A stretch of 62,216 nt of DNA from Methanobacteriota archaeon (lineage in GTDB: Archaea; Thermoplasmatota; Poseidoniia; Poseidoniales; Poseidoniaceae): the NCBI GenBank assembly GCA_002699425.1, contig PABV01000034.1, positions 35,970-98,185 of the forward strand. The letters are read 5' to 3'. Below, piece by piece: positions 1-62,216 of the stretch. The notes below the pieces were generated by a model. The model had not been told where the DNA came from. It saw only the letters and a program-made list of their open reading frames with translations, and ran no database searches. The number at the start of each line of letters is the position of its first letter. The stretch's first letter is position 1. A program made the translations under genes and the position numbers.

Positions 1-1
1 T

Positions 2-145
2 ACTCTTTCTGATGAGGAGAAAATTACGATCCTTGTTGATGAAGAAAAATACAGTGAGGCGTTTTTCATGGCTCGTTCATTGGCAGCCAATGGAGAACAA
101 TGGGCTTTAGAATGGGTTGAAAAAATAAGGGAACTGATTGCATGA
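2..145 (+). CDS. 3' end of an unidentified gene (cut by window edge)
   Basis: An open frame runs from base 2 to a TGA at 143-145 and encodes the last 47 residues of a protein, ending in a helical Trp-Ala-Leu-Glu-Trp segment. The stop overlaps the ATG of the Nudix gene as ATGA, the usual sign of translational coupling in this window, so this is very likely a real gene in one operon with it. The fragment is acidic and predicted helical. It carries no motif I recognise, so no function is offered. Confidence 0.6.
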   Translation, partial: TLSDEEKITILVDEEKYSEAFFMARSLAANGEQWALEWVEKIRELIA

Positions 146-525
146 ATCCTGATTTCTGTCTAGCCATTATCACAAGGGAAATCGACCATGCCATACTGCT
201 TGTAAGACATCCTGAGAGAGGTTGGGAATTGCCAGGTGGGCATCTTGAACAAGGAGAAACTCCAATGCAATGTCTGGAAAGAGAAGTGAAGGAAGAAACA
301 GGTCTCAGTCTCTCTGTCATGTCCTGGAACAAGAAATATTACGACCGGGGCTATGTAGGATGGATGCAAGTTCCATCCGTGATTACTGAATTCAATTTTG
401 ATGACCCAAATGTTGTTGATGTTTCTTGGTGGAAAGATAACCCGGTGATGAATTATTGGGATCCTCAAGAACTTACTGATCTTCGTCGATGGGTGCTAGA
501 TCTGAAGAAAGCTCAAGAATTCTAG
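142..525 (+). CDS. Nudix hydrolase
   Basis: This is a 127-residue protein of normal length for a single Nudix domain. The Nudix box G-x5-E-x7-R-E-U-x-E-E-x-G-U is complete at residues 33-55 (GHLEQGE, then REVKEETGL), so the Mg2+-binding glutamates are present. Family members cleave nucleoside diphosphates linked to another group, and the substrate cannot be read from the sequence. The ATG at 142 overlaps the stop of the preceding gene (ATGA), which supports the start and co-transcription. The last 53 bases are also coding on the opposite strand, for the helical-repeat gene ending at 473. This is the longest 3' overlap in the window. Confidence 0.88.
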   Translation: MNPDFCLAIITREIDHAILLVRHPERGWELPGGHLEQGETPMQCLEREVKEETGLSLSVMSWNKKYYDRGYVGWMQVPSVITEFNFDDPNVVDVSWWKDNPVMNYWDPQELTDLRRWVLDLKKAQEF

Positions 526-1516
526 ACGCCCATTGTTTTTTGTCATCAACAAATTCAATACACAACTCAGCAAGTTGTATGTCGTCTACGAGCTTTGGGG
601 ATTTGAGTAAATCTTCGAACAAATTTGTCTGATTGTATGTTTTTGCCAACATGAGCATTGCACGAATGTCAGGGCGGTCTATTCCACCAAAATCTCGCAA
701 TACTTGGGATGTACACCAACTAAAAACACCCTCTGTATCTTCCGGATGTATTTCTATAGAATGTTCTTCTTCGCCAGCACTCTTTGGTTTAGCGTCCTCG
801 ACTTGTTTGATCATTCTCTCGGCAGATTCATTCTGATATGGCCAAGTCAATTCCACAAATATTGCCCCTGCTTCAACAGACAAATCGATCAAACCTGCCT
901 TTATTCCATATACATGAGCATTGAACAGGTTACGAATTGCATCATATTCTTTACCAAAGTTCATGAGAATTCTTCCTGCTTGTAGGCGGGATATCGCAAT
1001 GGTCTCATTCGCGTGACCGGCATCTCTTGCGATTTCGCTGTATGTGTGTAATGCCATGAATGGTTCACCTATTGATTGGTGAAATGCTGCTTTGTTGAGT
1101 AAAGATAAATCATGATTCCTAGAGGCTTTTGCCACACTTTTGAGGCGTATCTCCGCCCAATCAAAATCACTGCGAGCTTTTTCGAAGTCACCCGCTTCAA
1201 AATGATGTAGTCCTCTTTCCATTCTCAGTCTTCCTTCAAGTACCAAGTCCCTTGATTCAGGGTTTCTTGCAATATCGATGGCTTCTTCAAGTTCTTCGAA
1301 GTATGATTTCCCGGAGAGTTTTAATTTCATAAGTTGGACAACAGCCAGTTCACAAGTGGTCAATTCCTTTGAAATAAATTCTGCGAACTCTGGGAGTTCT
1401 AATAGTGATAATTCAGCGATGGGTAGCCAGTTATCCCAGCCCTCTTCATCCCTTATCTGTTGGAGAATTTCTAAGTCTCTTTGATCGTCACGAAAAGCCA
1501 ACAACACATTATTCAT
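473..1516 (-). CDS. Helical-repeat (TPR-like) protein of unknown function
   Basis: A 347-residue, acidic, almost entirely helical protein. Its spacing of Ala, Gly and aromatic residues suggests degenerate TPR-type helix pairs between about residues 85 and 235. There is no signal peptide, membrane segment or catalytic motif. The frame is open further upstream, but the ATG at 1516 is chosen because GGAGG lies about six bases before it and it overlaps the DHH gene by only 8 nt. It is the last gene of the ten-gene psmA operon. TPR-like is a fold impression only; the family is unknown to me. Its 3' end overlaps the Nudix gene by 53 bp. Confidence 0.72.
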   Translation of the reverse strand: MNNVLLAFRDDQRDLEILQQIRDEEGWDNWLPIAELSLLELPEFAEFISKELTTCELAVVQLMKLKLSGKSYFEELEEAIDIARNPESRDLVLEGRLRMERGLHHFEAGDFEKARSDFDWAEIRLKSVAKASRNHDLSLLNKAAFHQSIGEPFMALHTYSEIARDAGHANETIAISRLQAGRILMNFGKEYDAIRNLFNAHVYGIKAGLIDLSVEAGAIFVELTWPYQNESAERMIKQVEDAKPKSAGEEEHSIEIHPEDTEGVFSWCTSQVLRDFGGIDRPDIRAMLMLAKTYNQTNLFEDLLKSPKLVDDIQLAELCIEFVDDKKQWASRILELSSDLAPIDEDQ

Positions 1517-2483
1517 GCATCTGCCTCCATTTAGCGAGGGCATTGATGAATGCAGATTCTGCTGCAACTGGGTCTAGGTGACTTGTCCAACCAGCAGCGC
1601 CATCATGTCCTCCTCCCTCTCCACCAACCTCTTTGGCCAACTCTTGCAACATAAGCCCTAGGTGAACTCCTGACTTTGTTGCCTTTCTTGATGCTCTGGC
1701 AGTGACTCGTGTCGTCCGATCCCGATGCCTCACAGCCATGGCAACATCAGCCCCAATCCCAATCAATGAAGAGCATACTCTTCCCTCAAGTGTTCCACAA
1801 TTCGTGTGAATAAGTCTCAAATCTCCAATTTCAATCGATTTGGATCTCTTGAAGGCAGAAAGCATCGCTCCCGTATCAGATGAACTGTATACTACACTCT
1901 CGATTGATTCTACAAATGATTGATACTCAAATCCAGCACCATCCATCAATTCTGCTCCACACATTAGCGCATCTTTGTCAGCATGCCTAAATCTTCCAGT
2001 GTCGGTGATAAGACCTGCCAACAACATTTTTCTGACCGCATCTGTAAGGCATTCATGATGTTTATTTTTCAAGTACTGGAATATGATTTGAGTTGTGGAT
2101 CGCAAAGGGACCCGTCCATCAAAATCACCATCCCCCAGATTCCACTCTGTTGTAGCATGGTGATCGATAATACAAATTGGGATGTCTGGTGGTATGTTTA
2201 TTCCAACTTGATCTGGTCCTGCGCTATCGACGATAATCAAACCACCAATATTTTCAGGCCATTGGGTTTGATTGCCTAATATTTTGAATGGTGCATTAAG
2301 TTTCTCTACGAGTTGCTTTGCGGTTCTTCCTAAATGTTTTCCACATGCCATCAATCGAGGATTTGTGCTGGCAAGCGCAATTGCAGAACCAACAGTGTCC
2401 ATATCTCCGTTTCTATGTGTCAAAACTGGAACTAGGCCTCTTTCTTGAGCCTTGGAAATCCAAGTTGAAAGGTTGTCGTGCAC
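1509..2483 (-). CDS. DHH/DHHA1-family phosphoesterase (RecJ/NrnA-like)
   Basis: A 324-residue protein with the DHH motifs in order: HRNGDMD (23-29), VDSAG (85-89), DHH (107-109) and a later GRFRHAD segment. A C-terminal DHHA1 domain carries the glycine-rich GGEGGGHDGAAG signature near 287-298. These residues bind two Mn2+ ions for hydrolysis of phosphodiesters. Relatives degrade short oligonucleotides (NrnA), cyclic dinucleotides or single-stranded DNA (RecJ). Its place in the exosome operon makes a nanoRNase role attractive, but that is inference. The start is GTG at 2483, with GAGGAAT about eight bases upstream, just after the prefoldin stop. Confidence 0.88.
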   Translation of the reverse strand: MHDNLSTWISKAQERGLVPVLTHRNGDMDTVGSAIALASTNPRLMACGKHLGRTAKQLVEKLNAPFKILGNQTQWPENIGGLIIVDSAGPDQVGINIPPDIPICIIDHHATTEWNLGDGDFDGRVPLRSTTQIIFQYLKNKHHECLTDAVRKMLLAGLITDTGRFRHADKDALMCGAELMDGAGFEYQSFVESIESVVYSSSDTGAMLSAFKRSKSIEIGDLRLIHTNCGTLEGRVCSSLIGIGADVAMAVRHRDRTTRVTARASRKATKSGVHLGLMLQELAKEVGGEGGGHDGAAGWTSHLDPVAAESAFINALAKWRQMHE

Positions 2484-2485
2484 GC

Positions 2486-2800
2486 CTATTCCTCAATACT
2501 CTTCTTGAGAGATTCATAGGCCTCGATTAATTCCGCTTCCCTTGCTTTAACCATTTCAAGCGCTTGCTTCATTCGATTAAGTGTATCGCTAAGTTCAGTA
2601 ATGAGGGCATCTCGGTCGGTAACCTCAATCAAAACGGCTCCTCTTTGTTGGTGAAGCGCTTTATCTTCTGGATGAGCTTCTATGGCTTCAAGCGTCAATT
2701 CTATTTCTTTTATCTGTGACGTCAATGCTGCCACTTGTTGGCGTGCATTTTGGACTTCAGCGACAACCATCTGTAACTGCTGTTGGTCAGACATGGACAT
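2486..2800 (-). CDS. pfdB: Prefoldin beta subunit
   Basis: A 104-residue protein made of two long heptad-rich helices (about 5-45 and 62-104) joined by a short polar hairpin region, the usual size and shape of an archaeal beta prefoldin. Two alpha and four beta subunits form the jellyfish-like hexamer that holds unfolded proteins for the thermosome. Position in the exosome/proteasome superoperon, between the Pcc1-like gene and the DHH gene, agrees with known archaeal gene order. Two starts are possible, the ATG at 2800 and the ATG at 2794. A GTGGA lies six bases before the second, so the shorter form may be the real one. Confidence 0.82.
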   Translation of the reverse strand: MSMSDQQQLQMVVAEVQNARQQVAALTSQIKEIELTLEAIEAHPEDKALHQQRGAVLIEVTDRDALITELSDTLNRMKQALEMVKAREAELIEAYESLKKSIEE

Positions 2801-2816
2801 TCCACAATGACATTAT

Positions 2817-3023
2817 TCAAGAATCCATCACTTCAATGACAGATTGACTAACTACTAAAGAACGCAATCTTGTATTCCACATGGCTCGCAAATCTTTTGC
2901 ACGAGGTTCTTCAAGAATAATTTCCGCAACCTGGTCATTAAGGATGACTTCTTCTTCAGGGGTGAGACTTGATGCATACACTTCAGCATGCTTTGATTCA
3001 ATCCTGAGTAGGATTTTCCACAA
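2817..3023 (-). CDS. pcc1: KEOPS subunit Pcc1-like protein
   Basis: A 68-residue protein whose C-terminal half (DLRAMWNTRLRSL, then a helix) resembles the Pcc1 pattern of L-R-A-x-x-N-x-x-L-R followed by a helix. Pcc1 is the dimerising subunit of the KEOPS complex, which makes t6A37 in ANN-decoding tRNAs. The family is normally about 75-90 residues, so this is short but plausible. It starts with TTG at 3023, five bases after the L37Ae stop codon begins, with a GAGG in the end of that gene. Pcc1 is a known member of this archaeal operon. The match is by eye and weaker than for its neighbours. Confidence 0.62.
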   Translation of the reverse strand: MWKILLRIESKHAEVYASSLTPEEEVILNDQVAEIILEEPRAKDLRAMWNTRLRSLVVSQSVIEVMDS

Positions 3024-3025
3024 GA

Positions 3026-3370
3026 TTATTCCTCTTCATCCACCGTGCGTTCATATTCCATTGCTTTTTGTTGGGCTATGAAAGCCATGTCAGCAGTGGT
3101 TGCTCCTTCAATGGATCTTCGGATGATTTTGGAGTTGGCTTCGCTTGCTCTTGTGTAGGGTTCCCATGCGCCGCCAGCGAAAGTGTGACCGCATTTTCCA
3201 CACTTCCAAATACCAACGGCTTGTTGCTTTACTTTCTGATATTGACACACAGGACAGGTATACTTGGCCTTTTTCTGAGCGAGTGCTTTACCAGCATTTC
3301 GTCGTACGCTCACACCATAACGTGCTCCGAACCTAGCAGTTGCGCCTGCTTTTTGAGTGCGTTTTGACAT
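3026..3370 (-). CDS. rpl37ae: 50S ribosomal protein L37Ae (eL43)
   Basis: A 114-residue ribosomal zinc-ribbon protein. The N-terminal motif GATARFGARYGVSVRR and the CPVC...CGKC zinc site with GIWKCGKCGHTFAGGAW are diagnostic of L37Ae, a large-subunit protein that packs on 23S rRNA. The ATG at 3370 follows the rrp42 stop codon directly and has an excellent AGGAGG eight bases upstream. The protein carries an acidic, helical C-terminal extension of about 35 residues beyond the usual 80-90 residue core. In many archaea rpoP follows this gene; here the Pcc1-like gene follows directly. Confidence 0.93.
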   Translation of the reverse strand: MSKRTQKAGATARFGARYGVSVRRNAGKALAQKKAKYTCPVCQYQKVKQQAVGIWKCGKCGHTFAGGAWEPYTRASEANSKIIRRSIEGATTADMAFIAQQKAMEYERTVDEEE

Positions 3371-4156
3371 CTAATTCCCTCCTGCGGATTCAACCATTTT
3401 TCTTAAAACATCACACTGATTTTGGGATACCTCAAGAATCTCGGCGAATTCTGCGGGCGAGAATACTCCCTTTAACCCCTTCTGTAGCGAATGAAGATGA
3501 CCATCATCACCAAGAGTAATGTGTATTCTTTCATCTCCACCCAACTCTTCATCGGCGTTTGCATCCATGACAAATCTTCCACCGACTCTTGTAAATGAAC
3601 ACATGATTGGTGTTTTTGTAATTTTCAATGGGTGGTCTTCCCCTGTGTCAAACTTGCTAGCGGGAACGATTGTTGTTCGCAAGGCTGCAATGGCTGCAAG
3701 AGCAGATGCATCAAAGATATTTCCTGAGTCACTAACCACATGAATATCGACCATCACTCCATATACCGATTCTCCAGGAATCACGCATAGAGATCCAAGA
3801 TCAATACAACCAGATTCTCGAATTCCTCTGTCTACGACTCTTCCCAATTCTATGGATTCAGGTGATGGTGGCCCGGGTTCATACTTTTTCCCAGCTATTG
3901 GTCGAAGTTCTGCACCGCACATTAAGGACCCTTCACTCGGTCGGTCAGGCCATGGTTGTCGAATTTCAAATTTAACACCGGCGTAAACTATGGTATCTCC
4001 CCAAGTTACTTTCGCACTTCCATCAGCATTGTAAAGACAGTCAACTTCAAGTTCAATATGTCGAGATTCCCATTGACTTCGACCATCTCTTCTTTTACCC
4101 ATTGCCGCAAGATCAGCGAGTTCTTGGCGAAGAAGTTGTGGAACCAATTCAACCAT
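3371..4156 (-). CDS. rrp42: Exosome subunit Rrp42 (non-catalytic RNase PH-like)
   Basis: A 261-residue RNase PH-fold protein. The N-terminal helix with RRDGR, the PWPDRPSEG segment and the SDSGNIFDASALAAIAAL stretch are typical of archaeal Rrp42. It alternates with Rrp41 in the hexameric exosome ring. It lacks the catalytic site but helps bind RNA and complete the active site of Rrp41. The start ATG at 4156 overlaps the rrp41 stop as TAATG, with GAGGGAG upstream, so the two ring subunits are translationally coupled. The length is normal and nothing is missing for a structural subunit. Confidence 0.94.
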   Translation of the reverse strand: MVELVPQLLRQELADLAAMGKRRDGRSQWESRHIELEVDCLYNADGSAKVTWGDTIVYAGVKFEIRQPWPDRPSEGSLMCGAELRPIAGKKYEPGPPSPESIELGRVVDRGIRESGCIDLGSLCVIPGESVYGVMVDIHVVSDSGNIFDASALAAIAALRTTIVPASKFDTGEDHPLKITKTPIMCSFTRVGGRFVMDANADEELGGDERIHITLGDDGHLHSLQKGLKGVFSPAEFAEILEVSQNQCDVLRKMVESAGGN

Positions 4157-4881
4157 TAGGCTCCCTCCTCGTATTTTTCTTTGAGCGCTTTTATCATGAC
4201 TTCATGAATCTCCTTGGCTGCTTTTTGGTTGTATTCCATGCATAGATTAAATTCGTCAGGTGACAAATCACCATCCATTTGAAGAAATGCTAAATCGCCA
4301 GTTGTTGGCAATATCCCAACTGGTAAATCAGCTTGACCGTAATTATCTTCTGCTTTGTCCAGATCAAGCACGACAGTATCCTCTATTTTTCCACTTGCGA
4401 CGCCAACGATTAGATCTCTCATCGGAATACCAGCGTCCGCTAAGGCGACAGATGCTGCTGTAATTCCAGCACATCGAGTTCCAGCTTCAGCAGCGAGGAT
4501 TTCAATTTCCACACTGATTTTGGATCGAGGAAATCGTTCAACTAAAACGACACTTTCAAGGGCTTCAGCAGTAACTTTCGAAATTTCTCTGGATCTTCTG
4601 TTGTAACCAGGTCGAATTCGATCGCTGGTGGAAAATGGAGCCATGTTGTATCGAACATCAATAACGGCTCGATCTTGACGTTGTATTTTCCTTGGATGTG
4701 CTTCTACAGGACCATATACCGCACATATGGCTACATTGAGTCCATGCTTGACCCATGCAGAACCATCTGCATTAGGTAATATTCCTGCTTTGATTTCGAC
4801 AGATCGCATTTCATCGACCTTTCTGCCATCTAATCTTGTTCCATCGTCGTTAAGTAACTTAACGTCTCCATATCCTCCCAT
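4156..4881 (-). CDS. rrp41: Exosome subunit Rrp41 (catalytic RNase PH-like)
   Basis: A 241-residue phosphorolytic 3'-5' exoribonuclease subunit. It has the LDGR opening, the RNA-contacting arginines in RRSRE (about 95-99), the phosphate-binding GTRCAG loop (134-139) and the acidic active-site residues ending at D185 in ADLPVG. The enzyme removes nucleoside diphosphates from RNA 3' ends and can add tails in reverse. The ATG at 4881 is preferred over the TTG three bases upstream. It overlaps the rrp4 stop as TGATG and has AGAGGTGA about ten bases before it. It is flanked by rrp4 and rrp42, the standard arrangement. Confidence 0.95.
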   Translation of the reverse strand: MGGYGDVKLLNDDGTRLDGRKVDEMRSVEIKAGILPNADGSAWVKHGLNVAICAVYGPVEAHPRKIQRQDRAVIDVRYNMAPFSTSDRIRPGYNRRSREISKVTAEALESVVLVERFPRSKISVEIEILAAEAGTRCAGITAASVALADAGIPMRDLIVGVASGKIEDTVVLDLDKAEDNYGQADLPVGILPTTGDLAFLQMDGDLSPDEFNLCMEYNQKAAKEIHEVMIKALKEKYEEGA

Positions 4882-5570
4882 CAATGTTCACCTCTGGTTT
4901 TGTTTATTTTTTCTTGAAATTTTGCCATGAAATCTTTGTGATGACCACAATGTTTCGTGAATTGAATCAATTCTCTTACAGATTGAATGCCTTCAGGCTC
5001 ACCATCAATCCAGATTCTTCCATTTTCACCAACCACAATACGTGTGTCACTTTTTGAAGCCATATTTCGAATATTTTCGTTATTTTCTCCCCTGAACTTA
5101 TCGAGCAATTGTACACCAAGGCTTTCAACGCACCCGTTTTTCAATTTCCTTAAGCCAACGCCTTTCATTGTGAGTACTACGGAATGAGATTCATCGACTT
5201 CTTGGACTCTTGCAATGATGACATCTCCAATGTCCATGTGTTGTCTTGCAGCACCAAATTCCACTTTCCAAGGAGCCAAACTCATCGGTAACAATCCGTT
5301 GAAAGCACCGTTGATTTCTGCAAACCAAAGATTGTTTCTCACTGCTTCTATGAAACCAATTACTAAATCTCCAGATCTTGGCATGTAACTGCCCTGAATC
5401 GGATCGACACTCAACGTGTCGTTATGTTCTCTTAGCCACCCAATTCGAGTGGATATATACTGATTATTTTCGTAGGTAATCCCTACGCCACTTCGCATCT
5501 CCAGAGAAGTTTCGATAACTTCTCCCGGAGTCACGAGGCGCGGCTCGGCGCCTGACTTTGCTCCGCTCAT
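4881..5570 (-). CDS. rrp4: Exosome RNA-binding cap subunit Rrp4
   Basis: A 229-residue cap protein with an N-terminal barrel (VTPGEVIET...), a central S1 domain (about 65-140: GDLVIGFIEAVRNNLWFAEING, then GDVIIARVQEVD) and a C-terminal KH domain (about 155-215: RIVVGENGRIWIDGE). Rrp4 sits on the hexameric ring and guides RNA into the channel. The frame is open another 58 codons upstream into SBDS, but the ATG at 5570 gives the family length and has GGAG eight bases upstream. The 59-base spacer after SBDS is the largest inside this operon. Confidence 0.93.
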   Translation of the reverse strand: MSGAKSGAEPRLVTPGEVIETSLEMRSGVGITYENNQYISTRIGWLREHNDTLSVDPIQGSYMPRSGDLVIGFIEAVRNNLWFAEINGAFNGLLPMSLAPWKVEFGAARQHMDIGDVIIARVQEVDESHSVVLTMKGVGLRKLKNGCVESLGVQLLDKFRGENNENIRNMASKSDTRIVVGENGRIWIDGEPEGIQSVRELIQFTKHCGHHKDFMAKFQEKINKTRGEH

Positions 5571-5629
5571 CTGTTTGTCTCCGGCTGGCCGAGAAGCAGA
5601 CCCATGATAAAGCACGCGATTCAAACTTG

Positions 5630-6316
5630 TTAAATTTCTTTCATCTCTGAACCGGGCGCGGCCTTCATTAAACTGGAAAGCACGTTGCCTTTTTTTGCAG
5701 CAGGAATCTCGATAATACAGACCCAATCTCCATTGGACTGCCATTCTTCCCTCTCTACATACGACTTTACAATTCGTTGCCCGCTACCGTAATGCTTTCC
5801 AGGAATTCTTATTGCAATTCTTATTGCCTCAAACGAAAGTGGAATGAGTGGTTTAAGATGTGAAATTGCTTCCTTTACTTGAACATCTACTGATTTGAAC
5901 GGATCGACGCTGAAACGACATTCATCGAGTGCGTTTTCAATCCGTGTTCTTGGGTGTGGAGATTTGGTCTTTGGATCGACCGCTGATGATTGTAGTTCAT
6001 GAATAATCATTTGTCGCTTTGCTTCAGTCATTGATTTTCTTTGTGCGGTCGTTAACTGGATGTTACCTTTAGACAATATTTGGTTTGTAATTTCAGAAAT
6101 ATCAAGAGTTCCAAAGGTAGACGATAGATTTTCATCTGAGGGTCTATCTCCTGAACGTGCATCATGAAAAACAGCATCTATAGCCAGAAATTCATCTAAA
6201 TGAACGGCGCTATGGTCTTGTTGGAATTGTTCTACCAACTCAGGGTCAACCAATAATTCATAGCGTTTGCCTCCTTTTTCAAGACGTGCTAACACGGCAT
6301 CATCGAGGCTGACCAT
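5630..6316 (-). CDS. Ribosome maturation protein SBDS homologue
   Basis: A 228-residue protein in the archaeal size range of SBDS (Shwachman-Bodian-Diamond syndrome protein). The N-terminal FYSH domain contains the conserved ARLEKGGKRYELLVDP segment. Middle helices hold the LTTAQRKSM motif, and the C-terminal ferredoxin-like domain follows (RIAIRIPGKHYGSGQRIVKSY). In eukaryotes SBDS helps release eIF6/Tif6 from the 60S subunit, and archaeal members act in large-subunit maturation. The ATG at 6316 is one base after the psmA stop codon, so the two are co-transcribed. Confidence 0.94.
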   Translation of the reverse strand: MVSLDDAVLARLEKGGKRYELLVDPELVEQFQQDHSAVHLDEFLAIDAVFHDARSGDRPSDENLSSTFGTLDISEITNQILSKGNIQLTTAQRKSMTEAKRQMIIHELQSSAVDPKTKSPHPRTRIENALDECRFSVDPFKSVDVQVKEAISHLKPLIPLSFEAIRIAIRIPGKHYGSGQRIVKSYVEREEWQSNGDWVCIIEIPAAKKGNVLSSLMKAAPGSEMKEI

Positions 6317-6317
6317 G

Positions 6318-7040
6318 TTAATCCTTGAGTGGCTTTAGCCTATCTATTTGTTTATTGACGGCTTCTCTATCCAAAACGCGGTATCCAGATGCATCAACCA
6401 CAGAGACTTCAACAGCATTCCTGTTTAATTCCTCGTCATTCGAATGTCGAAGTGCTTCAAGCCCCAATTTCATGGCTGCATTAAGTGTCATATTAGCCTT
6501 CCAATTGGACTCGAAATAATCGATCACAGTATTTCTTCCACTGCCAATAGCTCCAGCGTGATATGATTGGTATGCGCCAGATGGGTCGGTCTCGTACAAG
6601 TGTATACCCTCATCATCGACTCCCCCGATAAGCAGTGCTGTTCCAAATGGTCTTGAGCCGCCGTATTGTGTGAAAGATTGCTTGAAGTCACAAATTTTCT
6701 TTGTGAGTATATCCACTGGTACCTTGGCGGCATAGGTGATTCTGTTGACTTGGGCTTCGACCCTGGCTCTGGCTACTAATTGTCTTGCATCTGCAACAAG
6801 TCCACTGGTCGCAATACCAACATGACCATCGATTTTGAACATCTTTTCGATGCTTTCTGGGATGATAAGTCTGCTTGCAATACGCTTGTCACAAACAAGA
6901 ACGACTCCTTCTTTGAATTTGAGACCAGCGGTTGTTGTCCCTCTTTTTACGGATTCTCTTGCATATTCAACTTGAAACAATCGGCCATCTGGACTGAATG
7001 TTGTAATTCCGTGGTCATATCCTCTTCCGCTTGGTTGCAT
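6318..7040 (-). CDS. psmA: 20S proteasome alpha subunit
   Basis: A 240-residue proteasome alpha subunit with the diagnostic N-terminal signature YDHGITTFSPDGRLFQVEYA (residues 8-27) and the RGTTTAGLKFKEGVVL core. Seven copies form the outer ring of the 20S particle; the N-terminal YD motif makes the gate, and the C-terminal tails of PAN dock between subunits. A PAN gene lies in this window at 59099-60316. No beta subunit is encoded here. It is the first gene of the ten-gene leftward operon, and its ATG at 7040 faces dph6 across 61 bases. Confidence 0.96.
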   Translation of the reverse strand: MQPSGRGYDHGITTFSPDGRLFQVEYARESVKRGTTTAGLKFKEGVVLVCDKRIASRLIIPESIEKMFKIDGHVGIATSGLVADARQLVARARVEAQVNRITYAAKVPVDILTKKICDFKQSFTQYGGSRPFGTALLIGGVDDEGIHLYETDPSGAYQSYHAGAIGSGRNTVIDYFESNWKANMTLNAAMKLGLEALRHSNDEELNRNAVEVSVVDASGYRVLDREAVNKQIDRLKPLKD

Positions 7041-7101
7041 CGGTCACACCCATTATTGCTCGTTGGCGGGGTCTTATCAACCTTGGCGGTCAGGAACTAT
7101 C
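7041..7101. promoter_or_regulatory. Divergent promoter region psmA / dph6
   Basis: This 61-base spacer must hold the start signals of the long leftward psmA operon and the rightward dph6-purB unit. TTGATAAGA, read leftward around 7074-7082, is the best TATA-like element for psmA at about 35-42 bases upstream of its ATG. A GGA lies ten bases before the dph6 ATG. No strong operator is visible. Element assignment is by eye. Confidence 0.3.
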
Positions 7102-7776
7102 ATGCGCGTCGCAGTTCTTTCCAGTGGAGGAAAGGACTCTGCAATGGCATGGTGGTGGGCGCAATGCAAAGGATGGGATGTCATTGCTCTTGTGACTGTT
7201 TTTGTACAAGGAGATGATTCTCATATGTTTCAAATTCCCACAGTTGATGTTGTCGAACATCAGGCCGAGATTTCAGGTATTCCATGGATAACAGTACAGA
7301 CTTCTGGGCAAAGTCATGAAGATATGGTTGACCTCCATCATGCCTTGAATCCACTTGAAATAGATGGGTTGGTGTGCGGTGCTCTTCGTTCAGATTATCA
7401 ACGAACGAGGCTTGAACGCCTTTGCCATGATTTAGAGATACATTCCTTTACCCCATTATGGCATCAGGATGCAGGAGAACATGTCAAGCAGATGATTGAG
7501 AATGGTTTCAAAATCGTTCTAAGTGGTGTTGCTTGTGAGGGTTTAGGCGAAGAATGGTTGGGAAAAGAACTTGATTTGGTCTCATTTGATGAACTCAAAT
7601 CATTAAGCGAAAAGTATCGATTCAATATTGATGGTGAAGGTGGTGAATATGAGACCGTAGTGGTTGGAGGACCGCACCTGAATGGAGTGATTGAATTGGA
7701 AATGGATAAGTTATTTGATGGCAAAAGGGGGCACATTCGAATACAAAAGTACACTCAAAAGGTTCATGTTCCTTAA
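7102..7776 (+). CDS. dph6: Diphthine--ammonia ligase (Dph6-type ATP pyrophosphatase)
   Basis: A 224-residue ATP-PPase. The PP-loop SGGKDS is at residues 8-13, and the diphthamide-synthase signature EGGEYET lies near the C-terminus. Dph6 catalyses the last step of diphthamide synthesis, the ATP-dependent amidation of diphthine on elongation factor 2. The ATG at 7102 is chosen over the upstream in-frame TTG at 7063 because family members begin directly before the PP-loop, and a weak GGA precedes it. It is followed by purB after 14 bases. dph2 and dph5 are not in the window. Confidence 0.9.
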   Translation: MRVAVLSSGGKDSAMAWWWAQCKGWDVIALVTVFVQGDDSHMFQIPTVDVVEHQAEISGIPWITVQTSGQSHEDMVDLHHALNPLEIDGLVCGALRSDYQRTRLERLCHDLEIHSFTPLWHQDAGEHVKQMIENGFKIVLSGVACEGLGEEWLGKELDLVSFDELKSLSEKYRFNIDGEGGEYETVVVGGPHLNGVIELEMDKLFDGKRGHIRIQKYTQKVHVP

Positions 7777-7790
7777 CCCGAGCGCATGAC

Positions 7791-9146
7791 ATGGCCTTTT
7801 GCCCTCTAGACTACAGGTACGGTTCTCAAGATTTCAAAGATATTTGGTCTGAACGTGGAAGGCATGAAAGGCAAATAGATGTAGAGCGAGCATTGATTTG
7901 GGCACATTGGCAAATGGGTAGAGTAACCGAAGAAGATTATCGTATCATCGAAGCAATATCCAATCCAGAGGATGTGACCAAGGAACGTGTAAGCGAGATT
8001 GAGGCCCAAACAAAGCACGACATCATGGCACTGACCAAGGCAATGGCTGAGGCTGCGGGAGATGCAGGTTGGTGCATTCATTTAGGGGCAACATCAAATG
8101 ACATCGTGGATACCGCAGTTGCTCTTCAATTAAGAGATTCCATTGTTTTACTTAGAAATTCATTAAAAAAATTGATCAAGCAAACCGCTGAACTCGCAGA
8201 CAGGGAAAAAGCAACCGTTATGTTAGGAAGGACACATGGTCAAGCGGCAGTACCCATTACTTTCGGTCTGAAGGTAGCTGTTTGGTTGGATGAATTAGTC
8301 CGTCAATTGATTCGCCTGGATGAGGCAGAACCTCGTATTGCAGTTGGGAAATTTTTGGGAGCAGTTGGGACAGGTGCGGCCCAAGGTGTTCGTGCCCTTG
8401 AACTTCAAGAACTTATTCTCACGCATCTTGGTCTTGGCGTTCCTCTCGTAACTACGCAAGTTGTCGGAAGGGACCGGTATATCGAATATGTAAGTTGGTT
8501 GGCGAATGTCGCCTGTACTTGTGAAAAAATACTACAAGAGGTAAGAAATCTTCAGCGCTCAGAAATTTCAGAAGCAGGTGAAGGATTTGATGTTTCAAAA
8601 CAAGTTGGTTCTTCTACTATGGCGCACAAGAAAAATCCAATCAAGTCGGAAAATGCCTCAGGTTTAGCAAGAATCGTCAGATCATTCATTATTCCTACAT
8701 ATGAAAATGCACTTCTGTGGCACGAACGAGATTTAGCGAATTCAAGTAGTGAAAGGTTTACCTTATCCCATGCATCAACACTTTGTGAAGATGTTATGGA
8801 AAAAACATGTGATGTTTTGAAAAATTTATGGGTAGATGAAGAAAAGATGCGAGAGAACATCTCTAACCAGAAAGGTCTGGTGATGGCTGAAAAAGTAATG
8901 ATTGAATTGGTTGACCATGGTGTCAGTCGTGATGATGCTCATGAAATAATGCGTTCCGCCTCATTTGAAGCCATTCAATCAGGGGAAGAATTGCTAGATG
9001 TTTGTGCACGCCACCCCGGTATTGCATCCTGTTTTTCAATCGAAGAATTGGAATCAATGTTTGAGCCTGCAAATCATATTGGTTCATCGATTGAATTAAC
9101 TGTAATGGCAATCGAGAAAGCAAGAACCTATGTTTCAGATGATTGA
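7791..9146 (+). CDS. purB: Adenylosuccinate lyase
   Basis: A 451-residue member of the fumarase/aspartase superfamily. The signature loop GSSTMAHKKNP is at 273-283 with the catalytic serine, and an upstream LGRTHGQAA segment holds the conserved histidine. The TSNDIVDTA motif marks PurB. It acts twice in purine synthesis, removing fumarate from SAICAR and from adenylosuccinate. Length is normal. It lies 14 bases after dph6 and its last 19 bases overlap the 3' end of the leftward membrane-protein gene. Confidence 0.96.
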   Translation: MAFCPLDYRYGSQDFKDIWSERGRHERQIDVERALIWAHWQMGRVTEEDYRIIEAISNPEDVTKERVSEIEAQTKHDIMALTKAMAEAAGDAGWCIHLGATSNDIVDTAVALQLRDSIVLLRNSLKKLIKQTAELADREKATVMLGRTHGQAAVPITFGLKVAVWLDELVRQLIRLDEAEPRIAVGKFLGAVGTGAAQGVRALELQELILTHLGLGVPLVTTQVVGRDRYIEYVSWLANVACTCEKILQEVRNLQRSEISEAGEGFDVSKQVGSSTMAHKKNPIKSENASGLARIVRSFIIPTYENALLWHERDLANSSSERFTLSHASTLCEDVMEKTCDVLKNLWVDEEKMRENISNQKGLVMAEKVMIELVDHGVSRDDAHEIMRSASFEAIQSGEELLDVCARHPGIASCFSIEELESMFEPANHIGSSIELTVMAIEKARTYVSDD

Positions 9147-9568
9147 GGTTTGTTTGCGTCTTTCATGACGATCTTTATGAAAATAATGGCGATTGTGGTT
9201 GAAAAAAGAAAGCCAGATCCCATGTATATTGATGTGTTGAACCACATGATCGTCATACCGATTAATGACATATATCCTATTCCTTGGCACAAGGTAAGGG
9301 CTTTAACAAAACGGTTACGAAGGTTTTCGTCTAGTCTAAAGTATTGTTCTTGTAAAAAAGTATACAATAGAAAATACAAGCCTTGGAAGGGGATTGTAGC
9401 CGCTACGATTGTTAAACCAATTTCTCTGGAAATTTCTGGTTTTGTCTCTTGTTGAAGAGTTTGAACAAGTAATAGTGCAGTATTTGTTCCCAAGAGCGCG
9501 GCCATAATATTCCATCTTTTTTCGTCAGAAAAGACTGTAGAATTTGTGATGGTATCCGAATCCGCCAT
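9128..9568 (-). CDS. Four-helix membrane protein of unknown function
   Basis: A 146-residue protein with about four hydrophobic segments near residues 22-38, 50-71, 88-109 and 114-134, short polar loops and a basic/polar tail. I do not recognise a family. A TTG at 9580 is also in frame, but neither it nor the ATG at 9568 has a clear ribosome-binding site, so the ATG is preferred. It lies 36 bases downstream of another small membrane-protein gene and overlaps purB by 19 bp. Confidence 0.6.
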   Translation of the reverse strand: MADSDTITNSTVFSDEKRWNIMAALLGTNTALLLVQTLQQETKPEISREIGLTIVAATIPFQGLYFLLYTFLQEQYFRLDENLRNRFVKALTLCQGIGYMSLIGMTIMWFNTSIYMGSGFLFSTTIAIIFIKIVMKDANKPQSSET

Positions 9569-9604
9569 AAACTTAGACAAGGAAGAAGGAGATTAGACCT
9601 TCCG

Positions 9605-9826
9605 CTACATTAGGAGATAAAGTAGGCTACCTGTGACAGTTGCAACGATGATGAGCAAGATAATCATAGCGTGCGGTCCATATTGATTTTTGTCATCAAG
9701 AGCTGTACCGATGAGCCCATGTTTTTTCAGTGCTACAATAAAACCACCATCTTCATGCTCAAACTCAGGGAGTGGCCGACGAGGGATTCGCTCACCTTTG
9801 TTCAGAACTGTGTTATCATCGCCCAT
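9605..9826 (-). CDS. Small single-span membrane protein
   Basis: A 73-residue protein with a polar, charged N-terminal half and one hydrophobic helix at the extreme C-terminus (about residues 53-72), so it looks like a tail-anchored protein. GGTAGG lies about twelve bases before the ATG at 9826, and the gene faces the CBS gene across 57 bases. Tail-anchored proteins are the clients of Get3-type ATPases, and an ArsA/Get3 homologue is encoded at 31292, but any link is inference. No family recognised. Confidence 0.55.
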   Translation of the reverse strand: MGDDNTVLNKGERIPRRPLPEFEHEDGGFIVALKKHGLIGTALDDKNQYGPHAMIILLIIVATVTGSLLYLLM

Positions 9827-9850
9827 GCAAAGCCTACCAGTATCAGGAAC

Positions 9851-9864
9851 ATAGGTTTGCCTAT
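9851..9864. repeat. Short inverted repeat upstream of the CBS gene
   Basis: ATAGG and CCTAT form perfect 5-bp arms around a TTTG centre, 20-33 bases before the CBS ATG at 9884 and in the spacer shared with the divergent 73-residue gene. The position would suit an operator. Arms this short can occur by chance. Confidence 0.25.
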
Positions 9865-9883
9865 TGGTAAACTCTAAGCATTC

Positions 9884-10456
9884 ATGTACTCTCGGGGAAG
9901 CATGCAGGCCCCAACCATATCAGATATGTCCATAACAGACGAACATGTAGTTGTTGATAGAAAAACAACAGTAGGCATGGTATCCGAACGATTATCACGT
10001 AGTCCCGATGATGCAATACTTGTAACAGATAAGGCAGGAAACGTTGCAGGTGTCGTAACGTCAAAAGATATTTTCAAAGCACTTGGTGAGGGAAAAGGTG
10101 TAGTAAAACTTCGACTTGAAAAAATCATGAGGACGAACGTTTTCACTACAGAAGCAAATACGCCGTTAGCAGAAGCACTCACACAAATTTCTAAGCAAGG
10201 CCCTGACGCTATTGTAATCATGGACGGCCCGAACTTTGCGGGCTATTTCTCTCCAGATGATTACAGGAGTGCTTCAAGACGTATTGAAGCACATCAATCC
10301 ATGGCATCTCGCTTGAAACAATCGAAGTCAGCACTTACTGAAGCTGCTTCAGAAGTTGAAGAAACCGACCCAGATCAAGAAAAAATGGATTTGATTAATC
10401 TTCTCCTTGGAGACAACGAGGAAGAAGAAGAAGAAGAAATCAGTTCAGGTTTCTAA
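9884..10456 (+). CDS. CBS-domain protein with acidic tail
   Basis: A 190-residue protein with a pair of CBS motifs (about 10-70 and 75-132). The first ends in VTDKAGNVAGVVTSKDI, the classic second strand-loop-helix of a CBS repeat. A helical linker follows, then a tail ending in seven consecutive glutamates. CBS pairs bind adenosyl ligands and act as energy sensors. No catalytic domain is attached, so this is a stand-alone sensor. The ATG at 9902 is an alternative start and has GGGGA just upstream. The next gene, a RecA-like protein, begins 11 bases after the stop and is probably co-transcribed. Confidence 0.82.
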   Translation: MYSRGSMQAPTISDMSITDEHVVVDRKTTVGMVSERLSRSPDDAILVTDKAGNVAGVVTSKDIFKALGEGKGVVKLRLEKIMRTNVFTTEANTPLAEALTQISKQGPDAIVIMDGPNFAGYFSPDDYRSASRRIEAHQSMASRLKQSKSALTEAASEVEETDPDQEKMDLINLLLGDNEEEEEEEISSGF

Positions 10457-10467
10457 CCGGTGTCGAG

Positions 10468-11028
10468 ATGTTTAGGCCAGTCTTGGCTGGTAAAGCCATC
10501 CATTTGGTTGTTGAATCACGCTGTGGAGGAACAACCATGGCATTGCAGATTGCAAGACATGTCATTGAGGAAGGCGGTCGTGTGATTTGGGCTTGCAATG
10601 ATTTCCCAGACAACCAACGTTTTGCAGATGTGTTTAAGGGGCTCAATCCAGTTCAATCTTCACGTTTTCATGCCCTAAATCTCGGAGGGCCAGTTGAACA
10701 AGTCTATTCTAGAATCAAAGATACAATGCATGCCCTTCCAAATGTCCGTTTAGTTGTAGTCGATGAATGGTGTCCTAAAACAGGAGTGCCACCAAAAATC
10801 AATGTCAAGAAAACTCAGGAAATTATCGATAACCGGAAAGAAATTTCCACATTACTTATCTCAAAAGGTGGCGTCGATATGGAAAACTCAGGAATCAAGG
10901 AAAGAGGAAAACTCACAGATACCGAAACATGGTATCTAAAGAAAAGAGAAGGGGGTTTGAGGTCGCTTTCGCTCCCTGATAGTGAGTTAGAACTCAAAAT
11001 AGAAGATGCCGGTTTCGTCGAAAATTAA
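10468..11028 (+). CDS. RecA/RadB-like protein with degenerate Walker A
   Basis: A 186-residue protein whose opening resembles the RecA/RadB/KaiC fold: a beta strand, a loop at 16-23, the helix MALQIARHVIEEGG, the strand RVIWACND, and a Walker B-like strand RLVVVDEW at 94-101. The loop reads ESRCGGTT where GxxxxGKT is expected, so the phosphate-binding lysine is missing. It may bind ATP weakly or not at all. GGTG lies before the ATG at 10468. It follows the CBS gene by 11 bases and its end overlaps the opposite gene by 4. The homology is by eye, and no function is assigned. Confidence 0.6.
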   Translation: MFRPVLAGKAIHLVVESRCGGTTMALQIARHVIEEGGRVIWACNDFPDNQRFADVFKGLNPVQSSRFHALNLGGPVEQVYSRIKDTMHALPNVRLVVVDEWCPKTGVPPKINVKKTQEIIDNRKEISTLLISKGGVDMENSGIKERGKLTDTETWYLKKREGGLRSLSLPDSELELKIEDAGFVEN

Positions 11029-11264
11029 TCTTCAAAATCTTCGCCCAGCAAATCTGCCATTTCTTGTAAGGCATCTTCATCTGGCTCATCGAATTGATCG
11101 GGGTTTTTTGCCCCGCCGTCCATTACATCACTTCCTGCAATTTTTGGTGCTGCTTGTTCTTTTGCGACTTCGATATTTCTTTTACCACGTTGATAAATGA
11201 ACCACCCCATCCCAATGAGGGTTAGAAATAACAGCCCATAAACGACATTTTCTGTGGTTGACAT
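11025..11264 (-). CDS. Small membrane-anchored acidic protein
   Basis: A 79-residue protein with one N-terminal transmembrane helix (about 8-25), a short basic stretch (QRGKRN) and an acidic cytoplasmic-type tail ending in GEDFED. It lies 15 bases downstream of tiaS on the same strand and overlaps the RecA-like gene by 4 bases at the 3' end. No family recognised. Small size and no clear ribosome-binding site lower confidence, but the fit between neighbours argues that it is real. Confidence 0.55.
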   Translation of the reverse strand: MSTTENVVYGLLFLTLIGMGWFIYQRGKRNIEVAKEQAAPKIAGSDVMDGGAKNPDQFDEPDEDALQEMADLLGEDFED

Positions 11265-11279
11265 GGGTTGGGGAGAAAA

Positions 11280-12434
11280 TCAAAGGTCATGACTATTTTG
11301 GTTTAAATCTAACTTTGAAAGGTGTCTGCGGGCATTGAGTGGGGGCATCGTCCATTTTGCTTCCGGGTCATATTCTAGTTTGCTTTCGTAATCTTTTTTG
11401 ATGATTGTTCTACAAGATGGGCACCTTGATCCTTGGTTTTTCCCCATCGACTTCATTCGCTTTCCACATGAACATAATGGTCTTTCTTGATGATAAGAAT
11501 GGGTTTTTCTCAATCCTTCTAGGTGAATGCTTCCATCAGAGGCTCTCAGCCCCACATATTCAACACAATCTCCACTTACCAGAGATTGGGCAAGAAGTTT
11601 TACATCTCCGGTTTCTCCAAAAGCAATGACTATATCATGTTCTAACTGTACGATGACGTGACCTCCTTTTTTGACAAGAATTTCCTCAACCTTACCCTTG
11701 TGAATCATAGCAAGATGATCTCCAGATGCTTGATTCGTCTTAAATATCCGCCAACCTTCTATTTCTGCGGTTCCAGGGGCAGAGATTAGTTTCTTTGTAG
11801 CGCTTTCAGCGATATCAACAGTAAACGCACGAAGCCCAAACATCACAGGACAAGGGCCTCTTGGAGCAAGTAAACCTTGTTTCAATCTTGGATCCCTACA
11901 GAGAAAGGTACCATCGATATGATCTACTTCAATCAATGCCTTTTCATCGACTGCTCGCATATTTTTTCTCCATGCAATTGATTCATAGGTTGCATTGGTT
12001 CCTTTCCAAGCACATGCAGCCGCAGCGCCAATCATTCCCCAACCACCCCATGCACGCACCGGGGTTGGAAGATAATCGATTTGTCTTCGAACGGCAGTCC
12101 AATAATACTCAGGGTCAGGGTCATTTTGGTAAACAACCATACCCGGTTCGCTTGGATATTGTTTTCGATTATCATGTTCAGATTCGGCAATTTTCCCTTT
12201 CAGTGGTTCAATCATTTCAGTCCATATTCGATCCAAATCATCTATCGTTTGTTCTTTTGGAATAATTTTTGCTGCTACAGCAGCATTCCCTCTCGTTCTT
12301 CTTTGTGCAAATGGATAGAGTCTTACAAGTCTTAACTCCAATATTTCACAATCAAGTTCACATAATACCTGGTGGAAGGTGTAGGTCGTACATCCCCCAA
12401 GTAAAGAATCTGTATCATCGAGCCCAATCCACAT
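11280..12434 (-). CDS. tiaS: tRNA(Ile2) 2-agmatinylcytidine synthetase TiaS
   Basis: A 384-residue protein that opens with IGLDDTDSLLGGCTTY, the TiaS catalytic-domain signature. An OB-fold region (about 255-320) and a C-terminal zinc ribbon (CSCGKR...CPSCRT) follow. TiaS attaches agmatine to C34 of the CAU-anticodon tRNAIle so that it reads AUA, an archaea-specific modification. The frame is open 31 codons upstream, but starting at the ATG at 12434 places the motif at residue 3, as in the family, and leaves room for a divergent promoter. No strong ribosome-binding site is seen. Confidence 0.92.
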   Translation of the reverse strand: MWIGLDDTDSLLGGCTTYTFHQVLCELDCEILELRLVRLYPFAQRRTRGNAAVAAKIIPKEQTIDDLDRIWTEMIEPLKGKIAESEHDNRKQYPSEPGMVVYQNDPDPEYYWTAVRRQIDYLPTPVRAWGGWGMIGAAAACAWKGTNATYESIAWRKNMRAVDEKALIEVDHIDGTFLCRDPRLKQGLLAPRGPCPVMFGLRAFTVDIAESATKKLISAPGTAEIEGWRIFKTNQASGDHLAMIHKGKVEEILVKKGGHVIVQLEHDIVIAFGETGDVKLLAQSLVSGDCVEYVGLRASDGSIHLEGLRKTHSYHQERPLCSCGKRMKSMGKNQGSRCPSCRTIIKKDYESKLEYDPEAKWTMPPLNARRHLSKLDLNQNSHDL

Positions 12435-12512
12435 CGGCTTCGATGTCTTCTCAATGAGGATGCCAATCAGTTTTACCCCATAAGTGATTGAAATAAGGCA
12501 AAGAGTAATACG

Positions 12513-13460
12513 ATGTTGCACCTTCAAATCAATGTGTTCGTTGAGAAAGGTCTGGCCACAATACTTGGCGGACTAGGCATGATATTGTTGGGTTTTGCAT
12601 GGCACACTAAGAACTCATCAATCGAAAAGTTGGCACCAATAGGATGGGTGTTGACGGGTTTCTTTTTCTTTAATGATACCCCTTATTATCTTGAAGCTGA
12701 GGATTTAGTTCTCACTGTTATGTCGGCTGCTTGCCTGCCAGGTGCAATTGGTATCTTTATCTGGGAAAGAAGAGCGACTAAGTCTGTTGAAATAAGTGCT
12801 TTGAAATGGTTCAGAGGAGCCGTGTTTTACGCAGGTTTCCCATACTTGCTGATTGCTCATGTCCCTGTGTTGAATGTTCTTGCAATTTGGTTTGTTGCTT
12901 GGCAATCGTGTTTTATGTTGAGATTATGTGGTCTCAATGATGTACATCTTGGAGAAACTTATGTAGATACAGGTTCTTCAACAATATTATGGTCAGAATG
13001 GGAAGGCAATAAGTGGTTTATGACCGAAACCATGGGAGAATATCCATTCTATACTGAGTTGGTGCTCGGTGATGGTGGATTTATCGGGATTAACTTCATT
13101 TTAGCTTGTACTGCAATCCAATCGATGATTATTTTCGTCGGTGCTATCGTTGTTTTAGATCTAAACTGGAAAAAGAGAGTTCGTGCGCTGTTAATTTCTC
13201 TTCCAATTATTCACATTCTTAACCTATTCAGAAATGCTGGACTTATTTGGCTTCACATCACTTACGATAACTGGGATTTCTATGGATTGACAGTGTTTGA
13301 ATTTGGACATGCTTATGCAGCAAGAGTTGTATCTTTAGGAGCGATGTTTCTCATGGCATTGGTTATGTTTGAACTTCTTCCCGCCATGCACAAACATGTA
13401 ATGACATTAATGGAGCCTTTCCGATTGAATCGTAATCAATCAACACGTTCCCATGAATAA
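12513..13460 (+). CDS. artA: Archaeosortase (ArtA-like)
   Basis: A 315-residue polytopic membrane protein with about eight hydrophobic segments. It contains the exosortase/archaeosortase catalytic pattern: Cys199 in LACTAIQSM, Arg240 in LNLFRNAGL, and His266/Arg271 in EFGHAYAARV. The 41-residue Cys-to-Arg spacing fits what I recall for haloarchaeal ArtA. These transpeptidase-like enzymes remove C-terminal sorting signals such as PGF-CTERM and attach surface proteins to lipid. No protein ending in such a signal is encoded here, so its substrates lie elsewhere. It overlaps the large surface-protein gene by 25 bp at the 3' end. Confidence 0.85.
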   Translation: MLHLQINVFVEKGLATILGGLGMILLGFAWHTKNSSIEKLAPIGWVLTGFFFFNDTPYYLEAEDLVLTVMSAACLPGAIGIFIWERRATKSVEISALKWFRGAVFYAGFPYLLIAHVPVLNVLAIWFVAWQSCFMLRLCGLNDVHLGETYVDTGSSTILWSEWEGNKWFMTETMGEYPFYTELVLGDGGFIGINFILACTAIQSMIIFVGAIVVLDLNWKKRVRALLISLPIIHILNLFRNAGLIWLHITYDNWDFYGLTVFEFGHAYAARVVSLGAMFLMALVMFELLPAMHKHVMTLMEPFRLNRNQSTRSHE

Positions 13461-16400
13461 TCGCTGTTTTCTCTCCCCCATATGTTACCGGAACCTGAGG
13501 GCCATTCAATCTGTTCTGAACCATTTTCGCTAATCATTCCCATGAGGTTCTGGGCAGGAACATCTTGTTGTTCACCCTGCTGCAGGGTTTCTTGGAACTC
13601 TAATATTTCGTGAGGATCATAATTTTCAACATTCGTTTTTTGGTTGTTTGAAAAAATAATCTCTTTAGATTCTTGCGTAAATTCATCATGCTGTTGATCT
13701 TGGAAAAGTATTGACTCAGGGGGCACAATATCATGAGGGTTGTCCTGGCTTGAAGAGGTCTCATTCTCTCTTCTCATGCCATATGAGATGGCAAATAATG
13801 CAACAACAAGAATGATGCCAAAAATCCCTAAGCCACCATAAAGCATGTCATTTGGAATCGATGCTGCAATGTCGCTATTGTCACCAATTCCGTCACCATC
13901 TGTATCAACAGATTCACTCGGATCATCTGGAAAAGCATCAGATTCATCTCTAACACCATCTCCATCCGAATCGAAGGCATCATAGGTATTGACACAATTC
14001 CTCTTCGCTGCCAAATATTCATTTTCATCGATATAACCATCGATATTGCCATCTGCATCCTTTGGGGAAAATGAATTGCTCCATTCGACAGATGACAATT
14101 CTTCAATGGATATACGGTTAAGATCGAATTGTGACCACACGATTTCTAATTCAGAATCACAAGAACACAAACCTTGTTTCAATTCTTTGCTGTCAATTTG
14201 GTTATCATTGTTGAGATCATAGGTGGAATCAGTCCATTCAAATTGGCTAAGCATTCCATTTCTATCTTGGTCAAGTTCGCTAAATAAATTTGAAGAATAC
14301 TCCTCACAACTAATGATTTTGTTGTCATTCTCAACATTATCATCACTCGTTTCTTCTCCCCAATTTGCAACGATTGAAACTCCTGAAATGTCTTTGAGAA
14401 CAATCATTGAGATATCAAATCGGCCAGGCGATGGATTCCATATGCTTATTTTTTGTTCAGTACCTGGGCCTTGGGAAAACTGAACAATATTTTCTTGACT
14501 TACTTGTGCTTGCCTTCCATTTCTTCGGTCATTGGGTCCCTCATTGAAATCAGGCGCATTCGAAACCATCCCAGATGCCGTCAACAATATCTCACCATTT
14601 CCATCAAAAGTTTCGATGATCAAAACAGCCTCTGGTCGATCTAATTCAACGAAGAAATCAATTTCCACTCCTCCAGGGGCCGATATTTGTGAATAAACCT
14701 CGCCATTGTATAACTCGATGGGATTCAATATCGGCTCCCAAAGATACTTATCCTCAAAGGAGGCAGTGATGTTGACATTTGCAAAGACGCTTTCTGTATC
14801 TAAGAGAATGATCCATTTACCTGGTTTGGGATTATTGAAACCGATTGTATCTGAAGGACCGGGAGCAATTGAATTGAAGTCATAATTGATGGGGTCAGGA
14901 CTCGAACCATGTTTGACAAATAACTGCGCTTCTCCAAACCCATCATCAAGTTTAATCACTAATCTTTCTACGTTTTCATCAACCATAATGTAGAAGAATT
15001 GGTCTAAACCCTCATGACCAGCAATTGGTCCATGTGATTGATTATCAAACAATTCAATGGCTTCTTCTGGCTCTATATTATCGGGAGATTCAAATAAATT
15101 TGCGATAATATTCCCATTTGAATAACTGCCAAATTCTCTCACGATGATGTAATATAAGTCAGGTTCCACATCGTATAATGTTACATCTTGGTATGGACCA
15201 CTCTTACGAGAACTCTGGTAGTCTTTATCCAGGTTATCTTCACTATCATCAGGATTTAATTCTTGATTGAATATCCAGAACACGTCATCTTGGATGAATG
15301 GAATTGCCCCTTTTTTAACGTAGAGTTCGCAATCTCCAGAACCTCCAAATGTATTGATACTGAGTTGTTCAAGAGGCGTAGATACATTCACATAGAAATA
15401 ATGAAGAGTAAATTGTTGGAAAGGCCATCCTGGGCCATTTTCCCATCCTTGTTTGTTCGAATCATCGAATTTCTCACTCCCTCCAACACCTGGCACGGAA
15501 ATTCCATCAAATAATTCTGTCATCTCACTCAATGGAGGGGGATCTGGCGCGGTTATCCACTGGATACTAATCGTAAAATCAACCAAGTCCATGTCAGATT
15601 CGAGGACAAACCACCAAATGCCGTCAGAAGGCCACTCAATATCCCAGAAAGCAATACCCCAGCCGGATGTTAATTGATGTTCATGTGACCATGAAGACGG
15701 AACTGAATCATGACCTACGTAAATATCAAAATTGGGTTGCATACCTCTGCGAAATTCGCTAAAAGCAGATAATTGAAGGTGAGCTGTGTTATTGGGGAGT
15801 TCAACAAAAAAGAGATATTTTGTATCGTGATTTGTATCCAGTACGTAATCTTCCTCATTTTCAAGACGAATGGCCTGTCCAACGAGGGAGCCATCCGGCA
15901 TAACCCAGTGAGCGCCATATATGGTGCCGGTCCTCGAATCTTGGTCGTAGGTTAGGCTTCCTTTTCCTTCATTAAAATTCCAAAGCGTTACAACGTCCCA
16001 TGCCTCTTCTAGATTGTTATAACGGGAGATTGATATTTCATCTAACATACCATTGAAGTAATTGCAATCGCAAGATGCCCCCATTTTACCAATGATCAGT
16101 TCATCACATCCAAGGTTATTTTCAAAACAATAATTTGATCCAAAATTTCCATCAGGTATGGTCAAGTTATTTGTGTCAAAGTTTCCTGAAGGAGTATGAT
16201 TTACAAAAAATACACCATTGGTAGCACTCACTTCTACAGCAACATCGACCCATTGGTTTAGAGGTAGAGATGTATTGGAAATTTCATGTTTACTCAGGCT
16301 GTAATCACTTGCGAATGCGAGCATACCTTCTCTGACATACAGTCCCCAACCATAATCGCCTTTCATCACGATGAATTGATTTCCTTCATTCGATTCTAGT

Positions 16401-17029
16401 TTTATTTTCGCTTGAATTTTAATTGTATCATTAAAATGTAGCGCTTCATCGTGCTCAACCTTAACGTAATCATCTATCCCATCGAAACGTAGATTGTAAT
16501 TGGCTCCCGGCCCAACTTCGACTACTCCGTATACAGAAAAATATTCAGGATTATTTTCTAGATCATTCCACTTGTTTTCTTCGATGCTACCCATGTTTGT
16601 TCCGGTTATGTGAACATAATCTTCATCTTCACCGAGCCCTGGTTGGCTTTCTGCCCAGTTTCTATAGATGTAAGGACTTCCGTCATGCCATTGGAAAACC
16701 CCTTCTTCTTCAGCATCAGATAATCCAATCCATACGTGGCGGTATTGATCTCCTCCCCTCGCAAATGTTTCGAAAATCCAATCATGTTCTTGAGCATCGT
16801 TCACAGTTACAAGAAATCCGTCTAGGCCGCGCGCCGCTTCTGCGGCTTCTGACCAAGATGATGCGGATAAGAGGTGGTAAGTGTGATTGTTGGCAGGATT
16901 AACCTCAGTTCTTATGACTTCAATGTCTTCTACATTTTGGGCAGAAGTTGAACCTTGGCTGGGGATCAAAGCACCGATGAATATACAAACAATCAACAAG
17001 GTAAATCTGTTGTTGTGTTTTTGGGTCAC
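13436..17029 (-). CDS. Large secreted lectin/LamG/PPC surface protein with membrane anchor
   Basis: A 1197-residue cell-surface protein. In order: signal peptide (about 1-30); C-type lectin-like domain (45-171, with WIGL and WND motifs); LamG/concanavalin-like domain (175-350); four PPC-type beta-sandwich repeats (about 403-493, 506-648, 660-758, 770-890); EF-hand or dockerin-like calcium loops (910-1015, for example DQDRNGMLSQFE); thrombospondin type 3-like repeats (1023-1056); a transmembrane helix (about 1060-1082); and a 115-residue Gln/Glu-rich cytoplasmic tail. A role in binding carbohydrates or particles is likely by domain content. The start is GTG at 17029, which directly precedes a normal signal peptide. 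There is no C-terminal sorting signal. Confidence 0.85.
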   Translation of the reverse strand: MTQKHNNRFTLLIVCIFIGALIPSQGSTSAQNVEDIEVIRTEVNPANNHTYHLLSASSWSEAAEAARGLDGFLVTVNDAQEHDWIFETFARGGDQYRHVWIGLSDAEEEGVFQWHDGSPYIYRNWAESQPGLGEDEDYVHITGTNMGSIEENKWNDLENNPEYFSVYGVVEVGPGANYNLRFDGIDDYVKVEHDEALHFNDTIKIQAKIKLESNEGNQFIVMKGDYGWGLYVREGMLAFASDYSLSKHEISNTSLPLNQWVDVAVEVSATNGVFFVNHTPSGNFDTNNLTIPDGNFGSNYCFENNLGCDELIIGKMGASCDCNYFNGMLDEISISRYNNLEEAWDVVTLWNFNEGKGSLTYDQDSRTGTIYGAHWVMPDGSLVGQAIRLENEEDYVLDTNHDTKYLFFVELPNNTAHLQLSAFSEFRRGMQPNFDIYVGHDSVPSSWSHEHQLTSGWGIAFWDIEWPSDGIWWFVLESDMDLVDFTISIQWITAPDPPPLSEMTELFDGISVPGVGGSEKFDDSNKQGWENGPGWPFQQFTLHYFYVNVSTPLEQLSINTFGGSGDCELYVKKGAIPFIQDDVFWIFNQELNPDDSEDNLDKDYQSSRKSGPYQDVTLYDVEPDLYYIIVREFGSYSNGNIIANLFESPDNIEPEEAIELFDNQSHGPIAGHEGLDQFFYIMVDENVERLVIKLDDGFGEAQLFVKHGSSPDPINYDFNSIAPGPSDTIGFNNPKPGKWIILLDTESVFANVNITASFEDKYLWEPILNPIELYNGEVYSQISAPGGVEIDFFVELDRPEAVLIIETFDGNGEILLTASGMVSNAPDFNEGPNDRRNGRQAQVSQENIVQFSQGPGTEQKISIWNPSPGRFDISMIVLKDISGVSIVANWGEETSDDNVENDNKIISCEEYSSNLFSELDQDRNGMLSQFEWTDSTYDLNNDNQIDSKELKQGLCSCDSELEIVWSQFDLNRISIEELSSVEWSNSFSPKDADGNIDGYIDENEYLAAKRNCVNTYDAFDSDGDGVRDESDAFPDDPSESVDTDGDGIGDNSDIAASIPNDMLYGGLGIFGIILVVALFAISYGMRRENETSSSQDNPHDIVPPESILFQDQQHDEFTQESKEIIFSNNQKTNVENYDPHEILEFQETLQQGEQQDVPAQNLMGMISENGSEQIEWPSGSGNIWGRENSDYSWERVD

Positions 17030-17073
17030 GTGCTTTGCATGATAATGGGGTTCTTGAAACTAATTCACTCTTG

Positions 17074-20000
17074 TCATTTCAATTTTTTGCCTGCGATTCT
17101 TACTTCTGACTTTAATGGCATTTGGTGTTCCCATGCGAATTCTTTGACGACACGCCATCCTGATTCACTTCCCTCATAGTCGGTGATTTCTATGGTCTTG
17201 TTCCTTGTATTAGCTTTGAATGCAGCGATTGGCTCTGCATTTCGGAATACGAGATAGGCTGATCCAAATCCGAATCTTTGTTTGAGTACGTCGGCAAAAT
17301 ACGGTGCTATTGGATCTGAGGGAGGTAGGACAAAATCTCTTATGGGTTTGATGTTTTTTGCATTTTCGAGCATGTCTTTTTTACCCCAACAAACCTCATG
17401 GAAATCTTGTATCAAAAACCCTTTAATCAATGTACCATCCTCTTCAAACTCTGTAAGAATATGTTTGAGTTCCTCTGGCTTAAATGGAGTCCCAGCCAAT
17501 TTTATGAATTGTTTTATTGTAATAATTGGAAATGAGGAAACGAGGTCTCGAAGATATTCTCTTCGAAGTTCCACACGATCCATTTTGCGGTTCGGAATTA
17601 CAGTACGAAACCCTCCTCTGAAATCTTGAACCATATGGCCTAAGCGAATGAGTGGTTGGATCAGCTTTCTAAATTCGCCTCTCTTCATGGCATGACGTTC
17701 CATGAAAAGATTTGGATCGGAGTTGTTCGTAAAGTAATCACAAACATCAAGCAAATCCTCAGGTGCTTCCTCCCCACGAATAGCAAGTAATGTTGCAAAA
17801 TGGTCGTATGATGCCCACACTTGATGCCCTCTCAGGTTGATTCCCTGTTGTAATAGGTGAGCACTGGCCATATTTTTCAATCCTACTCTGAATATTTCTG
17901 ATCTGCCACGTAGGCCAAAATCATCTCGAATCTCACTCACCTTTTCCAAGGCTTTGATCTCATTTTCTAATCTGGAATCTTGGTGCAGATGATGCTCAAA
18001 GAAAAGTGCCCTCTCTGCAATCTCTCTGGGTTGAGGGTCAACCACTCCACCTCGAATCATTCTCTCTCCAGTTTTGGTGAATCCAATTTCTTCCAATGCA
18101 TTGATTGTATCGTCATCTAAATCAGATATTGGATCACCGTTTACATTCGATAAAATTGCGACATCAATCAACTGATCGGAGTGGTTGTCAAGTAGTAATT
18201 CAAACGACTTGCAAAACTCATCAAGATATGCATGCGGAATGTGTAAGTCTTTGATTTCAAGATAGTCATTCACCTTGAACATAAGCACTTTTCCAATAGG
18301 GTCTACACCCTTGAAGACAGGTAAATACCAACCTCGATCTAGAATGGAACGAATTTCCCATATAAATCGTGAAACATATGGATCAGATTGAGTCAAAATT
18401 CTTAGTGTGCGGTCCTCCCTTGATTGTCTGTTGAGATATGGTAGTTCGTCAGGGACTACGTAGAATGGTTCTGGTTCAGGGACTAGAGCCATAACCTTCT
18501 TGATTTTACCTTCATGTTCTAATTCGTTGAGAGCAAGAGCCAACTCTTCAACACTTCTTGAGACATAATATCTCAATGTGAAGGCGCGAATCGGACCGCT
18601 TCTTCGAATAACATCGAAAAGAGAATCTTTGAATGAAAGTGGTTCATATTCATCAATGACTCTATGAAATAAACTTAGTCTTCTCCTCCTACCAGCAACG
18701 TCCTCAAACTGCTTAACCACACACAATTGGCGTTCAAGGTTTGAAATCGCGTTTTTGACATCTCGCTGAAGTGATTTGTACTCTTCACCTCTTGGAAAGT
18801 CTACAATCCATTCTTGACGGGTGAGGTTCTCATCATGAGGAAGCTTTTCCAAAAGTAATTTTTCCATTTCACCGATCCATGGTTTGGGCTTGAGGCCAAG
18901 TAACATGGGTAGATTTTGTAAAGTACTGTAACCAATTCGATTATGGAGTAACCTTCCCATCAAAACGTCACTATCAAGTTGTAAATCGACCCAATCTGAG
19001 AATCTGAAGTCCTTGACACGGTACAACAATTCCTGCTGTTTCTGAAAGAGGATATGTTCGTTGAAAGCAGTATAGGCATCGGGGTAAATCGTGAATGATT
19101 TTTCCAATACCAAATTCTGGATTCTTCGATATTCGACAACCTCTTCTTCCCCACCAGTAATTTTATGTTCGTCTATTTTTAAGATATATTCTGCTTCTTC
19201 AGTTTGTCTGAAAAATCCAACTGAAATGACATTCCTCATCTCTAATTCATACAGGATTTTCTCGATTTGAGGTTTGGGTAAAGGCAACCTCGCTTCAAAA
19301 ATTTCCGATGTCAGTGGACCTTCGCTACCAAGCATCTCGATGATTTTTACACGAAGCGACTCATGGGGGTCGATGATGGGCTGCTCAAACCATTCATTAA
19401 CGGTGGTGCCATCAAATTTTTTCCCAATTTGAAAAGTAAGATTTTGTGTGTATATATCTCTGAGGTCTTTTGCTTCCTTTCCTCCATTCATTGCAAGACA
19501 GCCTAATGTCCCGTGGATTTCAGCCATGTATGTAGAGAACCATTTATCATCCAACTCACTCATCCCTGTACCACGGATTTTGGTTACAAGACCTTGTTTT
19601 GCTAACTCTTCAATCCAAGAGCGAATATCTTCATGTTCAATACCTTCTAATCTATCTGCATACAATGGATGATCCCAATCTCTATTGAGGCCTCCACCAC
19701 GATCCATGAGGTGCAACATTGATTGTGCATTTTCGGGAATAGGGACTTTATTATTGTAATATATTTGTAATTGTGATTCATTGAGTTCAGTGGCTAGGCT
19801 CCTAGTGCCCAACATTCTTTGAAGAATTTCAGGATCAATGTCTTTGATGAGAAAAGCCCGAGTTCGCATTGAAAGAAGATCTTCAAATGAACTCATGAAA
19901 AGACTCATACCAAGTTTTGAAGGCATAGGTGTCCTGATGTGAGCGATACGTGCGACTCGTTTGTCAACTTGGTCAAGAAATAATAGAAGTCCTTGTAAAT

Positions 20001-22341
20001 CGATATCACCATTGAAAATTTCCTCTTTAGCCTCTCGAATTAACAAACTGTCACCTTCATTCCGATGACGTTGCAGGAGGGCATCTGCTTTCTGTTGAAA
20101 TTGCTGTGGGCTTACTTCTTCAGCACCAATCCGCTTTGGAATGATCATTGAACGTCCGGCAACTTCTCTAAATCGCTTCGCAAAGATCTGAGTACCCAAA
20201 ACGTATCTGTCAAGAATCTCCATATGATTTCCTGAACTGAATGCTTCATAGAGGTCTGATGGCTTCAACTCTGCACTTGTCTTCATCAAGAGTCCATTTT
20301 CATCAAATGACATCTCAAGAATCGAGACTCCCTTTTCTTCAGCAATACCTCCAAGCAAATATCCTAGGGCAGTGTTGAAAGCTCTGCCACGGCAAGTTGT
20401 GATGAGAAAAGTAGGGACTGCAGCACTGGATATTTGTTCAAAGAGTAGTTTTTCATTATCAGGAATTTGAAATGAATCTATGCAATGTTCTTCAAGATGC
20501 CTGGTTACAGATGCTGCCACTTGGTTTGATAGCCCGTAAACCTCTCTCAACAATTTTCTGCAATCGTTTTGTTTGCGAATTGCGAGAGTACAATTTTCTA
20601 CCAGTTGAATAAGCGATTCAGATAATTCGTTTGAACGAGATCTTGCTTCTCCCGCCCATGAAGGAACAGTGGGCCTGTATCCAGTAACTGCAGTTACATT
20701 TACGCGAGTGCCCTGAACATTTACCACACGATAGGTAGATCCTCCGAGTAAAATTACATCTCCTCCACGAAGGTTGGATACGAAAGAAGATGATAGTTTT
20801 CCTAAAATAGATCCTTCTGCATTAAAAACAAGGTATGAGTTGTCAGGAGAGATTGTACCGATATTCGTGTAATATATCATTCGTGAATAACCTCGCTTTC
20901 CGTACAGATTCTCTTCCCAATCAATCCACACTCTGCGTTCGTCTTCTAACATGTCTAATACTTCGATAAAATCATCATATGGTAAATTGCGATAACTCCA
21001 AGACCCTTTCACTACTTCAAAGGCCTCATCAATATCTATTTCGGCAATGATAACAAGACCGATGAGAAATTGTGCAAGAACATCCAAACTATTCTGTGGA
21101 AATCGAAGGATATCCATATGTCCAGTCTGAATAGCTGCTTGTAGAGCAACTATTTCCAACAAATCATCAACAGATGTAGGTAAGAATCGCGCTCTTGGAA
21201 CGCCTCCAACTTGGTGACCTGCGCGTCCGATTCTCTGTAAAGCAGTTGCAATATCACCAGGTGAGCCAACTTGGATGACCAAGTCAACAGATCCGATATC
21301 GATACCCATTTCCAATGATGAAGAAGTCACACAAGCCCGCAGAGTTCCATGTTTCAGGCGTCTCTCAACTTCGAGTCGGATGCCTTTGTCCATCGAGCCG
21401 TGGTGTCCGGCAACTTCTTCTCCAAGAAATGGTCGAAGTCTTTGAACAAGCGTTTCTGTCATTTTTCTTGTGTTTGCAAAAACCAAGGTTGTATTATGAG
21501 CCGTAATGAGGTCAGCAATTGTTTCAATATTGTTATCGAGAATTTTCATTACGCTTAAGTCATTAAATCGAGGATTTGATAGCAAGATATCTAAATCTAA
21601 TTCTCTGGCACCGCTAATTTTAGCAATTTGTACTCGAGATTGCTTGTCATTATCTGGAACTAAGTACGATGCGACCGTTTCAAGCGGTTCCATGGTTGCA
21701 GAAATCCCAATTCGTTGAACTGGCCTGTTGAGGAACGTGTCCAAATAAGCCATTGTTAGTGATAAGTGAACTCCTCTTTTGGTTGGGACTAAGGCATGCA
21801 ATTCATCGATGATGAGAAATTCTACTTCGGAAATAATCGGTTGAAATTTTTTGGAAGATATTGCAATAGCCATGCTTTCTGGGGTAGTGATAAGAATATG
21901 AGGTGGTTTCCTGAGCATTTTTTGCCTTTCAGATTGAGAAGTGTCACCTGTTCTCAGACCAACACGAACGGACTGTGACCGATCTGGTAAGTAACGTTCT
22001 TCAATCTCAGAAAGTGGCCCAATGAGGTTTTTTTGAATATCATTTGCTAGTGCTTTAATCGGTGATATGTATGTACAATATACCCTGTCTTCTAATTTAT
22101 TATCCATTGCTAATCGAGTTAATCGATCGATAATTGTGAGAAAGGCGGTAAGTGTTTTTCCAGAACCGGTCGGTGAGCACAATAAAAGGTGCTCTCCAGC
22201 CATAATAGAAGGAATAGCAAGCTTTTGAGGTCTTGTAAAATCAGGGAATTTCTCTTTGAACCATAAACGAACCGGACCACAAAGTGACTGAAGAAGTTCT
22301 TCAGTATCTTGAGGTTCATCTAAGTAAAGAATTTCTGTCAA
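17074..22341 (-). CDS. lhr: Lhr-type superfamily 2 helicase, extended form
   Basis: A 1755-residue ATP-dependent helicase. Motif I SPTGSGKT is at 56-63 (K62), motif II is DELH, motif III is SAT and motif VI is QRIGRAGHQVG. The Lhr winged-helix and core domains follow to about residue 900. Lhr proteins translocate on single-stranded nucleic acid and unwind DNA:RNA hybrids. Archaeal members are usually about 850-950 residues. Here the C-terminal half contains two regions (around 1225-1420 and 1590-1740) that resemble AlkZ/HTH_42 modules of the bacterial Lhr C-terminal domain. The start is TTG at 22341 with GGTGG five bases upstream. The surface-protein gene follows after 44 bases. Confidence 0.93.
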   Translation of the reverse strand: MTEILYLDEPQDTEELLQSLCGPVRLWFKEKFPDFTRPQKLAIPSIMAGEHLLLCSPTGSGKTLTAFLTIIDRLTRLAMDNKLEDRVYCTYISPIKALANDIQKNLIGPLSEIEERYLPDRSQSVRVGLRTGDTSQSERQKMLRKPPHILITTPESMAIAISSKKFQPIISEVEFLIIDELHALVPTKRGVHLSLTMAYLDTFLNRPVQRIGISATMEPLETVASYLVPDNDKQSRVQIAKISGARELDLDILLSNPRFNDLSVMKILDNNIETIADLITAHNTTLVFANTRKMTETLVQRLRPFLGEEVAGHHGSMDKGIRLEVERRLKHGTLRACVTSSSLEMGIDIGSVDLVIQVGSPGDIATALQRIGRAGHQVGGVPRARFLPTSVDDLLEIVALQAAIQTGHMDILRFPQNSLDVLAQFLIGLVIIAEIDIDEAFEVVKGSWSYRNLPYDDFIEVLDMLEDERRVWIDWEENLYGKRGYSRMIYYTNIGTISPDNSYLVFNAEGSILGKLSSSFVSNLRGGDVILLGGSTYRVVNVQGTRVNVTAVTGYRPTVPSWAGEARSRSNELSESLIQLVENCTLAIRKQNDCRKLLREVYGLSNQVAASVTRHLEEHCIDSFQIPDNEKLLFEQISSAAVPTFLITTCRGRAFNTALGYLLGGIAEEKGVSILEMSFDENGLLMKTSAELKPSDLYEAFSSGNHMEILDRYVLGTQIFAKRFREVAGRSMIIPKRIGAEEVSPQQFQQKADALLQRHRNEGDSLLIREAKEEIFNGDIDLQGLLLFLDQVDKRVARIAHIRTPMPSKLGMSLFMSSFEDLLSMRTRAFLIKDIDPEILQRMLGTRSLATELNESQLQIYYNNKVPIPENAQSMLHLMDRGGGLNRDWDHPLYADRLEGIEHEDIRSWIEELAKQGLVTKIRGTGMSELDDKWFSTYMAEIHGTLGCLAMNGGKEAKDLRDIYTQNLTFQIGKKFDGTTVNEWFEQPIIDPHESLRVKIIEMLGSEGPLTSEIFEARLPLPKPQIEKILYELEMRNVISVGFFRQTEEAEYILKIDEHKITGGEEEVVEYRRIQNLVLEKSFTIYPDAYTAFNEHILFQKQQELLYRVKDFRFSDWVDLQLDSDVLMGRLLHNRIGYSTLQNLPMLLGLKPKPWIGEMEKLLLEKLPHDENLTRQEWIVDFPRGEEYKSLQRDVKNAISNLERQLCVVKQFEDVAGRRRRLSLFHRVIDEYEPLSFKDSLFDVIRRSGPIRAFTLRYYVSRSVEELALALNELEHEGKIKKVMALVPEPEPFYVVPDELPYLNRQSREDRTLRILTQSDPYVSRFIWEIRSILDRGWYLPVFKGVDPIGKVLMFKVNDYLEIKDLHIPHAYLDEFCKSFELLLDNHSDQLIDVAILSNVNGDPISDLDDDTINALEEIGFTKTGERMIRGGVVDPQPREIAERALFFEHHLHQDSRLENEIKALEKVSEIRDDFGLRGRSEIFRVGLKNMASAHLLQQGINLRGHQVWASYDHFATLLAIRGEEAPEDLLDVCDYFTNNSDPNLFMERHAMKRGEFRKLIQPLIRLGHMVQDFRGGFRTVIPNRKMDRVELRREYLRDLVSSFPIITIKQFIKLAGTPFKPEELKHILTEFEEDGTLIKGFLIQDFHEVCWGKKDMLENAKNIKPIRDFVLPPSDPIAPYFADVLKQRFGFGSAYLVFRNAEPIAAFKANTRNKTIEITDYEGSESGWRVVKEFAWEHQMPLKSEVRIAGKKLK

Positions 22342-22458
22342 TCTTCCACCCTATGGGTACTTAGTGGTAAAATCGAGTAAATGAATTCTTCGTTTTTTCC
22401 ACGTACATTCTCAAACCCAAGGGATTGACTCTTGTATGAAAACCTCCACGTATGATTC

Positions 22459-24135
22459 ATGCTCAAGTTCACTGATGAACGTTTAGGTAATCTATTGGGT
22501 TTACTAAAACGTCGCGGCATACTTGCACCTGCTTTTGAAATCCATGGTGGGGCGAAGGGGTTGTATGAGTATGGACCAATTGGAGGTCGATTATTGCGTA
22601 ACTTGAGCAACCAATGGGTTGAACACTTTACATCACTTGGTGATATCGTTGAGATTTCATCTCCCACTGTGACACCATATGCTGTTTTAGAAGCAAGTGG
22701 CCACGTTGGAGAATTCACAGATTCAACGGTAACTTGTATTGAATGCCATGCCATTTCAAGAGCAGATCACCTCTTGGCAGAGGAATTAAATCCCGACAAT
22801 CTTACCTCTTCACAGTTATCTACAATATTCTTGGATAATCCCCCAGAGTGCCCTGAATGCGGAAGTACAAAGTGGTCAGAGGTAACAACAACCAATCTTA
22901 TGTTCAATACCAACTTGGGAATTGCCTCATCGGCAAAACCAGCGTTTTTACGTCCAGAAACAGCACAGGGAATGTTTACTTCATTCTCTTCAATTTATCG
23001 ACACTTTCGTGAGAAGTTACCTTTTGGAGCGATGCAAGTTGGCAAAGGATATCGAAATGAAATTTCTCCTCGACAAGGAATGATTCGACTAAGAGAATTC
23101 AATATGGCGGAAATTGAGTATTTTATTGACCCGAATATCCCAAAATATGAGAGAGATTTCGAATCAAACCACAAAATTATGATGGTTCCAGAAGACGGTG
23201 AAGAAAGAGAGTACACCATCGCTGAAGCACTTGAAAAAGGTATTGTTAAACATGCAGTGGTTGGTTTTTTCCTCGCTGAAACCGTTTCATTTCTCATCGA
23301 TATTGGTATTGATTTATCTCTTCTAAGATTAAGGCAACACCAAACAAATGAAATGGCGCATTATGCTCAAGATTGCTGGGACGTTGAATTATTTGGGTCA
23401 TATGGGTGGATTGAGTGCGTAGGGGTTGCTCATAGAGGATGCTTCGATCTTGAGGCGCATGAAAAGGCAACAAATCAAAGGTTGAGGGCTTGGAGAGACT
23501 TTAGCGAGCCAAAAGAGGTGAGTAAGAAAGGTTGGACGATTGATGGTTCCCGTGCAGGGCCTGCTTTTCGACAGCATTCGCCAGCCGTCAAAACCTATGT
23601 TGAATCATTACCAGAAGAAACAGAATTTCCTCAAGTCTATCACATCGGCAAAGAAGAGTTACTCATCGCAGAAGAGCATGTAAAAAGGATTGACATCAAA
23701 AATACAATCAATGGTGAATGGTTTTTACCACATGTTGTTGAACCTGCTTTTGGCCTAGATAGAATCATGTGGCACATTATCGACCATGCCTATTTCCAAC
23801 AAGAAAAGGAAGGTTCAGCATATCATTCACTCAGGTTGTCTAACCTAGTTACGCCCATGAATTGTGCTGTATTTCCTTTGTTTGATAAGGATGGTATGGG
23901 TGAAATGGCAAAAACCATCCACAAATCTCTGAATAAATTATCTAATTTTTCTAGTTTCTACGATGCAAGCGGTTCCATTGGCAGAAGGTATGCCAGAGCG
24001 GATGAAATAGGCATACCATTCTGTATCACTATCGATCATCAAAGCCTTGATGATGAATCAGTAACCATTCGCTATCGAGATTCTGGAGAGCAAGAGAGAC
24101 TTTCAATTGGAAAACTTGAAGCATTTTTGCGATAA
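22459..24135 (+). CDS. glyS: Glycyl-tRNA synthetase (alpha2 type)
   Basis: A 558-residue class II synthetase of the archaeal/eukaryotic homodimeric type. It shows the RRGILAPAFEIHGGAKGLYEYGPIG opening region, a Cys-rich insertion (CIEC near residue 95 and CPEC near 133), motif 2 FRNEISPR-type sequence (YRNEISPRQG), and motif 3 with the GLDRIMW arginine. The C-terminal anticodon-binding domain ends with the VTIRYRDSGEQ strand. It charges tRNAGly. No Shine-Dalgarno precedes the ATG, and a TATA-like CTTGTATGAAAA about 18-29 bases upstream suggests a leaderless message. rfcL follows after 31 bases. Confidence 0.95.
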   Translation: MLKFTDERLGNLLGLLKRRGILAPAFEIHGGAKGLYEYGPIGGRLLRNLSNQWVEHFTSLGDIVEISSPTVTPYAVLEASGHVGEFTDSTVTCIECHAISRADHLLAEELNPDNLTSSQLSTIFLDNPPECPECGSTKWSEVTTTNLMFNTNLGIASSAKPAFLRPETAQGMFTSFSSIYRHFREKLPFGAMQVGKGYRNEISPRQGMIRLREFNMAEIEYFIDPNIPKYERDFESNHKIMMVPEDGEEREYTIAEALEKGIVKHAVVGFFLAETVSFLIDIGIDLSLLRLRQHQTNEMAHYAQDCWDVELFGSYGWIECVGVAHRGCFDLEAHEKATNQRLRAWRDFSEPKEVSKKGWTIDGSRAGPAFRQHSPAVKTYVESLPEETEFPQVYHIGKEELLIAEEHVKRIDIKNTINGEWFLPHVVEPAFGLDRIMWHIIDHAYFQQEKEGSAYHSLRLSNLVTPMNCAVFPLFDKDGMGEMAKTIHKSLNKLSNFSSFYDASGSIGRRYARADEIGIPFCITIDHQSLDDESVTIRYRDSGEQERLSIGKLEAFLR

Positions 24136-24166
24136 TGTTGAAGAACGTTCGAGGTTTTGATAGAAA

Positions 24167-25651
24167 ATGATGCACAGTGATTGGACAGAACGATATCGTC
24201 CTGCATCCGAAGGAGATCTTGAAGGTAATGAATCCAATCGTGCCAGAATAAAGCATTGGTTGAAGTCATGGGATGGCAAAATTCCAAAAAAGCCTGGGAT
24301 ATTATTGATAGGTCCTCCTGGAGTCGGAAAAACCACTATCGCAAGAGCTATTGCCCAAGATATGGATTGGGATGTGATTGAACTCAATGCTTCAGATAGT
24401 CGAAACGCAGTAGCGATTAGAAGAGCAGCAACCAACGCGTCAACAAACCAGTCACTTTTTCAAACAGGTTCAACAAACAAAAAAACGCTGATTCTTCTTG
24501 ATGAAGTTGATCATTTGACTGGAGGTCTACGTGCTATTTCAGAAGCCAGAGTGAAGGACGAGATGACCGGGGATGAAAATGCGAACCGCCTGAGTGGAGA
24601 CTCAGGTGGGAAAGCTGAATTATTGCATCTTTTGACGATCACAAAGCAACCCGTGATTCTTGCATGTAATGATGAGATGGGTCTGTGGGGAAGAAATGCT
24701 TCATGGAGATCGACAAGAGATCGTTTTTCTCGATTTCTTGAAGTCATTAAATTCAATCGAGTGACTAAGTCTGCATTACAAAAAATAGCTCGGAAAGTTC
24801 TGAAGTCTGAAAAAATCACCTTCGATGCATCAGCCATAGAATTCGTTACTTCAGAAAACCCCGGCGATTTGAGGGCATTGGTTAGAGACCTCCAAGTATT
24901 GTCAATTACTGCAAATGGACACCTCTCCAAGGAGACTGTTCAAGAATACTTACAACTCGGTAAAAGAGATTCAAACATCGAAATATTTGACGGTTTGAGG
25001 AAATTATATCAGGCGAATACAGCTACTGCGGCCTCAAAAATCTCTCTTCATCTCGACAAGAGTCCAGACGATTTGTTAGCTTGGGTATCTTGGAATAACG
25101 CCGCTGTTTTTGAATCTAGTGAGTCTATTTCAAATGGAAGCAGGCCTTTGGCTCTTGCCGATAAACTACTCTCTTCACGATTTCAAAACACAGCACACAG
25201 ATCGTGGTATTGGGGCTCTCAATTATCCTCTCTATCGGCCTCTGTATCTGCTTTTCATCAACCAGGATCTCGGGTTTTTTGTTCATACCCCGACTTTTTA
25301 CGGCACCGCCATGGATCCTACCGTAGTTCATTAATCGAAAAGTTAGAAGAAACAATTGGATGTTCACGACATACTATTGTGGATGAAATCCTACCTTACC
25401 TTTCGCTTAATCATCAAAAAAATCCTGAAAATTTTACGATATCTATCTCCTTAGGATTGTCTCCAGAGGAACACGCATCTCTATGCCAATTATCAACATC
25501 CCAGCAGTCCACAAAAGAATTGATGGAACGTTACGCCAAAGAATTTGAAGCAAAAATAATTCCTGATGTTCTTGAAGAAGAAACGTCAGAAGAAGGCATA
25601 TCAGAACAGGAAATTGAACAGAATCTGGATGGTCAGACCACTTTGTTCTAA
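24167..25651 (+). CDS. rfcL: Replication factor C large subunit
   Basis: A 494-residue AAA+ clamp-loader subunit. Walker A GPPGVGKT is at 49-56, Walker B LILLDEVD is at 108-115, and a sensor-like ACNDE follows. The C-terminal extension ends in QTTLF, a PIP-box that docks on PCNA. One RfcL with four RfcS subunits loads PCNA at primer ends. The small subunit is not in the window; the primase small subunit is, at 49856. The start is the first of two ATG codons. The last four bases overlap trkH on the other strand. Confidence 0.95.
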   Translation: MMHSDWTERYRPASEGDLEGNESNRARIKHWLKSWDGKIPKKPGILLIGPPGVGKTTIARAIAQDMDWDVIELNASDSRNAVAIRRAATNASTNQSLFQTGSTNKKTLILLDEVDHLTGGLRAISEARVKDEMTGDENANRLSGDSGGKAELLHLLTITKQPVILACNDEMGLWGRNASWRSTRDRFSRFLEVIKFNRVTKSALQKIARKVLKSEKITFDASAIEFVTSENPGDLRALVRDLQVLSITANGHLSKETVQEYLQLGKRDSNIEIFDGLRKLYQANTATAASKISLHLDKSPDDLLAWVSWNNAAVFESSESISNGSRPLALADKLLSSRFQNTAHRSWYWGSQLSSLSASVSAFHQPGSRVFCSYPDFLRHRHGSYRSSLIEKLEETIGCSRHTIVDEILPYLSLNHQKNPENFTISISLGLSPEEHASLCQLSTSQQSTKELMERYAKEFEAKIIPDVLEEETSEEGISEQEIEQNLDGQTTLF

Positions 25652-27258
25652 TCTTCTTTTTCAAGGTAATCTTTAATCAATTGAACAGATTTTCGTTCAG
25701 GAGCCTTACGCTTTTCACGTTGCCAAACCTTTGGATGAAGTACCAAAAGAGCGGTGAGTAATTCCAATCGACCAAACCACATCAGTATCGATATCAACAT
25801 CAGTGCGGCTGGGTTAAGGCTAGAGTAGGTATTCGAAGGACCAAAATCACCCAAAGCAGGTCCTGTGTTTCCTAAAGCACTGGCAACTAATGAAAATATG
25901 TTTTCTAAATCGGCATTGGGCACCAACATAGCAAGAAAAATACATGACACAGAAAACAAAAGAATCCAAACAAATAACATTCCAATGATTGATGATAAAC
26001 GCTCTGTTTTTACGACTTCTCCATTCATTCTTATTCTTTGAATCCGGTTTGGTTGTGCGATTCGAGCAATTTCTCTCCAAGCGACTTTGAGTGCTAAATT
26101 AATTCTAAGTATTTTCAATCCACCAGATGTTGAACCAGCACTGGCTCCCACAATCATTAGCAGTATCAAAATCACATGTGTCATAACTGGCCATGTCATG
26201 TAATCAACTGAACTGTATCCAGTCGAAGTCCCAATAGAAATAACGGTAAACAGACTATCCCGGAATTCCCTGTCTGTTGTGATATTATTCATCTGTAATG
26301 CAACAAAAACCAATAAGGTTGCGATGGTGATGATGAGTACATACCATCTTGCTTCTTCATCTCGGAATGCTTTGCGCCAATCACCTTCACGCATGAACCA
26401 GATTAACGTAAAATTCAGTCCCGTGATAAGCATAAACACGATGACAATCGTTTCAACCACGGCTGAATCAAAATAACCAATTGATGCATCGTGCGTTGAA
26501 AAACCACCTGAGGCCATAGTCGTAAATCCATGATTGACAGCGTCAAAAATTCCCATATTCCCTAAAAATATCAGTAGTAATATTTCTGTTAATGTCAAAA
26601 AGAAGTAAACACTCCACAAGGCAAGAGCAGTTTGTTGTACTCTAGGCCTCAAACGTGAGAGTGATGGCCCTGTTAGTTCAGCTCTCGCTAATGCCATTCC
26701 TCCACCTAGAATACGGGAAAGTAACAACATTCCAAGCATAATGATACCCATGCCTCCCAGCCATTGGGTAAGAGATCGCCAAAGCAGGATTCCTCTAGGT
26801 TGTGCATTAATACAATCACTGGTGACGCCGATGATACAATTCGGGCTCATTTTATGATCAATAACCGTAGAACCTGTCGTCGTGAAGCCACTCATGGCTT
26901 CAAACCAACTATTTACAGCACCACGTAAGACTTCACCCACTTCTGAATCAGTAAAAGGTCCATGGAATACGCCTCCCAGCCAGAAAGGTAAACTTCCGAT
27001 GAAAACCGCAAACGGCCAAGCTAAGGCGACCGCAGCAAATGCCTCACGGTCGCGTAAACGGTCCGTAGTATCAGTGTGTACGAATACAGCAAGCAGGATT
27101 GAACCTAAGCCAGCAGATAATATGAGTGGGAAAAGAAATGCCTGTACTGCCATGGAAATATCATCAAGAAAACATGTGACAATGAAACAGAGAAGTAGGG
27201 GTGCAATGAGAGCAACCATTGTCCACCCCACAATTAGGGCAAGCACATCTTTTCTCAT
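25648..27258 (-). CDS. trkH: Trk-type potassium uptake channel subunit
   Basis: A 536-residue membrane protein of the TrkH/KtrB superfamily, with about ten hydrophobic helices and four half-symmetric pore loops. These can be seen as GFTTTGS, ASGGFST, GTSTGYS and ALGNTGP, each carrying the conserved filter glycine. It conducts K+ (or Na+-coupled K+) under control of the TrkA ring. The gene starts two bases after the trkA stop with AGGTG upstream, so both subunits come from one message. Confidence 0.94.
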   Translation of the reverse strand: MRKDVLALIVGWTMVALIAPLLLCFIVTCFLDDISMAVQAFLFPLILSAGLGSILLAVFVHTDTTDRLRDREAFAAVALAWPFAVFIGSLPFWLGGVFHGPFTDSEVGEVLRGAVNSWFEAMSGFTTTGSTVIDHKMSPNCIIGVTSDCINAQPRGILLWRSLTQWLGGMGIIMLGMLLLSRILGGGMALARAELTGPSLSRLRPRVQQTALALWSVYFFLTLTEILLLIFLGNMGIFDAVNHGFTTMASGGFSTHDASIGYFDSAVVETIVIVFMLITGLNFTLIWFMREGDWRKAFRDEEARWYVLIITIATLLVFVALQMNNITTDREFRDSLFTVISIGTSTGYSSVDYMTWPVMTHVILILLMIVGASAGSTSGGLKILRINLALKVAWREIARIAQPNRIQRIRMNGEVVKTERLSSIIGMLFVWILLFSVSCIFLAMLVPNADLENIFSLVASALGNTGPALGDFGPSNTYSSLNPAALMLISILMWFGRLELLTALLVLHPKVWQREKRKAPERKSVQLIKDYLEKED

Positions 27259-27260
27259 GA

Positions 27261-28673
27261 TTACACCTTGTACTTTTTCTCAAAATCTTCCACTTTATCT
27301 GGTGGTAAGAATATCGTAAGCCAATCGTTGAGTTCAAGATTTGTTGACGGAGATGGGGGGACAGAATAACTTCGGGATTCCTCTTCTCGATGTATGAATC
27401 CAATTTTGCACCAGTCAGGTAAATTTGTTGAGGCAATATTCTTACCATGAAGTCCAGATTTTTCGGATACATGAAATCGAAAACCTACAACATCTTGGAT
27501 TGAAGACAGTACTGCATAAGAACCTGGTAATTTTGTATGGATTCTCGACAAAAATCCATCGACAGCAATACGATTTCGGTCGACAGCGAAAGTAATTCCC
27601 ATTCTGCGTACAACGTTAACTAAATCAGAGGAATGCAAGATTAGACCTGTGCGCAGAACTCCTAAATCACTTGCCAAAAGCGTTGCTGCAATCGATTCAT
27701 TATCATTAGAAAAAGCAGCGATAGCAATGTCATGAGATTCTATTTCAACCTCACTTAAGAGGGATTTGTCCAAGTGATCGCCGTGAATGATTTCAAATCG
27801 TGGGTTACTCGCAAGTTCTGTCCCTGCCAAGTCATTTGCTGCTTGTAAATTTCTTTCAATAATTGTCACACTTGAACCTGTTGCAAGAAATTTTGAAGAG
27901 ATTTCAATACCGGCTTGTGTGGCGCCAAAAATGAGAACTTTCGGATGATCAGGATATGGTGTGATTTTGTGCCCAAAAATATCGAGAATTGAATCAAATT
28001 TATCCTGATCACTGGTAGCGACAGCGATCCTGTCGCCTTCCATCAAAAAATCATCAGCATTGGGTACTTTCCCAGAAATTTTGCTCCTTTTTAGTCCAAC
28101 TATGAGAGGAAGTTTTCCTTCAGTCAATTTTCCAGCCTCTCGTAGAGTCTTTCCCACAAATGTTGCATCTTTGTCTATATCCAATTCCAGAATATGTGTC
28201 CCTGAACCGAATGGTATCACTTCTTCAAAAGAAGAAGATCGAAGGCCGGTGAGTAATCTGTCGATAGCACCTGCGATTGGGTTGACAATGTAATCAACAC
28301 CTGTCCATTCATGCAAATGTCCCAGATTGCTTTCGCTTACAAGCCTTGGATCATGTAATCTACAGATGGTTGTGATTGGACCACGCTTCGATGTTGTCTC
28401 TTTTTCATGAACGTATTTTGCAAGGGTACAAGCAAGTATGTTTCGTTCATCTGAATCTGTTGCGGCTACAAAGATTTGTGCATCTTCGATACCAGCTTCA
28501 ATGAATTTTGAACGGTCGGTAATATCACCTTGAATGACAAGTACATCGATACCTTGTGCGGTTTTTACAGCCCTTGCATCAACGTCAACCAAGACCACAT
28601 CTTTAGATTCTTTTCGCAGGGCTCGAGCCAGTTCTAAACCGACTCTCCCTGCTCCACCAATAATGATTCTCAT
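27261..28673 (-). CDS. trkA: TrkA-type regulatory subunit with two RCK repeats
   Basis: A 470-residue cytosolic protein made of two RCK_N + RCK_C units. The first Rossmann motif is intact (GGAGRVG, followed by an acidic strand end VLVDVD). The second is degenerate (FGATQAG), as in many tandem TrkA proteins. RCK rings bind NAD(H), ATP/ADP or c-di-AMP and gate TrkH. The ATG overlaps the stop of the transglutaminase-like gene as ATGA, and trkH follows after two bases. The three genes form one operon. Confidence 0.94.
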   Translation of the reverse strand: MRIIIGGAGRVGLELARALRKESKDVVLVDVDARAVKTAQGIDVLVIQGDITDRSKFIEAGIEDAQIFVAATDSDERNILACTLAKYVHEKETTSKRGPITTICRLHDPRLVSESNLGHLHEWTGVDYIVNPIAGAIDRLLTGLRSSSFEEVIPFGSGTHILELDIDKDATFVGKTLREAGKLTEGKLPLIVGLKRSKISGKVPNADDFLMEGDRIAVATSDQDKFDSILDIFGHKITPYPDHPKVLIFGATQAGIEISSKFLATGSSVTIIERNLQAANDLAGTELASNPRFEIIHGDHLDKSLLSEVEIESHDIAIAAFSNDNESIAATLLASDLGVLRTGLILHSSDLVNVVRRMGITFAVDRNRIAVDGFLSRIHTKLPGSYAVLSSIQDVVGFRFHVSEKSGLHGKNIASTNLPDWCKIGFIHREEESRSYSVPPSPSTNLELNDWLTIFLPPDKVEDFEKKYKV

Positions 28674-30376
28674 GCCGAGCTAGCTCCTAAATCCTCTGAA
28701 TTGTATTTGGAAGTCCAAGTTCCTGATATCACTGGAGATCCTTCGGTAAAGAAATTTCTTTGTCGATTTAACTCGCTTCCAGGAGATTGTTCTGTGCAAA
28801 GTTTAGGCTCACTGTTTATAGTACCGCAACCTTGTCCTACTGTGTAATAACCGTTGACCCTTTCTCCTTTGTTTCCAGTACCGGCCTCTTCGATCCAATC
28901 GATGTACTCTGTCGGTGTGTGTGTTAACCATTTTCGATTTACAACATCGACAGGCCCTTCGATATAGCATGAATTAATTGGAATGCTCACTGAATTACAA
29001 TATTCTTCTGACATTGGAATCATGATGTATGCCCAACCGTGGCCTTCCCATCGCTCAAATGTTCCAGTCAGGGCTCCAAAAGCATACCATGTTGGAATAT
29101 TCTTGACTCGCATGATGCTCATGTAAGCATTTGATTGCTCGTCACAGTCTCCAATACCATCTGCTAAGCATTGTTGTCCACTCCGGGGTGTTCCTCCCAT
29201 GGTTACCAATTCTTGAGCACTTGGATATCGAACAAATCCTGGTGAACTTGAATCAGCCATGTAATCAAAAGCTGCTCTAGCATAAGCATAGACGTTTTCC
29301 TTCTTGTCTGCAGGTAGATTCGCCATTACATTTGATGAAGCTTGAATAACATGTGGTGCAGCTCCAGTACCATCAATGGCGTAATCATTCCCACCTCTAT
29401 CATACCACTTTTGAGATTGCAGGAAGGTATTCGACCTGATTCCAGATTCTCGGTTGGGAATATCTGCAAAGGTACCAGATTTCTCAACATTTACTCCCCA
29501 TTGCTTTCCTTCAACAAGGCTTGAAACCGTTGCTGAATTCCACCATGTATAACTCTTGGATTTCATTGTAACCACAAAATCAACCCTCTTGTGACACATG
29601 GTATCTCTCGCAACTCCTGTCATGGCGTCTGTAAATTTGCACGTTGAGGTTTGTTGACCAGGCTCGATGATGGTGTTAAATCTCACACATGGTCCATGAA
29701 GGCAGACCTTATTTTCATCAGAAGAGGAAGCATCTGGATCAGTCTGAGGCCACCAAATTTTAGATCCCTTGGCAGTAGTTTGTGCATTTTCGTAACTGAT
29801 TGTAGCCCCGTTAAGTGGGACGTTGATGCTTTCTCCATCAATCAATACCCTAACCGATTTGATTTCTTGAATGAGTGCTTTCTCACGCAGTTCCCCATTA
29901 ACAGACAACCCGGAACCTAATTCGTAGTCATATACATCTTGAGGTATGGCAACTGCCTCGACTAGTTCAGCATTGACTGAACCATTGTTCCAAAGAGAAA
30001 CACTGCGAACTAGAGTGTATTCTGCTTCTCTAGGATAATCAAACTGAGGTCCCATTGCATCGCCGATAGCATCTTGAAATTCAGCCCATTGTCCCATAAG
30101 GAATTCTTTAGCATCTGCGGATGTCATGGCGAAAGCAATGATGGATATGGTCATGATTTGGTATAATTTTGAACTTTTTTTACCTCTCCTTCTCATACGA
30201 GGTTTACTCATTTGCCTTGGCGCTAAACCTCTACTTGCTCCAGTGGTTGAAGTTCTTTGAAATTCACCTCTTTCGCGTGATTCCATCCCACTGGCGCCAG
30301 AGATAACTCGACCACAACTAAAGCAAATAGTGTCTCCTTCAAGAGTGGGCGCGAGGCAAAATGGACACGTTCCCAT
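28670..30376 (-). CDS. Membrane-anchored transglutaminase-like protein with zinc ribbon
   Basis: A 568-residue protein. An N-terminal zinc ribbon (C4, C7, C18, C21) is followed by a basic RMRRRGKKSSK stretch, one transmembrane helix (about 68-88) and a large presumably external region. A transglutaminase-like core holds Cys411 (GDCDEQSNAYM) and His446 (GHGWAYI). The third acidic residue cannot be assigned. The superfamily includes proteases and crosslinking enzymes. The ATG at 30376 puts the zinc ribbon at the N-terminus; an upstream ATG at 30430 is also in frame. An AT-rich CTAAATATG at about 30446-30454 could be the TATA box and favours the later start. It is coupled to trkA. Confidence 0.72.
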   Translation of the reverse strand: MGTCPFCLAPTLEGDTICFSCGRVISGASGMESRERGEFQRTSTTGASRGLAPRQMSKPRMRRRGKKSSKLYQIMTISIIAFAMTSADAKEFLMGQWAEFQDAIGDAMGPQFDYPREAEYTLVRSVSLWNNGSVNAELVEAVAIPQDVYDYELGSGLSVNGELREKALIQEIKSVRVLIDGESINVPLNGATISYENAQTTAKGSKIWWPQTDPDASSSDENKVCLHGPCVRFNTIIEPGQQTSTCKFTDAMTGVARDTMCHKRVDFVVTMKSKSYTWWNSATVSSLVEGKQWGVNVEKSGTFADIPNRESGIRSNTFLQSQKWYDRGGNDYAIDGTGAAPHVIQASSNVMANLPADKKENVYAYARAAFDYMADSSSPGFVRYPSAQELVTMGGTPRSGQQCLADGIGDCDEQSNAYMSIMRVKNIPTWYAFGALTGTFERWEGHGWAYIMIPMSEEYCNSVSIPINSCYIEGPVDVVNRKWLTHTPTEYIDWIEEAGTGNKGERVNGYYTVGQGCGTINSEPKLCTEQSPGSELNRQRNFFTEGSPVISGTWTSKYNSEDLGASSA

Positions 30377-30487
30377 TAACGTGCACCATAATTGGTACCC
30401 CCATGAATGTTGCTGATGGGAGTCCCGCATAATTTATGACATATTTAGTGGAGAGATTCTATCTCTTGTTACTTTGTAAGTAATCGC

Positions 30488-31216
30488 TTACTCTTCTTCT
30501 CGCTTTTTATCTGCCCAAATCCGTCGTAATCGACGTCTCGCTTGTTTTGGAACGGCTGCCCAGACCCAATCTTGAGAATAGCGTTCCCCTAAGAGGAGAA
30601 ATGGTAGAACTACAACCCAAGCAAATGGCTGAAAAAATGCGTAATATACGGTTGTGATCAAACCGGTTCTCCACATAAAAGAGCGAATCACAACTTTCCA
30701 TCTCTCTCCATGTAACATTCTGTATCCATGATAGCAACAAATGAGGGCCTCTGCTCTCGGTAACACAATTGCCAGTAAGATGACATTAAGTATAGCAAAC
30801 GCACTGAATTCAGAAAGTTGCATGAATCTAAACATCAGATACATACTCGTCATGCCTCCAATTGCTAAACCAAGTGCCCAGCCGCTGGTTGGTTGAGAAC
30901 CGGATTTTCGAACACGCTCTCTTCTTAGCATCAGATGAATTCCTACGCTTAGTCCCAAAACAAGTATAACCAAATTACTCAATGCTAGATTATTGGTGTT
31001 TCCCTCGATAATGGCCATGTAATACGGAGAAAAGAGGAACCGATCGGAGAATGATCCGAATAAACCCCCGATTACTATACCCCAAAAAATTTGATTCCAG
31101 GCAGTTGGTAAATCATAGAATCCAGCATACCTTGTCATTACACCTCTCCACCCGAGTGCCATTCCAACTAAGGCAGCAACCGCCGCAACTTGGAACAAGG
31201 CAAGTTCGCTGACCAT
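30488..31216 (-). CDS. Polytopic membrane protein of unknown function
   Basis: A 242-residue protein with about six hydrophobic helices separated by short loops, a basic linker in the middle (RRERVRKSG) and a strongly basic C-terminus (RRRLRRIWADKKREEE), consistent with a cytoplasmic tail. No family recognised. The frame is open 24 codons further up, but the ATG at 31216 begins right before the first helix and leaves a promoter between it and arsA. It lies upstream of the transglutaminase-like gene on the same strand, separated by 111 bases. Confidence 0.68.
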   Translation of the reverse strand: MVSELALFQVAAVAALVGMALGWRGVMTRYAGFYDLPTAWNQIFWGIVIGGLFGSFSDRFLFSPYYMAIIEGNTNNLALSNLVILVLGLSVGIHLMLRRERVRKSGSQPTSGWALGLAIGGMTSMYLMFRFMQLSEFSAFAILNVILLAIVLPRAEALICCYHGYRMLHGERWKVVIRSFMWRTGLITTVYYAFFQPFAWVVVLPFLLLGERYSQDWVWAAVPKQARRRLRRIWADKKREEE

Positions 31217-31291
31217 GAACCCTGATACTTTCTCCCATAAATGGGCCTTGCGGGTCGAGGGGTTGAAATCAAAGCACTTCTGGGTCAATCC
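31217..31291. promoter_or_regulatory. Divergent promoter region with near-symmetric TATA-like box
   Basis: The 75-base spacer between the leftward membrane-protein gene and arsA contains CCCATAAATGGG at 31234-31245. This is nearly palindromic and offers a TATA-like core on both strands. It lies 18-29 bases before the leftward ATG and 47-58 bases before the arsA ATG. A shared bidirectional core promoter is possible. Assignment is by eye only. Confidence 0.3.
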
Positions 31292-32503
31292 ATGGCGAGA
31301 TTGTTACTCTTTGGTGGCAAAGGTGGTGTTGGCAAAACAACTACATCAACCTCTACGGCCTTAGGCTTGGCTGAATCTGGTTTGAGAGTTCTATTGGTAA
31401 GTAGCGATCCTGCTCACAGTACATCAGATAGCTTAGGTGTCTCTCTTGGACCCGAACCAACTCCTGTAGAAGGAATCGATGGATTGTATGGCTTAGAATT
31501 AGATCCGGAGGTAAAAGTATCAAACATGCTACCGATGCTATCTCAATCATTGTCTGGACCAATGGCGGGTTTTCTCGGTCAAGAGGCAATGGATGAAATT
31601 GGTGATATGAAAAATGATATGAATTCCTCACAAATGTTACTGCCTGGTTTGGATGAAGCAATGGCATTTGATGAATTGTTGAAGCACTTGGAAAATCCAC
31701 ATTGGGATGTTGTTGTATTTGACACGGCTCCTACAGGTCACACGCTAAGGTTTCTTGCCCTGCCGGAAATCATTGAAACTTGGGCTGATCGAATTATTCG
31801 AATGCACAGGGTCACTGGTGGGATTCGCTCGATTCTATTTGGCAAGAAGGAGGGAGATGCAATGAAAGATGAACTCTACAAATTTAGAAGGCGCGTCTTA
31901 CATGTGAGAAGAATTTTATCAAATCCAGAACTTACGAGTTTCACTCTTGTGACGATTCCTGAAAAAATGGGCGTAAATGAGACCGTGAGGGCCCACAAAG
32001 CCCTTAATGAATTCAATTTACCCGTCACAGGTTGTGTCATCAATAGGATGACTCCCGATTTGGACCATGATTTCGTGCGCAGAAGAAGAACGATGGAGAA
32101 AAAATACATTGAGGAATTGCGTGAAAAACTACCAGAACTCACTTTTGGTGAAGTAGAATTAATGGAGTCCGATGTACATGGTTTTGATCGATTAAGACAA
32201 CTATATGCACATCTTCATAGAGATTCAATTATTGAGAAGGGTTTAGGTCCTCACAAAATAGGATTAGGACTACAAGTTCACCGTGGCATGTGGAGAGAGG
32301 GGCTTGATGCTTGGGTTCATCTTCCAGGGATTGACAGAGATGATCTATCATTGCGGTCCGAAGCAGGTACTCTGCTCTTAGGTGTAAATGGACGGGAACA
32401 CGCCATCGAACATGAACATCCAGTAAAAGCTAGCCAAGTTAAAGCGAAATTAGAAGAAGATGTTTTGCATCTAGAATTCCCTGAAATGACATCGCTGGAT
32501 TGA
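31292..32503 (+). CDS. ArsA/Get3-family ATPase with HSP20-like C-terminal domain
   Basis: A 403-residue deviant-Walker ATPase. The P-loop GKGGVGKTT is at 9-17, followed by DPAHST (switch I region) and FDTAPTGHT (switch II). The last 65-70 residues (about 335-400), containing LPGID and a run of beta strands, match the ArsA_HSP20 domain of prokaryotic ArsA proteins. It has a single cysteine and so lacks the CxxC zinc site of eukaryotic Get3. No arsenite genes are nearby. Followed by srp54 after 25 bases, a role in membrane-protein targeting is more likely than arsenite export. The ATG at 31292 places the P-loop at the N-terminus. Confidence 0.9.
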   Translation: MARLLLFGGKGGVGKTTTSTSTALGLAESGLRVLLVSSDPAHSTSDSLGVSLGPEPTPVEGIDGLYGLELDPEVKVSNMLPMLSQSLSGPMAGFLGQEAMDEIGDMKNDMNSSQMLLPGLDEAMAFDELLKHLENPHWDVVVFDTAPTGHTLRFLALPEIIETWADRIIRMHRVTGGIRSILFGKKEGDAMKDELYKFRRRVLHVRRILSNPELTSFTLVTIPEKMGVNETVRAHKALNEFNLPVTGCVINRMTPDLDHDFVRRRRTMEKKYIEELREKLPELTFGEVELMESDVHGFDRLRQLYAHLHRDSIIEKGLGPHKIGLGLQVHRGMWREGLDAWVHLPGIDRDDLSLRSEAGTLLLGVNGREHAIEHEHPVKASQVKAKLEEDVLHLEFPEMTSLD

Positions 32504-32528
32504 AATTAAATGACTTTGAGGCATTGAT

Positions 32529-33893
32529 ATGGCGCTTGAAAGATTATCCAGAGGAATCTTTTCATCGCTAGGGTTTCTAAAATCGCGAAGGAAAATTAAC
32601 GAACAAGAAATGAAGGACATGATTCGTTCGTTAAGGAGAGCACTTCAAGAAGCCGATTTCAATGTAAGACAGACGAAGGAGATAACAGAGCGCCTCGAAA
32701 CAAGAATGCGAGAAGAGGAGCCAAGACCTGGTATCAATTTACAAACCCATGCACTCAACATTCTTTACACAGAATTAGTGCGTCTTCTAGGGCCTTCACG
32801 AGAACCTTTACCTCGTCAAACTACATTGCTTATGGTTGGTCTATATGGTCAAGGTAAGACGACAACTACGGCCAAATTAGCTGAGTGGTTTCGCCGTAAA
32901 CACGGTGTAAATGTTGGTGTAATTGAAGCTGACGTACATCGGCCGGGAGCATATTCACAACTCAATCAGTTGTTGGAGAATTCTTCAGTTGAAGTCTATG
33001 GCGAGCCTGAAAACACAAATGCTGTAGAAATTGTTCGTAATGGTTTAGATGCGCATGCCAGTGCTGACTTGGTAATCATTGATACAGCTGGCCGCCATCA
33101 ACTTGACGAAGAGCTTGTATCAGAACTTGAGAATATTTCCAGACTGGCCAATGCTTCTGAACGAATTTTGGTCATTGATGCACAAGTTGGACAGGCAGCA
33201 GGTCCTGTGGCCGCATCCTTCCATAATCTCGCAGAGATTACGGGTATAATTGTGACCAAATTGGACGGTACGGCGAGAGGCGGTGGTGCACTTTCAGCCG
33301 TCGCAGCAACAGGTTCTCCAATCATGTACATCGGTGTTGGGGAAAAAGTAACCGATTTGGAGAGATTCGAAGGTGACCGATTTATTTCAAGGTTATTGGG
33401 AATGGGAGATATTCAAGGCCTTATTGACTTAGCACCCGAAGATCTTGATGAAGAAGAAGCAATGCGTCTTACACAAAGGATGATGACTGGAAGATTCACT
33501 CTCAACGATATGTATAAGCAAATGGAAATGATGTCCAAGGTTGGAACCATTGACAAACTCCTTTCATTTTTGCCCTCAGGCATGCTCGGTGGAATGGGTG
33601 CTATGAGCAAATCTCAGAAACAGGAGATGCAGAAGAATTTGGATAAATACCGTGTTATCATGGATTCAATGACAAGTAACGAAAAAAATGATCCTCTTCA
33701 ATTGAAGGCTGAAAGAATTCGTAGAGTAGCAAGGGGTTCGGGTGTCCGTGAGAAGGATGTTCGTGAATTAATTGCCCAATGGAATCGCTCAAAGAAAATG
33801 ATGAAAGGAATCAGCGGAAATAGACGTATGAACAAGCAGTTCAAGAAACTCATGCGCGACGATAGTGGAGATCTTAATGAGTTTACAATGTAA
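32529..33893 (+). CDS. srp54: Signal recognition particle protein SRP54
   Basis: A 454-residue SRP GTPase. The N domain (1-90) is followed by the G domain with GLYGQGKT (104-111, K110), DTAGRH and TKLDGTARGG, and then a methionine-rich M domain (about 300-435, with SGMLGGMG) that binds SRP RNA and signal sequences. It brings nascent membrane proteins to FtsY and SecYEG. GAGG precedes the ATG. The stop codon directly abuts the stop of proS on the other strand without a single spacer base. Confidence 0.96.
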   Translation: MALERLSRGIFSSLGFLKSRRKINEQEMKDMIRSLRRALQEADFNVRQTKEITERLETRMREEEPRPGINLQTHALNILYTELVRLLGPSREPLPRQTTLLMVGLYGQGKTTTTAKLAEWFRRKHGVNVGVIEADVHRPGAYSQLNQLLENSSVEVYGEPENTNAVEIVRNGLDAHASADLVIIDTAGRHQLDEELVSELENISRLANASERILVIDAQVGQAAGPVAASFHNLAEITGIIVTKLDGTARGGGALSAVAATGSPIMYIGVGEKVTDLERFEGDRFISRLLGMGDIQGLIDLAPEDLDEEEAMRLTQRMMTGRFTLNDMYKQMEMMSKVGTIDKLLSFLPSGMLGGMGAMSKSQKQEMQKNLDKYRVIMDSMTSNEKNDPLQLKAERIRRVARGSGVREKDVRELIAQWNRSKKMMKGISGNRRMNKQFKKLMRDDSGDLNEFTM

Positions 33894-35414
33894 TCAATAA
33901 GAACGTGAGAGTAGAACTCTCTTCGTTGTTTTTTGATTAGTGAAAGGACATGTCCTCTCTTCATCGTATGAAGATGTCGCCTCTCCCAGGAATCCGAGGC
34001 CGGTGCTCTTCTCGATGATTTCTGCATGAGCATCAGTTCCCGAGAATGGCATCTCATAGATGCATCCGTCATCAATCGATTCCTCTGAATTTAATTTTCC
34101 ATTTTCAATTGTGAATGATGGCATTGGCCTTAGAATAGAGTCAAAATGATTTTGTGAATTTTTTCTTAATTGTTCTGCAATTTCCTCAAGAGACTTTTGA
34201 ACAAACTCTACTGTATTGTCTATCATAAATGACTCTTTATCACCAATTCTTGGCGCCATCATGGCTGCTTTGGATTCCAAATCTCTTGGACCAAGTTCGA
34301 TTCTTAATGGAACTCCTTTTATTTCCCAATCATAATATTTTGAGCCTGGGCGAAGGTCTCTATCATCGATTTTACAACGAATTCCAGCCTCTTCAAGTTG
34401 TTCCTTCATTTTTTTAATCGTAATCATTATTTCTGGATTATTTTCAGCACGGATGGGTATCATAACCACTTGAATAGGGGCTATAGCAGGAGGCATGATT
34501 AATCCATCATCATCTCCATGGACTCCAACAACCGCTCCTAAAAGTCTCTCCGACATACCATAAGTTGTTTGATGACAGAATTTGTGACCGTCAGATTCGG
34601 TCTCAAATTTAATGTCAAAGGCCTTAGCCCATTGGTCACGATAATGATGACAGCTGGCAACCTGCAAAGTACGACCGTTTGGCATCACTGCATCAATGCC
34701 AATGGTATACCATGCTCCAGGGAATGTATCCCAAGTAGGTCTCTTGGCTTTAATTACTGGTAAACATAAATCATGCATTATTTTGTCTACAATCTCTAGA
34801 TCCTCTTCAATTTGTTTCGTTGCATCTTCTTCTGATGCATGGGCAGTATGGGCTTCAAAGAAATGAATTTCTCTCACACGAATGAAACTTCTTGTTTGCT
34901 TAGTTTCGTATCTGAAAGTGTTGACCATCTGGTATATTTTGAGAGGCAAATCTGCATGCGATCGAATCCATAATGGAAACATTGTGTACATTGCAGTTTC
35001 ACTTGTAGGTCTGAGAAACATTGGGATATCTAAGTTATTTTCACCTGCATGTTTGACCCAATATACCTCTTTTTTGAAACCTGCTTCTTCTTCTTCAAGC
35101 CTCAATTCATCAGGATCAATATTTTCTTCTCTTGCTTTTTTTAATCGGGCCACAAGTAGATTCTCTTTCTCAAGAAGATTTTCAGGTATCAGTAGTGGGA
35201 AATTGACTTCTTCATGATCGGTTATTTCCATTTGTCGATGGGTTAAGCGGTCAATAAGTTTCATCGCTTTCCATCCATATGGTCGCCAAACATCCATGCC
35301 CTTGATAGGATATCTTTTATCGACCAAGTCAGCTGCTTCAACAATAAATGGATACCAAGCATTAAATTCTTCAGATTTAGAGGGAATCCCCCTTTTCGCC
35401 TTACCCTTTCCCAT
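33894..35414 (-). CDS. proS: Prolyl-tRNA synthetase (archaeal/eukaryotic type)
   Basis: A 506-residue class II synthetase without the bacterial editing insertion. Visible are the opening WYPFIVEAADLVD, the PTSETAMYTMFPLWIRSHADLPLKIYQMVNTFRYETK motif 2 region (residues near 135-170), and a C-terminal zinc-type domain ending in a Ser-Tyr end similar to the family tyrosine. It charges tRNAPro. The ATG at 35414 is chosen over the in-frame GTG at 35423 because AGGTGG lies five to ten bases before it. It sits nine bases after the preceding membrane-protein gene. Confidence 0.94.
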   Translation of the reverse strand: MGKGKAKRGIPSKSEEFNAWYPFIVEAADLVDKRYPIKGMDVWRPYGWKAMKLIDRLTHRQMEITDHEEVNFPLLIPENLLEKENLLVARLKKAREENIDPDELRLEEEEAGFKKEVYWVKHAGENNLDIPMFLRPTSETAMYTMFPLWIRSHADLPLKIYQMVNTFRYETKQTRSFIRVREIHFFEAHTAHASEEDATKQIEEDLEIVDKIMHDLCLPVIKAKRPTWDTFPGAWYTIGIDAVMPNGRTLQVASCHHYRDQWAKAFDIKFETESDGHKFCHQTTYGMSERLLGAVVGVHGDDDGLIMPPAIAPIQVVMIPIRAENNPEIMITIKKMKEQLEEAGIRCKIDDRDLRPGSKYYDWEIKGVPLRIELGPRDLESKAAMMAPRIGDKESFMIDNTVEFVQKSLEEIAEQLRKNSQNHFDSILRPMPSFTIENGKLNSEESIDDGCIYEMPFSGTDAHAEIIEKSTGLGFLGEATSSYDEERTCPFTNQKTTKRVLLSRSY

Positions 35415-35423
35415 CAAAACCAC

Positions 35424-35999
35424 CTATTTTTTGGGTCTTGTGAGAAACATCATAATGATGGTACCAACAATCAATGCATAATCTGGAATACCGAATGGAT
35501 AGACCTCTGACCAACCTTGTCCATTGGTGATATTGTGAATGTCAAGCCAATTTATCCTGTTTGCTCCCTCACCGGGGCAGACATTGTACCCAGCTACGGG
35601 TTTACACACTGATCCAAATGCCATTCCTAGCACTCCGCCCATGTTCAATGCACCGATAAGAAATCCTAACCCAGATAATTTGAACAGTAAACCAGATTTT
35701 TTCTTACTGGATTGCTGTCCGATCACTGGTGGAAGTGCCGGCATACCTGTATCCATGTTTGCAGATGGTGATGCTTGTCCTTCAACCACTTCGACCAGTA
35801 GACTTGTTGGAGGAGCCACTTCAGTAATTACAGAGGTCATCTCGCCTGATGATTGAGAACCTTTTGTAGGTGTAATCGGTTCAATTGTGACGCCGTAGAT
35901 GCGTTCTGCTAGACTTGATAGTACAGGATCGCTTGCAATTTGTTCGGCATCAAATTCTCCATCGAGAAGTTTTTGCAAGTTGCTATCGCCTTCAGACAC
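35424..35999 (-). CDS. Two-span membrane protein of unknown function
   Basis: A 191-residue protein. An acidic, Pro/Ser-rich N-terminal region of about 95 residues is followed by a basic SKKKSG, a hydrophobic helix (about 103-125), a short loop with two cysteines that could form a disulfide (VCKPVAGYNVCPG) and a C-terminal helix (about 172-187) ending in RPKK. The topology suggests both ends inside. It starts with GTG and sits between tal and proS on the same strand. No family recognised. Confidence 0.62.
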   Translation of the reverse strand: MSEGDSNLQKLLDGEFDAEQIASDPVLSSLAERIYGVTIEPITPTKGSQSSGEMTSVITEVAPPTSLLVEVVEGQASPSANMDTGMPALPPVIGQQSSKKKSGLLFKLSGLGFLIGALNMGGVLGMAFGSVCKPVAGYNVCPGEGANRINWLDIHNITNGQGWSEVYPFGIPDYALIVGTIIMMFLTRPKK

Positions 36000-36046
36000 A
36001 GCCTGACCCCGTATTCCCTAAAGTCTCTCATTCATCAAATGTATGT

Positions 36047-36709
36047 TTATGCATGACCAGCCTTTTCGACCTCTTCCCAGTCTTTGAGAAAGGCCTTGAT
36101 CCCCTTATCAGTAAGTGGGTGCGAGATGAGTTGCCTGAATATTTTTGTTGGCATTGTTACAGTGTGGGCTCCAAGTTGCATGCATGATAGCACGTGGGTT
36201 GGATGCCTTATCGATGCAGCCAAAACCTTTGTCTTTATGCTTGGATATTGCTCCCATGTTGTCATTATTTCAGCGATTAACTGTAAACCGTCGGCACCCG
36301 TATCATCAATTCTTCCAATAAAGGGAGAAACATATGTTGCACCTGCTTTTGCCGCAAGAAGTGCTTGACTTGCGGAAAAAATAAGCGTTACATTTGTCGA
36401 AATTCCTCTCTCTGAAAGTTGTTTTGTTGCTGCAAGACCCTCTGGAGTGCATGGCACTTTTATGATTACATTTTCTGGGAGTTCATTTTTGAGAGCAAGG
36501 GCTTCTTTTACCATACCTTCTGTGTTCATTGAAGTAACTTCTGCAGAAATAGGACCTGCACAAATGTTTGCAATCTCTGAAACAACGGTTTTGAAATCTC
36601 GCCCACTCTTTTTGATGAGTGATGGATTTGTTGTCACCCCGTCAAGAATCCCCCATTGGGCGATTTCTCTAATTTCATCTACATCGGCCGTATCAAGGAA
36701 AAACTCCAT
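36047..36709 (-). CDS. tal: Small transaldolase / fructose-6-phosphate aldolase family
   Basis: A 220-residue single-domain (TalC-type) aldolase. The Schiff-base lysine is K84 in IIKVPCT. The TTNPSL motif near residue 26 and the FIGRIDD segment are typical. In the non-oxidative pentose phosphate pathway it transfers dihydroxyacetone from sedoheptulose-7-phosphate. Following both halves of transketolase, a transaldolase role is more likely than a fructose-6-phosphate aldolase role, though the two activities cannot be told apart from motifs alone. It begins 25 bases after tktC. Confidence 0.92.
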
Positions 36710-36734
36710 ACATCAAACCAAAAGGAGAGGGTTA

Positions 36735-37673
36735 TCAATTCTTTCGAGTCATGACTTTTTGACAAGCATTTGCGATATCTTTGTGTGTTATTCCCATCAA
36801 TTCCAACATTTCATGTGCCTGTGCTGATTCTCCGAAGCGATCTTGAACACCAATCATTTCCATTGGAGTCGGGTTTTCTTTGACCAGATGCTCGGCTATG
36901 GCGCTTCCAAGACCTCCGATTACGGAATGATCTTCTGCGGTAACAATCGCTCCACATTTTTCTGCATATTTGTTAACCATATCAATGTCAAGCGGCTTGA
37001 TTGTATGCATATCAATCACTGCCACTGAAATCCCCTCTTGTTCAAGTTGATGGCATGCCTTCACTGCTTCATGTAATGCAACACCACAGGCAAATATAGC
37101 CACGTCATTTCCGTCGTTCACGACAATCCCTTTACCGATAACAATCTCATCTTCTCTTCCATCGTAAATGACTGGCGTACTATTTCTTGCCGTGCGAGTG
37201 TAGGATGGACCATCGTGATCTGCAAGTTGAATCGTCAATAATCGTGTTGATACATCATCACAAGGGTGCAGGATAGTCATGTTTGGTAGAGTCCTATATA
37301 TCGCTAAATCTTCTATAGACTGAGCAGATGAGCCGTCAGTTCCAGTATGTACTCCTCCATGGCTTCCACATAAATGGACTGATAAGTTTGGTCTGGCAAT
37401 TCCATTACGAACCTGTTCAAATCCTCTTTCAGTAAAGATGGCAAATGTAGATGCAAATGGGATGTATCCACTAGATGCAAGACCTGCTGCACCAAGCATC
37501 ATATTTTGTTCACCAATTCCAAAGGAAAATGTGCGCTCTGGATAGGCTTTACGAAAATGCAGTGATTTTGTAGATTTACCTAAATCTGCCTCAAGCACAA
37601 CGACCTTCTCATTGGATGCAAGATCAAGTAATGCTTGTCCATATCCATCTCTGGTGGCTGCCATTCTTGTCAT
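36735..37673 (-). CDS. Transketolase, C-terminal subunit
   Basis: A 312-residue protein equal to the pyrimidine-binding and C-terminal domains of transketolase. The activating glutamate for thiamine diphosphate lies in FSFGIGEQNMMLGAAG. The SHGGVHTGTDG loop follows. With the N-terminal subunit it forms the active enzyme that moves two-carbon units between sugar phosphates. Split transketolases are common in archaea. Its ATG overlaps the tktN stop as ATGA, so the two halves are made together. Confidence 0.94.
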   Translation of the reverse strand: MTRMAATRDGYGQALLDLASNEKVVVLEADLGKSTKSLHFRKAYPERTFSFGIGEQNMMLGAAGLASSGYIPFASTFAIFTERGFEQVRNGIARPNLSVHLCGSHGGVHTGTDGSSAQSIEDLAIYRTLPNMTILHPCDDVSTRLLTIQLADHDGPSYTRTARNSTPVIYDGREDEIVIGKGIVVNDGNDVAIFACGVALHEAVKACHQLEQEGISVAVIDMHTIKPLDIDMVNKYAEKCGAIVTAEDHSVIGGLGSAIAEHLVKENPTPMEMIGVQDRFGESAQAHEMLELMGITHKDIANACQKVMTRKN

Positions 37674-38539
37674 TGGATCACCCCGAGTTCTTCCAAAGCC
37701 AAAGCAAGTTGTTCATCATTTGGTGCAGCTCCATGAAATTGAGGATTATTTTCCATAAAAGAAACACCTTTTCCCTTCACGGTATTTGCAATAATCACCG
37801 ATGGGCCGTCTTTATTTTGCTTCATCCATTCGATACCACTGCAAATCTCTTCCATGTCATGTCCATTGATCTCTTTAACATGCCAACCAAAACTAATCCA
37901 TTTGGAAGGAATATCAAACATTCGCATTTGTTCAATACAAAAATCGTCATTTTGAATATTATTTCTGTCAACGAATACATTCAAATTTCCTAATTCATGA
38001 TGTGCGGCAGCCATTGCAGCTTCCCAAATACTTCCTTCTTGTAATTCCCCATCACCCAACATAACGTAGATTTGTCGCTCTGATTCATCCAATTGAGCAG
38101 CAAGAGCGCAGCCAATACCAAAAGAAAGTCCCATTCCTAGACTACCAGCGCTAAAGTCAACACCAGGGGTCCATTTCATATCGACATGGCCTTGACAAAT
38201 TCCACCTTTAACGCGATAGGATTCCAAGTCTTGATTCTCTATGAATCCTATTTCAGAGAGTATGGCATACATACCGGGTGATGCATGTCCTTTGGAAAGT
38301 ATAAATCGATCTCTATCGCTCCATTTCGGTTGGTCAGGTTTTACGCTCAAGTAATTGCCGTATAGTGCAACCAAGATGTCAATTTCTGAGAGTGAACCAC
38401 CAGGATGCCCGGCTTTCGCACGATGGGTCATCTTGCAAATTTCTACTCGGCACCGTCTGGCCATTGACTCAAGTTCTGATTTCGAAAGCATTGCAATCAA
38501 AGTTCGCTGTTCAATTGAGCCTTTGATGGTTGTGTTCAT
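37670..38539 (-). CDS. Transketolase, N-terminal subunit
   Basis: A 289-residue protein equal to the diphosphate-binding half of transketolase. Visible are KAGHPGGSLSEID, the SKGHASPG loop and the thiamine diphosphate motif GDGELQEGSIWEA...NNIQND. The ATG at 38539 overlaps the stop of the OPT transporter gene as ATGA. An internal Met at residue 17 is an alternative start, but the overlap with both neighbours fits the longer form. Confidence 0.94.
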   Translation of the reverse strand: MNTTIKGSIEQRTLIAMLSKSELESMARRCRVEICKMTHRAKAGHPGGSLSEIDILVALYGNYLSVKPDQPKWSDRDRFILSKGHASPGMYAILSEIGFIENQDLESYRVKGGICQGHVDMKWTPGVDFSAGSLGMGLSFGIGCALAAQLDESERQIYVMLGDGELQEGSIWEAAMAAAHHELGNLNVFVDRNNIQNDDFCIEQMRMFDIPSKWISFGWHVKEINGHDMEEICSGIEWMKQNKDGPSVIIANTVKGKGVSFMENNPQFHGAAPNDEQLALALEELGVIQ

Positions 38540-40638
38540 TCATCTTGAGGTGGTAATTTGAATGCATCTATGAAATCGATCCATGCTTGTTTAACCACAC
38601 CTAATGAATCCGTAACAAGGTTTCCATTTTTGGGCATTGATTGAGCTGCTAATGTAATGAAAACCGATACAAACCACCCGAAGAATAGCATCGAAAAAGC
38701 ATTTCCAAGCGTACCAACTCCAAGCAACTCTGCCGGGTCAATGTTTGCTACTATGAAAACCGCAAGTAAAACTCCCATTAGAGATTCACCTGCAATAAAT
38801 CCTGCTCCTATGAGTACACCCCTATCTTGGACTTCTTTCATGGCTTCTTTTGCATTCTTTGATGGTGCGCCATCAAGGTTTCCATCAACTCTTAATCTGG
38901 TACCTGACAAAAGAAAGTGAGAAATTAATCCACCGGCCATGATTGGAACAGAAAGTGATAGAGGGAGATATATTCCAATGGCAACGCTCATCACAGGCAT
39001 CTTAAGACGAATCAAAAATACTGCAATGATAGCTCCTAAAATGACCATTTGTAAGTTGAGTCCTCCACCAAATGCACCTTGTACGATGGCTCCAATTAGC
39101 TCTGCTTGCGGGGCAATTAGAGCATTATCACAATTGTATAATACTCCTGAATCGCCACCTATATTTCTCTCGACTATTCCAGACTCGATTCTATCATTTG
39201 TTGCTAAGCATGCCGTCTTTGATATTTGGAATGCCTTATGCAATAGCGATAATACCGGTCCAATGACAATGGCTCCCACGAGAACCCCAATCACCTCAGC
39301 TGTTTGTTGACGATATGGCGTTGCTCCTACCATGTGACCGGTTTTGAGATCCTGCATGACGTCACCTGCAATCGCAGCAGATGTTGCAACAATTGCAGCA
39401 ATAAACATCGTTGCAAGCATGAGTTCTTTTGTTCCCAATCCAAGAATCAAGTCGCCTATTACCCAAACTAAACCAATGGTAAATATCATCGTTGCAATAG
39501 TCATACCTGAAACTGGAGAATTTGAAGATCCTACCACTCCAGCAATGTATCCTGCTACTGCAGCGAAGAAGAATGAAACCGCTGCCAAAAACAAAGCACC
39601 ACTGAGAGCAAGAACGATGCTACCAGTAGCGTACCAATAAAAGAAGAATGTGAGTAAGACTAGTACTCCGCAAGCAATAATTACTTTGTCAATAGGTATG
39701 TCTTTTTCAGTCCTCAAGATGTTTGAATCTTCTTCACTATTGGCTGCTTTCAAGGCCTTCATCAATCCATCTTTGATGGTATCTTTCATTGACCATAGTG
39801 TGTAAACCCCTCCAACAATCATTGCTCCAACACCGATGTACCTAATTTCTGAGCTCCAAATGGTGTAAAAATCCTCCACTATATCGCCACTGCCTGGCCA
39901 TCCTCTAATTAGGCCAAACAATGGAACTAAAATGCCGAATCCAATGACACCGCCCAGAAAAATGAATGATGCAATACGTAACCCTACGATATATCCGACA
40001 GATAGTAGCGCAAGAGATAACTCTGCACCGCCATATAGCCTGGTTCCTAAGAAATTAATTCCTCCTTCAACATGTTGGTGTGTAACTCTAAATCCTTTCA
40101 CAAACCATCCATAGATAGCACCAATTCCGAGCGCATAAACAATGGCAATAAGGCCACTTCCGCCCTGTTCACCAGCAACAAGTACTTCTTTACATGCAAC
40201 TCCTTCTGGATAAGGTAACGCTTCTTCTACGATGAATAAGTGGCGCAAGGCAATCGTAAACATCGTCCCAAGCAGACCTCCAAGCACGGCTATCGAAAGT
40301 GTCTCGAACCATTGAATATCGGTCCATAATCCGATAACGAGTAACGCGGGTACGGTAAAAATAACGCCTGCTGCTAAACTTTCTCCAGCGCTTGCCATGG
40401 TTTGTACAGCATTATTTTCTAAAATAGTGACGTCCTTAAATTTGAAACCTCTTAGAATGAGCATAGACATGACAGCAGCAGGAATTGAAGCAGATACTGT
40501 CATCCCGACATACAGGCCGAGATAGGCATTTGCTGCTGTCATGACAGCGCCAAGTAAAATGCCAATTATGACTACACGTAGCGTCAACTCTTGGATCTCT
40601 TTGTCTGCTGAAACCCATGGCTCGTAATCATTGGCCAT
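38536..40638 (-). CDS. OPT-family oligopeptide/metal-chelate transporter
   Basis: A 700-residue membrane protein of the OPT superfamily, with about fifteen hydrophobic helices and the signature ENNAVQTMASAGES near residue 77. It also has an EALPYPEGVACKEVL segment, typical of the prokaryotic OPT branch. OPT members import peptides, siderophores or metal chelates with protons; the substrate here is not determined. It is the first gene of a six-gene leftward operon with split transketolase, transaldolase, a membrane protein and proS, an odd grouping that gives no hint of the substrate. Confidence 0.9.
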   Translation of the reverse strand: MANDYEPWVSADKEIQELTLRVVIIGILLGAVMTAANAYLGLYVGMTVSASIPAAVMSMLILRGFKFKDVTILENNAVQTMASAGESLAAGVIFTVPALLVIGLWTDIQWFETLSIAVLGGLLGTMFTIALRHLFIVEEALPYPEGVACKEVLVAGEQGGSGLIAIVYALGIGAIYGWFVKGFRVTHQHVEGGINFLGTRLYGGAELSLALLSVGYIVGLRIASFIFLGGVIGFGILVPLFGLIRGWPGSGDIVEDFYTIWSSEIRYIGVGAMIVGGVYTLWSMKDTIKDGLMKALKAANSEEDSNILRTEKDIPIDKVIIACGVLVLLTFFFYWYATGSIVLALSGALFLAAVSFFFAAVAGYIAGVVGSSNSPVSGMTIATMIFTIGLVWVIGDLILGLGTKELMLATMFIAAIVATSAAIAGDVMQDLKTGHMVGATPYRQQTAEVIGVLVGAIVIGPVLSLLHKAFQISKTACLATNDRIESGIVERNIGGDSGVLYNCDNALIAPQAELIGAIVQGAFGGGLNLQMVILGAIIAVFLIRLKMPVMSVAIGIYLPLSLSVPIMAGGLISHFLLSGTRLRVDGNLDGAPSKNAKEAMKEVQDRGVLIGAGFIAGESLMGVLLAVFIVANIDPAELLGVGTLGNAFSMLFFGWFVSVFITLAAQSMPKNGNLVTDSLGVVKQAWIDFIDAFKLPPQDE

Positions 40639-40727
40639 GCATTGTCGTGGCTATCGCAGTTTGTGAACTGTTCGGATGAAGGGGAAAACCACCTTTATCC
40701 TAATAAGGAGCGGCAAGGAGGGTTCAT
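40639..40727. promoter_or_regulatory. Divergent promoter region OPT / P-type ATPase
   Basis: This 89-base spacer contains a possible operator at 40657-40670 (CAGTT, TGTG, AACTG; 5-bp arms). There is also a TATA-like CCTTTATCC around 40691-40699 for the ATPase gene, and AAGGAGG at 40715-40721, six bases before a TTG start. Both flanking genes encode transporters, so joint control is conceivable. The elements were found by eye. Confidence 0.3.
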
Positions 40728-43637
40728 TTGGTACGCATGTCTTCTCAAGATTGGCATTCAATTGATAATAATGACTTGTACGATATTTTGGATACTTCTC
40801 CAGAGGGTCTTTCCTCGAAAGAAGTTGAACTGCGTCAAATAAAATACGGTGCAAACAAACTTGAAGAGCCAGAAAAAACACCTGCAATCCTTAGATTCCT
40901 GTCTCAATATAACGATCCTTTGGCGATTATTCTTATGCTTGCAGCAGTTTTGGCGCTCGCCATTCATCCAGATAAACCAGGAGATGCCATCTTTATTTTC
41001 ACAGTACTTACTGCCAATGCATTTTTTGGATTTTGGCAAGAAAACCAAGCAGAGCAAGCGATGGATGCACTCAAGAATATGGCTGTTTCCAATTGCACAG
41101 TCCTTCGAGATGGGATTGATTGTGATATTTCTACACGTGAACTCGTACCAGGAGATATCGTTCGACTTGAACAGGGATTAAATATCCCAGCTGATATCCG
41201 AATTATTGAATCTCTCCGATGTAAAATCGATGAATCAGCATTAACAGGAGAGCCTGAAGCCATCATGAAAACATCAGAAGTTATGGAAAAAGATACAATT
41301 CTTGCCGAACGAGACAATATGGCTTACATGGGGACTGTCATGAGTTCAGGTAGAGGTACAGGAATCGTTGTGAGAACTGGTATGTTAACAGAACTAGGAA
41401 AAATTGCATCAGATATTGCATCGGCAGAAACACCCAAGACGCCACTTGAATTGAAACTAGAAAGCCTTGGAAAGTTCCTTACTTATATCGCATTCGTTGT
41501 AGCAGTTCTTCTTATTTCACTCAAAGTCATTGTTTCGTTAGGCATTGATAATATCAACTGGAGGGATTTAGTTCTCGAACAGGTTATTATCGCTATTGCC
41601 ATTGTTGTAGCGATTGTACCAGAAGGTTTGCCGATTATTTTGGTAACAACATTAGCCATAGGTATGAGAAATATGGCTCGGCACAAAGCAATCGTTCGGA
41701 GAATGAAGGCGGTTGAGACGTTAGGTTCAACCACCGTAATTTGTACAGACAAAACTGGTACACTAACTAAAAATCAAATGACAGCGACTGATTTTTCACT
41801 TTTAAATGACCGATTTGATGTGACTGGCAAGGGATTTTATCCCGAAGGCGACATATTTCTTAAAGGGACTGAGGGAGACGAACCGACATTGGTTGATTCT
41901 CAATCAGATGTGTACAAGGATAATTTAGAGTATCAATTGGCATCTGCTGCTTTGAGTCTTTGTCAAAATAGTCATGTTTCTTTAGTCGATGGAGAACTCA
42001 TTACCACTGGCGATCCAACAGACTTGGCTTGCGCTGTTTTGGCATGGAAAGTAAAGGGAGATTTAGAAGAGTTTCAATCATCTAATCCGCGATTAAAAGA
42101 ATATTTCTTTGATTCGAAGAGGAAAAGAATGTCTGTAGTTCATGAATATAATGAAGAAAAGTGGTTGTTTTCAAAGGGTTCAGGCTCTGGATACGCAGGA
42201 TTGCTTCAATGGAAAATTTCAAACAACAGTATCGTCAAACTGGAAGAAGATGATTTGAATCAATTTAATGAGTATAATGACAAATTGGCGAGTGAGGCAA
42301 AAAGAGTACTTGTATTGGCAGCGAGAAGAGTAACAGAAGATGATGATCTAGACGATGAAGTTAGTATGGAATCTGATTTAATCCTACTCGGTCTTGTTGG
42401 GATTATGGATCCACCAAGAGAAGAAGTTCACGATGCCATTGCTAAGTGTCAGAAAGCTGGAATTAAAGTCAAAATGATTACAGGAGATCAAGCACTCACG
42501 GCTCTTGCTATTGGAAAAGAGTTGAACATTGTTGAATCTGATGAGGTATCACTAACTGGTAGAGATCTTGAATCTATGGATGATGAAATAATCGATGAAG
42601 CCATAGGAGAAACGGATGTGTTTAGCCGCGTAACCCCGGAGCAGAAAATGAAGATTGTGAGCTCCTTACAAGAACAGGGAGAGGTAGTTGCTATGACTGG
42701 AGATGGTGTTAATGACGCTCCAGCTTTATCTCGTGCTAACATTGGTATCGCGATGGGAGTTTCAGGTACAGATGTTGCTAAAGATGCTGCAGACATGGTT
42801 TTGCAAGATGATAACTTTGCAAACATAGTCAATGCAGTAGAGGAAGGTCGGAAGATATACACCAATATCAGAAATTTCGTTCGTTACCAGGTTTCAACAA
42901 ATATAGCCGCAGTCGCCTTAATCGTCATATCAACATTGATTTTTGGCTGGAATTTACCATTAACTGCAACCCAAATTCTTGTGATAAATATCCTCATGGA
43001 TGGCCCACCTGCTGTCGCTCTTGGAGTTGAAGATAATCATAAAAACGTGATGGAAAAACCTCCTCGACCAGTTGATGAGACATTACCTAATCTCAAAGAT
43101 GTGGGGCTGATTTTCTACCTAGGTATCGTTATGGTTATTGGTACATTAGTCGTTTACTATCTAGCAGGTGGCGGTCTTCCAGACACACCTTGTGAGGGTG
43201 CATTACCGGCCGGAGATGATGCTGCATCTCAGTTCATCTTAGATGATGGTAGTTGTGATGAAACTGCATGGAATCAATGGTATAATGATCATACAAAACA
43301 TGCAATGACAATGGCATTCGCTGTATTTATTGTATATCAATTATTCAATGTTCTTAATTGCCGCTCAAGTGAAAATAGTGTTTTCAAAATTGGTCTATTT
43401 TCAAATCGATTCATTTATGTGGCGATTCTGATTTCAGTAACATTACTTCTATTTGCGGTTCAAGGTGCAAATGTTACCGTACCATTTACGGATTTTGCAT
43501 TCGGAGAATTACTTTCCACAAAGACGATTAGCATGTATGATTGGCTGATTATTCTGGCAGTTTCATCTTCAGTATTTGTTATTGAAGAGTTCAGGAAGTT
43601 GCTTGTAGCCAGAGGATTCTTTAAAATTAGAAGATAG
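40728..43637 (+). CDS. P-type cation ATPase, calcium-pump type
   Basis: A 969-residue P2-type ATPase. The phosphorylated aspartate is D341 in CTDKTGTLTK, with TGEP in the actuator domain and GDGVNDAP in the hinge. The helix 4 motif VPEGLP and the helix 6 motif INILMDGPP (Asn and Asp present, Met where SERCA has Thr) resemble calcium pumps of the P2A/P2B groups, so Ca2+ export is the best guess; Na+ or Mn2+ cannot be excluded. About ten transmembrane helices are present. The TTG at 40728 has a near-ideal AAGGAGG six bases upstream. The ATG at 40737 is the alternative start. Confidence 0.92.
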   Translation: MVRMSSQDWHSIDNNDLYDILDTSPEGLSSKEVELRQIKYGANKLEEPEKTPAILRFLSQYNDPLAIILMLAAVLALAIHPDKPGDAIFIFTVLTANAFFGFWQENQAEQAMDALKNMAVSNCTVLRDGIDCDISTRELVPGDIVRLEQGLNIPADIRIIESLRCKIDESALTGEPEAIMKTSEVMEKDTILAERDNMAYMGTVMSSGRGTGIVVRTGMLTELGKIASDIASAETPKTPLELKLESLGKFLTYIAFVVAVLLISLKVIVSLGIDNINWRDLVLEQVIIAIAIVVAIVPEGLPIILVTTLAIGMRNMARHKAIVRRMKAVETLGSTTVICTDKTGTLTKNQMTATDFSLLNDRFDVTGKGFYPEGDIFLKGTEGDEPTLVDSQSDVYKDNLEYQLASAALSLCQNSHVSLVDGELITTGDPTDLACAVLAWKVKGDLEEFQSSNPRLKEYFFDSKRKRMSVVHEYNEEKWLFSKGSGSGYAGLLQWKISNNSIVKLEEDDLNQFNEYNDKLASEAKRVLVLAARRVTEDDDLDDEVSMESDLILLGLVGIMDPPREEVHDAIAKCQKAGIKVKMITGDQALTALAIGKELNIVESDEVSLTGRDLESMDDEIIDEAIGETDVFSRVTPEQKMKIVSSLQEQGEVVAMTGDGVNDAPALSRANIGIAMGVSGTDVAKDAADMVLQDDNFANIVNAVEEGRKIYTNIRNFVRYQVSTNIAAVALIVISTLIFGWNLPLTATQILVINILMDGPPAVALGVEDNHKNVMEKPPRPVDETLPNLKDVGLIFYLGIVMVIGTLVVYYLAGGGLPDTPCEGALPAGDDAASQFILDDGSCDETAWNQWYNDHTKHAMTMAFAVFIVYQLFNVLNCRSSENSVFKIGLFSNRFIYVAILISVTLLLFAVQGANVTVPFTDFAFGELLSTKTISMYDWLIILAVSSSVFVIEEFRKLLVARGFFKIRR

Positions 43638-43680
43638 GGTTGGGACATACCTTCTTCAATGACTCCATACAGGAATTCAC

Positions 43681-44901
43681 ATGCCAGACACATTCGAGTC
43701 AACCACCATTTTGTCTGGTAGTCACGAACACTGGAGAAATCGATTACCTCCTGCTAAAGAGAGTTGGCCGCAATCAGTCAAAATCGCACATCAGCAAATA
43801 TCAACAAACCAATCTATAACCGTTGAACAAGGATTGAATCTCTTCGATGAACCGAATTTGCACGCAATTGGCGAACTGGCTCACAACATCAAAACAGCAC
43901 GTTTCGATCAGAACGTTTTTTTCAATTCAAACGTTCACATTAATCAAACGAATATTTGCACCCTTGCATGCAGATTTTGTGCATTTAGGAGAGGGAGGCG
44001 TGCAGAAGACGCATATGCACTTACGATAGAAAATTACCTTGAAGAATTAGATAAGTATGCCCAATCTGTTGATGAAGTTCACTCTGTTGGAGCGCTTCAT
44101 CCTGATTGGGACGTGGAATACTATACGGAATTATTTAAGTCAGTGAAGCAGCAACATCCCAAAATTCACATTAAGGCGTTGACAGCAGTCGAAGTAAAAC
44201 ATATCGCCAAATTGTCAAAATTAGATGTGAGGAGTTTGCTGAATCAATTAAAAAAGGCAGGATTAGGCTCGCTCCCAGGAGGTGGTGCTGAAATTCTTGA
44301 TGATGAAGTCAGGGAGAATATTTGCAAAGGTAAAGAGACGACAGCAGAATATTTAGAAATTCACCGAATTGCTCATGAACTTGAAATTCCCACTAATTGC
44401 ACCATGTTGTTTGGGACCATTGAATCATCCTTGCATCGTGTAAAACACCTTTTTCATCTTCGTGACCTTCAAGCCAATACCAATGGATTTCAGTGTTTTG
44501 TACCATATCCATTTCTTCCTGACGACTCCCGCTTACCTGATGCACAATTGGCTACTGGTAATGAGATACTTAGAACAATTGCGATATCAAGAATTATTCT
44601 TGATAACATTCCCCATATCAAAGCATATCGAATGAATATTGGTGATTCTCTGTCAGAATTGGCTTTGCAATATGGTGCTGATGATGTTGACGGTATTGTT
44701 CAGCAAGAACAGATTATGCATTTAGCCGGTTCCAATACAAACCTTCAATCATCGCTTGCTGATCTTGCAAAAATAGTTGTTAATGCTGGCGGTATTCCTG
44801 TCCGAAGGAATTCAACTTATACTAAGTTTGAGTTATTTGATACAAACCCGGTGACGTCTCGAAATTTACCGCGTGTTCGTACCTTAAAGGTGATTCAATG
44901 A
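43681..44901 (+). CDS. mqnE: Aminodeoxyfutalosine synthase (radical SAM, MqnE-type)
   Basis: A 406-residue radical SAM protein. The [4Fe-4S] site is C93, C97 and C100 (CTLACRFC), followed by the GSLPGGGAEI and TNCTMLFGTIES segments of the MqnE/MqnC/CofH group. The LEIHRIAHEL and MLFGTIES stretches look more like MqnE than MqnC. MqnE joins 3-[(1-carboxyvinyl)oxy]benzoate to SAM to give aminodeoxyfutalosine, the second step of menaquinone synthesis by the futalosine route. mqnA follows with an ATGA overlap, which supports the assignment. GGA precedes the ATG. Confidence 0.88.
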   Translation: MPDTFESTTILSGSHEHWRNRLPPAKESWPQSVKIAHQQISTNQSITVEQGLNLFDEPNLHAIGELAHNIKTARFDQNVFFNSNVHINQTNICTLACRFCAFRRGRRAEDAYALTIENYLEELDKYAQSVDEVHSVGALHPDWDVEYYTELFKSVKQQHPKIHIKALTAVEVKHIAKLSKLDVRSLLNQLKKAGLGSLPGGGAEILDDEVRENICKGKETTAEYLEIHRIAHELEIPTNCTMLFGTIESSLHRVKHLFHLRDLQANTNGFQCFVPYPFLPDDSRLPDAQLATGNEILRTIAISRIILDNIPHIKAYRMNIGDSLSELALQYGADDVDGIVQQEQIMHLAGSNTNLQSSLADLAKIVVNAGGIPVRRNSTYTKFELFDTNPVTSRNLPRVRTLKVIQ

Positions 44902-45689
44902 AACATTGGGAATCGACACTTGGCCGTGTATCATTCATCAATTGCGACCCACTCTACCATGGCATCTCCAAAGAATGGAATACCATAGTAGCACCTCCCT
45001 CTTGGCTGACGGGTCACTTACTGAGGCGTGATTGCTTGCTTGCACCAATTCCAGCGGCGGATTACGCAGCCCACTTTGAAGAACTGGTACTTATTCCTGA
45101 CATCGGTATCTCAAGTCGTGGTGAAGTAGGAAGTGTCTTGTTATTTGGAAACCGCCCTATAGAAGAAATGCGAGATATTGCCTTTCCATCGGATTCATCA
45201 ACATCCGTAAAATTATTGAAACACATTTTAGAATTGAAGAATTTGAATCCCCGACCAATAAACATGGGCCCTGATTTGGAAACAATGCTTGATCGATGTG
45301 ATGGTGCTTTGTTGATTGGTGACAGAGCTCTAAAATCAGCAACTGAATCACCTTCCAGAGTGGTAATGGATTTAGGTGCGGAATGGTTTAACCAAACGAA
45401 CCATCCGATGGTGTTTGGTGTATTTGCAGCAAGACGTGATACTAGTTTAATCCATCTTAAGAGAGCACATCAAGCACTTATTAGACAGTTGGAGTTATTT
45501 GAAACTCACCCAAATCACCGTACAGAATCAATTGCTGAGAGTTCACGTCAATCAGGCCAAACAATAGAAAGATTGCAATCATACTTTGGCGAGGTTATCA
45601 ATAGAATGTGGCCGGAAGATTATGAGGGGCTAGGTCATTTCCTCAAGTTTGTTTGTGAAATTGATGCCGATTTACAATTCGCATGGTGA
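44898..45689 (+). CDS. mqnA: Chorismate dehydratase MqnA
   Basis: A 263-residue periplasmic-binding-protein-like enzyme. It begins with LGRVSFINCDPLYHG and contains the IPAADYAAH, ISSRGEVGSVLLF and SSTSVKLLKHIL segments typical of MqnA. It dehydrates chorismate to 3-[(1-carboxyvinyl)oxy]benzoate, the first committed step of the futalosine pathway. Its product is the substrate of MqnE encoded just upstream, with which it is translationally coupled (ATGA). Only three bases separate its stop from that of the convergent gene. Confidence 0.92.
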   Translation: MKHWESTLGRVSFINCDPLYHGISKEWNTIVAPPSWLTGHLLRRDCLLAPIPAADYAAHFEELVLIPDIGISSRGEVGSVLLFGNRPIEEMRDIAFPSDSSTSVKLLKHILELKNLNPRPINMGPDLETMLDRCDGALLIGDRALKSATESPSRVVMDLGAEWFNQTNHPMVFGVFAARRDTSLIHLKRAHQALIRQLELFETHPNHRTESIAESSRQSGQTIERLQSYFGEVINRMWPEDYEGLGHFLKFVCEIDADLQFAW

Positions 45690-45692
45690 TAA

Positions 45693-48164
45693 TTAGTCAT
45701 CATTGGACACCTTACGTCGTTTCACAGTCCGCTTCTTGCCCTCACTAGTTCCGGCTTTATGCTCTTGTTCTGGTTTCTTTACTGCTCTTTTCTTTCGGAC
45801 TGGCGCTACACCTGTTGAGGTTTGAGTGACTGCTTTAACTCTCTTTTTTGCCACCTTGGATACATTTTCACCCGTTGGACGAATTATTTTCTTCTTTGAA
45901 ACTATGGCTGGAGCTTCAATCACATCTTCTTGTATATATATTTCTGAATCTTCAGACTCTTCTTCATATTCTACTTCTTCTTCCTGATCTTGTTTGTCTA
46001 ATCGCTTCTGAACCTCATCAAGAGCCATTTCAAACTCTTCAAGGTCAATAACGCCATTTCCATCCACGTCAATACTTGTGATGAGTGCTCTCAATTGCTT
46101 GAGCGGCAAGTCAGCAATGCGTAGAGAACGCAATCCCTTCAGTAATTCATCTGATTCAAGTGTTCCACTAGAATCAACATCAAATTTATTGAACAGCGCA
46201 TGAACTGTGTAAGCGTTATTGACCATATATTCATAGATTTTATCCATGACATTGTCGAACACAAAGAGAGCACCACAATTGGAACAGTTTAGGGCATCAG
46301 AGGGGTTTATGGTTTCGCAAACTTGACATTCTTGTGAGTTTATGAGGGACATGTCTATTGAATTTGATTTTCTCATCCAAAGAACCACCAGGATAATCAA
46401 GAAGGCAAGAGTTGATGCAATTACCAGTGGGTGAGATAGTTTCGAAATTATTTCATCATATACAGATGGCTGAGCCTCTTGTTTCTCCTCAAACGTACCT
46501 GAAACTTCTTCCATTTGAATGTACCAAGTTGGTAAAGAAAATTCAGTGACTAAATCACCCGTCCCAGTGACCAAAATCGGATGGTGTGGAGCCATCCAGA
46601 GTAACGTTCCTAACGGAGCTGATGATTGTCCACTCAGGGTAAAATCAAGAGGAAATGTCGGTGAAGAGGTAAGGTCATATGTTACTGCAACTACAATATG
46701 CAAGGGTGTTGAAAAATCTTTGTCATCCCAAACAAGCATCCCATCTGCAATTCGACAAGATACTGTAGCATTTTCAAGAGAGCCACTGGAAATGTCAAAA
46801 CTATCTTTCCAAAATAGTATGAGATCTTCGTGGTTAATGCTATTGCAAAGTGTTTCTGAAAACAATGTCACCTCTGATTTAGATATTTTTCCATCATCTT
46901 TCAATCCTATTCTTGAATGGTTTCTGATATCTGTGCTTACATCTGATGGTAACTTCAAGTGGTCTTCAATAATCAGTTCATTTTCACTTACAACGATGTT
47001 AATTTTACGGATTCTTTCCAAGTCTGGTACTGTTGAGCAGGGGAGGTTTGATTGACAATTGATATCGAATATGTCTGGGATGCCATCACCATCATCGTCC
47101 ATGTCATCACTATCTGGAATCCTATCACCGTCTATATCAGCACCTGGTTTTCCAGTTGAAGGATCCAAAACATTTTGCCTATAAACTACCACTTGATCAG
47201 TTCCTGTTACCACAAATAATTGGTCGATACGATTGTATGTGTCCAGTATTATTTGATAATCCAATACCGAGTGGAAAAATTCAATTTCTGTTGATGAAAT
47301 TTCTGTTTCCAAATCAATCTTCATCACTTTGGGATTATCCCCTATGACGGAAAGATAGATTGAGGATGAATCATCATTGGAGATATGAATTTTTGCAGCT
47401 CCAGCGAAGATACCATATGACTTTGAAGAATTATCTACAAAGTTGTACCGTAGTAATTCCCCATCTTCGCTCAAGATGAAATATGTCTCATCAGCTAAAC
47501 TAAAATGACAATCCAAAACCGAATTTGAATTAGTTAATTTATTGTGCTCGCCTACCGGATGGGCAGTTTCGTTTCTAAGAGTAAAATATCCTTGGTCAGT
47601 GGCAGATATGATGTAATCTCCACTTGGAGAATATTCTAGGCATGATAAATCACTTGTATGAGGTGATGTGATGATTTGCTCACCCTGCATAAGAGTTGAA
47701 TTTCCAAGTAAAATTCCACCATTTTTTTCTTCGGAAATCAACGTCATTCCATCAGGTGACCAAGAAAGAAGAGTTGGATATATGCGGCCTTGCAGATTAC
47801 CATCGATAGTCTCTAACTTTTCCATGTCGAAAGTTCTAATGGAACCAATTAGGTCGGACGATGGAGTAACATGCCCAACTGCAAGGATTGTTCCATTTGG
47901 ATTGAAAGCCATGCTCGTAACGGCATAAGCCGTTGAAAACTGAGCGATTTTTGATAAATTTGTGGTGTCGTATATTGCCACAATGTTATCCAAACCTACA
48001 GCCATCATCGACTGGTTAGGATTTAAGACTACTACTTTAGATGACTTGGTAAGATTACTCGGCTCTGTTGAGTCGTAATATGCAAGACTTGAAGTACCAA
48101 CTGGAACAAATAATAAGCTAATAAGTACGACAACAACGATGCCTCTTGTTGCTTTGACTTTCAT
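45693..48164 (-). CDS. Membrane protein: external propeller, cytoplasmic zinc ribbon, EF-hands and basic tail
   Basis: An 823-residue protein. In order: signal peptide (1-28); WD40-like beta-propeller (about 30-330); a thrombospondin type 3-like Ca2+ stretch (about 335-365); a beta-rich region; a transmembrane helix (about 578-600); a zinc ribbon CQVC...CSNC (about 613-632); two canonical EF-hands with loops DVDSSGTLESDE (about 665-676) and DVDGNGVIDLEE (about 699-710); an acidic linker; and a Lys/Arg-rich tail of about 60 residues. By topology the EF-hands and tail face the cytoplasm. A sensor linking surface events or Ca2+ to the cell interior is inference. Start ATG with GATAGG directly before it. 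Confidence 0.75.
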   Translation of the reverse strand: MKVKATRGIVVVVLISLLFVPVGTSSLAYYDSTEPSNLTKSSKVVVLNPNQSMMAVGLDNIVAIYDTTNLSKIAQFSTAYAVTSMAFNPNGTILAVGHVTPSSDLIGSIRTFDMEKLETIDGNLQGRIYPTLLSWSPDGMTLISEEKNGGILLGNSTLMQGEQIITSPHTSDLSCLEYSPSGDYIISATDQGYFTLRNETAHPVGEHNKLTNSNSVLDCHFSLADETYFILSEDGELLRYNFVDNSSKSYGIFAGAAKIHISNDDSSSIYLSVIGDNPKVMKIDLETEISSTEIEFFHSVLDYQIILDTYNRIDQLFVVTGTDQVVVYRQNVLDPSTGKPGADIDGDRIPDSDDMDDDGDGIPDIFDINCQSNLPCSTVPDLERIRKINIVVSENELIIEDHLKLPSDVSTDIRNHSRIGLKDDGKISKSEVTLFSETLCNSINHEDLILFWKDSFDISSGSLENATVSCRIADGMLVWDDKDFSTPLHIVVAVTYDLTSSPTFPLDFTLSGQSSAPLGTLLWMAPHHPILVTGTGDLVTEFSLPTWYIQMEEVSGTFEEKQEAQPSVYDEIISKLSHPLVIASTLAFLIILVVLWMRKSNSIDMSLINSQECQVCETINPSDALNCSNCGALFVFDNVMDKIYEYMVNNAYTVHALFNKFDVDSSGTLESDELLKGLRSLRIADLPLKQLRALITSIDVDGNGVIDLEEFEMALDEVQKRLDKQDQEEEVEYEEESEDSEIYIQEDVIEAPAIVSKKKIIRPTGENVSKVAKKRVKAVTQTSTGVAPVRKKRAVKKPEQEHKAGTSEGKKRTVKRRKVSNDD

Positions 48165-48257
48165 CCTATCAATGTTCCCAGAGAGTAGAACTATGAAAGC
48201 ATGTTGTTAAATTTTTCAAAACAAGACCTTTTGAGCAGAAGTCGCCCGCATAATCAC
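48165..48257. promoter_or_regulatory. Divergent promoter region upstream of mqnD
   Basis: The 93-base spacer holds an AT-rich GTTAAATTTTT around 48206-48216, about 42-52 bases before the mqnD ATG at 48258. This is a plausible TATA box with a start of transcription some 20 bases before the ATG. It also argues against the upstream in-frame ATG at 48201. No clear element is seen for the leftward gene. Confidence 0.3.
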
Positions 48258-49127
48258 ATGGCACTAAACAATGAGAGGAGGAAAATCATCATTGGACACT
48301 CGCCCGACCCCGATGATGCATTTATGTTCCATGCCTTGACCAACGAAAAATTTCCAACTGGAAACATTGAGTACCAGCACAAGTTAATGGATATCGAATC
48401 CCTTAATGGATTAGCCAAAGAAGAATCACTAGAGGTTTCTGCCGTTTCAATTCACGCTTACCCGGAGATTGCGCACAACTATGCTCTCATGAATTGTGGA
48501 GCTTCCATGGGCGAAGGATACGGTCCAATGATTGTTTCAAAGAAAAACATCACATTAGAGGATGTTAAATCCAATGTAATAGCAATTCCTGGAATAAAAA
48601 CTAGCGCCTTTTTGGCACTACGTTTGTGTTGGGGGGATTTTGAGTATCAAGTTGTTCCATTTGATGAGATCATTCCTCGAATTGTCTCGGGTGAATTCAC
48701 ATCAGGCTTGATCATACATGAGGGCCAACTAACATACAAAGACTCTGACCTTGATGTACATCTGAATCTAGGCGAATGGTGGAACGAGATCACAGGCGGA
48801 TTACCTCTTCCGCTTGGTGGCAATGTGGTCAAAAAATCTCTGGGAATGAAAATGGTCGAGCAGATAACCGAAGATACGAAAAAGAGTATCCAATATGCAT
48901 TGGAACACCCTGCTGAAGCCTTGGAATTTGCTAAAAAGTGGGGTCGTGGAATTGATGATACTACCAACAAAGAGTTTGTTTCAATGTATGTAAATCAGCG
49001 AACAATTTCATATGGAGAGGACGGAAGAGAAAGCATCCGTTTGTTCATCTCAATGGGTCAAGAAATCGGCCTAATCCGCGAAGATTTCGATGTTTCTTCA
49101 ATCGAGTTCATTGGCGCGGAGGCTTAG
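48258..49127 (+). CDS. mqnD: 1,4-dihydroxy-6-naphthoate synthase MqnD
   Basis: A 289-residue periplasmic-binding-protein-like lyase. It has the family opening GHSPDPDDAFMFHAL, the SIHAYPEIAHNYALMNCG segment and GLIIHEGQLTY with the catalytic histidine. It cleaves cyclic dehypoxanthine futalosine to 1,4-dihydroxy-6-naphthoate in menaquinone synthesis. The ATG at 48258 is preferred over 48201 because family members begin just before GHSPDPDD. It is separated from mqnEA by the opposite-strand propeller gene. mqnB and mqnC are not in the window. The next gene begins two bases after its stop. Confidence 0.93.
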   Translation: MALNNERRKIIIGHSPDPDDAFMFHALTNEKFPTGNIEYQHKLMDIESLNGLAKEESLEVSAVSIHAYPEIAHNYALMNCGASMGEGYGPMIVSKKNITLEDVKSNVIAIPGIKTSAFLALRLCWGDFEYQVVPFDEIIPRIVSGEFTSGLIIHEGQLTYKDSDLDVHLNLGEWWNEITGGLPLPLGGNVVKKSLGMKMVEQITEDTKKSIQYALEHPAEALEFAKKWGRGIDDTTNKEFVSMYVNQRTISYGEDGRESIRLFISMGQEIGLIREDFDVSSIEFIGAEA

Positions 49128-49129
49128 GT

Positions 49130-49582
49130 TTGTCAAAACCCCAAGTAAGTGAGTTTGGCTCAGTAGACCCCGCACCTCCGATGCAGGATGGGACAATAAC
49201 ACAATGGAGCTCATTATTGCTTGATGAAGAAGTCCGAATGTTCAAAAGAATGAGGGCAGTTTTTGCGTTGAGAAATCATGGCTCTACCGAATCAGTGGAC
49301 ATTTTGTGCCGGGCATTTAGTAGTAAAAGTGCCCTACTGAGGCATGAGATTGCCTATGTGCTCGGGCAGATGCAAAACCCTGCTGCAGTTCCAATGCTAA
49401 AAAAAGTATTAGATAACCAGAGCGAACATGTCATGGTAAGGCATGAAGCAGCAGAAGCATTGGGCGCCATAGGAGATCGTTCATCGATAGAAATATTGAC
49501 CAAATATCTCCATGATCCACAACCTGAAATTTCAGAATCTTGTGAAGTGGCCTTGGATTTATTGGCTCACGTCAAAGTTTAA
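49130..49582 (+). CDS. Half-length deoxyhypusine hydroxylase-like HEAT-repeat protein
   Basis: A 150-residue HEAT-repeat protein. It shows SVDPAPP (11-17), FALRNHG (45-51), SALLRHEIAYVLGQMQNPAAVP (67-88), MVRHEAAEALGAIGD (102-116) and ESCEVALD (136-143), the same order as I recall in the C-terminal half of eukaryotic DOHH. The two His-Glu pairs, H72-E73 and H105-E106, are 33 residues apart, as in DOHH. Full DOHH has about 300 residues and four His-Glu pairs that bind a di-iron centre, so this protein would have to dimerise to build one. The start is TTG at 49130 with GGAGG seven bases upstream. Generic PBS-lyase HEAT protein is the alternative. Confidence 0.7.
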   Translation: MSKPQVSEFGSVDPAPPMQDGTITQWSSLLLDEEVRMFKRMRAVFALRNHGSTESVDILCRAFSSKSALLRHEIAYVLGQMQNPAAVPMLKKVLDNQSEHVMVRHEAAEALGAIGDRSSIEILTKYLHDPQPEISESCEVALDLLAHVKV

Positions 49583-49631
49583 CCACTTCAATAAGGGTGA
49601 CATTCAAAGACTAGATTCCCGTGGTAATCTC

Positions 49632-49835
49632 ATGCCGCATGAACATGTCCCACTGGCCCAAGCACCAAATGGTGAAATTGGCCCAAAATGTCATGGATGT
49701 AATACACGCTTAACTTTTGGAAGCGCTATGGTTCATGCACAGCATTACATGTGTTGGGAGTGTTATGTTAAAACAACAGGAGCAGATGCAGCAACCGATA
49801 CAAGCATAGAAAGCAAGCCATTTTGGCAAGAGTAA
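49632..49835 (+). CDS. Small zinc-ribbon protein
   Basis: A 67-residue protein with two Cys pairs (CHGC and CWEC, about residues 21-24 and 42-45) plus flanking histidines, typical of a treble-clef or ribbon zinc site. The ATG at 49632 is preferred to longer forms that overlap the HEAT gene. It lies 49 bases after the HEAT gene and 20 bases before the primase ATG at 49856. Function unknown; the position invites a role in primer synthesis or as a nucleic-acid-binding adaptor, which is speculation. Confidence 0.6.
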   Translation: MPHEHVPLAQAPNGEIGPKCHGCNTRLTFGSAMVHAQHYMCWECYVKTTGADAATDTSIESKPFWQE

Positions 49836-49855
49836 ATCTATTCCTTATCACATTC

Positions 49856-51049
49856 ATGAACAACAGTGGTTGGGCAGAAATCGCTCATCGATTTGGCCAA
49901 TATTATTCAGGTTGTGAATTGTGGTCACCACCTCGACAAAAAATGAGAGAATGGATGTTTATACCTTTCAAGGGGATACCTCTTCGTCATCGCGCCCATC
50001 CAAATAATCGCTCACTGCGACAATATTTAGTCGAAAGGCCACCACATTCAGTGTTCTACTCTACCGCCTATTGGGAGAAGCCTCATGAACTGAAGATGAT
50101 AGATAAGGGTTGGAAAGGTGCAGATTTGATTTTTGATCTAGACGGTGATCACTTACCAGGGGTATCAGACACTGACTTCCCCGCCATGATCGATGTGATC
50201 CAAGAACAGGCATGGTCATTGTGGAATGATTTTCTCCAACCTGAATTTGGGTTTAAAGATGAATATCTTCACATCACCTTTTCCGGTCATCGCGGTTTTC
50301 ACCTACACTATCGCGACCCTGGTTGGTTACATCTTGATTCAGGGTCACGAAGAGAATTGGTGAGTCATATTCGTGGAGAGGGAGTTGATGTTACTGCACT
50401 TTTACCTCGCTATGATGAGTCAAATGCTACTGGATGGGCCAGGAGGATGCGTCACGGGGTGTCGAATATGGTTGAAAAGCTTGCATCGATACACCATGGA
50501 GATGAAACGGAATTAAAGAGATTGCTTTCAATCATTAGCTCTCAACAAGACCGTTCATCAAAGCGTAAAAAATGGGGAAAAGTAAGCATACAAAAATTGG
50601 CTGGCATGATGGAACATGAAGATCGTAGAAATCGTATAGCAAGTGGTAGATTTGAAATATTGAAGGGCAGTCAAAAAGATCTTTTCTTTGCCCTGGTCAA
50701 ATTAGATTCTGCAATCGTTTTAGACAGTGCTGGCGAAACAGATGAAGTAGTAACCATTGACACCAAACGCCAAATCAGATTCCCTACCTCTCTTCATGGA
50801 AAGTGTGGATTACGCGTTACCGATATTCCACTCGATCGTCTTGAGCCACATCGAAAAAATAGTTTTGACCCATTATCGGAAGGAATTGCGTTATCTCGTC
50901 AAAAGTCAAGTCGTGTTGAATTCATAAAAGATGATGTCATTGCACGTTTCGATGACCACATTGTTGAGGGGAATACTGGAGAAACCATTGAGATTCATGA
51001 AGCTGGAGCATTTTTCTTGAGACTTAAAAATTGGGCAAAAAAAGTCTAA
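49856..51049 (+). CDS. priS: DNA primase small catalytic subunit PriS
   Basis: A 397-residue archaeo-eukaryotic primase. The metal-binding aspartates are D94 and D96 in FDLDGDH, with the SGHRGFHLH nucleotide-binding motif and the later DTKRQIRFPTSLHGKCGL segment, all diagnostic of PriS. With PriL it makes RNA/DNA primers. PriL is not in the window. An in-frame TTG at 49823 would add 11 residues and overlap the zinc-ribbon gene by 13 bases. Neither start has a good ribosome-binding site, so the ATG is preferred. Confidence 0.93.
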   Translation: MNNSGWAEIAHRFGQYYSGCELWSPPRQKMREWMFIPFKGIPLRHRAHPNNRSLRQYLVERPPHSVFYSTAYWEKPHELKMIDKGWKGADLIFDLDGDHLPGVSDTDFPAMIDVIQEQAWSLWNDFLQPEFGFKDEYLHITFSGHRGFHLHYRDPGWLHLDSGSRRELVSHIRGEGVDVTALLPRYDESNATGWARRMRHGVSNMVEKLASIHHGDETELKRLLSIISSQQDRSSKRKKWGKVSIQKLAGMMEHEDRRNRIASGRFEILKGSQKDLFFALVKLDSAIVLDSAGETDEVVTIDTKRQIRFPTSLHGKCGLRVTDIPLDRLEPHRKNSFDPLSEGIALSRQKSSRVEFIKDDVIARFDDHIVEGNTGETIEIHEAGAFFLRLKNWAKKV

Positions 51050-51083
51050 AAGAAAACAATGTAAATTTGCCCTTTCAACAAGA

Positions 51084-52157
51084 ATGTTCAAGTCATCTTT
51101 CTACCCCCAGCAAATGGGTGAAACCTTGGGAAGGCGGAAAAACAAGTCAAAACAACCACCGTTGCCACCTCCTCCAATGCCTGGTTTACCACCTCCTCCG
51201 GGAGCACCACCGCTACCCCCAATGCCTGCGGATTCTAGCGTTATGCCTCCTCTCCCTACCCCTCCGCTCCCACTGCCAGAAACACCAGCCCTCGCATCTG
51301 ATTCACTTCCATCGGCACCTCCACTCCCAAGTCCTACTCTAGCAAAGGCCACCGATGAAGAGGATGCAACATCTGGAGATCAATATTCAGGCCTATATGC
51401 AAAGAGAAGTGGAAAAAGCCTTCAGCAAATATATGGCCATATTGACCGTTTGGGTTCTGGTGAAGTAGGATCCTTGTTGGAAAGGTATGCAGACCGCTTT
51501 GGACATGAACTAGATCGTGATATCATTGTGATGCGAAAAGATGAGCGATCAGAGAAACTTGCTGGCTTACGAGATGCACCGACAGTCGAACTTGTTGGAG
51601 ATGCCTCTGCACCTGAAATCACGGATAATGAAAATGATGCATTAAAAGATGAGCTAACCCTTGTCGAAAATGAGTTAAGAAAACTAAAGGCACAATATCA
51701 ATCTGCTAAACAAGAAGGAGATAAAGAAACTCTAAGGTCGATGCGCCCTCACTTGGAATCTTTGATGGCTGAACGAAAAGAGATTAAAGCCATTTTGTCA
51801 GGTGAGACTTCAATTGACGAAGCAGTTGCTTCAAAATCCTCTCCTGAAGAGCAGATAATCTCAACGGCTGAAACTGCTGAAGATTCAGAGTTATTTACTA
51901 AATTCGTAGGCATCGTCGACGAACTCCTCGGTAATCACTTGCCAGAGGAGGTACTATCTAGCTTTATGGAAAGTAATGAGTTTGACATATACCGAGATGT
52001 AGCTAGTAATCCTCAATCATCTTCCAAAGAAGACCGATCAGTTTTCTTTGTAATCGTTGATTCCCAGTTGGGAAATATGCCAGAATCTGCCATTAGTAAT
52101 TTCTTGCAATCTGAACAGTTTGCAACATATGAGCAAATCGGTGAATTATATAGTTGA
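51084..52157 (+). CDS. Polyproline coiled-coil protein of unknown function
   Basis: A 357-residue soluble protein. The N-terminal region (about 25-86) is very rich in proline, with runs such as PPLPPPPMPGLPPPPG like formin FH1 tracts. It is followed by a mixed region, a charged coiled coil (about 182-240) and two similar C-terminal segments (about 268-307 and 316-352), each with a hydrophobic helix, LGN and a later FxxSxxF pattern, suggesting a duplicated small domain. No catalytic motif is present. The ATG at 51114 is an alternative start. It sits between priS and the RDD/SAP membrane-protein gene, nine bases upstream of the latter. Confidence 0.7.
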   Translation: MFKSSFYPQQMGETLGRRKNKSKQPPLPPPPMPGLPPPPGAPPLPPMPADSSVMPPLPTPPLPLPETPALASDSLPSAPPLPSPTLAKATDEEDATSGDQYSGLYAKRSGKSLQQIYGHIDRLGSGEVGSLLERYADRFGHELDRDIIVMRKDERSEKLAGLRDAPTVELVGDASAPEITDNENDALKDELTLVENELRKLKAQYQSAKQEGDKETLRSMRPHLESLMAERKEIKAILSGETSIDEAVASKSSPEEQIISTAETAEDSELFTKFVGIVDELLGNHLPEEVLSSFMESNEFDIYRDVASNPQSSSKEDRSVFFVIVDSQLGNMPESAISNFLQSEQFATYEQIGELYS

Positions 52158-52166
52158 GGTGAAAAA

Positions 52167-53117
52167 ATGGGATTGTTAGATAAATCAAAAAACATGGAAA
52201 CTACTACGGTTAAGGCCCCTGAAATAGCAAAAGCAGCAGTGGTAGTCGAGAAGGCAGTAAAGGCTGCAAAACCTGCAAAAGCAGTAAAACCTGCAAAACC
52301 AGTTAGGGAAAAGAATGTTAAAGAGAAAAGGGTAAAAAAAGCAAGGCCAAAAAGAGTTCGTGGTCTTCCAAAAGATTACCAACTAGCTGAAAGAGTTCCT
52401 AGGTACATCTCGTGGTTGGTTAATTTCATTGTCAATTTCGGTCTAATCCTTGGAGCCATACCTTTGATGATGTTTGACAGTGGTGCTTCAGGAACTCCAA
52501 TCTATACTTGGATGCTCGTAGCTTCCTTTTTGGTAATTATTCTAAACATATTTATTCTTCCTATTTACACAAAACGAAACGTTGGTCAATTTGTTGCAAG
52601 GACGAAATACATGAATGCTCTTGGTGAACCCGCAAACTTCATGCATGGAATTTTGTCTGGTCTTGTGGGCTTTTTGTCATTAATAGGATTCATGTTTGTA
52701 GGATTCAATGCGCAAGATATCGCTGATGATACAACCTCTTTGGTTTATTTCATTGTAGGAATTTTGTTGGTCATATTTTGGTTTGTTAATAATTCGTTCA
52801 GAAGAAATTCTGAGATCAATCAGAGTTTGATAGATCTAATGTTTAGTGTATATCTTGTCAAACACATCCCTACTGGCTCTGAAACTGGATGGTTACTGAG
52901 ACTTGAGAACCTTGGTGATTTTGGTGCTCGGTATGAGAAAAGAATCCAGGCAAAAGAAGCCAAACAGGCACAAAAATCTGATGAAGAAACTGCCCCGGAA
53001 GAAGAAAATCTCTCTTCACTAACAGTAAAAGAACTCAAGGAAAGGTGTAAAACAGCCGGCATTGAGGGATACGGTTCGATGAAAAAGGATGATTTGATTG
53101 CAGCCTTACAAGGATGA
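52167..53117 (+). CDS. RDD-family membrane protein with Lys/Ala-rich N-terminus and SAP-like C-terminus
   Basis: A 316-residue protein. The first 66 residues are rich in Lys, Ala and Pro with repeated KPAK-type units, like the tail of histone H1. An RDD-type membrane domain follows with four helices (about 80-102, 112-134, 161-180, 190-211), including the RNVGQFVARTKYMNALGEP segment. The C-terminal 35 residues (LTVKELKERCKTAGIEGYGSMKKDDLIAAL) match the SAP/Rho-N helix-extended-helix fold. Both ends should lie in the cytoplasm and could bind nucleic acid. Excellent AGGTGA before the ATG. A chromosome-to-membrane tether is inference. Confidence 0.75.
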   Translation: MGLLDKSKNMETTTVKAPEIAKAAVVVEKAVKAAKPAKAVKPAKPVREKNVKEKRVKKARPKRVRGLPKDYQLAERVPRYISWLVNFIVNFGLILGAIPLMMFDSGASGTPIYTWMLVASFLVIILNIFILPIYTKRNVGQFVARTKYMNALGEPANFMHGILSGLVGFLSLIGFMFVGFNAQDIADDTTSLVYFIVGILLVIFWFVNNSFRRNSEINQSLIDLMFSVYLVKHIPTGSETGWLLRLENLGDFGARYEKRIQAKEAKQAQKSDEETAPEEENLSSLTVKELKERCKTAGIEGYGSMKKDDLIAALQG

Positions 53118-54117
53118 GAGCATAGTTGAAAATACTCGCCGAATAGCGACGTTTTCAACAAGCACGCGTTTACTCTTAATCGCTCTGACTTGTGTGTTAG
53201 TCGTATCTATTTCAATATCGAGCATGATGTACAAGATGATTGATTCTTTCATATTGTTGATTATTTTCTATTCACTAATTAGGGATTACTTTATTCGTGA
53301 ATTATTGAAACCTCCTACAGTCAAAATGACCTCTTCTCTTGAAGATAGTTCATTTGAGCAACAAATTCTTCTTAGGAATTCATATCCTATTCAGTATTTT
53401 CAAAATTCCCAAACACCAGGCGCTCCGTTTGCCCTACTCATACATGGTTGGTCAGCATCTTCTAAAAGGATGCGTAACATCGCAGAAATATTTTCTTCAA
53501 AAGGATTCAATACAATCGTTATGGATATGCGAAGCCATGGTACCTCGACCGATATTCCAGAGTGGACAATTCAACAGGTTATCGATGACGTTCATCATCT
53601 CATCCAATTTATTGCCAAGTCAAATCCCCATAGTAAATTTTTACTCTATGGTCATAGCCTTGGTGCTTATGTTACGTTAGGACTGCATAGGAATCTGCCT
53701 TCCCTCGAAGGAAAAACCCTGGATATAGACATAATTCTTGAATCACCAATGACAAGTTATGAATTTGTATTTGATGAAATGACCAAGAAAGTCAAAATTT
53801 TACGCCCAATCATAAAGCGATGGTTAGCACAAGGTTTTCAAAAAATTCATCCAGGAGCAATCATACAAAATTTCACTCAATTAAGCGTACCTGAATGGGG
53901 TTTCCCAGTTGGAAAGTGCCTTGTAATTTATCCTACTGAAGATCGGAGATTAGGATCGAGTCATCTTGAACTATTGCAGTCATGTGACGTAAATAATGTC
54001 ATTGAATTTCGGGAAATACCTTCCTTGACTCATAGCAAAAGTAGTGTTAACATAGATAGAGATGAATTCATCAAAGAATGGATTGAAAGTCATTATTCTT
54101 CAGAATCTAATGATTGA
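53098..54117 (+). CDS. Membrane-anchored alpha/beta hydrolase
   Basis: A 339-residue alpha/beta hydrolase. The oxyanion region LLIHGWSAS (113-121), nucleophile S187 in GHSLG, a likely acid in YPTED and a histidine in LTHSK give a full catalytic triad. One or two N-terminal hydrophobic helices (about 24-61) anchor it to the membrane, so the enzyme domain probably faces one side of it. Esterase, lipase or peptidase activity cannot be told apart. The start is uncertain: a TTG at 53098 overlaps the previous gene by 20 bases, and an ATG at 53224 would lose most of the first helix. Confidence 0.8.
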   Translation: MQPYKDESIVENTRRIATFSTSTRLLLIALTCVLVVSISISSMMYKMIDSFILLIIFYSLIRDYFIRELLKPPTVKMTSSLEDSSFEQQILLRNSYPIQYFQNSQTPGAPFALLIHGWSASSKRMRNIAEIFSSKGFNTIVMDMRSHGTSTDIPEWTIQQVIDDVHHLIQFIAKSNPHSKFLLYGHSLGAYVTLGLHRNLPSLEGKTLDIDIILESPMTSYEFVFDEMTKKVKILRPIIKRWLAQGFQKIHPGAIIQNFTQLSVPEWGFPVGKCLVIYPTEDRRLGSSHLELLQSCDVNNVIEFREIPSLTHSKSSVNIDRDEFIKEWIESHYSSESND

Positions 54118-55124
54118 TCAAGGGCCAGCTCGCGCATGTCCTCAACTTCATCGAGTTCATCTACAATTTCCTCTCCAAGTAAGGTTTCAATAACATCTTC
54201 CATTGTCAAAAGACCAGCAGTGCCCCCAAATTCATCTGAGACCACAGCAATTTGCTCTTTGTTATCAAGAAATATGTCTAATGCTGCATCCACATTGGAA
54301 TCGGATTTAATTTTCAGTAGTGGCTTCAATAATTCACTGATTGATAGTTCCCATTTATCCTTGCTAGCGGCCATCAGGATTTCAGACCTTATTACGTAAC
54401 CTTTGATATCATCCATGTCTGTCTCATAGACAGGTATTCTTGAAAATCGGAGGATTGGAGTGTCTTCTAATACATTCTGGATGGTCCATGAAGTTGGAAA
54501 TGCAGTCATGACAACACGTGGAGTCATGATGTCCTCAACTGGAACTTCTCTGAGTTTCAAGAGGTTATGGATGACGGTTTCTTCATCTTCTTCAAGCGTA
54601 CCTTCTTCTTCTCCAAGGTCTGCAAGTACCGCAAATTCATCTCGTGTTACCACTGATTTTTCAGCCTGGGGAAGCATTTTCTTGAGCCACAATATTGGAA
54701 TAAAAATAGGCGTCATAAGATATGTCAATGAAGATAAAAGGCGCCCAGAGATGTTTGCTAGAGATTTATAATAAGTAGATCCAAGTGTTTTCGGAATTAT
54801 TTCTGAAAGTATCAGAACAGCCAAGGTGAGAAAAATAGAAGCAATAGTGAGAGAATCTTCACCGTATATCTTCTGTACTTCAGCGCCAACACCCGCGGCA
54901 CCCATCGTATGAGCAATGGTATTTAATGTCAAAATAGCGGTGAGTGGCTTGATTGAGTCATCGGCTTTTAATTTCTGCCAGATTTTCCCTTTTGCTGGAT
55001 TTTGTTTTTCCATTATTGAAACCTGGCTATGAGAAATTGATAATAAAACAGCCTCAAGCATTGAACAAAGAAATGATACTCCCAGTGCTATGGAAGCATA
55101 AACGATGAGCATTGTATACGACAT
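54093..55124 (-). CDS. CNNM/CorC-type transporter (DUF21 plus two CBS domains)
   Basis: A 343-residue protein. An N-terminal DUF21/CNNM membrane domain has four hydrophobic segments (about 5-31, 60-83, 91-112, 125-147) with the SEIIPKTLG motif. A CBS pair (about 195-325) follows, containing VEDIMTPR and EFGGTAGLLTMEDVIE. A short acidic tail takes the place of the CorC_HlyC domain. CNNM/CorC proteins mediate Mg2+ (or Na+-coupled Mg2+/Co2+) efflux and sense ATP-Mg through the CBS pair. Its 3' end overlaps the hydrolase gene by 25 bp. Confidence 0.92.
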   Translation of the reverse strand: MSYTMLIVYASIALGVSFLCSMLEAVLLSISHSQVSIMEKQNPAKGKIWQKLKADDSIKPLTAILTLNTIAHTMGAAGVGAEVQKIYGEDSLTIASIFLTLAVLILSEIIPKTLGSTYYKSLANISGRLLSSLTYLMTPIFIPILWLKKMLPQAEKSVVTRDEFAVLADLGEEEGTLEEDEETVIHNLLKLREVPVEDIMTPRVVMTAFPTSWTIQNVLEDTPILRFSRIPVYETDMDDIKGYVIRSEILMAASKDKWELSISELLKPLLKIKSDSNVDAALDIFLDNKEQIAVVSDEFGGTAGLLTMEDVIETLLGEEIVDELDEVEDMRELALDQSLDSEE

Positions 55125-55230
55125 CTATAACCGGTTTCTCCCAGACGAGTACTCCATTCGAGAGTGTTCAAGTTCATGAGATTAACTCATCGCAGAACCC
55201 AAATACCTCCATCATTAGCATCACTTATAC
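55125..55230. promoter_or_regulatory. Divergent promoter region CNNM / metG with inverted repeat
   Basis: This 106-base spacer contains an inverted repeat at 55176-55190 (ATGAG, ATTAA, CTCAT; 5-bp arms) and an 8-bp palindrome GAGTACTC at 55147-55154. The AT-rich CCCAAATACC about 25-33 bases before the metG ATG could be its TATA element, which would make metG nearly leaderless. These are by-eye candidates. Confidence 0.28.
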
Positions 55231-57444
55231 ATGGCATCAGAATATGTTCTAATTTGCGTAGCATGGCCATATGCAAACGGCCCTCTGCATCTAGGACATG
55301 TTGCTGGCTGCTATTTACCCCCGGATATACAGTATAGATTTCAAAGAGCTCTAGGTAATCGTGTATTGATGGTTTCTGGTTCTGATGAACATGGTACTCC
55401 AATCACAGTGAGTGCAGAAACAGAAGGCGTCGATCCCCAAGATATTGTGGACAGATATCATGGAATAAATAAACAGGCATTGATTGATTTAGGATGCTCT
55501 TGGGAAAGAAATATCGATACACGGGGTGTTGAATTTGGGGGTTCGTTATTTAACAGAACCTCTGATCCTCTGCACAAGAAGATTGTAAAAGATCAATTTG
55601 AAAAATTGTATCATGCAAACCTGTTTGAGAAAAAGTCAATGAACCAATATTATGAGGAAAATAATGGTAGAGGACGGTTTTTACCCGACCGATATATAGA
55701 GGGGGAATGTCCTCATTGCTCTAATAAAGAAGCAAGAGGAGACCAATGTGATGAATGCGGTCAAACCTACGAAGCCAGTGAACTCATCAATCCTCGTTCT
55801 AAAATGAATCCTGATTCTGTAATCACCGTTAAGGAAACAGAACATCTTTTTTATCGACTAGATGTGTTTCAAGACCTCCTCGAAAAATTTGCACAAAATC
55901 ATGGCCATGATTGGAAAGCAAATGTCAAGGCGATGACAAAAAATTGGTTGAAAATGGGGCTTAGGCCAAGAGCAGTTACACGAGATATGGAATGGGGGAT
56001 CGAGATACCACTCGGCCAAGAATGGGCAAAAAAGAGAATATATGTTTGGTTTGAGGCTGTCCAGGGATACCTCTCATGCGCCAAAATATGGTCCAGTACT
56101 TACGGAGAAGGTGAAGAATGGAAATTATGGTGGAATCAAACCGAGTCCTCAAAATCGAAACATATGTATTTCCTAGGTAAGGATAACATTCCATTTCATA
56201 CAATCATCTGGCCCTCAATCATTCTAGGCCTCAACATGGCAAATGGGAATAAATCATCTCCGTCCCTTCCAACAAATGGTGAATTGAAACTGCCTTCTGA
56301 TGTTCCAGCAATGGAATATCTCATGCTATCGGGTGGTCAGTTTTCCAAGTCGAGAAAGCATGCTATCTGGCTTCCCTCTTTCTTGGAAAGGCATCATCCA
56401 GACACGTTACGATATTATCTTTCGATCAATATGCCAGAAAATCACGACACTGATTTTAATTGGCCGGATTTTATCGAAAAAATCAACAATGAACTCATAG
56501 CAGCATACGGGAATTTTGTCCACCGCGTATTTACTCTCGGCAATCGGTTTCCCGAAAGTGGCCTCATCAACTTTGAAAATCAAGATTTATGCCGTGAAGA
56601 GATGAACTATCTTGAAAATATACATAATGAGATTACCTCTAGTTTGAATAAACATCGATACAAAGAAGCCTTACGACATGTGATGTCCGCTGCTCAATAC
56701 GGCAATCAAATGCTTCAGAAGGCAGAACCTTGGAAATTCTTGAAGCAAGAAACTGATGCCGAACATCAACTGGCTAGACAATCTTCTTTTGCCAAATTAT
56801 CTTTTAGCTGGCGTGTAACAAGGTTTCTCGCAATTACATCTCAACCATTTCTGCCAAAAGCAGCAGCATCAATATGGAATCAATTAGGTGAAGTAGAGAA
56901 TATCGAAGATATCCCATGGCAAGAAGCCGTAAATTGGGACGCTGAGATGAAATGGAATCATGACCAACCCACACCTTTGTTTAAGCGCTTAGACTTAGAT
57001 GAGATTTTAGAGACCGAGAATCAACTTATCGATGAGAGTGAAACTTCACAGAATTCTCACCAAGACCCAGTAAGTAAAGAACAAAACGGAGATGATACAG
57101 TGACAGAAGGCCTAACGAGTTTGAAATTTGATGATTTTTTGAAAGTAGAAATGACAGTTGGTAAAATCAAATCAGTTGAGGACCATCCGAATGCAGACAA
57201 ATTGTACGTAGTAAATTTGGATGATGGTTCAGAAAATGGACGGACTATTTGTGCAGGAATAAAAGAACATTATTCAATATCTGAACTTGAGGGACTCATG
57301 GTAATCTTCGTAGCTAATCTTGCACCAAGAAAACTCAGAGGAGTGGTCTCAGAAGGGATGATGTTAGCGGCAGAAAACGATGATGGTTTAGTCAAACTCC
57401 TCACTGTTGATTCATCGATGTCGCCGGGTTCAAGAGTGAGATAA
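55231..57444 (+). CDS. metG: Methionyl-tRNA synthetase with C-terminal tRNA-binding domain
   Basis: A 737-residue class I synthetase. The HIGH motif is HLGH at 20-23, and the KMSKS equivalent is FSKSR at 371-375. A zinc knuckle in the connective peptide uses C160, C163, C173 and C176. After the anticodon-binding domain an acidic, Gln/Ser-rich linker leads to a fused EMAP/Trbp111-type OB-fold (about 632-737: VGKIKSVEDHPNADKLYVVNLD). In some archaea this domain is a separate gene. It charges initiator and elongator tRNAMet. No Shine-Dalgarno is present. Confidence 0.95.
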   Translation: MASEYVLICVAWPYANGPLHLGHVAGCYLPPDIQYRFQRALGNRVLMVSGSDEHGTPITVSAETEGVDPQDIVDRYHGINKQALIDLGCSWERNIDTRGVEFGGSLFNRTSDPLHKKIVKDQFEKLYHANLFEKKSMNQYYEENNGRGRFLPDRYIEGECPHCSNKEARGDQCDECGQTYEASELINPRSKMNPDSVITVKETEHLFYRLDVFQDLLEKFAQNHGHDWKANVKAMTKNWLKMGLRPRAVTRDMEWGIEIPLGQEWAKKRIYVWFEAVQGYLSCAKIWSSTYGEGEEWKLWWNQTESSKSKHMYFLGKDNIPFHTIIWPSIILGLNMANGNKSSPSLPTNGELKLPSDVPAMEYLMLSGGQFSKSRKHAIWLPSFLERHHPDTLRYYLSINMPENHDTDFNWPDFIEKINNELIAAYGNFVHRVFTLGNRFPESGLINFENQDLCREEMNYLENIHNEITSSLNKHRYKEALRHVMSAAQYGNQMLQKAEPWKFLKQETDAEHQLARQSSFAKLSFSWRVTRFLAITSQPFLPKAAASIWNQLGEVENIEDIPWQEAVNWDAEMKWNHDQPTPLFKRLDLDEILETENQLIDESETSQNSHQDPVSKEQNGDDTVTEGLTSLKFDDFLKVEMTVGKIKSVEDHPNADKLYVVNLDDGSENGRTICAGIKEHYSISELEGLMVIFVANLAPRKLRGVVSEGMMLAAENDDGLVKLLTVDSSMSPGSRVR

Positions 57445-58068
57445 TCGCTTTTTCACTTCATCCATGCAAGATCTTGAAATCTTACGGCATCGATCTTGGA
57501 TGTCTTCTGCGATTCTACCTATTTCCTCTTGATCTTTTTCAGGTATACTTGGTAGATTTATTTCCACATTGAACAAGGCACCCTTGCAGGCAGCACTCGC
57601 CAAAAGAGAGGCAACACCTACATCGGATATAGCGTTCACATTGGAAACTTTTGCTAGATGAGGTAGTCTTTCAAGCAAAGATAATGACAACTGGGCCGTT
57701 TCAAGTGGGACATTAGTTGCTCTCAAAGAAGAACCTTTGATTGCCTCACGACGCTTTTGCTTATCGATTTCAGTTTCTTTTGGCAATTTATACGCAGCCA
57801 TTACATCGTCAAATGCTTGACTATCATCATCAGCAAGGATACCACTTTTCGTAAGGAGTGGTATGGTTTCTCTGACTGTTTCTTCAGCGTAAGCCCATCC
57901 GTCCTTCCATTTTTCTTTACCAATTGTTAAGTCACAAACCATGCATGTTAGCGCAGATGCTTGCCCTAGTGCTATTGCAGCAGCAGTTCCTCCACCTGGT
58001 GTAGGCGATGAGGAAGCCAGTGCAGCTTGATATTCTCGAAGTGTCATTTCCATCCATGGTGTATTCAT
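57430..58068 (-). CDS. Formiminotetrahydrofolate cyclodeaminase
   Basis: A 212-residue all-helical protein of the FTCD C-terminal family. It has the SSPTPGGGTAAAIALGQASAL segment and a DVGVASLLASAACKGALFNVEIN stretch typical of the family. It converts 5-formimino-THF to 5,10-methenyl-THF and ammonia. The ATG at 58068, one base after the stop of the upstream gene, is preferred over the overlapping ATG at 58077 because AGGA is then properly spaced. In animals it is fused to the transferase; here the two are adjacent genes. Confidence 0.92.
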   Translation of the reverse strand: MNTPWMEMTLREYQAALASSSPTPGGGTAAAIALGQASALTCMVCDLTIGKEKWKDGWAYAEETVRETIPLLTKSGILADDDSQAFDDVMAAYKLPKETEIDKQKRREAIKGSSLRATNVPLETAQLSLSLLERLPHLAKVSNVNAISDVGVASLLASAACKGALFNVEINLPSIPEKDQEEIGRIAEDIQDRCRKISRSCMDEVKKRLSHS

Positions 58069-58069
58069 A

Positions 58070-59086
58070 TTACTCATTCCTTATTGCCCATTCGATAATT
58101 CTAACATTGGGGTCAAAATCTTCTAGGTAAGACAAATTTAATCCTTTTATGGCAGCCTCGACATATTCACTCTCGCTACCATTTTCACTACCAAAAAACC
58201 ACTTTCCAGCATCGATCATTGCTGCAAGAGGTACAAGGCCAACGATTTCGCTACCAAGTACTTCAGTTTCATGCTCATTCGCAAGCGATTGGCATGTTGC
58301 AAAAGCATGGTGTAAGCCAGTAATATTGTAATTGCGCAAATTCATTGATACTTGGGAAATTCTATGTTTTTCTAATGTCACACCCATACCTTGTACCATT
58401 TCTAGTAAACCTTTGGTTCGCATTGACTGGTCTTGATTGCGTATGAGTCGCCCACTAGAGCGAACCAGACTTCCTATGGATTTTGCCACTCGTGCATCTT
58501 GCTCATCAATATTTACATTGTAAGCGATCAAAATCTCTCTTGCTCCAATGACAGTAGCCCCAAAACGTGCAATATTCTCATTCCACTCACATGGTCCGAA
58601 ATCCGGAATAAATTCAGACTTGCTTTTGAACCTCTCTTCCAAAGATTCATATTCCCCCTTACGAATGTTGCTTAGCAATTTGTGCTCGGATTTTTTTGCA
58701 GAATTACCGTATAAATATGCGGGTAAATGCAGCACATCACCAACAAATGCTGCGAGACGCTCAGCTAAGTCAACACAAACCTCCATTGAGGATTCACCAA
58801 GTGGAATAAATGGGCAAACATCCACTGCTCCTATTCGTGGATGTTCTCCCTGGTGCTTGCGCATATCGATAAGTTCGGAAGAAGCCCTCATTACCTCGCA
58901 AGCACCCTCAAAAACTGACTCTGAATCCCCAGCAAATGTCAATACGGTCCTGTTGTAATCCGGATCAGGCTCAATCCCTAACACTCTAACGCCGGGAATG
59001 TCCTTGACTCTGCTCGAAATTTCATCTATGATCTCACTATTCACGCCTTCACTAAAATTAGGTACGCATTCGATTAGTTCAACCAT
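58070..59086 (-). CDS. Glutamate formimidoyltransferase
   Basis: A 338-residue protein equal to the N-terminal part of animal FTCD. It opens with ECVPNFSEG and has the conserved HQGEHPRIGAVDVCPFIP motif with H82 in the catalytic position. It transfers the formimino group between formiminoglutamate and THF, normally the last steps of histidine degradation. No other hut genes are in the window, so it may instead serve folate one-carbon supply. It lies 12 bases after PAN and immediately before the cyclodeaminase gene. Confidence 0.93.
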   Translation of the reverse strand: MVELIECVPNFSEGVNSEIIDEISSRVKDIPGVRVLGIEPDPDYNRTVLTFAGDSESVFEGACEVMRASSELIDMRKHQGEHPRIGAVDVCPFIPLGESSMEVCVDLAERLAAFVGDVLHLPAYLYGNSAKKSEHKLLSNIRKGEYESLEERFKSKSEFIPDFGPCEWNENIARFGATVIGAREILIAYNVNIDEQDARVAKSIGSLVRSSGRLIRNQDQSMRTKGLLEMVQGMGVTLEKHRISQVSMNLRNYNITGLHHAFATCQSLANEHETEVLGSEIVGLVPLAAMIDAGKWFFGSENGSESEYVEAAIKGLNLSYLEDFDPNVRIIEWAIRNE

Positions 59087-59098
59087 GCTAACATCTCA

Positions 59099-60316
59099 TC
59101 AGGAATACAAATGGGCTACTGCATCTAGGCCGAGATTTTTATTTCGCTTTTCACTTACCTTTTTTATTGATAATTGCACGTCTTTAAGTTGAATGCTCTT
59201 TCTGTTTTGACGGATTGCACACATGCCCGCTTCAATACATGCCGCTTTGAGTTCAGCCCCGCTGAATCCAACTGTTTTATCAACCAATGAAGAAATCGAA
59301 AACTTTGAAGTTTTCAATCGTCCTAAATGAATACTAAGGATGTTTTTTCTCGCCTCATCATTAGGGAGTGGGATTTCGATAATTCTGTCAAATCTACCGG
59401 GCCTCAATAAAGCATCATCAAGAATATCTGGTCGATTCGTTGCGGCAATTATTTTTACGTCATCTAAATTATCAAACCCATCTAGTTCTGCTAGCAACTG
59501 CATCAGCGTTCTTTGAACTTCACGATCACCACTCGTAGCGCCATCCAACCTCTTCGCTCCGATTGCATCAATCTCATCTAGAAAGATAATGGATGGGGCT
59601 TTTTCCTTAGCGAGTGAGAATAGTTCTCGTACCATGCGCCCTCCTTCTCCAATATATTTCTGCGCTAACTCGCTCCCGACCATTCGTATGAATGTAGCAT
59701 CTGTATGGTGTGCAACCGCTTTAGCCAACATGGTTTTTCCGCATCCAGGGGGCCCAACCATCAATACTCCTTTTGGTGGAACAATGCCAATTTTTCTAAA
59801 AACCTCTGGTTTTTCCAGCGGCCATTCAACCGCTTCGCGAATTAGTTCAATTTCTTCATCAAGTCCACCTATTTGTGAGTAAGTGATATCTGGTTTTCCA
59901 GATACTTCCGCACCACTCACAATTGGATCCCATGCGTCAGTTAATACTTCAACAACTGCAAGACTATCTTGATTGAGTGCGACTCTAGCACCTGGGCCGA
60001 TTTTTTCACGGAGAAGTCTTGGATTGAGAGATACTTGAAAGATTGTACCATTTGATGAGCGAACAATGGCTCTTTCCTCATCGAGTACATCTTGAATGTG
60101 CCCGATAATCATTGGAGGACTCTTCAGTAATTGAACCTCTGATTCGAGACGTATGGCCTTTTTCTTAAGTTTCAAGATGGCGCTTTCCAATTGAACGCGT
60201 TCAGCAACCAGTTGAGATGCATCTTCATGAAGTGCAGTATATTCGGATTGCAACTTTCTCAGTTCATCATCAACTGAGATTTTATCAGTTGATGGCTTTC
60301 TGACGTCACTGCCCAT
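59099..60316 (-). CDS. pan: Proteasome-activating nucleotidase PAN
   Basis: A 405-residue AAA+ unfoldase. N-terminal coiled coil (about 15-66), OB domain (67-128), Walker A GPPGCGKT (188-195, K194), pore loop KYIGEG (220-225), Walker B IIFLDEID (243-250), and the C-terminal HbYX motif Leu-Tyr-Ser that opens the 20S gate. It forms a hexameric ring that unfolds substrates for the proteasome whose alpha subunit is at 6318. It is the first gene of a three-gene unit with the formimino-folate enzymes, an unusual pairing. Confidence 0.96.
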   Translation of the reverse strand: MGSDVRKPSTDKISVDDELRKLQSEYTALHEDASQLVAERVQLESAILKLKKKAIRLESEVQLLKSPPMIIGHIQDVLDEERAIVRSSNGTIFQVSLNPRLLREKIGPGARVALNQDSLAVVEVLTDAWDPIVSGAEVSGKPDITYSQIGGLDEEIELIREAVEWPLEKPEVFRKIGIVPPKGVLMVGPPGCGKTMLAKAVAHHTDATFIRMVGSELAQKYIGEGGRMVRELFSLAKEKAPSIIFLDEIDAIGAKRLDGATSGDREVQRTLMQLLAELDGFDNLDDVKIIAATNRPDILDDALLRPGRFDRIIEIPLPNDEARKNILSIHLGRLKTSKFSISSLVDKTVGFSGAELKAACIEAGMCAIRQNRKSIQLKDVQLSIKKVSEKRNKNLGLDAVAHLYS

Positions 60317-60406
60317 GTTACATGGGATGGTTGGATGTTCATCAACTCACCGGCTAAATTAACCAAAGCCTTCATGGGTAACTGCCTTGACGTACAGTTG
60401 AGTTCC
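60317..60406. promoter_or_regulatory. Divergent promoter region PAN / MBF1
   Basis: The 90-base spacer has a central AT-rich TAAATTAA at 60355-60362 that reads as a TATA-like core in both directions, 39-46 bases before the PAN ATG and 45-52 bases before the MBF1 ATG. A shared bidirectional element is possible. No operator-like repeat was found. Confidence 0.3.
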
Positions 60407-60895
60407 ATGGGAGATTGCGAGATTTGTGGTGCGATGAAAGTAAAAACATCGGCAGTATTCATGGGTAAAGCCGAGGTTCAGTCTTGCACCAGATGTTCTG
60501 AAAAATTGGGAGTGCAAAAAAAAGGCGTTGCCCCCGGCATCGCCAAAGCATCTCACATGAAACCAAGACCAAAAAAATCCTCACACTTAATGATGAAGGG
60601 AGCAAAGGAATTGGTTCATGATTTTGCTCAGCGCATTATCAAAGCGAGAGAATTAAAGGGATGGGATAAGAAAATGTTGGCAAAAAAATGTGCTGAAAGG
60701 GTGAATGTTATCCAGGCAGTTGAATCAGGAAAAACGCCAACAGATAGTGTTGTCAGAAAGTTAGAACGCATGCTAGATATTGATCTTATGGAGGTGCCTT
60801 CAAACGATGGAGAACAATTTGTGAATTCTGGGTCCTCCTCTGGCATGACTCTAGGGGATTTCTTAGCTAAGGCGAGGAAGGATCTCAATGACTGA
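60407..60895 (+). CDS. mbf1: MBF1-type transcription factor (zinc ribbon plus HTH)
   Basis: A 162-residue protein. A zinc ribbon (C4, C7, C27, C30), a basic linker (about 33-62) and a Cro/C1-type helix-turn-helix (about 70-125, with MLAKKCAERVNVIQAVESGK) match archaeal multiprotein bridging factor 1. MBF1 is linked to transcription bridging in eukaryotes and to ribosome association in archaea. The ATG at 60407 is chosen because the zinc ribbon begins at residue 4. The open frame before it (from 60335) lies in the promoter region. It overlaps tsr3 by 8 bases. Confidence 0.92.
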   Translation: MGDCEICGAMKVKTSAVFMGKAEVQSCTRCSEKLGVQKKGVAPGIAKASHMKPRPKKSSHLMMKGAKELVHDFAQRIIKARELKGWDKKMLAKKCAERVNVIQAVESGKTPTDSVVRKLERMLDIDLMEVPSNDGEQFVNSGSSSGMTLGDFLAKARKDLND

Positions 60896-61418
60896 GGTAC
60901 ATGCCATTTGGCTAGAGCAAGATGACCCTAAAAAGAACACTGCTGTGAAATTATCCAAGCACAACTTGATCAAGTTACACAGGCGACTGAATAGACTTCC
61001 AAGAAAAGGTATCGTTTTAGATCCATTGTGCGGAAAGGTTCTGGGGCCAGAAGACAGAGAAATTATTGACACAGGAGGTGCATTAGTTGGGCTCGATTGC
61101 TCTTGGGCAAATATTGAAACATCTGTGAATCAAATAACCAAAAAATCGAAATTGGAACGTAGAACTCTCCCCTTATTTCTCGCAGCAAATCCTGTAAACT
61201 GGGGTAAGGTTTCAAAATTATCAACCGCAGAGGCTCTCGCCGCTTCGTTATGGATTCTTGGTCATGAAAACCAAGCAAGATTGTTGCTATCAAAATTCAA
61301 CTGGGGTTCTAGTTTTATCGACCTCAATTTAGAACCATTAACTGCTTATTCCTGTGCGAAAACCTCTCAGGAAGTTGTTTCCTTACAATTTGAATTCTTT
61401 GATATCCGAGATGATTGA
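60888..61418 (+). CDS. tsr3: 16S rRNA aminocarboxypropyltransferase Tsr3
   Basis: A 176-residue SPOUT-like SAM-dependent enzyme. The family segments DPKKNTAVKL, ALVGLDCSW and RTLPLFLAANPVNWGKVSKLSTAEALAASL are all present. Tsr3 transfers the acp group from SAM to a hypermodified pseudouridine near the decoding site of small-subunit rRNA. AGGAAGGAT precedes the ATG at 60888, inside the end of the MBF1 gene. Its stop overlaps the start of fdhD by 8 bases, so the three genes are one operon. Confidence 0.93.
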   Translation: MTEVHAIWLEQDDPKKNTAVKLSKHNLIKLHRRLNRLPRKGIVLDPLCGKVLGPEDREIIDTGGALVGLDCSWANIETSVNQITKKSKLERRTLPLFLAANPVNWGKVSKLSTAEALAASLWILGHENQARLLLSKFNWGSSFIDLNLEPLTAYSCAKTSQEVVSLQFEFFDIRDD

Positions 61419-62154
61419 AATGAAAAAAAATCATATTCACCTATGGCGAGGTAATAATTTAGAAATTAAATCTGATTGGATGGAAAGAGAAGAAACGATT
61501 CGTTTCTTTCATGAAAGCAAGGCTATTCGAACTTTGCTTGCTACGCCTGAGGATTTAGAAGAACTTGCTTACGGGCACGTATTCACCGAAAATTTAGGCA
61601 CTATAGAGAGCGTAGAAATCAACCAACATGATATCAAGTTAAACGGGAATATCTTAGATGAACCGTCTCTGATTCCGATTACACCAAGTTGTGGTTATTG
61701 CGGCGACCATCGATTGAAGGATGAAATGCTTCCTCCTGTTTCAAGATCTGTATCTTTGGGATTTGATGTAAGGACACTAGTTGATGAACTGCCAAAATAT
61801 CAAAGAAATTTCCACTCTACTGGTGGGACACACGCCGCTGCATTATTCAATTTGGAGGGAGATTTTATATCACTCAAAGAAGACATTGGTCGTCATAACG
61901 CAGTTGACAAAGTAATCGGTTCTGCCCTTCTACAAGGCATTGACATTACTAAATCCATTCTTGTCTTAACCAGTCGGATGAGTTATGACCTCGTTGCAAA
62001 AGCTGTGAGGAGTGGTATTGAAGTGGTTGTTAGCATAGGTGCGATTTCCGACCGTTCCGCCCAGTTAGCAAGAGAATCAGGTATTTCGCTCGTTGGTTTC
62101 ACCAAATCATCAAAAGCCATCGTTGTTGGACCCTTGTTTAGACTTGGTCTTTGA
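61411..62154 (+). CDS. fdhD: Formate dehydrogenase accessory sulfurtransferase FdhD
   Basis: A 247-residue protein of the FdhD family. The sulfur-carrying CxxC is C94-G-Y-C97. The TGGTHAAALF and EDIGRHNAVDKVIG motifs follow. FdhD passes sulfur from a desulfurase to the molybdenum cofactor of formate dehydrogenase-type enzymes, so a Mo/W-bisMGD enzyme should exist elsewhere in the genome. An ATG at 61420 is an alternative start. It overlaps tsr3 by 8 bases although the functions are unrelated. Confidence 0.94.
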   Translation: MIEMKKNHIHLWRGNNLEIKSDWMEREETIRFFHESKAIRTLLATPEDLEELAYGHVFTENLGTIESVEINQHDIKLNGNILDEPSLIPITPSCGYCGDHRLKDEMLPPVSRSVSLGFDVRTLVDELPKYQRNFHSTGGTHAAALFNLEGDFISLKEDIGRHNAVDKVIGSALLQGIDITKSILVLTSRMSYDLVAKAVRSGIEVVVSIGAISDRSAQLARESGISLVGFTKSSKAIVVGPLFRLGL

Positions 62155-62178
62155 CCGTGTGAATTCGAGATGTGAACC

Positions 62179-62216
62179 ATGACTGACCATTCATCACCCT
62201 CTCCATTTACGCCCAT
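62179..62216 (+). CDS. 5' end of a further rightward gene (cut by window edge)
   Basis: After fdhD an ATG at 62179 opens a frame that runs to the end of the window, giving twelve Ser/Pro-rich residues. The spacing (24 bases after fdhD) and strand fit a next operon member, but there is no motif and only a weak GAG upstream. Too short to identify. Confidence 0.35.
   Translation, partial: MTDHSSPSPFTP

What the first reader, a model, noticed from the sequence alone, without database searches (positions are those of the whole stretch)
45693..48164. Transmembrane sensor-like protein with cytoplasmic EF-hands and basic tail
The architecture joins an external propeller and calcium-binding repeats to a cytoplasmic zinc ribbon, two textbook EF-hand loops and a Lys/Arg-rich tail. 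Paired canonical EF-hands on the cytoplasmic side are rare in archaea. A calcium-pump-type P-ATPase is encoded 2 kb away. Together they hint at a calcium-responsive membrane signalling protein.
Basis: partly seen in the sequence, partly recalled or inferred. Interest (0 to 1): 0.6.

Follow-up and report, generated by a model that had tools for sequence, protein, structure and literature searches.

The report
Archaeal receptor with grafted EF-hand module
A surface protein that nearly all genera sampled from one family of a marine archaeal order carry has, in only two lineages, gained a calcium-binding EF-hand module on its inner side, and relatives have grafted similar modules onto the inner faces of their respiratory complex I and ATP synthase, which hints at calcium control of membrane machinery in archaea.

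Summary
Window 45693-48164 (-) encodes an 823-aa protein of Candidatus Poseidoniales: signal peptide, seven-bladed WD40-type propeller, Asp-rich (TSP3-like) calcium repeats, second ectodomain, one membrane helix, CxxC/CxxC ribbon, two canonical EF-hands, acidic/basic disordered tail. AlphaFold2 models propeller and EF-hand pair confidently; the six ectodomain cysteines and the positive-inside rule put the EF-hands in the cytosol.

The gene is an old syntenic locus of the order, but 45 of 51 orthologues lack ribbon and EF-hands; only the window's genus and one genus of the sister family have them. The extracellular Asp repeats are invariant instead. The P-type ATPase linkage is equally conserved where EF-hands are absent. 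Yet the EF pair is the most constrained part of the protein in this genus (dN/dS about 0.01).

The module is a shuffled cassette. Every sampled genome of family f1 carries EF-hand pairs (typically 6-8), mostly cytosolic; the rest of the phylum almost none. Related cassettes are spliced cleanly into NuoL (one genus, 8/8 genomes) and A-type ATP synthase subunit I (another genus, 8/8), and terminate a COX1-like protein and an amino-acid permease. I found no earlier report of these fusions. Calcium binding and regulation are untested.

The parts
45693..48164 (-). Whole gene, 823 aa single-pass membrane protein (propeller receptor-like)
   Evidence: AlphaFold2 mean pLDDT 81, pTM 0.68; syntenic orthologues
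48090..48164 (-). N-terminal signal peptide, residues 1-25
   Evidence: sequence MKVKATRGIVVVVLISLLFVPVGTS; hydrophobic N-terminal segment also in the orthologues printed
47169..48083 (-). Seven-bladed WD40-type beta-propeller, residues 28-332, outside the cell
   Evidence: Pfam WD40 35.7 bits vs cut-off 27; Foldseek 5yzv E 3.8e-19, TMt 0.83; C175 and C219 conserved in at least 90%
47064..47144 (-). Asp-rich TSP3-like calcium repeats, residues 341-367
   Evidence: D343 D345 D347 D354 D356 D358 G359 D360 invariant in 44 orthologues
46434..47057 (-). Second ectodomain, residues 370-577
   Evidence: AlphaFold2 pLDDT 86; weak fold match to metal-binding periplasmic domains (HupE/UreJ-2 Ang-1, ZrgA; E 1e-4, TM at most 0.49); C370 C376 R386 R414 E431 C440 P529 invariant, C470 nearly so
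46365..46433 (-). Transmembrane helix, residues 578-600, containing the membrane-edge Arg-Lys at 597-598
   Evidence: helix 579-600; hydropathy 2.6
46275..46328 (-). CxxC-x10-CxxC (ribbon-like), residues 613-630
   Evidence: sequence; all four Cys invariant among EF-bearing orthologues; low model confidence; absent from the 45 other orthologues
46005..46214 (-). EF-hand pair domain, residues 651-720
   Evidence: Pfam EF-hand_7 2e-11; AlphaFold2 pLDDT 90-95 over most of it; dN/dS 0.010
46146..46181 (-). EF loop 1, residues 662-673 (DVDSSGTLESDE)
   Evidence: canonical ligands at 1, 3, 5, 9 and 12
46035..46070 (-). EF loop 2, residues 699-710 (DVDGNGVIDLEE)
   Evidence: canonical ligands at 1, 3, 5, 9 and 12
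45696..46004 (-). Disordered cytosolic tail, acidic (721-755) then Lys/Arg-rich (756-823)
   Evidence: pLDDT below 50 for 731-823; least constrained part outside the signal peptide, dN/dS about 0.18
40728..43637 (+). P2-type cation ATPase (neighbour, not shown to be functionally linked)
   Evidence: best hit PMR1-type Ca ATPase but below the equivalog cut-off; linkage conserved also where EF-hands are absent
43681..49127 (+). Futalosine-pathway genes around the target: MqnE/CofH-like radical SAM, MqnA-like (before), MqnD-like (48201-49127, after)
   Evidence: syntenic in the order, gone from the locus in genus g5 (G005, G022) while the target stays

Best explanation
What it is (shown): a Poseidoniales type I membrane protein of an ancient syntenic locus, with an external propeller, external calcium-type Asp repeats and a cysteine-containing second domain. 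In the window's genus and one genus of the sister family it also carries a cytosolic ribbon plus EF-hand pair between membrane helix and tail. The module is a shuffled cassette: closest relatives sit in a conserved ribbon/EF-hand two-helix protein about 24 kb away. How it works (inferred): the ectodomain binds a surface or polymer ligand and needs sea-water calcium for rigidity; the cytosolic EF pair changes shape on binding calcium and so gates docking of the adjacent acidic/basic tail on a cytosolic partner. In this order, lineages have repeatedly added such cassettes to the cytosolic side of membrane machines, including NuoL and ATP synthase subunit I, plausibly to make them responsive to cytosolic calcium.
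For: Domain anatomy and topology. Orthology by synteny. Cassette only in g1 and g19, monophyletic 100/100 against the ribbon/EF paralogue, while propeller and second-ectodomain trees keep g1 inside family f1 and apart from g19. EF pair under the strongest purifying selection, 1 change in 70 residues, dN/dS 0.010 against 0.04-0.07 for propeller and second ectodomain and 0.18 for the tail. Order-wide expansion: EF-hand pairs in 42/42 f1 and 32/35 f2 genomes but 1/163 of the phylum outside the class. Independent grafts onto cytosolic loops: NuoL in g9 only, ATP synthase subunit I in g11 only, both inside a pre-existing His/Asp-rich loop; COX1-like protein, amino-acid permease, amidohydrolase-TM-EF.
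Against: No calcium binding is measured; EF-hands can bind magnesium or be purely structural. Most orthologues manage without the cassette, so it cannot be the core function. No cytosolic partner or calcium channel is identified. No gene-context link specific to EF-bearing copies was found. The NuoL and subunit I cassettes are of a different subtype from the window's, so a common circuit is not shown.
Confidence: 0.5

Rival explanations
1. The EF-hand pair is a constitutive, metal-loaded protein-protein docking or stabilising module (calcium- or magnesium-filled at all times), not a switch; cassettes tie membrane proteins to each other or to the ribbon/EF paralogue.
For: EF-hand pairs commonly pair with each other (general knowledge); nearly all f1 genera have a multi-EF membrane protein (ZEF) that could serve as a hub; constraint fits either role.
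Against: The loops keep full calcium ligand sets, including the first-position Asp and twelfth-position Glu, in NuoL, subunit I and the window's protein, which pure scaffolds tend to lose (as the permease's first loop has).
Confidence: 0.3
2. The neighbouring P-type ATPase and the EF-hand protein form a dedicated calcium-homeostasis pair.
For: 2 kb apart and linked across the order.
Against: The linkage is just as tight in orthologues without EF-hands; the two genes are on opposite strands with menaquinone genes between them, and stay linked in genus g5 where those are gone.
Confidence: 0.07
3. The cassette was ancestral to the order and lost at least six or seven times, rather than grafted into two lineages; it is then a relic kept in a few genera.
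For: Cassette divergence between g1 and g19 is similar to that of the vertically inherited paralogue, by eye (sequences); same locus in both.
Against: Needs many parallel clean losses; dN/dS 0.010 shows it is not decaying in g1. The history does not affect what it does now.
Confidence: 0.15
4. The EF-hands lie outside the cell (inverted topology).
For: None beyond the lack of an experiment.
Against: Signal peptide, six conserved ectodomain cysteines, Asp-rich repeats on the other side, Arg-Lys at the inner end of the helix; related cassettes in NuoL and subunit I sit at positions that are cytosolic in known structures (general knowledge).
Confidence: 0.03

Closest known systems
Bacterial calmodulin-like EF-hand fusions (surveyed in PMC7016017, Front Genet 2020)
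   Same: EF-hand dyads fused to membrane and redox proteins, suggesting calcium-flux control
   Different: That survey names bacterial fusions (7TM, heme oxygenase, NO synthase, NADPH oxidase and others) and states there is no evidence for coordinated use in any single bacterial clade; no NuoL, ATP synthase or propeller-receptor fusion and no Poseidoniales example is named in the section read
Poseidoniales 'calcium-binding domain' family modules (PMC9258230, BMC Biol 2022)
   Same: Notes Poseidoniaceae- and Thalassarchaeaceae-specific protein-family modules with calcium-binding domains, possibly for signalling
   Different: Two sentences; no architectures, topology, cassette shuffling or bioenergetic hosts described in the passage read (supplements not readable here)
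EF-hand-regulated mitochondrial energy proteins (plant/fungal NDH-2, glycerol-3-phosphate dehydrogenase, aspartate-glutamate carriers; general knowledge)
   Same: EF-hands attached to energy-metabolism membrane proteins, giving calcium control
   Different: Different host proteins and side of the membrane; no homology beyond the EF-hand; here the hosts are complex I NuoL and the ATP synthase stator subunit
STIM-type transmembrane calcium sensors (general knowledge)
   Same: Single-pass protein with EF-hand and a basic segment in the tail
   Different: STIM EF-hands face the calcium store, not the cytosol; no propeller; no sequence relation claimed
Archaeal surface-layer propeller protein (PDB 1l0q)
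   Same: Extracellular propeller in an archaeon; found by Foldseek (rank 33)
   Different: YVTN propeller with PKD domains, no EF-hand tail

Membership tests
EF-hand domain pair (PF13499) | Two helix-loop-helix units over the curated score | tested here: met
   44.5 bits vs 30; four helices modelled at pLDDT 90-95 over most of the domain
EF-hand domain pair (PF13499) | Canonical 12-residue loops with ligands at 1, 3, 5, 12 | tested here: met
   loops 662-673 and 699-710, conserved in all six EF-bearing orthologue copies
EF-hand domain pair (PF13499) | Calcium binding | not testable with these tools
   needs calorimetry or luminescence on residues 605-725
WD40 beta-propeller | Repeat score and seven-bladed fold | tested here: met
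   35.7 bits vs 27; Foldseek E 3.8e-19 to a WD40 domain
Thrombospondin type 3 repeats | DxDxDGxxDxxDxDDDGDG pattern and curated score | tested here: inconclusive
   Asp pattern invariant in 44 orthologues; no TSP3 model among the 25 of 33 families shown
Zinc ribbon (DZR/RanBP types) | Two CxxC knuckles and curated score | tested here: inconclusive
   Cys pattern present and invariant among EF-bearing copies but DZR 14.4 bits vs 27.3 and pLDDT below 50
Orthologue family of the locus | Synteny and ectodomain homology | tested here: met
   same gene block in 20 loci of two families, apart from local losses and strand flips
Orthologue family of the locus | Cytosolic EF-hands as a family trait | tested here: not met
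   absent in 45 of 51 orthologues
P2A calcium ATPase (neighbour) | Equivalog-level match to a calcium pump | tested here: not met
   690.5 bits vs 798.3 for PMR1 type, 593.8 vs 703.4 for SERCA type; still the closest families

The most novel reading that the evidence does not exclude
Poseidoniales run a lineage-specific cytosolic calcium control system in which a mobile EF-hand cassette is spliced, genus by genus, onto different membrane machines (surface receptor, complex I, COX1-like protein, ATP synthase, amino-acid permease), so that respiration, ATP synthesis, transport and surface sensing answer to one cytosolic calcium signal: a coordinated EF-hand system in a prokaryotic clade.
Probability: 0.28. 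Interest if true: 0.88.

Novelty: new variant of a known kind. Interest (0 to 1): 0.6.

Why it matters
Whether archaea use calcium as a cytosolic signal is an open question. Here one abundant marine order has an EF-hand repertoire found almost nowhere else in its phylum, mostly on cytosolic faces of membrane proteins, with genus-specific grafts into NuoL and ATP synthase subunit I that differ from their EF-less orthologues by an insertion of roughly 90-110 residues. That gives ready-made natural comparisons (with and without cassette) for calcium control of bioenergetic complexes, a parallel to EF-hand control of mitochondrial energy metabolism.

Tried and rejected
Calcium-pump/EF-hand pair idea: rejected, linkage is independent of EF-hands and strands oppose. 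Glycosylation-sequon enrichment as topology evidence: not found, 235 sequons in 51 ectodomains vs 274 in shuffles. Independent capture of the cassette by g1 and g19 from their own paralogues: not supported, the receptor cassettes form one clade at 100/100. Ectodomain identity by Foldseek: only weak matches to metal-binding periplasmic domains, TM at most 0.49, not used for function. Literature searches for EF-hand with NuoL, Marine Group II, Poseidoniales, Thermoplasmata gave only PMC9258230 as relevant. The cassette tree with all hosts has few columns and many unresolved forks; only starred groupings are used. The solved-structure search with the COX1-like protein was swamped by its EF-hands, so its heme and copper ligands were not checked.

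Full report
CHECK OF THE OBSERVATION. The reading frame 45693-48164 on the minus strand codes for 823 residues. Pfam places an EF-hand pair at 655-712 (E 2e-11, above the curated cut-off), WD40 repeats in the N-terminal third (E 1e-8) and only sub-threshold zinc-ribbon hits at 610-632. The EF loops are DVDSSGTLESDE (662-673) and DVDGNGVIDLEE (699-710). AlphaFold2 on an alignment of 44 orthologues gives mean pLDDT 81: a propeller, a second ectodomain, one membrane helix (579-600) and a four-helix EF domain are confident (the EF domain at 90-95 over most of its length); the ribbon (602-630) and the tail (731-823) are not. Foldseek on the model finds WD40 propellers at E 4e-19. Signal peptide, six conserved ectodomain cysteines (C370, C376 and C440 invariant; C175, C219 and C470 in at least 90% of rows) and Arg-Lys at the inner end of the helix put the EF-hands in the cytosol.

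WHERE IT COMES FROM. The window lies on a 145-kb contig of a 1.9-Mb assembly. Named relatives are marine Euryarchaeota MAGs, one of them labelled Candidatus Poseidoniales, an order of Thermoplasmatota with the families Poseidoniaceae and Thalassarchaeaceae. The tool's unnamed families f1 (own) and f2 probably are these two (inferred).

ORTHOLOGUES AND THE FATE OF THE EF-HANDS. The gene block OPT-type transporter, P-type ATPase, MqnE-like, MqnA-like, target (opposite strand), MqnD-like, HEAT protein, small zinc protein, primase small subunit is kept across both families, apart from local gene loss and strand flips, so orthology is secure. Of 51 orthologue proteins examined, 45 have no CxxC ribbon and no EF-hand after the membrane helix, only an acidic then Lys/Arg-rich tail; the six that have them come from the window's genus (G000, G001) and from f2 genus g19 (G073 twice, G102, G151). 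What is invariant instead is the extracellular Asp repeat (D343 to D360), C370, C376, R386, R414, E431, C440 and P529. Propeller and second-ectodomain trees keep g1 inside f1, next to g10, and apart from g19. The cassettes of g1 and g19 nevertheless form one clade (100/100), separate from the cassette of a ribbon/EF-hand two-helix protein (here called ZEF) found in nearly all f1 genera sampled and encoded about 24 kb from the target. So the cassette spread either by exchange between lineages or by one old gain with six or more losses; the data do not decide. In the window's genus it is not decaying: between G000 and G001 the EF pair has dN/dS 0.010 (69 of 70 residues identical), propeller and second ectodomain 0.04-0.07, the tail about 0.18 (synonymous sites are partly saturated, so ratios are approximate).

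A LINEAGE-WIDE PATTERN. EF-hand pairs at E 1e-6 occur in 42/42 f1 genomes (median about 7 matches), 32/35 f2 genomes, 2/5 other genomes of the class and 1/163 other genomes of the phylum (the last three counts worked out from the order of the listing); of 14 control genomes only Caulobacter rings. Most of those I read are cytosolic by hydropathy and domain order: ZEF, the C-termini of an amino-acid permease, of a 2-helix protein and of 5-7-helix proteins, and soluble proteins; a ZnuA-like secreted protein is an exception. Three hosts are bioenergetic proteins or their relatives. (i) ATP synthase subunit I: matches with the cassette only in genus g11 (8 of 8 genomes; one copy cut by a contig end); in the other genera the matches break at about 319/413 and abut on the contig, i.e. 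the cassette is an insertion; V_ATPase_I and EF-hand models both match. (ii) NuoL of complex I: cassette only in genus g9 (8 of 8), elsewhere the matches break at about 460/550 and abut; TIGR01974 above cut-off. (iii) A 654-863-residue multi-helix protein in the f1 genera sampled, one member of which matches COX1 at E 3e-15, with a C-terminal cassette and sometimes a SAP domain. In NuoL and subunit I the cassette sits in the middle of a His/Asp-rich loop that EF-less orthologues already have. By established complex I and V/A-ATPase topology these loops are cytosolic (general knowledge, not tested). Cassettes of NuoL and subunit I nest among those of the COX1-like protein (99/96), whereas the window's cassette is of ZEF type, so there were at least two donor subtypes.

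MECHANISM. Shown: anatomy, topology signals, cassette distribution, selection. Inferred: the cassette binds calcium (or magnesium) and changes or fixes the position of the tail next to it. The most likely reading, at about even odds, is a calcium-gated docking module added to a pre-existing surface receptor; the main rival is a constitutive metal-loaded scaffold. The calcium-pump neighbour adds nothing, because it is linked to EF-less orthologues too.

PRIOR ART. PMC9258230 mentions Poseidoniales modules with calcium-binding domains in passing. [quoted passage not shown] I found no report of EF-hands in NuoL or ATP synthase subunit I, within an open-access library only.

VERDICT. A correct observation, a half-right interpretation, and a better finding behind it: repeated, genus-specific grafting of EF-hand cassettes onto cytosolic faces of membrane proteins in one archaeal order.

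Noticed in passing
L148-L155 (e.g. G011:C1:672970-675384): A/V-type ATP synthase subunit I with an EF-hand pair cassette inserted in its His/Asp-rich cytosolic loop, only in genus g11.
   Followed up: yes
L158-L165 (e.g. G031:C38:4945-7557): NuoL of respiratory complex I with an EF-hand pair cassette inserted in a His/Asp-rich loop, only in genus g9.
   Followed up: yes
L123, L135-L140, L146, L181-L183: COX1-like multi-helix protein with C-terminal EF-hand pair in the f1 genera sampled; some copies add SAP and helix-hairpin-helix-like stretches (L146, L183), odd for a membrane oxidase relative.
   Followed up: partly
L127:664-2328, L114, L116: Amino-acid permease with a cytosolic C-terminal EF-hand pair (first loop degenerate).
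   Followed up: partly
L184, L185: Extracellular amidohydrolase-like domain, one membrane helix and a cytosolic EF-hand pair: same architecture logic as the window protein with another ectodomain (by reading; not scanned against Pfam).
   Followed up: no
window 43681-49127; L101, L110: Futalosine (menaquinone) genes mqnE/A/D flank the target in most genomes but are gone from the locus in genus g5, where the target and the ATPase remain.
   Followed up: partly
tails of orthologues, e.g. L052, L047, L105, L067: Recurrent short motifs in the otherwise disordered tail: a DW-Y-G-DG-Y-like block and a C-terminal MD-AL--L motif, both missing from the window protein; possibly docking motifs.
   Followed up: no
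L102 and L109 (G073): The g19 genome G073 holds two near-identical copies of the target locus on different contigs (strain mixture or duplication).
   Followed up: no
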